Shown here: positions 1 to 38,531 of the stretch, one piece after another
How the letters are laid out: every line of letters begins with the position of its first letter
How positions within the stretch are numbered: the stretch's first letter is position 1
DNA from: a bacterium
GTDB taxonomy: Bacteria > Sysuimicrobiota > Sysuimicrobiia > Sysuimicrobiales > Humicultoraceae
DNA: 38,531 nt
NCBI GenBank assembly: GCA_030018905.1
Contig: JASEHJ010000004.1
Location: 1-38,531 of the forward strand
Reading direction: 5' to 3'
Translations under genes and position numbers: made by a program
The notes under the pieces: generated by a model
The model's database searches: none
Told to the model about the DNA's origin: nothing
What the model saw: only the letters and a program-made list of their open reading frames with translations

Positions 1-924
1 GACGCCTACGGTGAGGCAATCGTCGAGGTGGCCCGAGATGATCCGCGCATCGTGGCGCTCACCGGTGACCTGCGCGACTCCAACCGGCTGGAGGCGTTCG
101 CCGAGCAGTACCCCGACCGCTTCTTCGAGTGCGGGATCGCAGAGCAGAACATGGTCGGCGTGGCGGCGGGCCTGGCCACATGCGGCAAGATTCCGTTCGT
201 GAGCTCGTTCGCCGCCTTTTCGCCAGGGCGGTGCTACGACCAGATCAGGGTGCTGGTCGCGCAGCCCGGCCTCAACGTCAAGCTGGTCAGTACGCACGGC
301 GGCATCACCGTGGGCGAGGACGGGGCGAGCGCGCAGGCAGTGGAAGAGCTGGCGATGATGCGGTCCCTGGCGAAGATGACCGTGATCGTCCCTGCGGACG
401 CGGTGGAGACGGCACAGGTGATCCGCGCGGTGGCCGAGCACGTCGGTCCGGTATACGTGCGGCTGGGGCGCGGTAACGTACCCGTCCTCTTTGACGACTC
501 CTACCGGTTCTCAATAGGGACCGTCCCGGTGCTTCGCGACGGCGGCGACGTGACGCTGGCGGCCTGTGGGATCATGGTCGCCGAGGCGCTGGAAGCCGCC
601 CGGCTGCTGGAGGCGGAGGGCATCTCGGCGCGAGTCCTCAACGTTTCCACCCTCAAGCCGCTCGACGAGGAGACCATACTGGCGGCGGCACGCGAGACAG
701 GCGCCATCGTCACCGCAGAGGAACACACGATCTACGGAGGGCTGGGAGGGGCCGTCTGCGAGCTGGTCACCGCGCACCACCCGGTGGGCGTCGAGCGCGT
801 GGGGATCCAGGATCGGTTCGGCGAGTCGGGACCGCCCAGGCTACTGCTGGAGGCCTACGGCCTTACCGCGGGCGAGATCGCCGCCGCAGCCAGGCGGGCG
901 GTCAGCCGGAAGCGGGTACCCTAG
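1..924 (+). CDS. Transketolase, C-terminal subunit (5' end outside the window)
   Basis: The frame is open from the first base (DAYGEAIVEVARDDPRIVAL), so a GTG at 28 is internal and the gene is cut by the window edge. The product matches the C-terminal half of split transketolases: the pyrimidine-binding domain with the GIAEQNM segment (its Glu activates thiamine diphosphate), then the HGGITVGEDGASAQ loop, and a C-terminal domain of the transketolase/pyruvate ferredoxin oxidoreductase type from about residue 195. Such subunits pair with a separate N-terminal subunit, which would be expected just upstream. The expected role is two-carbon ketol transfer in the pentose phosphate pathway. A 1-deoxyxylulose-5-phosphate synthase-like enzyme is less likely given the split length. 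The stop overlaps the stop of the convergent Res gene in the palindrome CTAG. Confidence 0.85.
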   Translation, partial: DAYGEAIVEVARDDPRIVALTGDLRDSNRLEAFAEQYPDRFFECGIAEQNMVGVAAGLATCGKIPFVSSFAAFSPGRCYDQIRVLVAQPGLNVKLVSTHGGITVGEDGASAQAVEELAMMRSLAKMTVIVPADAVETAQVIRAVAEHVGPVYVRLGRGNVPVLFDDSYRFSIGTVPVLRDGGDVTLAACGIMVAEALEAARLLEAEGISARVLNVSTLKPLDEETILAAARETGAIVTAEEHTIYGGLGGAVCELVTAHHPVGVERVGIQDRFGESGPPRLLLEAYGLTAGEIAAAARRAVSRKRVP

Positions 925-3848
925 CGCCGCGCGAGTTCTTCGGCGGCTGACCGGATCGCGTCTGGAGCATCGGTGGGGAAGTTGATCAACCGGTAAGCCC
1001 ATCTTCCATGGGCGGTATCCGCATTCACCGCCGCGACCCACCGGCGCGCGGCGGCTCCCTTCACCTCCCCAAGCGGATCGTATCCCTTGGTTTCCAGGAT
1101 GAGGGTGCCTACTTCCCTGTCTCCATTCCTAAGCCGGATCAGGAAGTCGGGTAGATACTCCTTTGCATTCCCGTTGTGCGTGTACGGAATAGCGAATCCC
1201 AGGTTGAAGTTCTTCGCAAAGGCGACGACGTGGGGATCGGTATCCAGGTAGAACGCGGCCGACTGCTCCCAGCGCTCCGTATCGGCGACCACGCAGTTCA
1301 AGTGCGACCTCTCGCATTCCCGGACCGGCTTCGAAGTCCAGAAGTCGACGTCGTCCGTGCTGCCGGTCCCGCGGTGCGCCTCGTACCTCGGGACTTCGGG
1401 GCTATCGAGATCGTCTGGTGCGATGACCTCGGCAAGCGTTTCCAGCGACCATGAGTAGTAGGGGTCGAGGAACACGTCGCGCCTATCCGTACGGCCCACG
1501 GGCTGGACTCTGTCCGTGAGGAACCGCCGGACCACCGCGAGCACCTGCGGGAAGAGGGCGTGAGCGGGCACCTCACAGGTTTGGCAGGTCACGTACCGGC
1601 GCGTCAGCGAGCGCGCCAGTTCGAACTCGAGCTCCTGGATGCGCTTCGTCTCGCGCCACGCCTGGAGTCTGACCTCATCCACCCGGCCGGGGCCCATGAG
1701 CGACGGTGGGCCGCCCTCCTGGCTGGCCAGGCCCTTGACCTTCACCTCGTCGGGGATACGCATGGGATCAACGCGGAGGGTGGGCACCCGATCCCAATCC
1801 ACGCGGATGCGGGCTCTGATCCTATACGCGTATCCCTCGACGCGAGGGAACACGATCCGCAGGTGGTCGCGCTCAGGCGACAGCGCACGAACGTGGTGAA
1901 CCCTCGGCGGCGGGGCCGCTGTGCCCGCCGGCGTGGCTTTCAGCGGGATCAATTCAAAGGGCACGCCGTAAACCTTCGCAACTTCCTCAACCGTGAGATC
2001 GTGGTACTGTGACCGTCGCAGCCCGCGGCCTACCACCTGCTCACAGAGCAACTGCGACTCGAACGGCCGAAGACCCACGATGTGGGTAACGGTCGTCGCG
2101 TCCCATCCCTCAGTGAGCATCGCGACAGAGACGATGCAGCGGATGTCCCGGCCGGGCGGGATGTTGGGATCGATCCTGCGGCCACTCTCTTCAGCCGCCT
2201 TGCGGTTCAGACGCTCAATCAGCTCAAGATACTCTTCCGGGGCCTTGCCGCCCGGCCAGGCTGTTTTACCGATCGTATCCAGCACGAACCGCAGCCGGCG
2301 GCTCTCGTCGCTCTTGGCGATGCCCGACGAAATCTCTTCCACGACCTTCGAGTCGATACGGACGGTGTACTCTTTCCCGTCCCTGTTTCTGAACTCGTCA
2401 AGCAGGGGCCCTGAGCCCTCGCCGGTTCCCGTTATCCACTCGTAGACCACGCGGGCGAGGCGGGTGTCGCGGCAGACCACGATGAACACCGGCGGCACCG
2501 GCGGTCGCTTGCGCTCGGCCGCCTCGCGCTCCCACGCTAGGAAGGTCTCCCGCCAGAGCCCGGCAAGCTGGGCGATCGGCTGCTGCGCCCAACGAAGTAC
2601 GGCGTCCGGCTTGATCTGCCCGCGTCGACCGCCTTTCTCGCCCGGTGTCAGTTTCTGCTCGACGATCCACTTCCACACGTTGAAGTAGGCCGGGATCTCG
2701 GTGCCGGTCGTGTCCTGCACCGGCAACTGAGGAATCTTGACCAGCCCGCTCTCGATGGCGTCGATGAGCCCGAAGTCCGATACCACCCAGGGGAACGCGT
2801 GTCCGGGGTTGGTGCCCGACCGGTTGAGATAGAACGGCGTGGCCGAGAGATCAACGCAGAAGTTGATCCCGCGGATGCGCTCGATCTTGTCCAGACCCTC
2901 AATCCAGACCGTGGCCGCGCGGCGGTCCTGCTCCGCCAGTTCGTCTTCCTCGTCAATCTCGGCGGTGTTGTCGAGCGGGCGGATGCGATACGCGTGGTGG
3001 GCTTCGTCGTTGAGGACGAGGATGTTGCCCTTGCCGCCCACTTCCCTGCCGAGCACCCTTGAGACCAGGGCGGTGCCGGACTCCTCTCCACGTTTGACCA
3101 CTCGGGCCCCGACACCGCCGACCTGGTTCATCTCTTGAGGCGCCAAGACGTGCCAGTTACTGATCAGCACGTGCCCCTTGCGCAGGTCGCTCATCAAGTG
3201 CGGCGGCACGATGTCCCGCGTGCGGTACAGGCTTGCCTCGCCCCGGTGCGGGTCGAGTTCCTGGAGCCGCTCTCGAATGGTGACGTTCGGGCAGAGCACC
3301 AGGACCACGTCCGAGAAACGCCGGTCGCTCCGGTCGGCAACCTTGTTCAGAATGCTCCAGGCCGCCAGCATCGCCATGACCGCGGTCTTGCCGCTGCCCG
3401 TGGCCATCTTGCAGGCGTATCGGATGAACGTGCCCGGATCGTCACGGGAGATCGCCAGCCCCTGCCGGTAGTCGGCGCGGGCCTCAGTCAGGAAGACGAT
3501 CGTCTCCGCGGCCTCGATCTGGCAGAAGAACAGCCTCCGCTCGCGGTCCTCGCGGGTCCAGTAGCGCAGCAGTTCCGAGGTCATGTTCGAGGCGCCGCGG
3601 TAGTTGTCGGCCTTCCAGGCCTGCACTCGCCGGCGGATCTCGTTCACCAGGGCGAGCGAGACGCGGGTGCCGATGTCGTCGGCCTGGGCGGCACCGGTTG
3701 ACCGGCCCGGCGGACGGTAGTAGTAGCACCCCTCGCGCCGGCCCTCGACCATGACCGGAGGCTCCCCCCTCTGGATGACCCAGTGGTGGCGTGGCTCCTC
3801 GTAGGCGTTGCAGATAATCGGCTGGACGACCTCGTTGAACTGGCTCAT
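921..3848 (-). CDS. Type III-like restriction enzyme, Res subunit (superfamily 2 helicase-nuclease)
   Basis: This 975-residue protein is the DNA-cleaving partner of the upstream methyltransferase. Visible superfamily 2 helicase motifs are Walker A ATGSGKT (149-155), DEAH box (281-284), SATP (335-338), EGWD (580-583) and VGRGLRR (606-612). The C-terminus has a PD-(D/E)xK nuclease signature: P-D at 900-901 and E-T-K at 919-921. The motif order helicase then nuclease matches type III Res proteins and the related large DEAD/DEAH restriction enzymes. It starts 5 nt after the Mod stop, so the two are co-transcribed. All catalytic motifs look intact, so the enzyme is probably active. Its recognition site cannot be read from sequence. 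Confidence 0.88.
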   Translation of the reverse strand: MSQFNEVVQPIICNAYEEPRHHWVIQRGEPPVMVEGRREGCYYYRPPGRSTGAAQADDIGTRVSLALVNEIRRRVQAWKADNYRGASNMTSELLRYWTREDRERRLFFCQIEAAETIVFLTEARADYRQGLAISRDDPGTFIRYACKMATGSGKTAVMAMLAAWSILNKVADRSDRRFSDVVLVLCPNVTIRERLQELDPHRGEASLYRTRDIVPPHLMSDLRKGHVLISNWHVLAPQEMNQVGGVGARVVKRGEESGTALVSRVLGREVGGKGNILVLNDEAHHAYRIRPLDNTAEIDEEDELAEQDRRAATVWIEGLDKIERIRGINFCVDLSATPFYLNRSGTNPGHAFPWVVSDFGLIDAIESGLVKIPQLPVQDTTGTEIPAYFNVWKWIVEQKLTPGEKGGRRGQIKPDAVLRWAQQPIAQLAGLWRETFLAWEREAAERKRPPVPPVFIVVCRDTRLARVVYEWITGTGEGSGPLLDEFRNRDGKEYTVRIDSKVVEEISSGIAKSDESRRLRFVLDTIGKTAWPGGKAPEEYLELIERLNRKAAEESGRRIDPNIPPGRDIRCIVSVAMLTEGWDATTVTHIVGLRPFESQLLCEQVVGRGLRRSQYHDLTVEEVAKVYGVPFELIPLKATPAGTAAPPPRVHHVRALSPERDHLRIVFPRVEGYAYRIRARIRVDWDRVPTLRVDPMRIPDEVKVKGLASQEGGPPSLMGPGRVDEVRLQAWRETKRIQELEFELARSLTRRYVTCQTCEVPAHALFPQVLAVVRRFLTDRVQPVGRTDRRDVFLDPYYSWSLETLAEVIAPDDLDSPEVPRYEAHRGTGSTDDVDFWTSKPVRECERSHLNCVVADTERWEQSAAFYLDTDPHVVAFAKNFNLGFAIPYTHNGNAKEYLPDFLIRLRNGDREVGTLILETKGYDPLGEVKGAAARRWVAAVNADTAHGRWAYRLINFPTDAPDAIRSAAEELARR

Positions 3849-3853
3849 GCCCG

Positions 3854-6571
3854 TCAGCGCTCGGCCTCGCTCTCGTCCAGCGACTGCACAACCATCAACT
3901 CGTTGCCCCGATCATCAATGACCTTCACGGCGATCTTGCGAGACTCGCCTGAGGCGAACGGCTCGCTGACGGTCCCGGCCAGGTGCTCCCAGACCGAGTC
4001 GTCGTACGCCCCCTTGAGCGCCCGCTTCAGGTTGTCCCACGCGCTGGTGCGGGGGAAGAACGCCTGGCTGACCCTGAAGACCAGGTCGTTGTAGTCGGTG
4101 TCGAGGAACCACGCGGGCACGTCGTCTCCCTTCCTGTGATCGTTCTGCATGGTCACCGGGTCGAAGACGTCCAGGCCGCGGAGTTCGACCCGGTACAGCG
4201 GGCCATCGCCGTTCTTGCGCTTGAGCTGGATGAGCCTGACATCCGGCGCCCCTGTCACCGAGAAGACCTGGCTCGCCCGCGTGGTCTTGAGCAGGTCGGC
4301 CATGACGAGATCCATCGTAGCCTGGACGTAGGTGGCCGGCAGGCCGACGACCTGCTCGCATGTCTGGATCAACTTGCTGGCTCCAGGCTGGACGGCGAAG
4401 CCCACGACGAACAGGTGGGCGTAGTTCTTGAGGTAGGCTTCCTTTGCTGCCGCAAAAACCAACTGCTCGGTGACCGGCCCGTGCTCAGGCCCGAAGACGA
4501 AAGCTACGGATCGCTCGTTGCCGTTCGCCATGGCTCCCTCGGCATGGAGGTCCATCGCCCGGGCGGGCCGGCGGATGTTCTTGAAGGTGACGACCTGATT
4601 TCCGGTAAGACGGAGGGTGGTTGACTTCCGCAGGACCTCGAGCATTCGGCTTATGGGGTCGGTCTCAGCTGTCGCGTCCGCGATCTGGCCTTCCCGGGCT
4701 GCTGGCTCAACCTCGATGGCAGTCGGGATGGTCGCTTCAACCACGAAGGGGCCTGAAACGCGCACGACCCCGGACTCCACCTCAGAGCGATCTACGAGAA
4801 CTTCCTCTTCAGGAGGCTCATTCTGTGCGATAGACCGAAGAGTAATATGAGGGACGATCCCGCCGACCTCTTCGCCTTTCTGGTTATGCCTGCGCCGGTA
4901 TATGAAGCCTCCTCCAGGACCACGAGATGCGTCACGGAGTTCGTAGTAGGGGAAGGTAGCTGTCAGGAGGCGCTGGCGTGCCAGGGCGAGAGGGACGCGA
5001 CTCGTGTCGATCGTGATCCAACGACGTCCCCACTGTTCGGCGACGTATGCGGTCGTCCCGCTGCCGCACGTTGGGTCAAGTACAAGATCGCCGGGGTCAG
5101 TTGTCATTAGGATGCATCGCTGCAGGACCTTAGGGGACGTCTGAACGACGTACAGTTTCTCCGTCCCGAAGGCCGTGAAGAGAACGTCCGTCCATATGTT
5201 ATGGAGTTGAACGAAGGGGAAGTCGTCAGTGTGCATTTTGAACGCAAGATACTGACCGCGCGCCATTAGACGGTTTGCCGCCGCTAAACTGTCCAGTCCT
5301 TCTCGGTTTGTGCGCCAGCCTCCCGATCTCGGCGTGCTGAAGACCCTTCCCGCAAACTCGTAGGAGAAAGATGAAGACTCCCCGCCTGTCTGGGAGTAGA
5401 GCTGGCTTGGTCTGAACCGACGGCTGCCATCCGGGAGAGGCTGTATTCCTTCGAGTTCTCCTCGGGCAAGCGGACGCGTCGTCCCGTCTGGCAGGTCAAC
5501 GTAGTTGTACGCTGTCTCGATCTGTTCGAGGGTCCTTTCCTTGAAGAGCTTTCGGAACCTCATCGAATCGCGGTCTCTCGCGTACCAGAGAAGAATGTCG
5601 TAGACGGCGTCGACCCTATCAGAAACTCGTCCGCTGGACTTCTGGAACGCAATTTGCCCTACGAAATTGGCAGCTCCCATTACTTCATCGAGAACCTCCC
5701 GCACATGATGGAGGTTCTCATCTCCGATCTGGACAAAGATGCTGCCGGTCAAGCTCAAGAGATCCCGACACAGCGAGACCCTGTCGCGCAGATACGTCAA
5801 ATACGAATGGAGCCCAAGTTCCCATGTATCACGGTATGCTTGGATCATCTCAGGCTCACGCGTCAAATCTTCATCATCCCCGTGCCTAACGTCCCGCCGC
5901 CTGACGAACGGCTGGAAATTCGACCCGAACCTGACCCCGTACGGCGGGTCCATGTAGATCATTTGAGCCTGCCCGCCCAATCCCTCGAACTCCAGCAGGC
6001 TGTTCATCACGACCAGGCTGTCGCCGAGGATCAGCCGGTTCACCCAGTTGGTCTGATGCGTGTACGCTTTGAGCAGTCGATCCGAGACATCCAGATCCTC
6101 GTCGCCGAACAACGCGAGAGCCTGCTGTTTGTCACGCTTGCGGTCCTTGACTGACTGAAGGATAGCTTGAGTTGAGAGCCGCTCGTGAATGAAGAGCGGC
6201 AGGGTTGGGACGCCAAACTCCTGCCGCTCGGCCTTCCCGGCCCAGTTCAGGAACGGCCGCGACATCCGCTGGAGTTCTGCAGCCGCGGACCTGGCTTCAT
6301 CGAGGTTCGCGGCGTTCAGGACGCGAGCAATAAGCGCTTCGCCGCGCTCGCGGTCGGCATTGATGTCCCACGATAGCGCCGGATCCAGGCTGCGATCATA
6401 GCGGTACGTCGTTGGCGGCTTCTTCGGCTTGAACTGCGGCTGCAACCCGACGTCGGGCCGCAGAAGGAGCTTATCGTGTTCGTGCTTGTACGTTCGCGGG
6501 GTCTTGGTACCCGGCTTCTTCGTGACCTTCAGAATGCGGGGTTTGCGCGGCTTCGGCCCTCGTTTGGCCAC
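3854..6571 (-). CDS. Type III-like DNA methyltransferase, Mod subunit (beta-class)
   Basis: The GTG at 6571 is the best start: GGGAGG lies 5 nt upstream and the gene begins 13 nt after the ATPase stop. An ATG at 6676 would sit inside the ATPase gene. The resulting 905-residue protein opens with a very basic tail (KRGPKPRKPR). Catalytic motif IV DPPY (208-211) precedes the AdoMet-binding motif I DPTCGSGT (499-506), the order of beta-class N6-adenine or N4-cytosine methyltransferases such as Mod. Between them is a long insert likely to hold the target-recognition region. About 300 residues follow the methyltransferase fold, longer than many Mod proteins. The centre of the gene is less GC-rich (about 53-55% in two 60-nt samples near 5161 and 5521) than its surroundings, consistent with horizontal transfer. 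Confidence 0.85.
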   Translation of the reverse strand: MAKRGPKPRKPRILKVTKKPGTKTPRTYKHEHDKLLLRPDVGLQPQFKPKKPPTTYRYDRSLDPALSWDINADRERGEALIARVLNAANLDEARSAAAELQRMSRPFLNWAGKAERQEFGVPTLPLFIHERLSTQAILQSVKDRKRDKQQALALFGDEDLDVSDRLLKAYTHQTNWVNRLILGDSLVVMNSLLEFEGLGGQAQMIYMDPPYGVRFGSNFQPFVRRRDVRHGDDEDLTREPEMIQAYRDTWELGLHSYLTYLRDRVSLCRDLLSLTGSIFVQIGDENLHHVREVLDEVMGAANFVGQIAFQKSSGRVSDRVDAVYDILLWYARDRDSMRFRKLFKERTLEQIETAYNYVDLPDGTTRPLARGELEGIQPLPDGSRRFRPSQLYSQTGGESSSFSYEFAGRVFSTPRSGGWRTNREGLDSLAAANRLMARGQYLAFKMHTDDFPFVQLHNIWTDVLFTAFGTEKLYVVQTSPKVLQRCILMTTDPGDLVLDPTCGSGTTAYVAEQWGRRWITIDTSRVPLALARQRLLTATFPYYELRDASRGPGGGFIYRRRHNQKGEEVGGIVPHITLRSIAQNEPPEEEVLVDRSEVESGVVRVSGPFVVEATIPTAIEVEPAAREGQIADATAETDPISRMLEVLRKSTTLRLTGNQVVTFKNIRRPARAMDLHAEGAMANGNERSVAFVFGPEHGPVTEQLVFAAAKEAYLKNYAHLFVVGFAVQPGASKLIQTCEQVVGLPATYVQATMDLVMADLLKTTRASQVFSVTGAPDVRLIQLKRKNGDGPLYRVELRGLDVFDPVTMQNDHRKGDDVPAWFLDTDYNDLVFRVSQAFFPRTSAWDNLKRALKGAYDDSVWEHLAGTVSEPFASGESRKIAVKVIDDRGNELMVVQSLDESEAER

Positions 6572-6584
6572 AATGACCTCCCGG

Positions 6585-8087
6585 TTACCGCATGAGAAGT
6601 AGCGACGACAAGGGCAAAGCGATGATCCGAGGGTCGCGTATCTCGACCCCGTCTTCCAGCGTGACGAGCACGCCAAACGGTGCGTTGTTGACAGTTTTCT
6701 CGATGAACGCCCGCAGGCCGAGCGTGTCCCGCTGGGGGTCGATGACCTGGCGGTACTTCACCTCCAGTGGGATCCGTTGCTCTCCCACGGTGAGGATGAA
6801 GTCCACTTCAGGCTCGGTGCCGCGCTCGGGGAAGTGCGCCAGATCGAGCCCGGGAACGTTGGTCAGGAAGTAGCCGGCGACGCTCTCCGCCAGGTGACCG
6901 GCCAGCGTGCCCAGGTGATAGGAGCGGCGCAGGCCTTCAGGATCAAGCGGGATAACCTCTTGCAGCCACGAGGCCCGGAGTCCCGGGTCACACAGACAGA
7001 GCTTATTGTTTCCCTTCTTCTTCTTCAAGCGAATCTCGAGCGGGTTGACGAGACGCAGCAGCAGGCTTCCGTCCAGGAACTTCAAGTAAGTCAGAATCCG
7101 CTGCCAGCCGACATTGGCGTGGAGCGTCGAGCGGATCTCGTTCACGAAGATCGCGGGACCCGGTGCCTGACCCGCGTAGCGACAGGCCAGGCGGAAGACC
7201 TCTTCGAGCAGGTCGGGATCCCTCTTGCGGCCGCGTTCGCCAAGCCGCAGATCATGCTGGATGACGCGACGCACGACGTTCTCGTTCAACTGGTCGGCGA
7301 CCTCTGGCCAGGGCCGGTCGGCCCGCTCTTGGGCGATCGGGTATCCACCGCGGTCGGAGTAGTCGCGCATGGCGGCATCTCGCACGGCACTATGTTCCAG
7401 GCCATCCGCCGCAAGACGCTGCCACCATTCGATCTCTAATAGAGCCGCCAGCCCATTGTCCGGCAGTGTAGCGTCCAGGGCACCGTGTCCCCGCATCTCT
7501 GCGATCTCGCGCAGCAACAGCGGGCCCAGGTCGAGTTCAGTGATTCGTCCGGCCAGGCTGTCGCGACCGGCTTCGATCCGCAGGGCTGAACTGCCGGTCA
7601 CCAGGACGTGCACGGTATTGTGGTCGACCAGCGACTTCAACTGGGGGGCCCAGGCGTCGAGGTTCTGCACCTCGTCGAGGAACACGTACGCCGGCTTCCC
7701 TTCATGGGCGGCCTCGTTGAAGGTCTTGCCGAGCACCCGATTCTCGAACCAACGGCAGATGGAGAGGATCGGCGTCTCGAGCTCTCGCAACGGTGGCAGC
7801 TCATCAAACTGGAGCCGCAAAATGCGGTGAGGATCAATCCCCTGCTTCAGGTAATCCCGGATCAGTTGTTCCTGTATGGTCGTCTTGCCGACCTGCCGCG
7901 GCCCGCGGAGCACGACGATAGGCGCCAGACCGGCGTCCAGCCGGGCCCGGGTAGTGCTGAATGCCCAGCGCTTGAACGATGGGAGGACGCGCCCTGGCTT
8001 CCCTTCCCACCAGGGGTTGGTTGAGGAAATGAACTCGGTCAGAGCGGCGGGAAGGCGTTCCTGGTCGAAGATGTCGCGCCCAAGCAT
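6585..8087 (-). CDS. AAA-family ATPase with C-terminal DUF4143-like domain, in the R-M operon
   Basis: This 500-residue protein has a Walker A (GPRQVGKT, 62-69), Walker B (VFLDEVQ, 135-141) and sensor segment (VTGSSAL, about 163-169). The C-terminal part resembles DUF4143 domains and carries a possible PD-(D/E)xK-like arrangement: D429 in EVDF and E-V-K at 442-444. Such ATPases are common in bacteria and their functions are mostly unknown. It is the first gene of the ATPase-Mod-Res operon, with 13 nt to Mod. That makes an accessory role in the restriction system plausible but unproven. The ATG start lies only about 4 nt from the predicted transcription start and has no Shine-Dalgarno sequence. 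Confidence 0.8.
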   Translation of the reverse strand: MLGRDIFDQERLPAALTEFISSTNPWWEGKPGRVLPSFKRWAFSTTRARLDAGLAPIVVLRGPRQVGKTTIQEQLIRDYLKQGIDPHRILRLQFDELPPLRELETPILSICRWFENRVLGKTFNEAAHEGKPAYVFLDEVQNLDAWAPQLKSLVDHNTVHVLVTGSSALRIEAGRDSLAGRITELDLGPLLLREIAEMRGHGALDATLPDNGLAALLEIEWWQRLAADGLEHSAVRDAAMRDYSDRGGYPIAQERADRPWPEVADQLNENVVRRVIQHDLRLGERGRKRDPDLLEEVFRLACRYAGQAPGPAIFVNEIRSTLHANVGWQRILTYLKFLDGSLLLRLVNPLEIRLKKKKGNNKLCLCDPGLRASWLQEVIPLDPEGLRRSYHLGTLAGHLAESVAGYFLTNVPGLDLAHFPERGTEPEVDFILTVGEQRIPLEVKYRQVIDPQRDTLGLRAFIEKTVNNAPFGVLVTLEDGVEIRDPRIIALPLSSLLLMR

Positions 8088-8097
8088 GGCTGGGGTG

Positions 8098-8106
8098 ATT
8101 ATAGCA
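8098..8106 (-). promoter_or_regulatory. Extended -10 promoter of the restriction-modification operon
   Basis: On the minus strand the sequence TGCTATAAT is a perfect extended -10 element (TGn-TATAAT). Transcription would start near 8091, about 4 nt before the ATPase ATG at 8087. The transcript would be nearly leaderless, which agrees with the missing Shine-Dalgarno sequence. No good -35 hexamer is present; an inverted repeat occupies that position instead. Confidence 0.6.
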
Positions 8107-8120
8107 TGAGGCCAAACTCA

Positions 8121-8143
8121 CAGACCGCCAGCCGCAAGGTCTG
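8121..8143. promoter_or_regulatory. Inverted repeat at the -35 region of the R-M promoter
   Basis: CAGACC and GGTCTG form a perfect 6-bp inverted repeat separated by 11 nt. It lies where the -35 element of the R-M operon promoter should be, so it could be a regulator-binding site. It could equally be leftover sequence of the neighbouring insertion element. Evidence is positional only. Confidence 0.3.
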
Positions 8144-8164
8144 GCACGCTCTTCTAGCCCGTGT

Positions 8165-8582
8165 TTGACAAGAATCGCGCTCCGCGCCGAACGACGCGTG
8201 GAAGGCACCTACCTGCTGCAGACCAACGATCCGACCCTCGATGCCCTCCAGGCGACAGCCGCCTACAAAGAGCTGCAGACGGTGGAACGCGCCTTCCGCT
8301 GCCTCAAGGATGTGGCAGCCATGCGGCCCATCTATCACCAGACCGAGCCGCGGGTCCGGGGGCACCTGTTTGTGGCCCATCTGGCGCTGTTGCTGGGCGC
8401 GGCGCTGGAGAATTGCCTCCGCCACGCCGGCCTGGAGATGGCGCTCAACACCGCCCTGGCGGCGCTGCGCCCCGTGCGGCTGGTCACCCTGGAACTCGAC
8501 GGTCAGCAGCATCAGGTGTTGACCAAGCCCACCCCGTACGCCCAGGCGGTCCAGAAGGCCGTCGGGCTTTCCCGACTCCCGC
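8165..8582 (+). pseudogene. Transposase remnant, IS1634/IS4-like C-terminal fragment
   Basis: About 140 codons match the C-terminal part of IS1634-type DDE transposases. The diagnostic stretch is YKELQTVERAFRCLKDVA, then RPIYHQTEPRVRGHLFVAHLAL, which holds the catalytic Glu of the DDE triad in the YK..VE.AFR..K region. The N-terminal two thirds with the other catalytic residues are absent, so the gene is dead. The TTG at 8165 is only where the open frame begins. Homology appears to end near 8580 although the frame stays open to 8956 across the sufU gene; a TAG TGA pair in another frame at 8596-8601 suggests a frameshift near the original end. It sits between the R-M operon and the suf operon. 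Confidence 0.7.
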
Positions 8583-8662
8583 TTCCAGCGGCCTGTAGTG
8601 AAACCCCAGAGAAGGAACCCCTCAACCATGCGGGTTTCAGCCCGTGGGATGTCAACCATGGG

Positions 8663-9091
8663 CTAGCGCCGCGCCGAGTACTCGTCCAGACCCTGCTCCA
8701 GGGAGATCCAGGGCAGCGTAGCGCACTTGACCCGCACGGGAAACTTGCGAACTCCTTGCAGCGCAGCGAGATCGCCCATCTCGTCGCCGGGCTCCTCCCC
8801 GCGCATCATGCCCTTGAAGGATGCGACCAGCGCCCGGGCCTCGTCCAGCGTCTTGCCCTTGATCGCCTCGGTCATCATCGAGGCCGAGGCCTGGCTGATC
8901 GAACACCCGTGTCCCTCGAAGCTTACCCCCTCGACCCGGCCGTCCTGGAGGCGTAGGTAGAGCACCAACTCGTCCCCGCACAGTGGGTTGGCGCCTTCCA
9001 TGGCGACGTCGTTCGGCTCCAGCCTGCCCCGGTTGCGGGGGTGCGCGTAGTGGTCGAGGATCACCTCGCGGTATAGATCATCCAGCGCCAT
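8663..9091 (-). CDS. sufU: SufU iron-sulfur scaffold / sulfur acceptor
   Basis: This 142-residue protein is a SufU/IscU-type protein. The zinc/cluster ligands are C38 and D40 (NPLCGDE), C63 (GHGCSIS) and C123 (VKCATLPW). The insertion between the second and third cysteine is typical of SufU rather than IscU. SufU takes persulfide sulfur from SufS for cluster assembly on SufBCD. The ATG at 9091 has AAAGGAGG 6 nt upstream and overlaps the end of sufS by 14 nt, so translation is probably coupled. It is the last gene of the suf operon; no terminator is obvious before the transposase remnant. Confidence 0.93.
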   Translation of the reverse strand: MALDDLYREVILDHYAHPRNRGRLEPNDVAMEGANPLCGDELVLYLRLQDGRVEGVSFEGHGCSISQASASMMTEAIKGKTLDEARALVASFKGMMRGEEPGDEMGDLAALQGVRKFPVRVKCATLPWISLEQGLDEYSARR

Positions 9092-10343
9092 GCGCGCCCT
9101 CCTTTGCCGCGGAGGAGGCCCGCGCAAAAAGGCGGCGGACCTTGTGCAGTCCCTCGACCAGCGCGTCCACCTCCGCACGCGTGTTGTACAGGTGGAAGCT
9201 GGCGCGGGCGGAGGCCGGAATCCCAAACCGTCGGTGCAGCGGCTCGGCGCAGTGGTGACCGGCGCGTACGGCTATGCCCTCGCCGTCGAGAACCTGGGCG
9301 ACGTCATGAGGGTGGACGCGGTCCAGCGTGAAGGCGACGGCACCACCCCGGTTCGTGGCCGTCTGGGGCCCGTAGATCGTCAGCCCAGGGATCTCCTTCA
9401 ACCGCAGGAGCGCGTAGGCCGTGAGGTCGTGCACGTGCTCGGTGATGGCCTCGAGGCCGACCTGCCGCATGTAATCCACTGCCACGCCAAGCGCGATCGC
9501 ATCCGCGACGTTGGGGGTTCCGGCCTCGAACTTGTAGGGAGGGTCCTTGTAGGTGGACCGGTCTAGACCCACGCTAGTAATCATCTCGCCCCCGCCGTGG
9601 TAGGGTGGCATCGCGTCCAGCAGTGCGTAGCGGGCCCACAGCCCTCCAATGCCCATGGGCCCCAGCATCTTGTGCCCGGAGAACGCCAGAAAGTCGGCGC
9701 CCAGCGCCGCGACGTCCACCCTCTGGTGCGGCGCGCTCTGCGCCGCGTCCACAACAACAAGCGCGCCTGCCTGGTGCGCCAGGTCTGCGATCCACCTGAC
9801 CGGGTTGATCGTACCCAAAACGTTGGACTGATGGGTCAGCCCCACCAGCTTCGGCCGGCCGGCCAGCAGCCGATCGAAGGCGTCGAGATCGAGCCGGCCT
9901 TCGTCGGTAACGGGGACGTACTTCAGAATCGCCCCGCGCTCGGCGGCCAGCATCTGCCAGGGCACAATGTTGCTGTGGTGTTCCATCTCGGTCAATAGAA
10001 TCTCGTCCCCAGGGCCTACATTGGCGCGGCCCCAGGTCGCGGCTACCAGGTTCAGAGCTTCGGTTGTGCCCCGGGTGAAAACGATCTCCTCGGGCCGCGC
10101 GGCGCCGACAAAGGAGGCAAGCTTGACACGAGCCTCCTCATACTTGGCGGTGGCCTCTTCGGCCAGCCGGTAGATCCCCCGGTGAACGTTGGCGTTGTAG
10201 GAGCGGTAGTACTCGGAAAGGGCGTCCAGCACCTGGCGTGGTTTCTGCGAGGTCGCGGCGCTGTCGAGGTAGACCAGGGGCTTCCCGTCCACCGTCTGGC
10301 TCAAGAGCGGGAAGTCGTCGCGGATGCCTGTCCCTAGAACCAA
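9078..10343 (-). CDS. sufS: SufS cysteine desulfurase (group II)
   Basis: This PLP-dependent enzyme removes sulfur from cysteine and passes it to SufU. Visible residues, numbered from a GTG at 10349, are the Schiff-base Lys227 (SGHKMLGP), the PLP-contacting H124 (EMEHHSN) and D201/Q204 (DAAQ), and the persulfide-forming Cys367 (RAGHHCAEP). The short active-site loop around the cysteine is the group II (SufS/CsdA) pattern. The TTG at 10343 is preferred because AGGAGG lies 7 nt upstream; the GTG at 10349 is only 1 nt from the same AGGAGG. The protein is about 421 residues, a little longer than usual because of a C-terminal tail. It lies between the Rieske gene and sufU. Confidence 0.92.
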   Translation of the reverse strand: MVLGTGIRDDFPLLSQTVDGKPLVYLDSAATSQKPRQVLDALSEYYRSYNANVHRGIYRLAEEATAKYEEARVKLASFVGAARPEEIVFTRGTTEALNLVAATWGRANVGPGDEILLTEMEHHSNIVPWQMLAAERGAILKYVPVTDEGRLDLDAFDRLLAGRPKLVGLTHQSNVLGTINPVRWIADLAHQAGALVVVDAAQSAPHQRVDVAALGADFLAFSGHKMLGPMGIGGLWARYALLDAMPPYHGGGEMITSVGLDRSTYKDPPYKFEAGTPNVADAIALGVAVDYMRQVGLEAITEHVHDLTAYALLRLKEIPGLTIYGPQTATNRGGAVAFTLDRVHPHDVAQVLDGEGIAVRAGHHCAEPLHRRFGIPASARASFHLYNTRAEVDALVEGLHKVRRLFARASSAAKEGAHGAG

Positions 10344-10358
10344 GAGCACACCTCCTGC

Positions 10359-10703
10359 CTAACGCCTGTGCGGCATGCCCTGCCCGGGCCTGCTCTCCGG
10401 CGAAACCAGGATCGCATCACCTTCAACCTTGACGGGGTATGTGGCCACCGGCCGCACTGCCGGCAGCGAGAGCACCCGGCCCGAGGGCAGGTGAAACCGC
10501 GACCCGTGCTTGGGACAGACCAGGATCTCGCCCACCACCGGGCCGGCTGCCAGGGACTGGTCCTCGTGGGTGCAGGTGTCGTCCACGGCGTAGACCGTGC
10601 CGCCGACGTTTACCACAGCGATCTTGCGGCCCCCTGCCACCACCTGCTTGGCGGCGCCCGGCGGGACCTCTTGAAGCGTCGCAACCCGGATGAACTCGGC
10701 CAT
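10359..10703 (-). CDS. Rieske-type [2Fe-2S] ferredoxin of the suf operon
   Basis: This 114-residue protein is a single Rieske domain. The two cluster-binding motifs are C44-T-H46 (CTHEDQSL) and C63-P-K-H66 (CPKHGSRF). It resembles the non-haem Rieske ferredoxins of dioxygenase systems, which are also found inside suf operons of several Gram-positive-type lineages. Its role there is not settled; electron supply to cluster assembly is one proposal. It starts 1 nt after the sufD stop and is followed closely by sufS. Confidence 0.87.
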   Translation of the reverse strand: MAEFIRVATLQEVPPGAAKQVVAGGRKIAVVNVGGTVYAVDDTCTHEDQSLAAGPVVGEILVCPKHGSRFHLPSGRVLSLPAVRPVATYPVKVEGDAILVSPESRPGQGMPHRR

Positions 10704-10704
10704 C

Positions 10705-12027
10705 TCAGATCATCTTCTCCGCGACCCTGGCCCGCAGGTAGGAGCGCACCCGTTCTCTTGGAATGCGATCGAAGACATCGGCGAAGAAGCCCTCAACGAT
10801 CATGAATGCCGCCCGCTTGCGCGAAATCCCCCGACTCATCAGGTAGAAGATCTGTTCGTCGTCCAGGTGGCTGGTGGCAGACCCGTGAGTGCACCTGAGG
10901 TCGTCGGCCATGATCTCCAGCATGGGGATGCTGTCGGACCGCGCGCCGCGGGAGAGAATCAGGTTGCGGTTCACCTGGAACGCGTTGGTCTTCTGCGCAC
11001 CCGGGTCCACCCTGATCAGGCCCGAAAACACGGCCCTGGCCGTGTCCTTCACCGCACCCCTGTACAGGAGGTCGCTGGAGGTGCTGGGCGCCTGGTGTTC
11101 CTGCAGCGTATGGAGGTTCACCTGCTGCCCCCCGGTCCCGAAGTAGACCCCGAGCATCTCCGAGGAGGCCCCTGGCCCCAGGAGTTGCGATTCGACGTCC
11201 ACCTTGACGAGCCCCCCACCCAGCGCAACAACCAGGCTGCGCAGCGAGGCATCTCGGGCAAGGTGCGCGCGGATCAGGCTCCCCACCTCCCACATAGGCA
11301 GGCCCCACTCTTGAACGGCCGCATACTGAACGCGCGCTCCGGCGCGCAGGATCAGTTCCACCGCGCCCGAGGACAGCGTGCGCGGGCCGTCCCCCGTGGA
11401 AGCGAACAACTCAATCAGGGTCACGCTGCTCCCTTCCTCCGCGATCAGGAGGGTATGGGGAAAGAGGGCGCACCCTGGTGCGCCCAACCAGGTCTGGCTC
11501 ATCAGCGGCAGGACGACCTCTGCCCCCTTGGGCACGTAGAGGAACGTGCCTCCGGTCCAAAGCGCAGAGTGCAGGGCCCGGAGCCGGTGCTCGTCGGGGG
11601 GGGCCACGGTGGTCATCAGGTAATCGCGCACCAGGTCCGGGTGCTCCCTCACCGCCGTGGCGAGGTCCGAGAAGAGCACTCCCTGTTGGGCCGCCTCCGC
11701 CATAAGCTCGATGGCCGCCAGGCTGCCGTCCAGATGGGTGATCAGCCCGGCCCGCTCTCCCACTTCCCTCGCGATCGTTCCGATAAACCGCATCTGCGCG
11801 GTGTCCCCGGTGCCGCCAACGAGGCAGAACGCGCCCGGGTCCAGGTCGCCCAAGTCGGTCCGGCGCCACTTCTCAGGGTGCGTGACTTGGGGCATGGGAA
11901 GCTGCTCGAAGGCATCCCATGCGGCCAGCCGCCGGGTGAGCGCCCAGTCGGGCTCGCGCATCCTGGCACTCAGCGCTTCTACGGTCTTGCGGGTCATGCC
12001 GGCCGCGCCCGGGGAGCCGCTAGCCAA
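10705..12027 (-). CDS. sufD: SufD, Fe-S cluster assembly protein
   Basis: SufD pairs with SufB and the ATPase SufC in the SufBC2D scaffold complex. The C-terminal core is recognisable, including the CTHGS segment with H381, equivalent to the histidine at the SufB-SufD interface used in cluster assembly, followed by [14 protein letters not shown]. The predicted TTG start at 12027 overlaps the sufB end by 8 nt and has GGAGG 7 nt upstream. An ATG ten codons further in (MTRKTVEAL) lacks a ribosome-binding site. The protein is 440 residues, normal for the family. Confidence 0.92.
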
Positions 12028-13426
12028 CGGAACCCTCCATCTCCATCGCGATCAGCCGGTTCAGTTCCACCGCGTACTCCAGCGGCAGTTCCTTCACGAT
12101 CGGCTCGATGAAACCGCGTACGATCATGTTCATGGCCTCGTCGGCCCTGATCCCGCGGCTCATAAGGTAGAAGAGCTGTTCGTCGCTCACCTTGGAAACG
12201 GTGGCCTCGTGGGTAACCGAGGCGTCCATCTCGTCGATCTCCATGTACGGGTAGGTGTCGGAGCGGCTCCGGTCGTCGAGGATCAGGGCGTCGCAGCGCA
12301 CCGCGCACTTGCTGCCCACCGCGCCGGGGTAAACCTTCACGAGCCCGCGGTATCCGGCCCGCCCACCATCCTTCGCGATGGACTTGCTGACCACCGAGGA
12401 CTGGGTGTGCGGGGCGGCGTGGACCACCTTCGCGCCGGGATCTTGGTACTGGCCCTTCCCTGCGAAGACCACCGAGAGGATCTCGGCCTTGGCGCCGGGC
12501 TCGACCATGTACACGCTCGGGTACTTCATCGTCACCTTGGAGCCGATATTCCCGTCAACCCACTCCATCGTTGCGTCCCGGTAGGCCACCGCGCGCTTGG
12601 TCACCAGGTTGTAGGTGTTCGTGGACCAGTTCTGGATGGTTGTATAGCGACAGCGCGCGCCCTCCTTCACGATGATCTCCACCACCGCGCTGTGGAGCAA
12701 GTCCGTGGTGTAGATCGGGGCGGTACACCCCTCGACGTAGTGAACGTAGGAGCCGGGTTCGCAGATGATCATCGTGCGCTCGAACTGGCCCGCCTTCTCG
12801 GCGTTGATCCGGAAGTAGGCCTGCAGAGGGATGTCCACCTTCACGCCCGCGGGCACGTAGATGAAGGAGCCGCCGGACCACACCGCGCTGTTGAGCGCGG
12901 CCAACTTGTTGTCCTCAGGCGGCACGACGGTACCGAGGTATTCCCGCACGATGTCGGGGTGCTCCCGGAGCGCGGAGTCGGTGTCCAGGAAGATGACACC
13001 AAGCTTCTCCCACTCCTCCTTCAGGTTGTGGTATACACTCTCGGATTCATACTGCGCCCCCACCCCGGCCAGGTACTTCTTCTCGGCCTCCGGAATGCCC
13101 AGGCGGTCAAACGTCCGCTTGATCCCTTCGGGCACGTCCTCCCAGGTATGGCCCTTGCCATCGGTGGGCTTCAGGTAGTAGTAGATGTCGTTGAAGTCTA
13201 TCTGCGTGAGATCCGCGCCCCACGTGGGCAGCGGACGCCGAAAGAAGTGCTCCAGCGAGTGTAGGCGGAAGGCACGCATCCACTCGGGCTCGCCCTTCAT
13301 GGAGGAGATCATCTCCACGATCTCGCGATCGAGGCCCTTCCGAGCCTTGAATACGTACTTTTCGGGGTCGCGAAACCCCCACTCGTAGTGGTCGAGGTCT
13401 ATACCCAGCGGGTTGGTCGGCGCCAT
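12020..13426 (-). CDS. sufB: SufB, Fe-S cluster scaffold subunit
   Basis: This 468-residue protein is a clear SufB: N-terminal helical part, then the parallel beta-helix core with [34 protein letters not shown] and [14 protein letters not shown], and the C-terminal [22 protein letters not shown]. It is the scaffold on which clusters are built with SufC and SufD. GGGGAG lies just upstream of the ATG. It follows sufC by 17 nt and overlaps sufD, so SufC, SufB and SufD are probably made in balanced amounts. Confidence 0.96.
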
Positions 13427-13443
13427 TCGGCTCTCCCCGAAAA

Positions 13444-14274
13444 CTAGTGAACGACCCAGAAGACCTTGCCGGCGCGCCTGACCGCACCCTCCTCCTGGAC
13501 CTCTGATGCCACCACCTCAAACTGCTGCCGGATGCCCTCGTAACCGTGCTGCTCCAGTTCCTCGGCGAGCTCCGGGCCGCCCGAGACGACGATGCGGCCA
13601 TCGTACATGATGTGCACGTGGTGGGGACGCAGGAACTGCAGGATGCGCGAGTAGTGCGTGATCACCAACACGCCCATGCCGCCCCGGGCCTCGTCGTACA
13701 TCCTGAGGATGCTGTCGGCGACCACCTTGACCGAGTCAATGTCCAGGCCCGAGTCGGTCTCGTCCATGAAGGCGATCTGTGGTTCGAGCAGCGCCATCTG
13801 GAGAATCTCTGCCCGCTTCTTCTCGCCGCCCGAGAACCCGTCGTTCACGTACCGGCCGGGGACCTCTGGATCAATCTTCAGCGCCTCTATCTTGGAGCGG
13901 AGCAGCTTCTGGAACTCGGAGACCGGCATCAGCTCTTGCTTGTACCCCCGCCGCGCCGAGACCGCGGCACGCAGGAAGCTGGCCATTGTCACGCCCGTGA
14001 TGCTCACCGGGTACTGGAACGCGATGAACAGCCCCTTCCTGGCGCGTTCATCGGGAGCCATAGCCAGCAGATCCTCGCCCTTGTAGAAGACCTCGCCGCT
14101 CGTGACCTGGTAGAAAGGATTGCCCATCAGGACGTTGGCCAGGGTGCTCTTGCCCGAACCGTTGGGCCCCATGATGGCGTGGATCTCCCCGGCGCTGAGT
14201 TGCAGGTTAACCCCTTTTAGAATGACCTTCTCCTCAACCTGCACGTGAAGGTCGCGGATATCCAGATCTGCCAT
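13444..14274 (-). CDS. sufC: SufC, ABC-type ATPase of the SufBCD complex
   Basis: This 276-residue protein has Walker [10 protein letters not shown] (36-44), the ABC signature FSGGEKKR (147-154) and Walker B ending in DETDSGLD (about 171-178). The EKKR signature and the DSGLD Walker B are typical of SufC. It powers conformational change in the SufBCD scaffold and is cytosolic despite the ABC fold. AAGGAG stands 6 nt before the ATG at 14274; longer frames upstream have no support. The C-terminal tail of about 25 residues is slightly longer than in most SufC proteins. It is the first gene of the operon, directly behind the IscR-like promoter. Confidence 0.95.
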
Positions 14275-14329
14275 ACCTGTCTCCTTCCAGCGCCGGGCAG
14301 CGGCCCTCCGGGGTGCGTGCCACCCGCAC

Positions 14330-14354
14330 ATTCTAGACTGATTTAGTCAAGTTT
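14330..14354 (-). promoter_or_regulatory. IscR type 1-like operator over the suf promoter
   Basis: The core GACTAAATCAGTC (14348-14336, minus strand) matches all 13 positions of the published E. coli IscR type 1 core GACTRWWWYAGTC. Most flanking positions of the 25-bp consensus also fit (AAACTT before, TAGAAT after). It fills the whole spacer between -35 and -10, so binding would block RNA polymerase. A Rrf2-family Fe-S regulator is therefore expected to repress this operon. No such regulator gene is in the window. Confidence 0.6.
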
Positions 14355-14358
14355 TCAA
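14330..14358 (-). promoter_or_regulatory. suf operon promoter
   Basis: On the minus strand TTGAAA (14358-14353) and TAGAAT (14335-14330) are separated by 17 nt, a good housekeeping promoter. Transcription would start near 14323, giving a leader of about 50 nt before sufC. The -35 element lies inside the last codons of the upstream deaminase gene. Confidence 0.7.
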
Positions 14359-15363
14359 TCGGATGGTCCGCTCCAGTGACTCCCGCTTTTTGGCCGGCAG
14401 AAAGGCTGCCCGTGCGGCCGTCACCTGAAGGTTTACCAGGATCTCCCGACTCAACCGGTGCGCCCGTGTGATACAGGCAAGTTCTCTGCTCAGCGTCGTC
14501 CCCAACAGCATTGGATCGTCGCTGTTGATCGTGACCGGGACCCCCTGCTTCAAGAACGTCCCCACGGGATGTGTTGACATCGCGGATACAAGTCCGAGGC
14601 GGACGTTGCTCGTCGGGCAGATCTCGAGCGCCACACCCCGTTCGCACAGCCGCTCCAGCAGCGCGGGATCCTCGATGGCCCGTATGCCGTGACCGATCCT
14701 CGACGCCCCAAGCTGATAGACGGCAGCCCAGACCCCGGCCGGGCCGGCGAACTCGCCGGCGTGCACGGTGATGCCCAGGCCGGCATCGCGGGCGCGCGCA
14801 ATGGGCGCCGAGAACAGCCCCGCAGGATAGTTCTCCTCGTCGCCGGCCAGATCCACACCCACCACTGCGCAGTCGGAAGCCGCCACGGCCTCGGCGATGA
14901 TTCGGTCGGCCTCCTCGGGCCCGCGCTCGCGGATCACAGTGACGATTGTCCCGTAGGACAGGCCCAGGCGCCTGGCCTCCCCTGAGCCCTCGGCCATCGC
15001 TTCGAGCATGCCGCGCACGCCCAGGACGGAAAACGCGCGCTGGCCTCCTACCCGCACCTCGATGTGCCGGACCGACTGACCGGGAGCCTCAGCGACCAAC
15101 TCAGCGGTGATCGCGGCGATGTTGGCGCGTGTGTACGCGGAATCGGGCAGGCGGTTCGCCCTCTCGGCGTACCGCAGACGCCGGAGCCGGTCGTAGCCGG
15201 CGAACCTCGATGGGTCGGATATGAGGTGGACCTGTCCGATCAGCGGATGGTCGGGATCGCGTCGTTGGAGCAGGCGGCGCAGGCGAAGCGATGTCTCAAG
15301 GTGTACGTGAAGCTCGACTTTGGGGAGGGCGATGATGTACGAGAGTTCGGTCGCGTCAACCAC
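14347..15363 (-). CDS. Adenosine deaminase-like metal-dependent deaminase
   Basis: This 338-residue protein is an amidohydrolase of the adenosine/adenine deaminase family. Metal ligands and catalytic residues are visible: H19 and H21 (ELHVHLE), H201 and E204 (HAGE), H225 (IGHGI) and the D282-D283 pair (NSDDP). The GTG at 15363 is supported by GGAG 7 nt upstream and by a promoter 30 nt away. After the metal motif the sequence is HLETS, where most members have HLEGS or HLDGS. The substrate may thus be adenosine, adenine or a modified purine or aminofutalosine. It lies upstream of suf on the same strand but suf has its own promoter. Confidence 0.83.
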   Translation of the reverse strand: MVDATELSYIIALPKVELHVHLETSLRLRRLLQRRDPDHPLIGQVHLISDPSRFAGYDRLRRLRYAERANRLPDSAYTRANIAAITAELVAEAPGQSVRHIEVRVGGQRAFSVLGVRGMLEAMAEGSGEARRLGLSYGTIVTVIRERGPEEADRIIAEAVAASDCAVVGVDLAGDEENYPAGLFSAPIARARDAGLGITVHAGEFAGPAGVWAAVYQLGASRIGHGIRAIEDPALLERLCERGVALEICPTSNVRLGLVSAMSTHPVGTFLKQGVPVTINSDDPMLLGTTLSRELACITRAHRLSREILVNLQVTAARAAFLPAKKRESLERTIRLKT

Positions 15364-15386
15364 TGTGATCTCCGGGGTATGGCGCC

Positions 15387-15416
15387 ATTATACCGGTGGA
15401 AGGGATCAGTGGGCAA
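15387..15416 (-). promoter_or_regulatory. Promoter of the deaminase gene
   Basis: On the minus strand TTGCCC (15416-15411) and a perfect TATAAT (15392-15387) are 18 nt apart. The expected start near 15380 leaves a leader of about 17 nt containing CCGGAG, which serves the GTG at 15363. The element lies in the 70-nt divergent gap before the PDH operon. Confidence 0.6.
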
Positions 15417-15433
15417 ATCCCTAATAGCATTGC

Positions 15434-16414
15434 ATGGCCGACCTGCAGTCCGCGCTTTCATGGTATCGCCGGATGGTGCTCGTGCGCCGCTTCGAGGAAG
15501 AGACCGAGCGGGCGTTTCGCCGAGGCAAGATAGGGGGCTACCTGCACGTCTACTCGGGGCAGGAAGCGGTGGCCGCCGGCTTCATCAGCGCGATGCGTGG
15601 TGACGATATCTGCTTCACCTCGTACCGCGACCACGCGATCGCGCTGCTGCGCGGCTCGCCACCCGGCGCGGTCATGGCCGAGTTGTACGGCAAGGCCGCC
15701 GGCCTGGCCCGGGGCAAGGGCGGATCAATGCACCTATTCGATGTCGGCCGCGGCTTCTACGGGGGCTACGGCATCGTCGGCGGGCACATCCCGCTCGCCC
15801 TGGGCGCGGCCTATGCCCTGCGCTACCAGGGAAGCGACCGCGTATGCCTGTGCTTCCTGGGAGACGGCGCAATGAACACAGGCGCGTTCCACGAATCCCT
15901 CAACATGGCCGGCCTGTGGGGGCAGACCGGGCATTGCCCGCTGGTGTTGATCGTGGAGAACAACGGGTACGCCATGGGCACATCGGTGGCCCGTTCGTCC
16001 GCGGTGACCGACCTCGCCTCGCGGTTCACCGCCTACGCGATCCCCAGTGAGCGCGTGGACGGGATGGACTTCCAAACCGTGCGCCTGGCGGCCGAGCGCG
16101 CGGTCGCCGATGCCCGGGCCTCGGGAAGACCCACCGCCGTGGAGGCCGTCACCTACCGGTTCGCCGGCCATGGCGCAGCGGATGTCGTCCAGCCCTACCG
16201 TAGCAAGGAAGAGGTGGAGCAGGCCCGGCGACGCGACCCAATCCGGCTTCTCGAAGGCCACCTGCGCGCGGCCGGGTTGCTCGACGACGCGGCGGCTGAG
16301 GCGATCCGCGAGGAGGCTGAGCAGGCTGTGCTGGCAGCAGTCCGGCACTCTGAGGATAGCCCGCCGCCGTCGCCGGAAGCCCTCCACGCTGATGTCTACG
16401 GCAAGGAGGCGTAG
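15434..16414 (+). CDS. pdhA: Pyruvate dehydrogenase E1 component, alpha subunit
   Basis: This 326-residue protein has the thiamine diphosphate motif GDGAMNTGAFHESLNMA (from 143) ending in ENN (175-177). The segment GKGGSMHLF and the GIVGGHIPLALGAA stretch are typical of E1alpha subunits. With E1beta it decarboxylates pyruvate and transfers the acetyl group to lipoyl-E2. The related acetoin or branched-chain dehydrogenases cannot be fully excluded. In-frame TAA TAG codons lie 12 nt upstream, so the ATG at 15434 is the first possible start, yet no Shine-Dalgarno sequence is visible. It heads the operon E1alpha-E1beta-E2; no E3 gene is in the window. Confidence 0.9.
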   Translation: MADLQSALSWYRRMVLVRRFEEETERAFRRGKIGGYLHVYSGQEAVAAGFISAMRGDDICFTSYRDHAIALLRGSPPGAVMAELYGKAAGLARGKGGSMHLFDVGRGFYGGYGIVGGHIPLALGAAYALRYQGSDRVCLCFLGDGAMNTGAFHESLNMAGLWGQTGHCPLVLIVENNGYAMGTSVARSSAVTDLASRFTAYAIPSERVDGMDFQTVRLAAERAVADARASGRPTAVEAVTYRFAGHGAADVVQPYRSKEEVEQARRRDPIRLLEGHLRAAGLLDDAAAEAIREEAEQAVLAAVRHSEDSPPPSPEALHADVYGKEA

Positions 16415-16417
16415 CCG

Positions 16418-17443
16418 GTGCCCATCCTTTCCTACCGCGAAGCAATCCGGACGACGCTAATCGAGGAGATGGACCGCGACCCGACGGTCATCCTGTTGGG
16501 CGAGGAGATCGGCCTCTACCAGGGCACGTTCCGCATGACCGCCGACCTCCTGGAGCGCTACGGCCCCCGCCGGGTCATTGACACGCCTACCTCCGAGATC
16601 GGGTTCGTCGGAGCGGCGATCGGCATGGCGATGCTCGGGCTGCGGCCGGTCGTAGAGATGATGACCTGGAACTTCTCCCTGGTGGCCTTCGACCAGATCG
16701 TCAACAACGCGGCAAAGATCCGGTACTTCTCCGGCGGGCAGGTGGACATCCCCTTAATCATCCGCGGACCCAACGGCGCGGGCGTTCAGCTCTCCGCGCA
16801 GCACTCACAGAGCTTCGAGGCCCTCTACGCGCACATCCCCGGCCTGCACGTGGTGGCGCCGGCCACACCCGCCGAGGCCAAGGGGTTGTTGCGCACCGCG
16901 ATCCGCGGCAGCGACCCGGTGATCTTCCTCGAGCACGCAGCGCTCTACGGGTCCAAGGGCGAGGTGCCGGACGGTGAGTTCGCGGTGCCGTTCGGCGCCG
17001 CCGACGTAGTCCGCTCCGGCAGAGACGTCACGATCGTGGCCTACAGCCGCATGTTGGGGACCGCCCTGGAGGCGGCGGCTCACCTGGCCGGGGAGGGTAT
17101 CGAGGCCGAGGTGATCAACCTCCGCACGCTCCGGCCGCTGGACCGAAGCACGATCGTGGAGTCGGTGGGCCGGACGCACCGGGCGGTGGTCGTGCAGGAG
17201 CAGTGGCGGCCGTTCGGGGCAGCCGCCGAGATCGTCGCCACGATCACCGAGGGCGCCTTTGACGCCCTCGATGCACCGATTGAAAGGGTCACCGGCGCTG
17301 ACGTCCCAATGCCGTACGCGCGCAACCTCGAACTGATGGCCCTCTCAAACGCGGGGGACATCATGCGGGCAGTTGCCAGGACCCTGTACCGGGAGATCCC
17401 GACGCCGAATGGGCGATCGTCTGGGGGTCAGAGCGATGCCTGA
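16418..17443 (+). CDS. pdhB: Pyruvate dehydrogenase E1 component, beta subunit
   Basis: The protein (341 residues) contains the E1beta landmarks LGEEIGLYQGTF, TPTSEIGFVGAAIGMAM, the FDQIVNNAAKIRY segment, GPNGAGVQLSAQHSQ and a C-terminal transketolase-type domain with VINLRTLRPLD. It is closest by eye to PdhB rather than to branched-chain E1beta. The GTG start has AAGGAGG 8 nt upstream, inside the end of E1alpha, and begins 3 nt after the E1alpha stop. It overlaps the E2 start by 8 nt, so the complex subunits are translationally linked. Confidence 0.91.
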   Translation: MPILSYREAIRTTLIEEMDRDPTVILLGEEIGLYQGTFRMTADLLERYGPRRVIDTPTSEIGFVGAAIGMAMLGLRPVVEMMTWNFSLVAFDQIVNNAAKIRYFSGGQVDIPLIIRGPNGAGVQLSAQHSQSFEALYAHIPGLHVVAPATPAEAKGLLRTAIRGSDPVIFLEHAALYGSKGEVPDGEFAVPFGAADVVRSGRDVTIVAYSRMLGTALEAAAHLAGEGIEAEVINLRTLRPLDRSTIVESVGRTHRAVVVQEQWRPFGAAAEIVATITEGAFDALDAPIERVTGADVPMPYARNLELMALSNAGDIMRAVARTLYREIPTPNGRSSGGQSDA

Positions 17444-18653
17444 AGTGATCATGCCCAAGATGGGCGATGCCATGACCGAGGGCAAGGTCATCAGGTGGAT
17501 GAAGCAGCCCGGTGACCCGGTCGCGCAGGGAGAGGCAATCGCCGAGATTGAAACCGACAAGGTGAACGTAAGCCTCGAGGCCGAGTGGGCCGGCGTGTTG
17601 ACCGAAGTGCTCGTGCCCGCCGGCGAGGTGGCGGCGGTTGGGGCGCCGATCGCGCTGCTCGCCCGGCCGGGCGAGCAAGTCGTCCGACCCCCCGCGCCGA
17701 CGCCTGCCAAGCCCATGGCGGCGGCAACCGATGTGGCGCCGGCCGCTGCACTGCCATCCGCTGCTGCCAAGACGGAGACGCCGGCGTCCGAGGGCGCGGG
17801 CCCGGTGCGCGCCTCGCCGCTGGCCCGAAAGATGGCTGCGCAGCACGGGATACCGCTCTCGGCGATCCACGGCACCGGCCCTGAGGGGCGGATCACAAAG
17901 GGTGACGTCGAGGCTGCCCTCGCGGCCCCATCGGTGGCGGCCTCACCAGGGGGCGCGGCCGTCGCCATCCCTCTAACCCGCATGCGCCAGACTATCGCCC
18001 GGCGGATGACCGAGAGCAAGCAGCAGGTACCGCACTTCTACATCTCGGTCACGGTCGCCATGGACGATGCCCTGGCGCTGCGCCGCCAGATCAACGACGG
18101 GAAGAGCGAGGCGGAGAGGGTCTCGATCAACGACCTGACCGTCAAGGCGGCAGCGCTTGCGCTGGTTCGGTTCCCCAACATCAACGCCTCATTCGCGGAC
18201 GGTGCGGTGCGCCGTTTGTCGGAGGTGAACATCAGTATTGCGGTGGCGCTGCCCGAGGGGTTGATCGTGCCGACGCTCTACCACTGCGATCGCAAGCCGG
18301 TCTGGCAGATCGCTGCCGAGGCCCGCGAGCTCACCGAGCGTGCGCGCACCGGACGCCTCCGTCCCGACGACCTTACCGGCGGTACCTTCACGCTCAGCAA
18401 CCTGGGCATGTTCGATGTGGACACCTTCGCCGCGATCATCAACCCTCCGCAGGCCGCGATCCTGGCCGTGGGCACGGCCCGACCGCAGGCGGTGGTGCGT
18501 GAGGGCAGCCTGGCCGTCGCGACCGTTATGCAGGCAACGCTCTCGGCCGATCACCGCGTGACCGACGGGGTGGAGGCTGCTCAGTTCCTGGGTGAAGTAC
18601 GGCGGCTGCTGGAGAACCCGGTGGGTTTGGTGATCGAACGGCCTGCGGGCTAG
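17436..18653 (+). CDS. pdhC: Dihydrolipoamide acetyltransferase, E2 component of PDH
   Basis: This 405-residue protein has a single N-terminal lipoyl domain with Lys42 in ETDKVNV, an Ala/Pro-rich linker (about 80-122), a peripheral subunit-binding domain (about 124-162, RASPLARKMAAQHGI) and the C-terminal acyltransferase domain. The catalytic DHRVTDG is at 372-378 (H373). The ATG at 17436, behind GGGGGT, is preferred to an ATG at 17373 lying within E1beta. The stop shares the palindrome CTAG with the convergent Nfu-N gene. Lipoylation needs Fe-S dependent lipoyl synthase, which links this operon functionally to the nearby suf genes. Confidence 0.92.
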   Translation: MPEVIMPKMGDAMTEGKVIRWMKQPGDPVAQGEAIAEIETDKVNVSLEAEWAGVLTEVLVPAGEVAAVGAPIALLARPGEQVVRPPAPTPAKPMAAATDVAPAAALPSAAAKTETPASEGAGPVRASPLARKMAAQHGIPLSAIHGTGPEGRITKGDVEAALAAPSVAASPGGAAVAIPLTRMRQTIARRMTESKQQVPHFYISVTVAMDDALALRRQINDGKSEAERVSINDLTVKAAALALVRFPNINASFADGAVRRLSEVNISIAVALPEGLIVPTLYHCDRKPVWQIAAEARELTERARTGRLRPDDLTGGTFTLSNLGMFDVDTFAAIINPPQAAILAVGTARPQAVVREGSLAVATVMQATLSADHRVTDGVEAAQFLGEVRRLLENPVGLVIERPAG

Positions 18654-18931
18654 GCTCCGGCGAGGTGCTCCCGGATCACGGTTTCGGCGCGGCCGGCGAT
18701 CTCTTCCCACGCTGCCGCCGGGTCGCGCGTGATGGTGACGAAGTCGTTCAGCACAAACACCTGAACGACACCAGGGATGGCAAACAGACCGGCCGCCAGC
18801 GGGTGGCCGGCGGCCTCCTCCGCTGAGCGGAATGTCTGACTGCGGCCCTCGGTTAACCTCCGGCCGACCACGAACTTCAGGGCGTTAGCGTTGGGTGTAG
18901 GCAGGATCTTCAGGGTCAACTGATCACTCAC
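18650..18931 (-). CDS. Stand-alone Nfu N-terminal (scaffold-N) domain protein
   Basis: This 93-residue protein has the start of Nfu/NifU scaffold N-terminal domains (LTLKILPTPNANALKFVVG), then AIPGVVQVFVLNDFVTITRD, a well conserved pattern of that family. The CxxC-bearing NifU C-terminal domain that normally carries the cluster is absent, and the protein has no cysteine. It may therefore be a partner or adaptor rather than a carrier. The GTG at 18931 is chosen because GAGGAG precedes it by 6 nt. Its gene is convergent with the E2 gene and overlaps its stop by four bases. Confidence 0.72.
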   Translation of the reverse strand: MSDQLTLKILPTPNANALKFVVGRRLTEGRSQTFRSAEEAAGHPLAAGLFAIPGVVQVFVLNDFVTITRDPAAAWEEIAGRAETVIREHLAGA

Positions 18932-18974
18932 TTCGGTCTCCTCAGATGATCCCGAGATGATCCAGGCATTCCGC

Positions 18975-19880
18975 TCAGTGGACCTTGGCGTCGCCGCGGC
19001 CGCCCGGCATCTCACAGTACCAGGCCACCAACCGCGCGAGGGCGATCAAGGGGGCGAGTCCCGCTCGGATTCCGCCCAGCATGCGGTCCGTGGAGTGGAG
19101 CCCGCCGGAAGTCAGCATCTGCCACCGCAGTTCGATGAGTGCTCCTAGATGAAGTGCCAGATCCATAGTCATCAGCCCGGCATCGGCGAGGGGTAGGAAC
19201 ACCTGCCAGCGTCGGGGCGGTCTTTCCATGTCGAACATCGTGAGCATGGCCTTGGCTATGCCGGTCGCGGCGCCCGCGGCATTGCTGAACCACCCCACCG
19301 ACTGGCCGAGCCCTTCGGGGTCTCTCGCCACAGCTTCCAGATCGCGCGTGGTCGCCTCGAGCACGGCCACGGAGGCCAGGATCCGGCCTATGCGCCAGCC
19401 GATGCGGATCGGATCCAGATACTTGGGCGGCTGCGGTAGCACGAACCCGGTAGTGGCCGTCACGGCAAGACCTAGCGATCGCGCCTGCGCGATGGCCTCC
19501 TTGGCGTCATCCAGCAGGCTGGTGCGTTCATCCGCTATCCGTTGCCGGGCCTGCTCGAAGAAAGCCTCACGCACCCGGGGGAGGTTGTCCACCAACAGCG
19601 TTCCGCTGCTCAGAACCTCGTGGATGACCGGAAGGATGTGCGAGTTGAGCGCGAACGGCATGACTATGCCTGGTTCGCCTCCCAGGGGGTGGGCGTCCGA
19701 GACACGGTCGAGGAATTCGCGCACCTCGTCCTCTTCTATGCCGTCGTCAAAGACCAGCCCCAACTCTATGTCCGTGTCGGGGTAGCTCGGCCCTTGACCG
19801 TATCGGCCGTAGAGATAGACCGCCGCAACCTCGCGCGGCTGCGCAAAGAACGCCTTCAAATTCTCGATTGCCTGCACCAT
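18975..19880 (-). CDS. Nucleotidyltransferase fused to a HEPN/HepT-like helical domain
   Basis: The N-terminal part (about 1-115) is a minimal nucleotidyltransferase: LYGRYGQGPSYPDTDIEL with D35 and D37, where G-R replaces the usual G-S. The C-terminal half (about 155-290) is all-helical and resembles HepT proteins: GIAKAML, then LADAGLMTMDLALHL and ELRWQMLTSGG. In HepT the last stretch reads R-N-x-x-V-H-x-Y, the RNase motif; here R252 stays but the His position is T257. MntA and HepT are usually two proteins of a toxin-antitoxin pair. The 301-residue start at ATG 19880 is 3 nt from GGAGG; GTG 19877, at 6 nt, is equally likely. The domain assignment is by eye. Confidence 0.6.
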   Translation of the reverse strand: MVQAIENLKAFFAQPREVAAVYLYGRYGQGPSYPDTDIELGLVFDDGIEEDEVREFLDRVSDAHPLGGEPGIVMPFALNSHILPVIHEVLSSGTLLVDNLPRVREAFFEQARQRIADERTSLLDDAKEAIAQARSLGLAVTATTGFVLPQPPKYLDPIRIGWRIGRILASVAVLEATTRDLEAVARDPEGLGQSVGWFSNAAGAATGIAKAMLTMFDMERPPRRWQVFLPLADAGLMTMDLALHLGALIELRWQMLTSGGLHSTDRMLGGIRAGLAPLIALARLVAWYCEMPGGRGDAKVH

Positions 19881-20026
19881 GAGCCTCCGCTTGCCCCCCA
19901 GTGTACACCGCCCTTTCCCCCGCCTCAACCATGGGGGCGTGTTTCCGGGCGGAGGTGATAAATAGCGCGGGGTGGAATTGTGTGGTTCGTTCGGCGCATC
20001 TGCGGATTGAGGAGGCATGTTGCAAG

Positions 20027-21595
20027 ATGACACCAACCGGGACAATCCCGATGCCTGACGAGATGTGGCGCGTCGGGATGGCCGCCGTACCTATTGTGAT
20101 CGTGCTCGTGGGTTTGCTCGGTCTGAACTGGAGCGGCGTGCGGTCCGGCGCCGTAGCGCTGGCTGCCGCCGCGGCCATTGCGCTGATCGCATTTGCGTTG
20201 CCCGCGGGTGCCGTGGCCGTTGCGCTGTGGCGCTCTCTTGCCTTGAGCCTTCACGTGCTCTACATCATCTGGGCCGCCCTGGTCCTGTACAAGTTCGCCG
20301 ACGAGTCGGGCGCGATACGGAGCATCGGGCGCGCCATCGGGCGCCTCACCAGCGACCGCATATTGCAGTTGCTGATCATCGGGTTCGCTTTCAGTTCGTT
20401 CCTGCAGGGAGTAGCCGGGTTCGGGGTGCCGGTCGCCGTCACCGCTCCACTGCTTCTGGGGCTGGGTTTCACGCCGCTTGAGTCTGCCGCGATCCCTTTG
20501 ATCGGCCACGCTTGGTCGGTGACGATGGGAGACATGGCCTCCTCGTTCCAGGCGCTCCGCGCCGTCACCGGCCTGCCGCCGCATGAGATGGGCAACTGGA
20601 TCGCGGTGTTCCTGGGGCTCTCCGCGGTCGCAAGCGGGTTTGCGGTCGCCCACATGCACGGCGGAACCCGATCAGCTGGGCGCGCCTTTGGCTCGATTCT
20701 GACGATGGGCCTGGCGATGGGCCTGACGCACCTGGTGCTTTCGGTTACGCAGCACTGGACGATCGCCTCGTTCGGCGCCGGAATGGTCGGCCTTGCCGTC
20801 GGCATCGGACTCGCGCGACTGGGCAGGCGCGGTGACGCGGGCGAGGCGCCCGCGAGCTCCGGTGTCGGGGAGATGTCGTTCCAGATGGCCTTTCTGCCCT
20901 ACTACGTCCTGATCGCGGTGATCGCCACCGCCACGTTCGTGCCCGGGCTGCACCAAGCCCTTGAGCGCGTGGCATTCGCCTTCAGGTACCCCGAGATCAC
21001 GACCGGTCTGGGCTGGAAGACGGGTGCAGGAGCGTTTACGATCCCGGTCTTCGGCCACCCCGGCGCGCTACTCCTGTACGCTTCCGGGATCGCGGCTGTG
21101 CTGTTCAAGCTCTTGGGCCGCCCATCGCCCAACTGGAGCGCCGTCTGGAAGGGCGTGCGCAAGCAGGGACTACCGACAACGCTAACTATACTGACGCTGG
21201 TCGGCGTGGCGATGATAATGCTCTACAGCGGCATGACCTACCTTCTTGCTAGGGGGCTCGTCCTGCTGGTGGGATCCTTCTTCCCTATGATTTCGCCGCT
21301 CATCGGCCTGCTGGGAGCTGTGATCACAGGCAGCAACACCAACTCGAATGTCTTGTTCGGAGCGCTTCAGCGCGACGGGGCGCAGATGCTCGCCATGAAT
21401 CCGGCTCTAATGGCCGCGTTGCAGTCCTCCGGGGGCTCGCTCGGTTCGATGATTGCGCCGGCAAAGGTAGTACTGGCGACCGCAACCACCGGGCTTCTAG
21501 GGCAGGAAGGTAGGGTCATGCGGGCCACCGCTCCGTACGCGATCGCGATGACCGCGGCACTCGGCCTGCTGGGATGGATCCTGCTGTCGCGATAG
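20027..21595 (+). CDS. lctP: L-lactate permease (LctP family)
   Basis: This 522-residue integral membrane protein has about 12 or more hydrophobic segments. Diagnostic stretches of lactate permeases are SFLQGVAGFGVPVAVTAPLLLGLGF, GSNTNSNVLFGALQ and LGQEGRVMRATAPYAI. It would import L-lactate (or glycolate) with protons. The ATG at 20027 is preceded by GGAGG at a long spacing of 11 nt; another in-frame ATG at 20051 also precedes the first membrane helix. Nearby PDH and acetyl-CoA synthetase genes fit use of lactate and acetate, but no lactate dehydrogenase is in the window. Confidence 0.85.
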   Translation: MTPTGTIPMPDEMWRVGMAAVPIVIVLVGLLGLNWSGVRSGAVALAAAAAIALIAFALPAGAVAVALWRSLALSLHVLYIIWAALVLYKFADESGAIRSIGRAIGRLTSDRILQLLIIGFAFSSFLQGVAGFGVPVAVTAPLLLGLGFTPLESAAIPLIGHAWSVTMGDMASSFQALRAVTGLPPHEMGNWIAVFLGLSAVASGFAVAHMHGGTRSAGRAFGSILTMGLAMGLTHLVLSVTQHWTIASFGAGMVGLAVGIGLARLGRRGDAGEAPASSGVGEMSFQMAFLPYYVLIAVIATATFVPGLHQALERVAFAFRYPEITTGLGWKTGAGAFTIPVFGHPGALLLYASGIAAVLFKLLGRPSPNWSAVWKGVRKQGLPTTLTILTLVGVAMIMLYSGMTYLLARGLVLLVGSFFPMISPLIGLLGAVITGSNTNSNVLFGALQRDGAQMLAMNPALMAALQSSGGSLGSMIAPAKVVLATATTGLLGQEGRVMRATAPYAIAMTAALGLLGWILLSR

Positions 21596-21610
21596 GATGC
21601 GGGCGCGCCT

Positions 21611-23008
21611 TCATCCCTTAGCCGGCCATCCAAGTGCCTGCTCGATGACACGCGCGCAACCGAGGAGCGTGCCCTCGCGGAATCGGTCTGCGGCCAGTTG
21701 GACCGCCACGGGAAGCCCTTCGTCGGTTAGGCCTGAGGGGAGGACGATCGCTGGAAGGCCTGCCAGGTTGTACAGCCGTGAGAACCTGCCCAGCAGTCGG
21801 CGCACCTGGGGCCATGCGGATCCCTGCGGGTCGGCATCTGCCAGACGAGGTGCGCCGGCGGGCTGCGCAGGCCCCAGCAGGAGATCCACCTCACCGAAGG
21901 CATCGGAGAGTTCGGCCGTAACCCGCGACTGAACCCCTCGGGCCTCGGAGCGCATCGCGGAGGTGACCTCCTCACCCTGGTCCAGCAGGGCGCGCACGTC
22001 CCGGCCGTAGCGCTCTCTCATCCCCGGATAGGCATCGCGGTGATAGACGGCTGCTTCGGCAAGAAGCAGCGTCACCTGGGCCCAACCGGCCTCCTCGGGG
22101 GTCCGCAGTAGTACCGGACGAACGGTGAAGCCGGCCTCGACGCACACGCGGGCAGCGTCGTCCACCGCCCGGGATGCGACAGGATCGAGGTCCGCCTCGA
22201 AGAACGGGCCGACCAGTCGGCCCACGCGCAGGTTCGGCCGGACCCGCGCCACCTGCTCAATGTAGGCGTCCACCGGCACATCGCGTGAGGCAGGATCGGC
22301 CGGATCCACGCCTGCCATCACGCCTAGGAACAACGCCGCGTCCGTGACGCTCCGTGTTATGGGGCCTACGGTGTCAAACGATCCGGACAGCGGCAGAACG
22401 CCCGCTCGGCTGATCCGGCCGAAGGTCGGCTTCAAGCCCACCACGCCGCAGAGGGCCGCGGGGATGCGTATCGAGCCGCCGGTATCGGTGCCGACCGCGC
22501 CGGCCGCCAGCCTGGCGGCCACGGCCACAGCCGAACCTCCGCTCGACCCTCCGGCGACTCGATCGAGGCGCCAGGGATTGCGAGGGGTACGGCCGTGCGG
22601 GTTGAGGCTGGTCATTCCCAGGGCGAACTCGTGCAGCGTCGTTGTGCCCAGCACGATTGCCCCGGCGGCCTCCAACCGCCGCACCACGGTCGCGGTCTCG
22701 CGCGACGGCTCACTCCCCAGGAACGACGAACCCGCCGTAAGCGGCACGCCCTCAATCTGTATCAGGTCCTTGACGGCAACCGGCACGCCGTGCAGCGGCC
22801 CGCGCCAGCGCCCTGAACGCGCCTCGGTGTCGCGGGTAACCGCCTCGGCTCGGGCGCGTCCGGCCAGGACGGTCACATATGCCGCAACCTCCGGGTCTAC
22901 GCCGGCAATCCGCTCCAGGTACGCTTCAACGGCACCGACGGCGGTGAGGCTCCCGTGGCGGATCCGCTCCGCCAGCGCCAAGGCCGACAGGTCAGTGATC
23001 GCACTCAT
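21611..23008 (-). CDS. Amidase-signature-family amidohydrolase (GatA-like)
   Basis: This 465-residue enzyme carries the amidase-signature Ser-cisSer-Lys triad: K80 (VAVKDL), S155 (GGSSGGS) and nucleophile S179 (TDTGGSIRIPA). The family includes GatA of the Asp-tRNA/Glu-tRNA amidotransferase and many free amidases. No gatB or gatC is adjacent and the substrate cannot be read, so a general amidase is the safest call. The ATG at 23008 has AAGGA 6 nt upstream; the longer frame to 23188 would run into the divergent acetyl-CoA synthetase gene. Confidence 0.82.
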   Translation of the reverse strand: MSAITDLSALALAERIRHGSLTAVGAVEAYLERIAGVDPEVAAYVTVLAGRARAEAVTRDTEARSGRWRGPLHGVPVAVKDLIQIEGVPLTAGSSFLGSEPSRETATVVRRLEAAGAIVLGTTTLHEFALGMTSLNPHGRTPRNPWRLDRVAGGSSGGSAVAVAARLAAGAVGTDTGGSIRIPAALCGVVGLKPTFGRISRAGVLPLSGSFDTVGPITRSVTDAALFLGVMAGVDPADPASRDVPVDAYIEQVARVRPNLRVGRLVGPFFEADLDPVASRAVDDAARVCVEAGFTVRPVLLRTPEEAGWAQVTLLLAEAAVYHRDAYPGMRERYGRDVRALLDQGEEVTSAMRSEARGVQSRVTAELSDAFGEVDLLLGPAQPAGAPRLADADPQGSAWPQVRRLLGRFSRLYNLAGLPAIVLPSGLTDEGLPVAVQLAADRFREGTLLGCARVIEQALGWPAKG

Positions 23009-23115
23009 CGTTGATCCTTTCTTCGGATAGGCGTCTCTGTCCCTCCTGCTGGTAATAGGACTCGGCCACGGTCCGGTGGAATACCCTGCCCAAGCCAAGC
23101 ACCCGGAGGCGACGC

Positions 23116-25071
23116 ATGACCAGCCGTCCCATCGAGTCTTCCATGGATGAACGCCGGAGGTTCCCTCCGCCAGAAACGTTCCGGGCACGGGCCGTCGTGA
23201 CCGACGAAAGAGTCTACGAGGAAGCCGGCCGCGAGCCGGAGGCCTTCTGGGAGCGCGCGGCGGGTGATCTGCACTGGTTTCGCCGGTGGGACCAGGTCCT
23301 TGACTGGAACCTGCCGGACGCGCGATGGTTTGTGGGCGGTCGCACCAACATGGCCTTCAACTGCCTGGACCGCCACCTCACCACCGCCCGGCGCAACAAG
23401 GCCGCTATCCTGTGGGAAGGCGAACCCGGAGAGACGCGCGTCCTGACGTACTGGGATCTTGCGCGTGAGGTGAACCGCTGCGCCAATGCCCTGCTCTCCA
23501 TGGGCGTGCGGCGCGGGGACCGCGTGGCCATCTACATGCCGATGATTCCCGAGCTCCCCATCGCAATGCTCGCCTGCGCCCGTATCGGCGCGGTGCACGC
23601 GGTGGTCTTCGGAGGGTTCTCGGCGGAAGCGCTGCGCGACCGCATCAACGACGCCCAGGCCAAGATGGTCATCACCGCCGACGGCGGCTACCGCAAGGGC
23701 ACGATCATCCCGCTCAAGCGCAACGTGGACCAGGCCATTGCCGATGTTCCTACGGTACGGCACGTCCTTGTGGTGCGGCGCATCGGCGAGGCCGCGGCGA
23801 TCCACATGGTCGAGGGGCGCGACCGGTGGTGGCACCGCGCCCTGGACGGGATGCGCATGGACTCCCCGGCCGAGGAGATGGACAGCGAGGAACTGCTCTA
23901 CATCCTCTACACCAGCGGAACCACCGGGAAGCCCAAGGGCATCGTCCACACGACGGGTGGCTACATGGTCGGAACCTACCTAACCACCAAGTGGATCTTC
24001 GATCTCAGGGAGGACGATCTGTTCTGGTGCACCGCCGACATCGGCTGGGTAACCGGCCATTCCTACGTCGCATACGGCCCGCTGCTGAACGGCGCGTCAA
24101 TCCTGATGTACGAGGGAGCGCCCGACTGGCCGGAGCGCGACCGGTTCTGGGAGCTCGTCGAGAAGTACGGCGTCACCGTCTTCTATACCGCGCCGACCGC
24201 GATCCGCACCTTCATAAGGTGGGGCGCCGACTGGCCGGCACGACACGATCTCTCGACGCTCCGGCTGTTGGGCACCGTGGGCGAACCGATCAACCCCGAG
24301 GCGTGGATGTGGTATCGCAAGCACATCGGGGGAGACCGCTGCCCGATCGTGGATACCTGGTGGCAGACCGAGACAGGGATGATCCTGATCACCCCGCTGC
24401 CGGGGATCACGACGCTCAAACCCGGCTCGGCCACGGTGCCGTTTCCGGGCATTGAGGCCCACGTCGTGGACGAGCACGGCGCCCAGGTCCCGCCCAACGC
24501 CGGCGGCTACCTCGTGCTGCGCCGGCCGTGGCCGGCGATGCTCCGAGGCATCTACGGCGACCCGGCTCGCTTCCGCCGAGAGTACTGGGAGCGGATTCCA
24601 GGAGTGTACTTCACCGGCGACGGGGCGCGGCGCGACGAGGATGGACACTTCTGGTTGTTGGGCCGTGTGGACGATGTCATCAACGTCGCAGGACACCGGA
24701 TCGGCACAATGGAAGTCGAGAGCGCGCTCGTGGCCCACCCCAAGGTGGCCGAGGCGGCCGTCGTCGGGATGCAGCACGAGATCAAGGGGCAGGCGCTGGC
24801 GGCCTTCGTCACGCTCAAGGAGGGGGTTGACAGCGGCGGCGATGTGACCGACGAGCTACGGGCACACGTCACCCAGAAGATCGGCGCGATTGCCCGCCCA
24901 GACCGCATCATGTTCGCCGCGGAGCTCCCAAAGACCCGCAGCGGGAAGATCATGCGGCGACTGCTGCGCGACATCGCCGAGGGCCGCCTGCTGGGCGACA
25001 CAACAACGCTGGCGGATCTTTCGGTGATTCAGGGCCTGCGGGAGAGATACGAAGAGGACGTCCAGGACTAA
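23116..25071 (+). CDS. acs: Acetyl-CoA synthetase (AMP-forming)
   Basis: The protein (651 residues) is an acyl-adenylate-forming enzyme closely resembling Acs. It has the phosphate-binding loop [11 protein letters not shown] (265-275), WWQTETG, the hinge region [15 protein letters not shown] and the C-terminal [11 protein letters not shown] with catalytic Lys611, the residue acetylated in Acs regulation. The acetate-pocket region ([18 protein letters not shown]) matches Acs rather than longer-chain ligases. GGAGG lies 6 nt before the ATG. It is divergent from the amidase gene over 107 nt and ends 4 nt before the convergent sigma factor gene. Confidence 0.93.
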
Positions 25072-25075
25072 GCGA

Positions 25076-25798
25076 TCAGGCCGCCGGCGGATCTGGCATC
25101 AGCATCCTGCGCAGCCGGTGTAGCGCCGAAGCCAGAATTCGGGAAACGTGCTTCTGGGACACGCCGATGCGCTCGGCGCACTCCGACTGCGTCAGATCGG
25201 TAAAGAAGATGTGGAAGACGACGACACGCTGGATCGTGTTGAGGGTCTCCAGCGCTTCTATCAGCATCATCCGATCCTCTACCGGCACCGCCAGCCAGGC
25301 CGCCTGCCGCCGTCCGGCCATGTCCGCGTCCACCCTGGGCTGCCCGCCCTCTCCCTCTACATCGAGCGAGATGGTTCGGACCACCTGACGCGTCTTGAGG
25401 GTCTTGGTCAGCGATTCCGCGTCCATGGAGAGCATCTCGGCCAACTCGGTGAGGCCGGGGTAGCGGCCGCTCTCGCCGAGATGCTCGCCCACCGCCTGCT
25501 CGATCTGACCGTTGACCTGCTCCAGCCACCTGGGCCTGCGCAGCAGCGACGCATGATCCCGCAGGTAGTGTCGGATCTCCCCACGGATGAAATGGCGCGC
25601 AAAGACCAGGAACGGCGTCCCCCTGGACGGATCGAAGAGCTCGATGGCGTTGAGCAATCCCAGGAACCCAACCTGTACCAGATCTTCTTCCTGGCCGGGG
25701 TTCCTGTAGTCGGAGGCGATCCCGCGCACGAGGGGCTCGCACGCGCGCACCAGCGCATCGCGCGCCTCGGGGTCGTGCGTGTGAGCGTAGTGCCGCAC
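25076..25798 (-). CDS. Sigma-70 family factor, sigma-B/F/G-like
   Basis: This 240-residue protein has sigma region 2 (EEDLVQVGFLGLLNAIELFDPSRG.PFLVFARHFIRGEIRHYLRD), a region 3 segment and a C-terminal helix-turn-helix region 4 (LTQSECAERIGVSQKHVSRIL). The architecture is that of group 3 sigma factors used for general stress, sporulation or similar programmes. Neither an anti-sigma kinase nor an anti-anti-sigma gene is next to it, unlike most sigB/F operons. It begins at a GTG 58 nt after the aspartokinase stop, so it may be read through from thrC-lysC. Confidence 0.85.
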   Translation of the reverse strand: MRHYAHTHDPEARDALVRACEPLVRGIASDYRNPGQEEDLVQVGFLGLLNAIELFDPSRGTPFLVFARHFIRGEIRHYLRDHASLLRRPRWLEQVNGQIEQAVGEHLGESGRYPGLTELAEMLSMDAESLTKTLKTRQVVRTISLDVEGEGGQPRVDADMAGRRQAAWLAVPVEDRMMLIEALETLNTIQRVVVFHIFFTDLTQSECAERIGVSQKHVSRILASALHRLRRMLMPDPPAA

Positions 25799-25856
25799 CG
25801 TCTCACCCCCGCTGGTTTCCTTCTTTCAACGGATGAAGCGCGGATTCCTCTTGGGC

Positions 25857-27077
25857 CTACCGGACTCCCTCCAGGTCGAACGCGCTGTGCAAGGCGCGCA
25901 CGGCGTTCTGGATCTCCTCGGCGGAAACCACGCACGAGATCTTGATCTCCGAGGTGCTGATCATCTGGATGTTGACGCCCGCCGCCGCCAACGCGCCGAA
26001 CACCTTGGCGGCCACGCCGGGATTGGTCGCCATGCCTGCCCCGACGACGGACACCTTCGCCACCCCCTCGACGGCCACTACCTCCCCACCGCCGACCTCC
26101 AGAGCGATCCCACGGGTGGTTTCCTCCGCGACCGGGGCGTCGGCCCTGGTCACGGTGAACGAGATGTCCGCCTTGCCGCCGCGGCTGGCAGCCCTGACTA
26201 TCATGTCCACGTTGATATGCCGGTCGGCCAGTGCCGAAAAGATGCGGTGGGCGATGCCCGGGATGTCAGGAACGTCGGCGATCGTGACGCGCGCGACGTC
26301 AACGTCGTGGGTCACTCCTGTCACCGTTCGAATGGGTTCCACGTCGGAAGCCTCCTCAACGAGGGTGCCTGGCGCATCGCTCCAAGTCGAGCGCACGTGC
26401 ATCCGTACACGGTATGCCTTGGCATACTCCACCGATCTGGCCTGCAGGACAACGGCGCCACTGGAAGCCATCTCTAGCATCTCGTCGTACGATAGACGGG
26501 CCAGTTGCCGAGCGTTGGGTTCAATCCTGGGGTCGGCGGTAAATACGCCCGGGACGTCCGTGTAGATCTCGCACTGATCTGCTCCCAGAGCCGACGCCAG
26601 CGCGACCGCGGTAACATCGGACCCACCGCGTCCCAGGGTTGTGATCTCATCCTCGGGAGTGACCCCCTGGAACCCCGCTACGATGACGATGCGGCCTTGC
26701 GCCAGTTCGGCATCTATGCGCCGCCGGTCAACATCGAGGATTCGGGCCTTGGTGTGGACGCCGTCGGTGACGATCCGCACCTGACCGCCGGTCAGGGAGA
26801 TCGCCTGCTCCCCCATTTCCTGGACCGCCATGCTCAGGAGCGCGATCGAAATCTGCTCGCCCACCGCCATCAGCATGTCGAGTTCCCGCGCCGGCGGGCG
26901 CGAGGAGATCTCGCGGGCGCGCGCTATCAACTCGTCGGTCATGTGGCCCGGGGCGGACACGACGACCACCACGTTCGAGCCCCCCCGGCGCGTCGCGGCC
27001 ACGCGGGAGGCGACATGCCGCAGGCGCTCGGACGTCGCAACCGAGCTGCCCCCGTATTTCTGAACGATCAGACCCAC
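25857..27077 (-). CDS. lysC: Aspartokinase
   Basis: This 406-residue enzyme phosphorylates aspartate, the first step towards lysine, threonine and methionine. The kinase domain has KYGGSSVA (7-14), [13 protein letters not shown] and [15 protein letters not shown]. The C-terminal third holds two ACT domains (for example [17 protein letters not shown] and [19 protein letters not shown]), which make the enzyme a target of feedback inhibition. The GTG start at 27077 overlaps the thrC stop by 10 nt, so the two genes are translated together. Confidence 0.94.
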
Positions 27078-28063
27078 GGCTCAGCCATCCTAACAGCGTC
27101 GGGGTCCTTCAACCCGTGGCCGGTCAGTATGCAGACAATGTCGCCGTCGGGCAACCCGGCTCCTTGGAGATGCAGGGCACCCGCGGCCGCGGCGGCCGAC
27201 GCGGGCTCAACGAAGACCCCTTCCGCTGCGAGCGCCCGCTGCGCTCCCAGGATCTCCTCATCGCTGACCTGCAGGAACCGGCCTCCTGAAGCCTCAACTG
27301 CCTCTACCGCGCCCTTCCAGCTTGCCGGGCGGCCGATGCGTATCGCCGACGCCACCGTCTCCGGCCGGACCACGGGCGAACCGCGCACCAGGGGGTTCGC
27401 CCCCTCGGCCTGCACCCCGATCATCCTGGGACGCGAGGTGATCCGCCCTGCCGCATGGTACCGGAGGAACCCCATCCAGCACGCGGTGATGTTGCCGCCG
27501 TTCCCCACCGGAAGAACCACGGCCGCCGGCGCACGTCCCAACGCGTCGCAGATCTCGTATGATGCCGTGGCCTGGCCCTCAAGTCGAAACGGGTTGAGCG
27601 AGTTGACCAACGCGTATCCCTCTTCCGCGGCCATCTTCACTGCCATGCCGAGAATCTCCTCGAACTCCCCCTCAACCGTCAGTACGCGCGCGCCGTGCGC
27701 GACGGCCTGAACAAGCTTCCCACGAGCCACTGCGCCGGCGGGCAGCAGAATGCTACAGGAAAGACCTGCCCGGGCGGCATAGGCTGCGGCCGAGGCCGCG
27801 GTGTTGCCGGTGGAGGCGCAGATGACTCCACGGGCACCGTCTCCGGCGGCCTGGCTTACGGCAACGGTCATGCCACGGTCCTTGAACGAGCACGTTGGGT
27901 TGCTGCCTTCCAGTTTGAGCCACACCGGACGTCCCAGGCGCCCTTCCAGCCACGATGAGGGAACCAGCGGCGTGCCCCCTTCGTGCAGCGTAACCTTTGT
28001 GGCCAACGGGGGTAGGAACTCCCCGTAGGCGGCGATGATCCCCTTCCAGGCAATGGGTGCCAC
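27068..28063 (-). CDS. thrC: Threonine synthase
   Basis: This PLP enzyme converts O-phosphohomoserine to threonine. Lys61 in [10 protein letters not shown] binds [12 protein letters not shown] and the glycine-rich PVGNGGN segments hold the substrate and cofactor phosphate. The GTG at 28063 is the real start (331 residues): GGGGGAGG lies 4 nt upstream, and the ATG at 28111 lies between the -35 and -10 of the promoter, so it is upstream of the transcript. It forms an operon with lysC, both in the aspartate-derived amino acid pathway. Confidence 0.92.
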
Positions 28064-28092
28064 GGTGCCTCCCCCTGCGCGGTGCTGGCCAC

Positions 28093-28121
28093 CGTATAGC
28101 AGACGAGCCATGGCGTGTCAA
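28093..28121 (-). promoter_or_regulatory. Promoter of thrC-lysC
   Basis: On the minus strand a perfect TTGACA (28121-28116) is followed after exactly 17 nt by TATACG (28098-28093). Transcription would start near 28086, leaving about 23 nt of leader with a strong GGGGGAGG ribosome-binding site before the GTG at 28063. Confidence 0.7.
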
Positions 28122-28184
28122 GGCGTGCCAAGACCGGCGTAGCCACGTCCGCAAAAAGCGACTACTCTAGTGGGGCGCGGACAC

Positions 28185-28206
28185 GGTGGGGTGCGGCATC
28201 CCCACC
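28185..28206. repeat. Inverted repeat before the XRE-TPR gene
   Basis: GGTGGGG and CCCCACC form a perfect 7-bp inverted repeat with an 8-nt loop, ending 19 nt before the ATG at 28226. It may be an autoregulatory operator or an RNA hairpin in the leader. Nothing else supports either reading. Confidence 0.3.
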
Positions 28207-28225
28207 CGCGCAGGGGGACTAACGG

Positions 28226-28951
28226 ATGGGACGCCATCCATCACGGCGCCACGCATCACCCGAGGATGTTCCGGTTGGACACCGGATCCGCGAGCGCAGA
28301 CGCGACCTCGGAATGACACAGACACACCTTGCCGGCGAGGTCTACACCAAGAGCTTCATCAGCCAGATGGAAAGCGGGCACGCGGACCCCTCCATGGACA
28401 CCCTGCGCTACCTGGGCCGCAGGCTGGAGATGGGGTTGTCCAGCATGGCCGGCAGCGTTGCCGACCAGCATCTGGCCGCGGTGGAGGGCCTGCTGGCATG
28501 GGCACAAGAGGCGCGGCAGGCCGGCCGCACCGACGCTACGCGCCGCGCGATCGAGATCGGCATCGAGATCGCCACGGCCCCCGCATTGCATCGCCACCTT
28601 GCAGAGGCCTGCCTGCTCCTGGCAGAAGTTGAGATCGAATCAGGGTCCGGCGATCGGGCGGCAGGGGCGCTGGAACGGATTCCAGAGCCATCCGTCCTGG
28701 CCGATCCCCGCGTTGCCATCCGGAAGGGCCTGGCTGAAGGGCTGCTCGCCCTGAGAAAGGATGACATCTCCGAGGCCACCGCGGCGTTCTGCCGTGCGCT
28801 GTACCAATCCCGCAGGTCGGCCCGGTACGGCGACCTGACGGTTCGTGCGCTGGCAGGACTTGGCGAGGCGCTCGCCCGGGCAGGCCACCACCAGCAGGCC
28901 CGGCGCAGGCTTGAAGCCGCCGCGCGAATGGCAGCGCGGTCGCGCAGGTAG
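28226..28951 (+). CDS. XRE-family regulator with TPR-like C-terminal domain
   Basis: This 241-residue protein has an XRE helix-turn-helix at about 18-75 (RIRERRRDLGMTQTHLAGEV, then SFISQMESGHADPSMDTL), followed by a helical region with TPR-like spacing (AEACLLLAEVEIESGSGDRAAGALE; VRALAGLGEALARAGHHQQARRRLE). Its DNA-binding part resembles that of the longer XRE-TPR regulator at 31479-32771. TPR-bearing XRE proteins often sense peptides, but no small secreted peptide gene was found beside this one. GGGGGA precedes the ATG by 7 nt. It converges on the operon at 28961-33037, with 9 nt between stops. Confidence 0.75.
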   Translation: MGRHPSRRHASPEDVPVGHRIRERRRDLGMTQTHLAGEVYTKSFISQMESGHADPSMDTLRYLGRRLEMGLSSMAGSVADQHLAAVEGLLAWAQEARQAGRTDATRRAIEIGIEIATAPALHRHLAEACLLLAEVEIESGSGDRAAGALERIPEPSVLADPRVAIRKGLAEGLLALRKDDISEATAAFCRALYQSRRSARYGDLTVRALAGLGEALARAGHHQQARRRLEAAARMAARSRR

Positions 28952-28960
28952 CGGTTCCGG

Positions 28961-29494
28961 CTACGTTTCTCCCGCCGCCAGACTCCGGACCGTGGCGTCG
29001 GCCATGCGGGCAGCTTCGTATCCGGACAGACGCAACTGGCGGGCGGTCTCGACGGCCAGCACATAGATCTGCGCCATCTGGCCCGAGCTGATCTCGGGCG
29101 GCGCGTCCGGTTCCAACCGCTCCTCCTCCGGTCCTCCCTGCGCTCCCCGCTCACCGGTCCGGTCCGCGGACCGCAACCTCGCCAGCCACCGCTTGACGAA
29201 CGCGCTGATCGCGCCCGCCGCTTCCTGTCTGAGCGTCTTCTTGATCTCGTTCAGTATGAATGCCACGACCTCGCTGGCTACGGCCAGCGCTACCGGGGCC
29301 ACCACCGCGGCCGCCCCGGCTGAATCGAACCCGCGCAGCGCAGCCTCGCGGGTCCGATCTTCAAGGGAGCCTCCGGTTTTGTCGAAGAACGCCTCCTGAC
29401 AGGCAGAAAACCCAGGTAACTCCTCGGGTGCCAGGACCTCCACCACGCTCCGCGCCAGATCAGCCACCATGTCCCGCTGTTCTTGATCGCTCAT
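28961..29494 (-). CDS. Unknown protein with one hydrophobic segment, last gene of the patatin-amidase operon
   Basis: I do not recognise this 177-residue protein. It has an acidic N-terminal part, a hydrophobic stretch at about 60-81 (AAAVVAPVALAVASEVVAFIL) that could be a membrane segment, a basic amphipathic stretch (about 85-110), an acidic linker (about 111-135) and a final helical part. The ATG at 29494 overlaps the amidase stop as ATGA, so it is translationally coupled to it. Position suggests a partner of the amidase or lipase, for example a membrane anchor or permeabilising protein, but nothing proves it. Confidence 0.6.
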   Translation of the reverse strand: MSDQEQRDMVADLARSVVEVLAPEELPGFSACQEAFFDKTGGSLEDRTREAALRGFDSAGAAAVVAPVALAVASEVVAFILNEIKKTLRQEAAGAISAFVKRWLARLRSADRTGERGAQGGPEEERLEPDAPPEISSGQMAQIYVLAVETARQLRLSGYEAARMADATVRSLAAGET

Positions 29495-30348
29495 CGCGAC
29501 CCCCTTTCTCCTTTGGATGAGCGCACGCGGACCGTGCGCGTCGCAGCGTCCCAGGCAGGAGCCTGCCATCCCAACATGGCACACAACTCGGAGATCTTCA
29601 CGTAGCCGCGGTCGCCCCGCACGATTGCCGCCAGATCACAATCCCCAGTCCCGGTGCGCAGGGTGGTGGCCCGGCCGCCAATCCGAAGAACGATCCAACC
29701 CAAGAAGTCAGCCAGCGGCCGCAGCGGGCACCACGCCGCCCCGCCTTTGAGCAATCCCTCATCGGAGACCGTGAGGCCATCCACGATTACGCGCACTGGA
29801 AACAGCCGCTCCTTCAAGGCGGCGCCACCCAGGCCTTCCCCAACCATCGCGCGAAAGGCTGCGCCGACTTCAATTGCAGGCCTCTGCGGGTCCCAGGGCA
29901 GCACCATAGGATCCCACTTACCTCCCTGGGGCACGCTGAGCGCGGACTCGACCTCTCCGTGCCCCAGCACGGTCTCAAGAGCCACCGGTATGTGGTACCG
30001 TTCGCAGAGATCGGCTGCCACCACTGCCATCACCTCGTACTGGGCGGCGTTCATTGGGTACCTCCCCGCCCGGAAAGGCCGCTGCATGGCACCGGCCATA
30101 CTGCATGCGGCAATGCCAATGCTTCCCGTGTTCATCATTCGGACGTGCTGGGCGTAGTCGTCACCGGCTGTACTCACGTTGTCCGATATCATGTGGTCGC
30201 CCCGCACTAATCGGCCGTCGGATTCGATCAGAACATGGTAGTGTTCCCGGTCACCGGAACCCGCGTGGTGCACTCCGCCGGTCCAGTGGGTAATGATGCG
30301 CTCCATACGGCAGTCGGGCATCCACGCGTCGGGCACGATTCGCGGCAT
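29491..30348 (-). CDS. N-acetylmuramoyl-L-alanine amidase with copper-amine-oxidase-N-like domain
   Basis: This 285-residue protein begins with an amidase_2 (T7 lysozyme/PGRP-type) domain. Zinc ligands are likely H21 (ITHWTGG), H130 (LGHGEV) and D146 (GKWDP), with Lys144 nearby, and EHYHVLI resembles the family's YH motif. The domain cleaves the bond between MurNAc and the stem peptide. From about 185 to the end the sequence (FPVRVIVDGL, APCPLRPLADFLGW-like, WDAATRTVRVR) resembles the copper amine oxidase N-terminal-like module used for surface binding. There is no signal peptide. The ATG overlaps the patatin stop as TGATG, so the longer frame to 30465 is not the gene. Confidence 0.78.
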   Translation of the reverse strand: MPRIVPDAWMPDCRMERIITHWTGGVHHAGSGDREHYHVLIESDGRLVRGDHMISDNVSTAGDDYAQHVRMMNTGSIGIAACSMAGAMQRPFRAGRYPMNAAQYEVMAVVAADLCERYHIPVALETVLGHGEVESALSVPQGGKWDPMVLPWDPQRPAIEVGAAFRAMVGEGLGGAALKERLFPVRVIVDGLTVSDEGLLKGGAAWCPLRPLADFLGWIVLRIGGRATTLRTGTGDCDLAAIVRGDRGYVKISELCAMLGWQAPAWDAATRTVRVRSSKGERGSR

Positions 30349-31442
30349 CAGGCCTCTTCCCGGGGCTTCGGGGCCCCTGCCCGTCGAATCCGGCCTGCAA
30401 TCTCCCTCCGGCGCGACCGGTCCTTGCCCTGCCGGAACTCGGCGATGTATCCCTCGAAGTCCCAAGATGAAAGGAACCGTTCGGAGGCTGCCCGTCCGGA
30501 CTCGTACAGGGCCACGGCCCGGTGGCGCGGCAGGTGGAACTCCGTGCCCCCGATGCCCAGCGTCGGTATCGGAATCGTGCGTGCGAAGTCGGCGTTCTCG
30601 ACATACAGGCGATCATGAGCCTCCAGCATGGTCTGGACGATGCTCTTGACGTAGTCCACCACAGCGCCGGCCGCACCGCGGGCCGCCCCAGGCCTGGGCA
30701 GGCGTTCGGATACCGGGACCCTCGGGTCGGGCTCTACCAGCAATAGTCCGAAGGTAGGCCATGGGGGCTCACCCTCGGTGTCAAACAGCCAAACCGGGAA
30801 GTTGGAGAGCATCCCGCCGTCCACGATCAAGTGCTCCTGCCCTGTCTGCTGGTTGCGGAACCGCACAGGCTCAAAGAAGATGGGAATGCTCATGCTCATT
30901 CGAGCCGACAGCGCCACATCGAGATCATCTGGGCGCACGCCGAGCCTCTGCGCATCCCGGGGCAGCACCAACAGGCGGCGTTCGGTCAGGTCTGAAACGA
31001 TCACCTGCGCCCTGTAGCGGTACCGGGGCTGATCCGCAAACTCGGGGTGGATCAGATCGGAGAACGTACGCACGCCCTTGGCCTCCAGCAGGCCGCGTAC
31101 AAATGCGAGGAACGTGTCGCCCTCGTAGATCCCCTGGTCCAGCAGGATGCTGAGCGGCGTTCCGAGGAAGGGTATACGGTCTTCCCAGGCGGAATCCAGG
31201 AAGCTGCGGAAGTCGAACTCGAGAATGATCTCGCGCAGTTCCTGGGCAGAGTACCCGGCGGCGTGCAGGACGGCGACCATTGCTCCGGCCGAAGCACCGG
31301 CCACGTTCTGGGGCATGAAGCCGCGCTCCTCGAGGACCGAGAGGGCGCCGACCAGCCCTACCCCTTTGACCCCGCCACCCTCGAAGACGAGGTCCACACG
31401 CTGGCCGCGCGGTGGGCCTATCCCATCCCCCTGCTCGGGCAT
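30348..31442 (-). CDS. Patatin-like phospholipase
   Basis: This 364-residue protein has the patatin Ser-Asp dyad fold: oxyanion loop FEGGGVKG (20-27), nucleophile elbow GASAG with Ser51, and the catalytic Asp208 in DGG. It is expected to hydrolyse fatty acyl chains from membrane lipids. No signal peptide or membrane segment is visible. The ATG at 31442 has GGAGG 8 nt upstream; the GTG at 31451 overlaps that site. It starts 36 nt after the XRE-TPR regulator and overlaps the amidase start, so it is part of the regulator operon. Confidence 0.82.
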   Translation of the reverse strand: MPEQGDGIGPPRGQRVDLVFEGGGVKGVGLVGALSVLEERGFMPQNVAGASAGAMVAVLHAAGYSAQELREIILEFDFRSFLDSAWEDRIPFLGTPLSILLDQGIYEGDTFLAFVRGLLEAKGVRTFSDLIHPEFADQPRYRYRAQVIVSDLTERRLLVLPRDAQRLGVRPDDLDVALSARMSMSIPIFFEPVRFRNQQTGQEHLIVDGGMLSNFPVWLFDTEGEPPWPTFGLLLVEPDPRVPVSERLPRPGAARGAAGAVVDYVKSIVQTMLEAHDRLYVENADFARTIPIPTLGIGGTEFHLPRHRAVALYESGRAASERFLSSWDFEGYIAEFRQGKDRSRRREIAGRIRRAGAPKPREEA

Positions 31443-31478
31443 CGCGCCCACCTCCGAAGCCGGCCGGGTACAGGTGAT

Positions 31479-32771
31479 CTAGCTGGCGGCGAGCGCGGCC
31501 TCCTGGGCGCGAAACGCACGGGCGAAGAGCCGGGCCGCGTGTCCCTCCTCCCCCCGCTCGAGCGCAAGGAAGGCGTAGTCGCGGCTGATCCGAGCGATCT
31601 CGCCGGCCGCCTGGAGACGCTCGAACTGCTCCAGAGCGAAGGCGTACCGGTGAACGGCTTCATCGAGACGGCCCTCACGATGGCAGACCGCGGCCACCAC
31701 CGCCTCGGCGCGCGCCGCCTCCGACGGATCCTGGAGCTTCACGGCCAGACGGATCGCTTCTGCTGCCTGTTCACGCGCTGCCTGGAGATCCCCGCGCAGC
31801 ATCGCGACCCTGGCGAGTTCCGTCAGCGTCTGTGCCCGCCCGGCGTCGTCGGCCAGATGAGTAGCCAGGGTAAAGCTCTGCTGGAGCGCCTCTGTGCCCT
31901 CGCTGAGACGCCCGCGACTCACCAGCAGAATGCCCAGGCTACGCTTGACCGTGCCCAGCAGATGGAGGTTCTCTTGAGCCTCGAAGAGCAGGGCGGCCCT
32001 CGCCAGGTGGTCATGGGCCAGATCAAAGGCCTGCTGCCGCTCATAGGCGACACCGAGGTTGAAGTGGAGCAGTCCCAGCGCGCTCATATCGCCCAGAGGC
32101 TCGAGCCGTTCGAGGGCTCCCTGGTAGCAGTCAAGCGCCTGTGCGGGGAGGCCGAGTTCTGAATAGGTCCGGCCGAGGTTGGCCAGTTGCCTGCCCTCGA
32201 ACTCCGTGTCCACAGGGACGGCCGAGCGAATGGCGCTCAGGGCCCGGGAGAATGCGTCTCGGGCGGCCGGGTAGTCGCGCTGCCGGAGGGAAAGGAACCC
32301 TGTGGCGCTTGCCACGCGCGCGACGAGATCCGGCCGCCCGAGCGCACCCGCAATGGCGCGCCCGCGTTCCAGGTGGTGTTCGGCCAGGTCAAACTGCCTC
32401 AGCCCCGTGAGCGCCTGGCCCAGTCCGATCTGGATGCGGAAGGCAATCTCCAACCCGGGATCCGAAGCCGACGCCCGTTCCGCCTCCTGGAATGCTTCCA
32501 GGGCTTCGGTAAAGCTGTGTTGCCGCACCAGCGATGTGCCTAGTTCCAGCTTCAGGACGACCTTCTTGCGCGGGGGTGGATCGGCGTCAAGCAGGTCTGC
32601 AATCGGCACGTTCAACCGGCCGGCGAGCACACGCAGCGTTTCGAGTGAAGGGCGAACCTTGTCATGCTCGAGCATGCTGATGAAGCTCTCGGAAAGGTCG
32701 CCCGCTGCCAGCCGGCGCTGGGTCATGCCACGGCTCTTACGAGCCTGGCGGACCTTCTCACCAAGCGTCAC
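31479..32771 (-). CDS. XRE-family regulator with about nine TPR repeats (RRNPP-like peptide receptor candidate)
   Basis: This 430-residue protein has an N-terminal XRE helix-turn-helix (about 5-60: VRQARKSRGMTQRRLAAGDL, SFISMLEHDKVRPSLETL) followed by about nine TPR units from residue 70 to the end, each with the usual Leu/Gly/Tyr/Ala pattern (for example LANLGRTYSELGLPAQALDCYQGAL). This layout is that of RRNPP regulators (PlcR, NprR, Rgg, PrgX), whose TPR groove binds a secreted and re-imported peptide. A repeat-bearing secreted peptide gene lies 26 nt upstream on the same strand. It starts at GTG 32771 behind GGAGAG. The receptor role is inference from architecture and neighbourhood. Confidence 0.8.
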   Translation of the reverse strand: MTLGEKVRQARKSRGMTQRRLAAGDLSESFISMLEHDKVRPSLETLRVLAGRLNVPIADLLDADPPPRKKVVLKLELGTSLVRQHSFTEALEAFQEAERASASDPGLEIAFRIQIGLGQALTGLRQFDLAEHHLERGRAIAGALGRPDLVARVASATGFLSLRQRDYPAARDAFSRALSAIRSAVPVDTEFEGRQLANLGRTYSELGLPAQALDCYQGALERLEPLGDMSALGLLHFNLGVAYERQQAFDLAHDHLARAALLFEAQENLHLLGTVKRSLGILLVSRGRLSEGTEALQQSFTLATHLADDAGRAQTLTELARVAMLRGDLQAAREQAAEAIRLAVKLQDPSEAARAEAVVAAVCHREGRLDEAVHRYAFALEQFERLQAAGEIARISRDYAFLALERGEEGHAARLFARAFRAQEAALAAS

Positions 32772-32797
32772 GGTCTTCTCTCCATTCTGCCGTCTGG

Positions 32798-33037
32798 CTA
32801 GCCTGCGCCGATCAACTCACCGTCACCGTGACCGGCCCAGCCGCCGTTCAACAGCTCGCCGTCACCGTGGCCGGCCCAGCCGCCGTTCAACAGCTCGCCG
32901 TCACCGTGGCCGGCCCAGCCGCCGCTCAACAGCTCCCCGTCACCGTGACCGGCAGTGCGCAGCGCAGCGGGTTGTATGGTGACGGTAGCCACCATGACAA
33001 ACGAGATCACGAAGGCAAGGGCGATGATCTTGCGCAT
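32798..33037 (-). CDS. Secreted repeat peptide, candidate pheromone precursor
   Basis: This 79-residue protein has a positively charged start (MRK), a hydrophobic stretch (about 4-20, IIALAFVISFVMVATVT) typical of a signal peptide, and then four copies of AGHGDGEL in tandem units of 13 residues (AGHGDGELLNGGW); the first unit has S for N and the last is cut short as ELIGAG. No cysteine is present, so disulfide or lanthionine peptides are unlikely. AAGGAGG lies 8 nt before the ATG. It is the first gene before the XRE-TPR regulator. Repeated units in an exported precursor recall multicopy pheromone precursors, but no homologous family is recognised. Confidence 0.75.
   Translation of the reverse strand: MRKIIALAFVISFVMVATVTIQPAALRTAGHGDGELLSGGWAGHGDGELLNGGWAGHGDGELLNGGWAGHGDGELIGAG
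32821..32953. repeat. 39-bp tandem repeat inside the peptide gene
   Basis: Three full 39-bp units (32821-32859, 32860-32898, 32899-32937) and a 16-bp partial unit (32938-32953) follow each other without spacers. They differ by only a few single bases. The period keeps the reading frame and encodes the 13-residue peptide unit, so copy number could change by slippage or recombination without frameshift. Confidence 0.92.
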
Positions 33038-33146
33038 GTGAATCTCCTCCTTAGGCGTCCGACCGGGCAGGCTGCAGTGGGGTATGGCGGAAGGGTGCGT
33101 GTGAAGCTGGATGCCCGAAGTGGGGGTTGTGTTCGACGCAAACCAC

Positions 33147-33178
33147 TGAAGTTCCTCCTGGGAAGCCAGAGAACTTCA
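33147..33178. promoter_or_regulatory. Operator-like inverted repeat upstream of the peptide operon
   Basis: TGAAGTTC (33147-33154) and GAACTTCA (33171-33178) form a perfect 8-bp inverted repeat with a 16-nt spacer. A third copy of the half-site, TGAAGTT, is at 33210-33216. The site lies 110-141 nt upstream of the peptide ATG and is a candidate binding site for the XRE-TPR regulator. Confidence 0.45.
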
Positions 33179-33292
33179 CCTGGATTGAACCACCCTGCCC
33201 CCTGGGTACTGAAGTTGGCGCATCTAGGCAGGCCTGCGGTCTGCGGGGGAGGATTCCCGGCTTCGGATGGCTGAAGGAGGAGCCGAAGGTTC

Positions 33293-33359
33293 GGGTCGGG
33301 GGTGTCCCCTCTGGACCGACGGTGCCGGAGGACGTCGTGCCGGTTTCCACCCCCGACCC
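33293..33359. repeat. Long-range inverted repeat in the leader region
   Basis: GGGTCGGGGGTG (33293-33304) pairs perfectly with CACCCCCGACCC (33348-33359), enclosing 43 nt with further short GC-rich complementarity. It could fold as a structured leader RNA. I could not match it to a known riboswitch. Confidence 0.45.
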
Positions 33360-33382
33360 TTCAATTTCCATGAACGCACAAG

Positions 33383-33413
33383 GAGAGCCCGCGGTGTCCA
33401 ACCGCGGGCTCTC
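33383..33413. terminator. Hairpin terminator candidate after the FAD oxidoreductase gene
   Basis: A perfect 13-bp stem (33383-33395 with 33401-33413) closes a 5-nt loop. It stands about 30 nt beyond the stop of the minus-strand oxidoreductase gene. The sequence after it on the minus strand has only a few T residues, so the uridine tract is weak. Confidence 0.6.
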
Positions 33414-33441
33414 GCCGTCCTGGCGGCCGCCGGCAGCCCGA

Positions 33442-34614
33442 CTAGCCCACTATCCCGTGCGCGTACGGGCTGTGGATCAACGCGCCCTCGGCGAATCGTG
33501 ATGGTCGGAACGGGCCAAGATCTATCTCGCCGTAGCGACCGGTCACGATAAGGCCCGCCAGCGTTTCCCCGATCGCGGGACTCAACTTGAACCCGTGCCC
33601 ACTGAAGCCGGCGGCGACGAACAGGCCGGCCCTGTCAGGAACCTGACCCAGCACCGGCTGCCAGTCCGGGGTGACATCGTAGAGACTGGCGTACCCCCCC
33701 TTCACCCCTACGCCCTCAAAGGCCGGCATGCGGTGCGCCATCCGCCTCGCCATCCCTTCGACAAACTCAAAATCGGCTCCCTCGTTGAAAGCATCGGCAG
33801 AGACCTCCTCGTCAGGGTACTCCTCCACCGACCCGCCATGGAACTGGCATCCAACATCGGGGCGCAGGTAGAAACCCGTCCCCAGGTCCACGAGCACGAA
33901 ACCAAGCGGTGCAACCGACTCCGGTACCTCAAACAGCACAACCTGGTGGCGCGTGGTGCGGATCGGCAGATCAATCCCGAGAGGGGACAGCAACCCGCGC
34001 GTCCACGGCCCGGCGGCTACGAGCACAGCCCCGGCCGTGATCCGGCCTGTCGGGATTTCCACCCCGGCGATTCGTGAGTCCTCGACCACCAAGCGGACGG
34101 CCGGCGTGTTCTCCCGCACCTCTGCACCGTGCCTCCTGGCCGCGGCCGCAAACGCGGTGGCAGTAGCGTACCCGTCGGCATACCCGGAGTCGGGCTCGTA
34201 GGCCCCTGCGCCCACATCGTCCGTGCGCAGCCGGGCGTCGAGGTCGGCGATGGCCTTGCTGTCCATCACCGTGGTGTCCCCACCGAGAGAGCGCTGCAGA
34301 GCGACGTTCGCCTCAACGGTCCCCTCCTGCCCCCGCGGCGCTAACAGCAGGAATCCGGTCTTCTTGAAGTCGGCGCTCCCGCCGACGACGGCGTCAAAGT
34401 TTGCGAACACCTCGCGGCTGCGCAGCGCCAGTTGGACCAGGGGCGCATAGGAGTAGTGCATTCGAACGATGCCGCTGGAGCGGCCGGTAGGCCCACCGCC
34501 CACGGTGCCGCGATCAAGAAGCACCACCTTCTGCCCGTGACGTGACGCCAGCCAAAATGCGGCGCTCGCGCCTGTGCATCCTCCTCCTATCACGATCACG
34601 TCGGCTGCTGCCAT
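33442..34614 (-). CDS. FAD-dependent oxidoreductase of the DAO family
   Basis: The protein (about 390 residues) begins with the FAD-binding VIVIGGGCTGAS and LLDRG, and has the DAO/glycine oxidase-type layout with SSGIVRMHYSY after the dinucleotide fold and the late FVAAGFSGHGFKLSPAIGE segment that contacts FAD. It resembles sarcosine oxidase beta/monomeric sarcosine oxidase and related amine oxidases; the substrate is unknown. Two adjacent ATG codons start the frame. The second (34614) is 6 nt from AGGAGG, the first only 3 nt, so the second is preferred. It is divergent from the HAD phosphatase gene. Confidence 0.82.
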   Translation of the reverse strand: MAAADVIVIGGGCTGASAAFWLASRHGQKVVLLDRGTVGGGPTGRSSGIVRMHYSYAPLVQLALRSREVFANFDAVVGGSADFKKTGFLLLAPRGQEGTVEANVALQRSLGGDTTVMDSKAIADLDARLRTDDVGAGAYEPDSGYADGYATATAFAAAARRHGAEVRENTPAVRLVVEDSRIAGVEIPTGRITAGAVLVAAGPWTRGLLSPLGIDLPIRTTRHQVVLFEVPESVAPLGFVLVDLGTGFYLRPDVGCQFHGGSVEEYPDEEVSADAFNEGADFEFVEGMARRMAHRMPAFEGVGVKGGYASLYDVTPDWQPVLGQVPDRAGLFVAAGFSGHGFKLSPAIGETLAGLIVTGRYGEIDLGPFRPSRFAEGALIHSPYAHGIVG

Positions 34615-34692
34615 CATGAGCCTCCTGTTCCACCTGTCTGCATCTGCTCCGGTCCGGGAGGGGAGCCGTTCAGCGTTGGAGAAACCGCAACC

Positions 34693-35496
34693 ATGATACC
34701 GACGAACCTCCGCGGCTACCTCTTAGACATGGACGGCGTGCTCTACCGAGGCAGGCGCGTGCTCCCCGGGGCGCGCGCGCTGCTGGCGGCACTCGATCGG
34801 AAGGGCATCCCCTTCGCGCTTGTGACCAACAACAGCACCCGGACCCCGCGCCAGTACACAAGGTTCCTGGCGACGATGGGAATGCGCGTGCCGGCCAAGC
34901 GCATCGTTACCTCTTCGGTGGGAACCGCGGCCTACCTGCGCGCCGCCCTGCCGCCCGGATCCCGCGTGCTGGTCGTCGGCGAACCGCCGTTCCGGCGGGC
35001 GATAGCCAGGGCAGGGTTCGTCCCGGCGTGGGAGGACGTCGCGGCTGTGGTCGTTGGGCTGGACCGGCGCCTGACCTACGCGAAGCTCGCGCGGGCGACC
35101 GCGGCGATCGCCCGGGGCGCGGCGTTCGTCGCCTCGAACGCCGACCCGATGCTGCCGACCGAGCACGGCGCGCTTCCGGGCGCCGGGGCGCTGGTGGCTG
35201 CGGTGGCGCACGCAACCGGCCGTAAGCCAGTCGTGATCGGCAAACCCGACCCCCGGCTGCTTCACGAAGCGATGGCCCGGATTGGGACGCGCCCTGAGCA
35301 GACCGCGATGGTCGGCGACCAGCTCGGCACCGACATAGCGGCGGGCCGCGCCGCCGGGCTGTTCACGATCCTGGTGCTCACCGGGGTGACGACGAACCGA
35401 TCTCCAACTGACGGCGACCCCCGCCCCGACCTAACCGTGCGCGACCTGAACGATCTCCGGCGCTGGATGGCCGGCGGCAAGATCCGAATGGATTAA
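34693..35496 (+). CDS. HAD-superfamily hydrolase, subfamily IIA (NagD-like phosphatase)
   Basis: This 267-residue protein has all HAD motifs: D12 and D14 in LDMDGVLYRG, TNN at 45-47, Lys184 in GKPDP, and D209/D214 in GDQLGTDI. The large cap domain between motifs II and III marks the IIA (NagD/4-nitrophenylphosphatase) group. Members hydrolyse small phosphorylated metabolites such as nucleotides, phosphoglycolate or sugar phosphates. Its stop shares TTAA with the convergent PPOX-fold gene. Confidence 0.87.
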   Translation: MIPTNLRGYLLDMDGVLYRGRRVLPGARALLAALDRKGIPFALVTNNSTRTPRQYTRFLATMGMRVPAKRIVTSSVGTAAYLRAALPPGSRVLVVGEPPFRRAIARAGFVPAWEDVAAVVVGLDRRLTYAKLARATAAIARGAAFVASNADPMLPTEHGALPGAGALVAAVAHATGRKPVVIGKPDPRLLHEAMARIGTRPEQTAMVGDQLGTDIAAGRAAGLFTILVLTGVTTNRSPTDGDPRPDLTVRDLNDLRRWMAGGKIRMD

Positions 35497-35897
35497 CGCC
35501 CCATCCCGCTGACGGCCAGCGGCTGGATCAGCACGCTCACGCGATCCTCGGGCCCTCCGCCGTACTGGTAGGAGTACGGCTGCCCCGTGTAGCGCACCGA
35601 GAGCCGGTCAATGTCGCGGGCGCCGTTCTCAGCGTCGAGACTAACAACCTTGCCCTGGATCTGCACGTAGCGGTACATGTTCTTCGGGTCAACAACGGTC
35701 AGCGCAACGTGCGGTTGGGCCTCGATGTTACGCAGTTTCACCCTGCCCCTGCTGGTATTGATTAGGATCCGGTCGGCTTCCAGCACGAACCAGACCGGCG
35801 TGGCCTGCGGGCGGCCCCCTGGGGAAACCGTAGCGAGCACCGCGGGATTGGGCTCGCCGAGAAAGGCGCGTGTCGCCTCATCGAGTCGCATGGGCAT
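35493..35897 (-). CDS. PPOX-fold flavin/F420-type oxidoreductase-like protein
   Basis: This 134-residue protein has the split-barrel fold of the pyridoxamine-phosphate-oxidase class: FLGEPNPAVLATVSPGGRPQATPVWFV, then ILINTSRGRVKLRNI and VALTVVDP, with YRYVQIQGKV. Such proteins bind FMN, F420 or haem. The pattern is that of small PPOX-class F420-dependent enzymes, but the cofactor is not certain. The ATG at 35897 has GGAGG 5 nt upstream, better than the ATG at 35927. It is convergent with the HAD gene and divergent from fabH. Confidence 0.78.
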   Translation of the reverse strand: MPMRLDEATRAFLGEPNPAVLATVSPGGRPQATPVWFVLEADRILINTSRGRVKLRNIEAQPHVALTVVDPKNMYRYVQIQGKVVSLDAENGARDIDRLSVRYTGQPYSYQYGGGPEDRVSVLIQPLAVSGMGR

Positions 35898-35998
35898 GGG
35901 ATCCTCCTCTGACTTGGCTTCCTCCATTCTAACGCCGCGGACCGATTCCCCGAAGGTGTCCGGGCCGGCAGGATAGCCCCCTTGATCGCCGAAACTAG

Positions 35999-37006
35999 AT
36001 GTTTATGTGCCAGCAGACTATCACACGGGCCGCAATCCTGGGCCTCGGCATCTATGTCCCGCCGCGGATCCTGACCAACGCCGATCTGGAGAAGATCGTC
36101 GAAACCAGCGACGAGTGGATCGTCACGCGGACCGGCATCCGGACGCGCCGGATAGTTGAAGGTGACCAGGCCGCGTCCGACCTGGCCGTGCCCGCGGCCG
36201 AAGCCGCGCTGCGCGACGCGGGGATCTCCGCGGCGGATCTGGACCTGATCATCTGCGGGACCACGACCCCCGACATGATCTTCCCTGCCACCGCGTGCAT
36301 AGTCCAAGAGCGGATCGGCGCCACACGGGCCGGGGCGTTTGACCTGTTGGCCGCCTGCTCCAGCTTCGTCTATGGCGTGGTCACCGCCGCGCAGATGATC
36401 GAAGCCGGACTCGTCAGGCACGTGCTCGTCCTTGGCGCCGAGGTGCTGACCCGGCTCGCGGATTGGAGCGACCGCACCATCAGCGTGCTAATCGGCGACG
36501 GCGCGGGAGCCGTCGTGATGGGTCCTTCCTCGGGGGGAGGCGGTGTGCTCTCCACGGTTGTCGGCTCAGACGGCTCCGCGGCGGACATCCTCAAGCTGCC
36601 TTCGGGCGGCAGTCGCGTCCCCATGACCGAGGAGGTCGTCGCCAAAGGTCTCCACCGCGCCCGCATGGACGGGCAGTCAGTGTTCAAGCTCGCTGTGCGG
36701 ATCGTGCCCGAGGCCATACACGAGGTCGTCCGGAAGGCGGGGTTCTCGCTGGACGACATCTCGCTGGTGGTGCCGCACCAGGCCAACCAGCGCATTACCG
36801 AGGCAGTAGCCCGCGCGACCGGTCTCCCCTTGGAGCGATTCGTCAGTACCATCGAGGCGTACGGCAACACGTCCTCCGCGTCGGTGCCCATTTCGCTCTG
36901 GGAGGCACGGTCCGACGGCCGCATCAAGGATGGCGATCACCTCGTGCTAATCGGCTTCGGCGGCGGCTTCACCTGGGCTGCCTGCGTCCTTACCTGGGGA
37001 CGGTAG
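35999..37006 (+). CDS. fabH: 3-oxoacyl-ACP synthase III (FabH)
   Basis: This 335-residue thiolase-fold enzyme starts fatty acid synthesis by condensing acetyl-CoA with malonyl-ACP. The triad is C120 (LAACSSF), H260 (VPHQANQRI) and N290 (AYGNTSSAS), all in family positions. A TAG stands directly before the ATG at 35999, so this is the first possible start; a second ATG is at 36005. Neither has a Shine-Dalgarno sequence. It is not in a fab cluster; neighbours are a PPOX-fold protein and an MFS transporter, so a special role such as branched-chain priming or another acyl condensation is possible. Confidence 0.9.
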   Translation: MFMCQQTITRAAILGLGIYVPPRILTNADLEKIVETSDEWIVTRTGIRTRRIVEGDQAASDLAVPAAEAALRDAGISAADLDLIICGTTTPDMIFPATACIVQERIGATRAGAFDLLAACSSFVYGVVTAAQMIEAGLVRHVLVLGAEVLTRLADWSDRTISVLIGDGAGAVVMGPSSGGGGVLSTVVGSDGSAADILKLPSGGSRVPMTEEVVAKGLHRARMDGQSVFKLAVRIVPEAIHEVVRKAGFSLDDISLVVPHQANQRITEAVARATGLPLERFVSTIEAYGNTSSASVPISLWEARSDGRIKDGDHLVLIGFGGGFTWAACVLTWGR

Positions 37007-38237
37007 GACGGCGCCCGCTGCCGTCCTGAATTCGTAGAGCGCCGATGGCCGCTGCGAGGTAGACCGCCGCGGCTCCGAGAAACGGCCCGGCCTGAACCAT
37101 ACCGTACAGCGTCCCGGCCCACAGCGGCCCGAGCGCGCGGCCCAGGCTGTCAAACGACGTCTGCATCCCCAGCGAGGTGCCGTAGCCCAGCCGTGTGGTG
37201 CGGGAGTTGAGCGCGGCCAACGAGGGCCGTAGAAACGCCATCGCAAGCGAGGTCATGCAGACGGCTGCGGTGATCGCGGCCACCGATCCGGCCAGCGCCA
37301 CCATCACGAACCCTGCGGCGCCGGCGACAAATCCGGCGCGGATGGTGCGGACCTCCCCCCACCTCCGTGTCACCGGCCCCACGGCTATTCCTTGCGCCAC
37401 CACCGATCCCAGCCCCAGAGCGGTGAACATCACTCCGACGTCCGCGGGCGTCCCGCCTGCCCGGTCAATGGCGTAGTAACCGAGCATCGAGAACAGGCTC
37501 GATCCCCCCAATGTCGTGGCAAGGGCCATCAGATAGAGTGGGAGTTCCGAGCTCCGTAGCGCCTGCGCCAGCGCTCCCGCGCCAAGGCGCGAAGCGGCCG
37601 CACGCCGGGCGTCGGCGGGTGGTTCGCCGACCAGCCGGACAACCAGTGGCAGTGCGAGCGCGGAGGCGGCCGCGGCCGCGTAGAACGGGACCAGTGGCCC
37701 GACGAGCGCCAGGATCCCGCCGGCCGCAGGCCCCACGAGGAAACCCAGCCCAAATCCCGCGCCCATCCTGCCCATCACGGCGCTGCGCTCCTCCGGCGTG
37801 CTGAGGTCCGCGGCGATGGCCTGCGCGGACGGCAACACGGAGGCCGAGATGAGTCCGCCGACAACGCGCGCGGCCAGCAGCATCTCGTAGGATTGGGCGA
37901 GCGCCATACCCAGAAACGCGAGCGTGTATCCGAACAGGCCGACGACCAGGACCGGCTTCCTTCCGATCCGATCGGCGGCCAACCCCCAGAACGGTGAGGC
38001 CACGAACTGGGCAACCGCCCATGCGGTGATCAGCAGCCCCATCTGCAGCGACGAGGCGCCGAACCGCCGCGCAAGGAAGGGCAGGATCGGCATGACGATG
38101 CCAAAGCCCACCATTACGAGGAAGACCGTCGCAAGCAGCATCCAGGTCTGGCGACTGGCGGATGTGGTGCCGGCAGGAGACATCACCCGAGTATTCCGTG
38201 CGGGCGCGCCGCTCTCCCCCCTGAGCAGGGCGGCCAT
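36990..38237 (-). CDS. MFS transporter, drug:H+ antiporter-like (DHA1)
   Basis: The protein has about 12 hydrophobic segments and the MFS motif A GLAADRIGRKPVL between helices 2 and 3, and a helix 5 region GAGFGLGFLVGPAAGG like motif C of drug/H+ antiporters (TetA/Bcr type). The start is uncertain: ATG 38237 is given, while ATG 38183, only 12 codons before the first membrane helix, and a GTG at 38285 are alternatives; none has a strong ribosome-binding site. Its 3' end overlaps the convergent fabH gene by 17 nt. Substrate unknown. Confidence 0.83.
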   Translation of the reverse strand: MAALLRGESGAPARNTRVMSPAGTTSASRQTWMLLATVFLVMVGFGIVMPILPFLARRFGASSLQMGLLITAWAVAQFVASPFWGLAADRIGRKPVLVVGLFGYTLAFLGMALAQSYEMLLAARVVGGLISASVLPSAQAIAADLSTPEERSAVMGRMGAGFGLGFLVGPAAGGILALVGPLVPFYAAAAASALALPLVVRLVGEPPADARRAAASRLGAGALAQALRSSELPLYLMALATTLGGSSLFSMLGYYAIDRAGGTPADVGVMFTALGLGSVVAQGIAVGPVTRRWGEVRTIRAGFVAGAAGFVMVALAGSVAAITAAVCMTSLAMAFLRPSLAALNSRTTRLGYGTSLGMQTSFDSLGRALGPLWAGTLYGMVQAGPFLGAAAVYLAAAIGALRIQDGSGRRPTVPR

Positions 38238-38309
38238 CACCGTGCGGCGACGGTAAGGCGGCACAACCTGCGGCGCAACACCCACGGCGCAACCTGTGAC
38301 GTTGAACGT

Positions 38310-38337
38310 GAGAGGGCGGGGATACCCCCGCCCTCTC
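38310..38337. terminator. Hairpin terminator candidate after the partial gene at the right edge
   Basis: A perfect 12-bp stem (38310-38321 with 38326-38337) closes an ATAC loop. It lies 25 nt beyond the stop of the minus-strand partial gene. The following sequence has no U-tract in the minus direction, so efficiency is uncertain. Confidence 0.6.
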
Positions 38338-38362
38338 GCTCATTCCAGCCGGAGTCCCAGGG

Positions 38363-38531
38363 CTACGGTGCCTTGTATCTCACCAGCTCGGTCCAGCCGC
38401 TGATCTGGCGGTCGCCGCGATAGCCCTTCCGCTCGCTTCGCACAGCGCCGACGCCCGGCGCGTACCAAGTGTATGCCGTGATCTCGGTGTCCTCTCCCAC
38501 CGTCACCGTCTGCATCTTCCAGGCTTTGTAG
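38363..38531 (-). CDS. C-terminal fragment of an unknown protein (5' part outside the window)
   Basis: A frame open from the right edge encodes the last 55 residues of a protein and ends at TAG (38365-38363). It contains ITAYTWYAPGVGAVR, a pattern seen near the end of secreted or periplasmic proteins of the DUF3108/TapB-like kind, where a TWYAPGVG segment is common. A terminator hairpin follows. Only the C-terminus is available, so the family is tentative. Confidence 0.55.
   Translation of the reverse strand, partial: YKAWKMQTVTVGEDTEITAYTWYAPGVGAVRSERKGYRGDRQISGWTELVRYKAP

Follow-up and report, generated by a model that had tools for sequence, protein, structure and literature searches.

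A candidate RRNPP-type peptide-pheromone switch with a multi-copy precursor in the phylum Sysuimicrobiota

In an uncultured bacterium, two neighbouring minus-strand genes encode a predicted secreted protein of 79 aa and a 430-aa regulator that combines an HTH domain with nine TPRs. We propose, with a probability of about 0.8, that these genes constitute an RRNPP-type peptide-pheromone switch controlling its own operon, which comprises the peptide, the receptor, a patatin and an amidase. The proposal is based on the linkage of the two genes among relatives, the receptor-wise diversification of the peptide, the purifying selection acting on its copies, a candidate operator and a predicted Rap-like fold, and it is well supported, at the level of sequence, that the pair works like an RRNPP system. 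The features of the locus, numbered within the 38,531-nt stretch of DNA that was analysed (the window), are as follows.

29491..30348, minus strand: gene for an N-acetylmuramoyl-L-alanine amidase (Amidase_2), overlapped by the 3' end of the patatin gene; kept in G001 and G003
30348..31451, minus strand: patatin-like phospholipase gene, 27 nt past the receptor; kept in the genus
31479..32771, minus strand: receptor/regulator gene, GTG start, XRE HTH and nine TPRs
31488..32573, minus strand: superhelix of nine TPRs (residues 67-428), with the groove presumed to bind the peptide
32592..32753, minus strand: HTH_3 DNA-binding domain (residues 7-60), profile match
32772-32797: gap of 26 nt from precursor to receptor, with the peptide gene upstream
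32798..33037, minus strand: putative pheromone precursor gene, 79 aa, signal peptide and 4 x GHGDGEL[L/I]
32801..32833, minus strand: copy 4, GHGDGELI-GAG, C-terminal, with a degenerate tail
32834..32872, minus strand: copy 3, GHGDGELL-NGGWA
32873..32911, minus strand: copy 2, GHGDGELL-NGGWA
32912..32950, minus strand: copy 1, GHGDGELL-SGGWA
32951..33037, minus strand: predicted signal peptide MRKIIALAFVISFVMVATVTIQPAALRTA, with a charged n-region, a hydrophobic core and Ala at -1 (sequence reading and hydropathy screen)
33147..33178: candidate operator TGAAGTTC-N16-GAACTTCA, a perfect palindrome roughly 110 nt ahead of the start codon (ATG) of the peptide gene
33210..33217, minus strand: third half-site CAACTTCA, kept in the genus
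33383..33413: stem-loop with 13-bp arms, between the peptide-receptor unit and the upstream oxidoreductase gene

The initial annotation had described a peptide gene followed after 26 nt by an XRE regulator with about nine TPRs. ORF reading reproduces its coordinates exactly, and nine helical hairpins are counted in the AlphaFold2 model of the regulator. The stem-loop at 33383..33413 is likely a terminator; generic sigma-70 promoter and terminator scans of the region returned no match. A second, shorter XRE-TPR gene (28226-28951, plus strand, 241 aa) is located 2.5 kb from the pair and has homologues nearby in G001 and G003; no ORF for a secreted peptide was seen next to it.

The precursor displays the basic n-region and hydrophobic core of a secretion signal according to a hydropathy rule, and it is organised as MRKIIALAFVISFVMVATVTIQPAALRTA followed by GHGDGELLSGGWA, two units of GHGDGELLNGGWA and GHGDGELIGAG. 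The corresponding gene contains a 39-bp tandem array (TRF score 241, 94% matches), and the number of cores varies within the genus, with four in the window, three in G001, four in G003 and two in G002. The boundaries of the mature peptide are suggested by relatives. In single-copy precursors, a signal-peptidase-like site sets the N-terminus in L011 (AFA|GHGGGELL) and the stop codon sets the C-terminus in L015, L017 and L019 (GHGGGELL*). In another clade both ends are bracketed within one precursor (VSA|GDVGPGDS...GDVGPGDS*), and several two-copy precursors carry copy 1 after a signal-peptidase-like site and copy 2 at the stop codon, so that the segment common to both copies brackets the mature peptide. 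Since the cleavage site and stop codon of the relatives delimit an octapeptide, the mature unit is probably GHGDGELL and not the 13-mer. The Arg at -3 in the window's precursor makes the first cleavage site imperfect and counts against the pheromone reading.

The copies are under purifying selection, with differences that are mostly synonymous. When units are set by the DNA period, pN/pS amounts to 0.022/0.143 in the window array, 0/0.349 in G003, 0.010/0.249 in G034, 0.032/0.171 in G036 and 0/0.581 in G025, while both full units of G001 are identical; across the first eight codons, pN equals 0 in every array except that of G034. In the two-copy clades, 3-7 synonymous and 0 non-synonymous codon differences separate the copies (9 and 1 in L082), a count that is biased, as these motifs were picked by amino-acid identity, and that was redone on DNA-defined units. 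The duplicated copies of other clades are set apart from each other and have a core in common at the protein level, not at the DNA level.

The linkage between regulator and peptide extends through the phylum. A scan of 84,980 genomes yielded nine receptor loci, in records whose labels include Armatimonadetes CSP1-3 and Terrabacteria group ANGP1, and the CSP1-3/ANGP1 candidate phylum is now named Sysuimicrobiota (PMC11604079). Receptor homologues occur in 35 of the 43 genomes of this phylum that were analysed, in about 78 copies, and the upstream DNA of 76 receptors was examined. A blind rule, requiring an ORF of 35-110 aa with a charged n-region and a hydrophobic core at most 500 nt upstream of the receptor, detected a secreted small ORF before 41 of the 76 receptors and before none of 117 controls, which were other ORFs of at least 200 aa from the same loci. 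By manual reading, an upstream peptide ORF accompanies 46 of the 75 testable receptors of the phylum. In the clade of the window's receptor, itself well supported, every one of the 15 testable receptors is paired, and one further receptor is cut by a contig end. The presence of the peptide gene changes 9 times on the receptor tree, versus 23 changes expected with shuffled labels. The co-occurrence in relatives that the initial annotation had named as a check is therefore found. No peptide gene was detectable at 29 of the 75 testable receptors, and the clades without one may be "eavesdroppers" or sensors of something else; no receptor relatives were found in viral contigs. The region ~170-350 nt ahead of the receptor in L087 (G035) holds an ORF with the C-terminus IAGDVGPGGG but no clear signal peptide; it may be a precursor that has been frameshifted or is decaying.

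The RRNPPA signature includes a TPR receptor of 250-500 aa (PMC10075063). The signature was applied here together with an adjacent precursor of 10-100 aa, an intergenic distance of -60 to 400 bp, an N-terminal secretion signal and a mature peptide that is 4-10 aa long, is located close to the C-terminal end and varies between receptor lineages. The window's pair falls within these bounds (430 aa, 79 aa and 26 nt), and the bracketed octapeptide, whose mature form we infer, has diversified with the receptor.

About 20 of the 46 precursors are multi-copy, with 2-5 copies each. GHGDGELL is the core of the genus; G009 has GHGDG three times and family f2 a single GHGGGELL, and the cores of other f1 genera are GRGDMDSF, GRGDVDSF, GSGDIDSY and GPGDADFF. 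Other receptor clades present, twice each, GDVGPGDS, GDTWPGGG, GDTGPGQNG, GDDPPDSD, GDIGPGS, GDSLPGGS, PELPGEN and GQDGPGQ, in addition to GDDNGPGAV[YL]G[LV]PPLVPQ in 2, 3 and 5 copies and GDGGPGGWF in at least two. Peptide similarity correlates with the identity of the TPR domain, measured with the HTH left out (Mantel test, Spearman rho 0.29; permutation maximum 0.14), also among receptor pairs below 60% identity (0.22 versus a permutation maximum of 0.19). Of the 24 peptides from genomes that carry several systems, 19 are closer to the peptide of the nearest foreign receptor than to that of a paralogue in their own genome. The peptide thus appears to track the receptor and not the genome. 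This co-variation, another check named beforehand, constitutes modest evidence, because the common descent of linked genes yields the same correlation. As for the groove residues, N198 and R201 show no variation, and N238 almost none, in the window's own clade only, E318 and R321 being more widely kept; none decisively separates the receptors with a peptide gene from those without.

The regulator matches HTH_3 and TPR_12 (E 7.6e-25 for TPR_12), and its AlphaFold2 model, built from 10 sequences with a mean pLDDT of 92.4, consists of the HTH and nine helix pairs. When compared with the PDB by Foldseek, the highest TM score among the 50 matches listed corresponds to apo RapI (4i1a; 0.70 by query, 0.82 by target), with 357 columns superposed at 3.5 A; these 50 matches also include Rap-Phr complexes and PlcR-PapR-DNA. 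The predicted fold is accordingly described as RapI-like, with the reservation that TPR folds are promiscuous and that the eukaryotic LGN ranks first by E-value, above Rap. As regards common descent with the Bacillota receptors, a profile search of the PDB reached PlcR through the HTH only, and an independent fusion of HTH and TPR is conceivable.

The palindrome at 33147..33178, recognised in an alignment of the upstream regions of the genus, is taken as the receptor's own candidate operator. Allowing up to 2 mismatches, exactly one site is found per genome in 4/4 genus genomes, each upstream of the peptide gene, and judging from this distribution the regulon may be little more than the operon itself. 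AACTTCA half-sites also precede the peptide gene in G004, G006, G009 and G010, in which receptor identity falls to 46-71% and the recognition-helix segment SESF[IV]SM is common to all four; in f2, the half-sites are absent and this segment is different. A separate element, TAAA-N15-[GT]CGATA, is located upstream of the peptide gene in L010, L016, L018 and L020, which belong to one receptor clade; its 4 matches in 650 kb of loci all lie before a peptide gene. A sigma-28 reading of this element (as TAAA-N15-NCGATA) was rejected, FliA above the curated cut-off being missing from those genomes, and it may be read by a different sigma factor.

No target gene is conserved beside all pairs, and the neighbours vary by clade. 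A different patatin gene (PF01734 and DUF3376) is found 68 nt past the receptor in G009, and two distinct patatin-family genes (window 30348-31451 and L113:7090-9540) hold the equal position after the receptor in two genera; it is suggested that phospholipase activity, rather than one gene, is tied to the switch. As the operon carries a phospholipase and an amidase, envelope remodelling or lysis can be guessed from these families to be its outcome in the window's lineage. Elsewhere, a small GerE/LuxR-type regulator gene, assigned from sequence and confirmed by Pfam for L019, overlaps or abuts the receptor end in L014, L018 and L019 (L141:17041-17418). In three f2 genomes (L139, L140 and L141, from G020, G029 and G017, respectively), fliA is located ~12 kb from the GHGGGELL receptor, and G017 has an FlgN-like gene between the two and an adjoining rpoN. 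The proximity of fliA in f2 hints at a link to motility.

According to the mechanism that we favour, the precursor would be exported by Sec and then processed by signal peptidase I, together with other proteases, to release copies of GHGDGELL. The octapeptide would then re-enter the cytoplasm via one of many oligopeptide ABC importers and bind in the groove formed by the nine TPRs of the neighbouring XRE regulator, which, once bound, would act differently at the palindromic operator upstream of its own operon; the repeated copies would serve to raise the signal yield per transcript. We infer export, cleavage sites, re-import, binding, the sign of regulation and the density-sensing role. The genome encodes two signal peptidases I and yields 34 matches over the cut-off to the oligopeptide-binding SBP_bac_5 family, a few of which are contig-end fragments; none of these 34 genes is linked to the pair. 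It also encodes an Omp85 protein resembling BamA, in which a long N-terminal part precedes the barrel, so the host most likely has an outer membrane and is diderm. Sec export alone leaves the peptide in the periplasm, and intercellular signalling therefore needs an additional step. Quorum sensing between cells is plausible, provided that the outer membrane is accounted for.

The outer membrane to which Omp85/BamA points is also the basis of a different proposal, in which a peptide matured in the periplasm is re-imported by the same cell and the receptor monitors the state of secretion, proteases or the envelope, or the leakiness of the outer membrane, and not population density. Near the pair, no dedicated exporter for the outer membrane was seen, and the patatin and amidase of the operon belong to envelope-acting enzyme families, both in agreement with an autocrine sensor of this kind. 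Nevertheless, the joint diversification of peptide and receptor, with paralogue-specific peptides within one genome, is what inter-strain signalling predicts, and a wide porin could let the octapeptide through. We hold such a sensor to be possible, although on the unlikely side.

Less likely still, the peptide might be a secreted antimicrobial, toxin or structural repeat whose expression is controlled by the XRE-TPR regulator without any binding. Multi-copy Gly-rich peptides can be of that type, and a patatin and an amidase are present in the operon, but the cores are just 7-9 aa long, very polar, acidic and non-amphipathic, a nearby immunity or modification gene is not conserved, and the pair stays while its neighbours vary. 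Moreover, peptide variation follows the TPR portion of the receptor, the HTH being excluded from the distances. A minisatellite expansion in a leader ORF, with regulation via DNA or RNA and no functional peptide, would account for the shift from 2 to 4 copies within the genus, as by replication slippage. It is refuted in the main and retains hardly any probability, as the differences between copies are almost only synonymous, single-copy relatives retain the near-identical core GHGGGELL, and the separated copies of other clades are alike in protein core, not in DNA.

Among the known systems, PlcR/PapR of the B. cereus group resembles the window's pair in its XRE HTH-TPR regulator, palindromic box, heptapeptide signal and self-regulation. 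PlcR has, however, five TPRs (PMC12700828), PapR is encoded downstream, and the sequence match to the window's receptor is limited to the HTH. NprR/NprX of the Bacillales has in common with the pair the HTH with nine TPRs and an adjacent Sec-exported precursor, and large NprX-type precursors are multi-copy (17/17 of the large ones; PMC9765709), like that of the window. NprR is nevertheless a Bacillota family with monoderm hosts, whereas here we find another phylum, an outer membrane, an upstream peptide gene and Gly/Asp-rich octapeptides. Rap/Phr of B. subtilis and phages has the same nine-TPR fold and provides experimentally shown tandem pheromones in one precursor (PMC11343458), but Rap lacks an HTH and acts on other regulator proteins, unlike the window's receptor with its HTH and DNA palindrome. 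In AloR/AloP of Paenibacillus, many diversified peptide-receptor pairs likewise coexist in one lineage (PMC7425212), with the differences of a downstream peptide, degenerate TPRs and a Bacillota host.

The literature places RRNPPA systems in Bacillota and in the mobile elements of these bacteria (PMC10075063, PMC9765709, PMC12700828), and two of these surveys covered Bacillota only (PMC10075063, PMC12700828). The host phylum studied here lies outside that range, which bears on the distribution of such systems and not on their mechanism. A search of a library of open-access journal articles returned no report of such systems in Sysuimicrobiota or of RRNPP in diderms. The initial annotation had called the locus a distinct variant on account of its repeats and its upstream peptide gene. 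The RRNPP-type pair is upheld by the evidence above; those two grounds are not, since precursors with up to six pheromone copies, and peptide genes placed upstream as well as downstream of the receptor gene, are known in Bacillota (PMC9765709), and multi-copy precursors are known to mature into several pheromones (PMC11343458). New, and not apparent from the window alone, are the host phylum, its apparently two-membraned envelope and the size of the family; the proportion of precursors with several copies and the richness of the peptides in Gly and Asp are new as well.

On balance, we lean slightly towards a large cytoplasmic pheromone family in a two-membraned phylum distant from Bacillota, arising either as an outgroup to every known RRNPPA receptor or by independent joining of HTH and nine TPRs, with a signal that crosses or exploits the outer membrane. 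If true, direct intracellular peptide sensing would reach, with a family of dozens of pairs, a remote phylum whose cells have an outer membrane. A structural phylogeny published in 2025 calls for an outgroup to settle whether the receptors descend from a five-TPR or a nine-TPR ancestor (PMC12700828), and the Sysuimicrobiota receptors could serve as such. Because exact duplicate peptides predict the mature signals unusually firmly, synthetic octapeptides are ready for testing, and they might aid the cultivation of a phylum known almost only from metagenomes.

Follow-up and report, generated by a model that had tools for sequence, protein, structure and literature searches.

What does a short gene built of tandem peptide repeats do beside a DNA-binding TPR protein? 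The question is raised by a precursor gene at 32798..33037 on the minus strand of the window, the whole 38,531-nt stretch of DNA analyzed here, whose stop codon lies 26 bp upstream of a gene for an XRE-HTH and TPR protein (32771-31479). With a probability of about 0.82, judged from sequence comparisons, precursor and XRE-TPR protein form a pheromone/receptor unit of the RRNPP type for cell-cell signalling.

The precursor gene was examined first. The first-pass annotation had described an ORF of 79 codons with a signal-peptide-like start and a strong ribosome-binding site, and both were recovered: the frame runs from an ATG at 33037 to 32798 on the minus strand, and the Shine-Dalgarno sequence AAGGAGG (33046..33052, same strand) is located 8 nt before the ATG. 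Codons 1-29 (32951..33037, minus strand) resemble a signal peptide, i.e. a basic n-region, an 11-residue hydrophobic core of mean hydropathy 3.1 and a putative cleavage site after ..LRTA; signal peptides were called throughout by a simple rule of charge and hydrophobicity. The protein can be written MRKIIALAFVISFVMVATVTIQPAALRTA-GHGDGELLSGGWA-GHGDGELLNGGWA-GHGDGELLNGGWA-GHGDGELIGAG. The four copies of GHGDGEL spaced by 13 aa, as previously noted, are indeed present; the 13-residue units are less uniform than was described, the first one having S instead of N and the fourth being truncated and ending in ELIGAG. At the DNA level the array has a period of 39 bp, 3.5 copies and 94% matches (score 241, Tandem Repeats Finder), and is the top-scoring array of the window. 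No exact internal repeat of such length was found in 500 shuffles of the precursor. The idea of a recent expansion of the 39-bp units was not upheld: the copies diverge at synonymous positions, and the units of the window are therefore not very fresh duplicates. Scans of the peptide against Pfam and NCBIfam gave no match, and scans of the region against Rfam gave none above the gathering score.

The same gene is present in the other three species of the genus, with 3, 2 and 4 units, and frame, leader and repeat are all kept; the genomes compared are metagenome assemblies. The 13 GHGDGEL copies of the four species show no amino-acid change, while their Gly, Asp and Leu codons vary: seven changes are observed, all synonymous, which at random has a probability of about 4e-5, taking roughly 5 sites as synonymous and 16 as nonsynonymous. 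The leader, in contrast, tolerates 8-12 amino-acid substitutions per species pair, so that the motif is what selection keeps. A lack of conservation in relatives, or of coding constraint, had been named beforehand as what would speak against a secreted peptide precursor, and neither was found.

The putative receptor (31479..32771, minus strand) is a protein of 430 aa in which Pfam identifies HTH_3 and TPR_12 (E 7.6e-25 for the latter), a length within the 250-500 aa expected of RRNPP receptors with TPRs. Folded from its single sequence, it gives a model in which an HTH at the N-terminus is followed by a long TPR superhelix (mean pLDDT 83.5, the HTH being less certain at 46-66). The top match of this model with VIA-align is apo RapI (Z 31.3, rmsd 3.5, 353 residues aligned), and further Rap proteins and NprR are among the matches; among solved chains, the HTH matches PlcR by sequence. 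The likeness to RRNPPA folds is not exclusive: LGN/Pins proteins of eukaryotes come close to RapI as matches to the TPR part (Z 30, VIA-align), Foldseek alone places LGN higher, and identity to RRNPPA structures is about 12-15% in the structural alignments. Since the LGN/Pins match almost equals that of RapI, the fold alone cannot identify an RRNPP receptor; the predicted fold fits peptide binding and leaves descent from RRNPP unproven. With a receptor profile run on 386 genomes across the domain (best four candidates per genome), matches below 1e-52 were obtained solely in this phylum; with that limit on candidates, relatives of lower score may have escaped. No precursor was found upstream of the best match outside it (6e-51), nor upstream of XRE-TPR genes in two genomes of other phyla (G368, G150), and no relative of the receptor was found on viral contigs. 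The window also contains a second, shorter XRE-TPR gene (28226-28951, plus strand, 241 aa), whose place beside the receptor operon is kept in two genomes (G001, G003); no precursor ORF was seen upstream of it.

XRE-TPR relatives were gathered from 43 genomes of the phylum (phylum and order comprise the identical 43). A precursor-like ORF was present directly upstream, on the same strand, at 44 XRE-TPR genes. These ORFs code for 38-135 aa (median 46); they begin with a basic and hydrophobic segment, after which comes a short Gly/Asp-rich motif, in up to five copies. The 79 aa of the window's precursor lie within the 10-100 aa of RRNPP propeptides, a range which two of the 44 (135 and 101 aa) exceed owing to their repeats; distances to the receptor are 16-277 bp in the 42 pairs measured, inside the RRNPP interval of -60 to 400 bp. 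A small signal-like ORF precedes 39 of the 65 XRE-TPR genes with sufficient upstream DNA and none of 55 other genes (Fisher p 2e-14); in the background set gene starts were predicted by a simple rule, and four matches which were the same peptide gene in overlapping loci were removed. An exact motif repeat of at least 7 residues is found in 19 of the 44 precursors, against none in 500 shuffles of each. In the window's own receptor clade the precursor lies just upstream in all 15 members with upstream DNA, the sixteenth being cut by a contig end. Mapped on the receptor tree, precursor presence requires 10 changes compared to 22.1 with shuffled labels (none of 500 as low). At some XRE-TPR relatives no precursor was detected, a point against the signalling reading. 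The earlier remark that no family with this repeat is known has to be revised: the gene belongs to a family of such pairs that spans the phylum.

The motif type tracks the receptor clade. Examples are GHGGGELL at the protein end (G017, G029, G037), GRGDxDSFG (G004, G010), two copies of GDSLPGGS (G020, G032), of GDVGPGDS (G026), of GDTGPGQNG (G017) or of APELPGEN (G006), and five copies of GDDNGPG or GDDNGSG (G034). They also give clues to where the mature peptide begins and ends. Among precursors with two copies, many have the first one right after a signal-peptidase-like site (..AVSA, then GDVGPGDS) and the second running to the stop codon (..EIA, then GDVGPGDS); of 68 motif copies, 47 have Ala directly before them. 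The non-repetitive homologues of another family terminate exactly at AGHGGGELL, and because of this end point we read the 13-residue unit as an 8-residue core with a 5-aa spacer. The active peptide is most likely GHGDGELL, followed by the spacer S/N-GGWA, and this core is a likelier product than the whole 13-mer. The predicted pheromone copies, with ends taken from the relatives, are located on the minus strand at 32927..32950, 32888..32911 and 32849..32872 (GHGDGELL) and at 32810..32833 (variant GHGDGELI).

In the mechanism that we propose, the precursor would be exported by the Sec machinery, and signal peptidase and other proteases would cut the Ala-Gly junctions (..TA/GHGD and ..WA/GHGD), which would yield about four peptides, GHGDGELL and, for the last one, GHGDGELI. 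An oligopeptide ABC transporter would then re-import the peptide; the genome encodes 34 SBP_bac_5 oligopeptide-binding proteins. Inside the cell the peptide is expected to bind the regulator on the concave side of its TPR superhelix; the regulator would then alter its grip on an operator before the precursor gene and so exert feedback on the precursor-receptor operon, and probably also on the patatin and amidase genes that follow. We infer that the precursor is exported, where it is cut, that the peptide is re-imported and bound, and which way the regulator acts; the secreted multicopy precursor, as first suggested, finds support in the conserved frame, leader and motif, in the synonymous-only core, in the receptor pairing and in the repeated motifs of other clades, its export and processing being predicted.

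In the DNA upstream of the precursor a promoter- or operator-like motif, GGAACTTCA-N9-GTCGAA, is present at 33132..33155 (minus strand), once in the genome. In the form GGAACTTCA-N8-9-GTCGAA it has a single match, located before the precursor, in every one of 8 genomes of the family, and a reversed control gave 0. It overlaps an inverted repeat, TGAAGTTC-N16-GAACTTCA (33147..33178, minus strand), a candidate binding site for an XRE dimer. Other receptor clades carry different conserved upstream blocks, and exact copies of AGGATTRCATAACC are located at the pair in four genomes; AGGATTRCATAACC with two mismatches was rejected as a regulon definition, being too loose. These motifs, like the TCTAAAA motif described next, are consistent with a dimeric XRE protein that regulates its own operon; each may be operator or promoter. 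Upstream of the precursor at L038, L044, L046 and L048 (4 genomes of genera g2, g4 and g6), TCTAAAA-N14-CGATAA/G occurs once per genome. It resembles the sigma-28 consensus, and its uniqueness at the pair is unusual for that promoter type; a general sigma-28-type promoter was discarded, as the motif is single in each genome and only at the pair. Further upstream lies a 78-nt hairpin element (33282..33359, minus strand), single copy in its own genome, with a 12-bp stem (GGGTCGGGGGTG..CACCCCCGACCC). The four species of the genus all have its core; the element is invariant in the genus while the flanks diverge, and it stays with the precursor though the flanking upstream gene differs in G001. It has no Rfam match, and as a terminator or RNA it is not supported on the minus strand, where its folding energy is within that of shuffles (z -0.66; plus strand z -2.1).

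The genes 3' of the receptor are a patatin-like phospholipase (30348..31451, minus strand, PF01734), 27 bp past the receptor, and an N-acetylmuramoyl-L-alanine amidase (Amidase_2, PF01510; 29491..30348, minus strand), which overlaps the patatin gene. The gene order including the amidase is the same in G001 and G003, and G009 likewise has a patatin after the receptor, though not the same one; patatin and amidase are therefore candidate output genes. Neighbours otherwise differ between genera, only the receptor being shared save for patatin-type genes in genus g1 and G009, so that precursor and receptor are the unit. This distribution also bears on the reading of the gene as the precursor of an antimicrobial peptide (bacteriocin) or RiPP, the XRE-TPR protein being a mere local regulator, which we consider unlikely. 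A short exported-looking precursor with a repeated core and an adjacent regulator would suit such a system, and the TPR part of the receptor weakly matches an NCBIfam RiPP-associated TPR protein, far below the cut-off. However, the neighbours vary by genus, and those scanned (DAO oxidoreductase, patatin, amidase, XRE-TPR) include no RiPP- or bacteriocin-type modification, immunity or export gene; moreover a TPR regulator accompanies the peptide in every case, and its Gly/Asp-rich motif lacks Cys.

Quite improbable, too, is an exported peptide with another extracellular target, in the wall or by metal binding, while the receptor senses another ligand. GHGDG could bind metal ions, and an amidase and a patatin adjoin the pair in the genus; but the motifs of other clades have no His, and from clade to clade the motif changes markedly along with the receptor, a co-variation which is expected of a signal and its receptor, not of a fixed chemical role. 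Little credit can be given to a pair of the toxin-antitoxin kind, in which an XRE repressor would hold a small hydrophobic peptide of the membrane in check: a small hydrophobic protein and an XRE regulator do share an operon, yet the conserved part is the hydrophilic C-terminal motif rather than the hydrophobic stretch, motif copies reach five and the TPR superhelix of the modelled receptor is long. A chance or non-coding ORF, which shortness, GC-rich tandem-repeat DNA and an open opposite strand might suggest, is practically dismissed, as it is already contradicted by the conservation data, namely frame, Shine-Dalgarno sequence and motif kept across species with synonymous-only change, and non-repetitive homologues ending in GHGGGELL in another family.

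A pheromone/receptor unit is thus the reading that we carry to the comparison with known systems. The RRNPP signature is a small exported propeptide adjoining a TPR receptor of 250-500 aa (PMC10075063). Our system resembles RRNPP in this layout, its export being supported by a heuristic, and the pair has the length, spacing and domains by which RRNPP_detector selects its candidates, in a search that covered Firmicutes and viruses (PMC10075063). In NprR-NprX and PlcR-PapR of the Bacillus cereus group, as here, an HTH and TPR receptor of similar length has a small precursor adjacent to it, exported there and predicted to be exported here; the differences are the phylum, the position of the precursor upstream of the receptor, the identity of about 13% in structural alignments and the Gly/Asp-rich peptide. 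The pheromones of many known systems are hydrophobic or basic, unlike the peptides described here. Rap-Phr shares the TPR superhelix (RapI being the best structural match) and a repeated pheromone in its propeptides, whereas Rap proteins have no DNA-binding HTH and their repeats are mostly two imperfect copies, compared to up to five here. Tandem-pheromone propeptides are known from RRNPP systems of Firmicutes, including Phr of phages Phi3T and Phi105 (PMC11343458). Generic XRE-TPR regulators of other phyla (G368, G150) share HTH and TPR and give weaker profile matches, without an upstream precursor.

A survey of 13,513 genomes found RRNPP systems in Firmicutes, all genera but one being in Bacilli (PMC9765709), and the open-licence papers searched describe RRNPP quorum sensing for Bacillota, their plasmids and phages only, an earlier report elsewhere being possible. 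On balance we favour pheromone signalling through cytoplasmic TPR receptors across a whole phylum other than Bacillota. Its Gly/Asp-rich signals would have diversified on their own, one genome having up to several private pairs, and the system would either be an old sister lineage of RRNPP or have arisen independently. Dozens of pairs with different peptides in one uncultivated phylum suggest an undescribed chemical language, comparable to those of Bacillus and Streptococcus. If true, peptide communication extends beyond Bacillota, which bears on how old the mechanism is. The predicted peptides and receptors, more than 40 pairs, are open to synthesis and direct testing. Where an organism is known mainly through metagenomes, practical access to its behaviour is rare, and a predicted pheromone would offer it.

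Further observations concern single loci or clades, and the phylum. At L081 (G035), a frame ending in IAGDVGPGGG is located about 150-200 bp before the receptor start, behind the upstream motif of the clade and without a clear signal peptide; it is apparently a decayed precursor beside an intact receptor. At four loci of one receptor clade (L061, L068, L069, L070), an exported cupredoxin-like protein of 143-156 aa replaces the precursor upstream. Sysuimicrobiota/CSP1-3, which comprise one class and one order, were once counted with Armatimonadota (PMC11604079), and are probably the phylum studied here. Within the genus, contig DYHL01000167.1 (L003), labelled Candidatus Nitrosymbiomonas of Armatimonadota, carries a two-copy version, and its label is probably at odds with the contig's true phylum.
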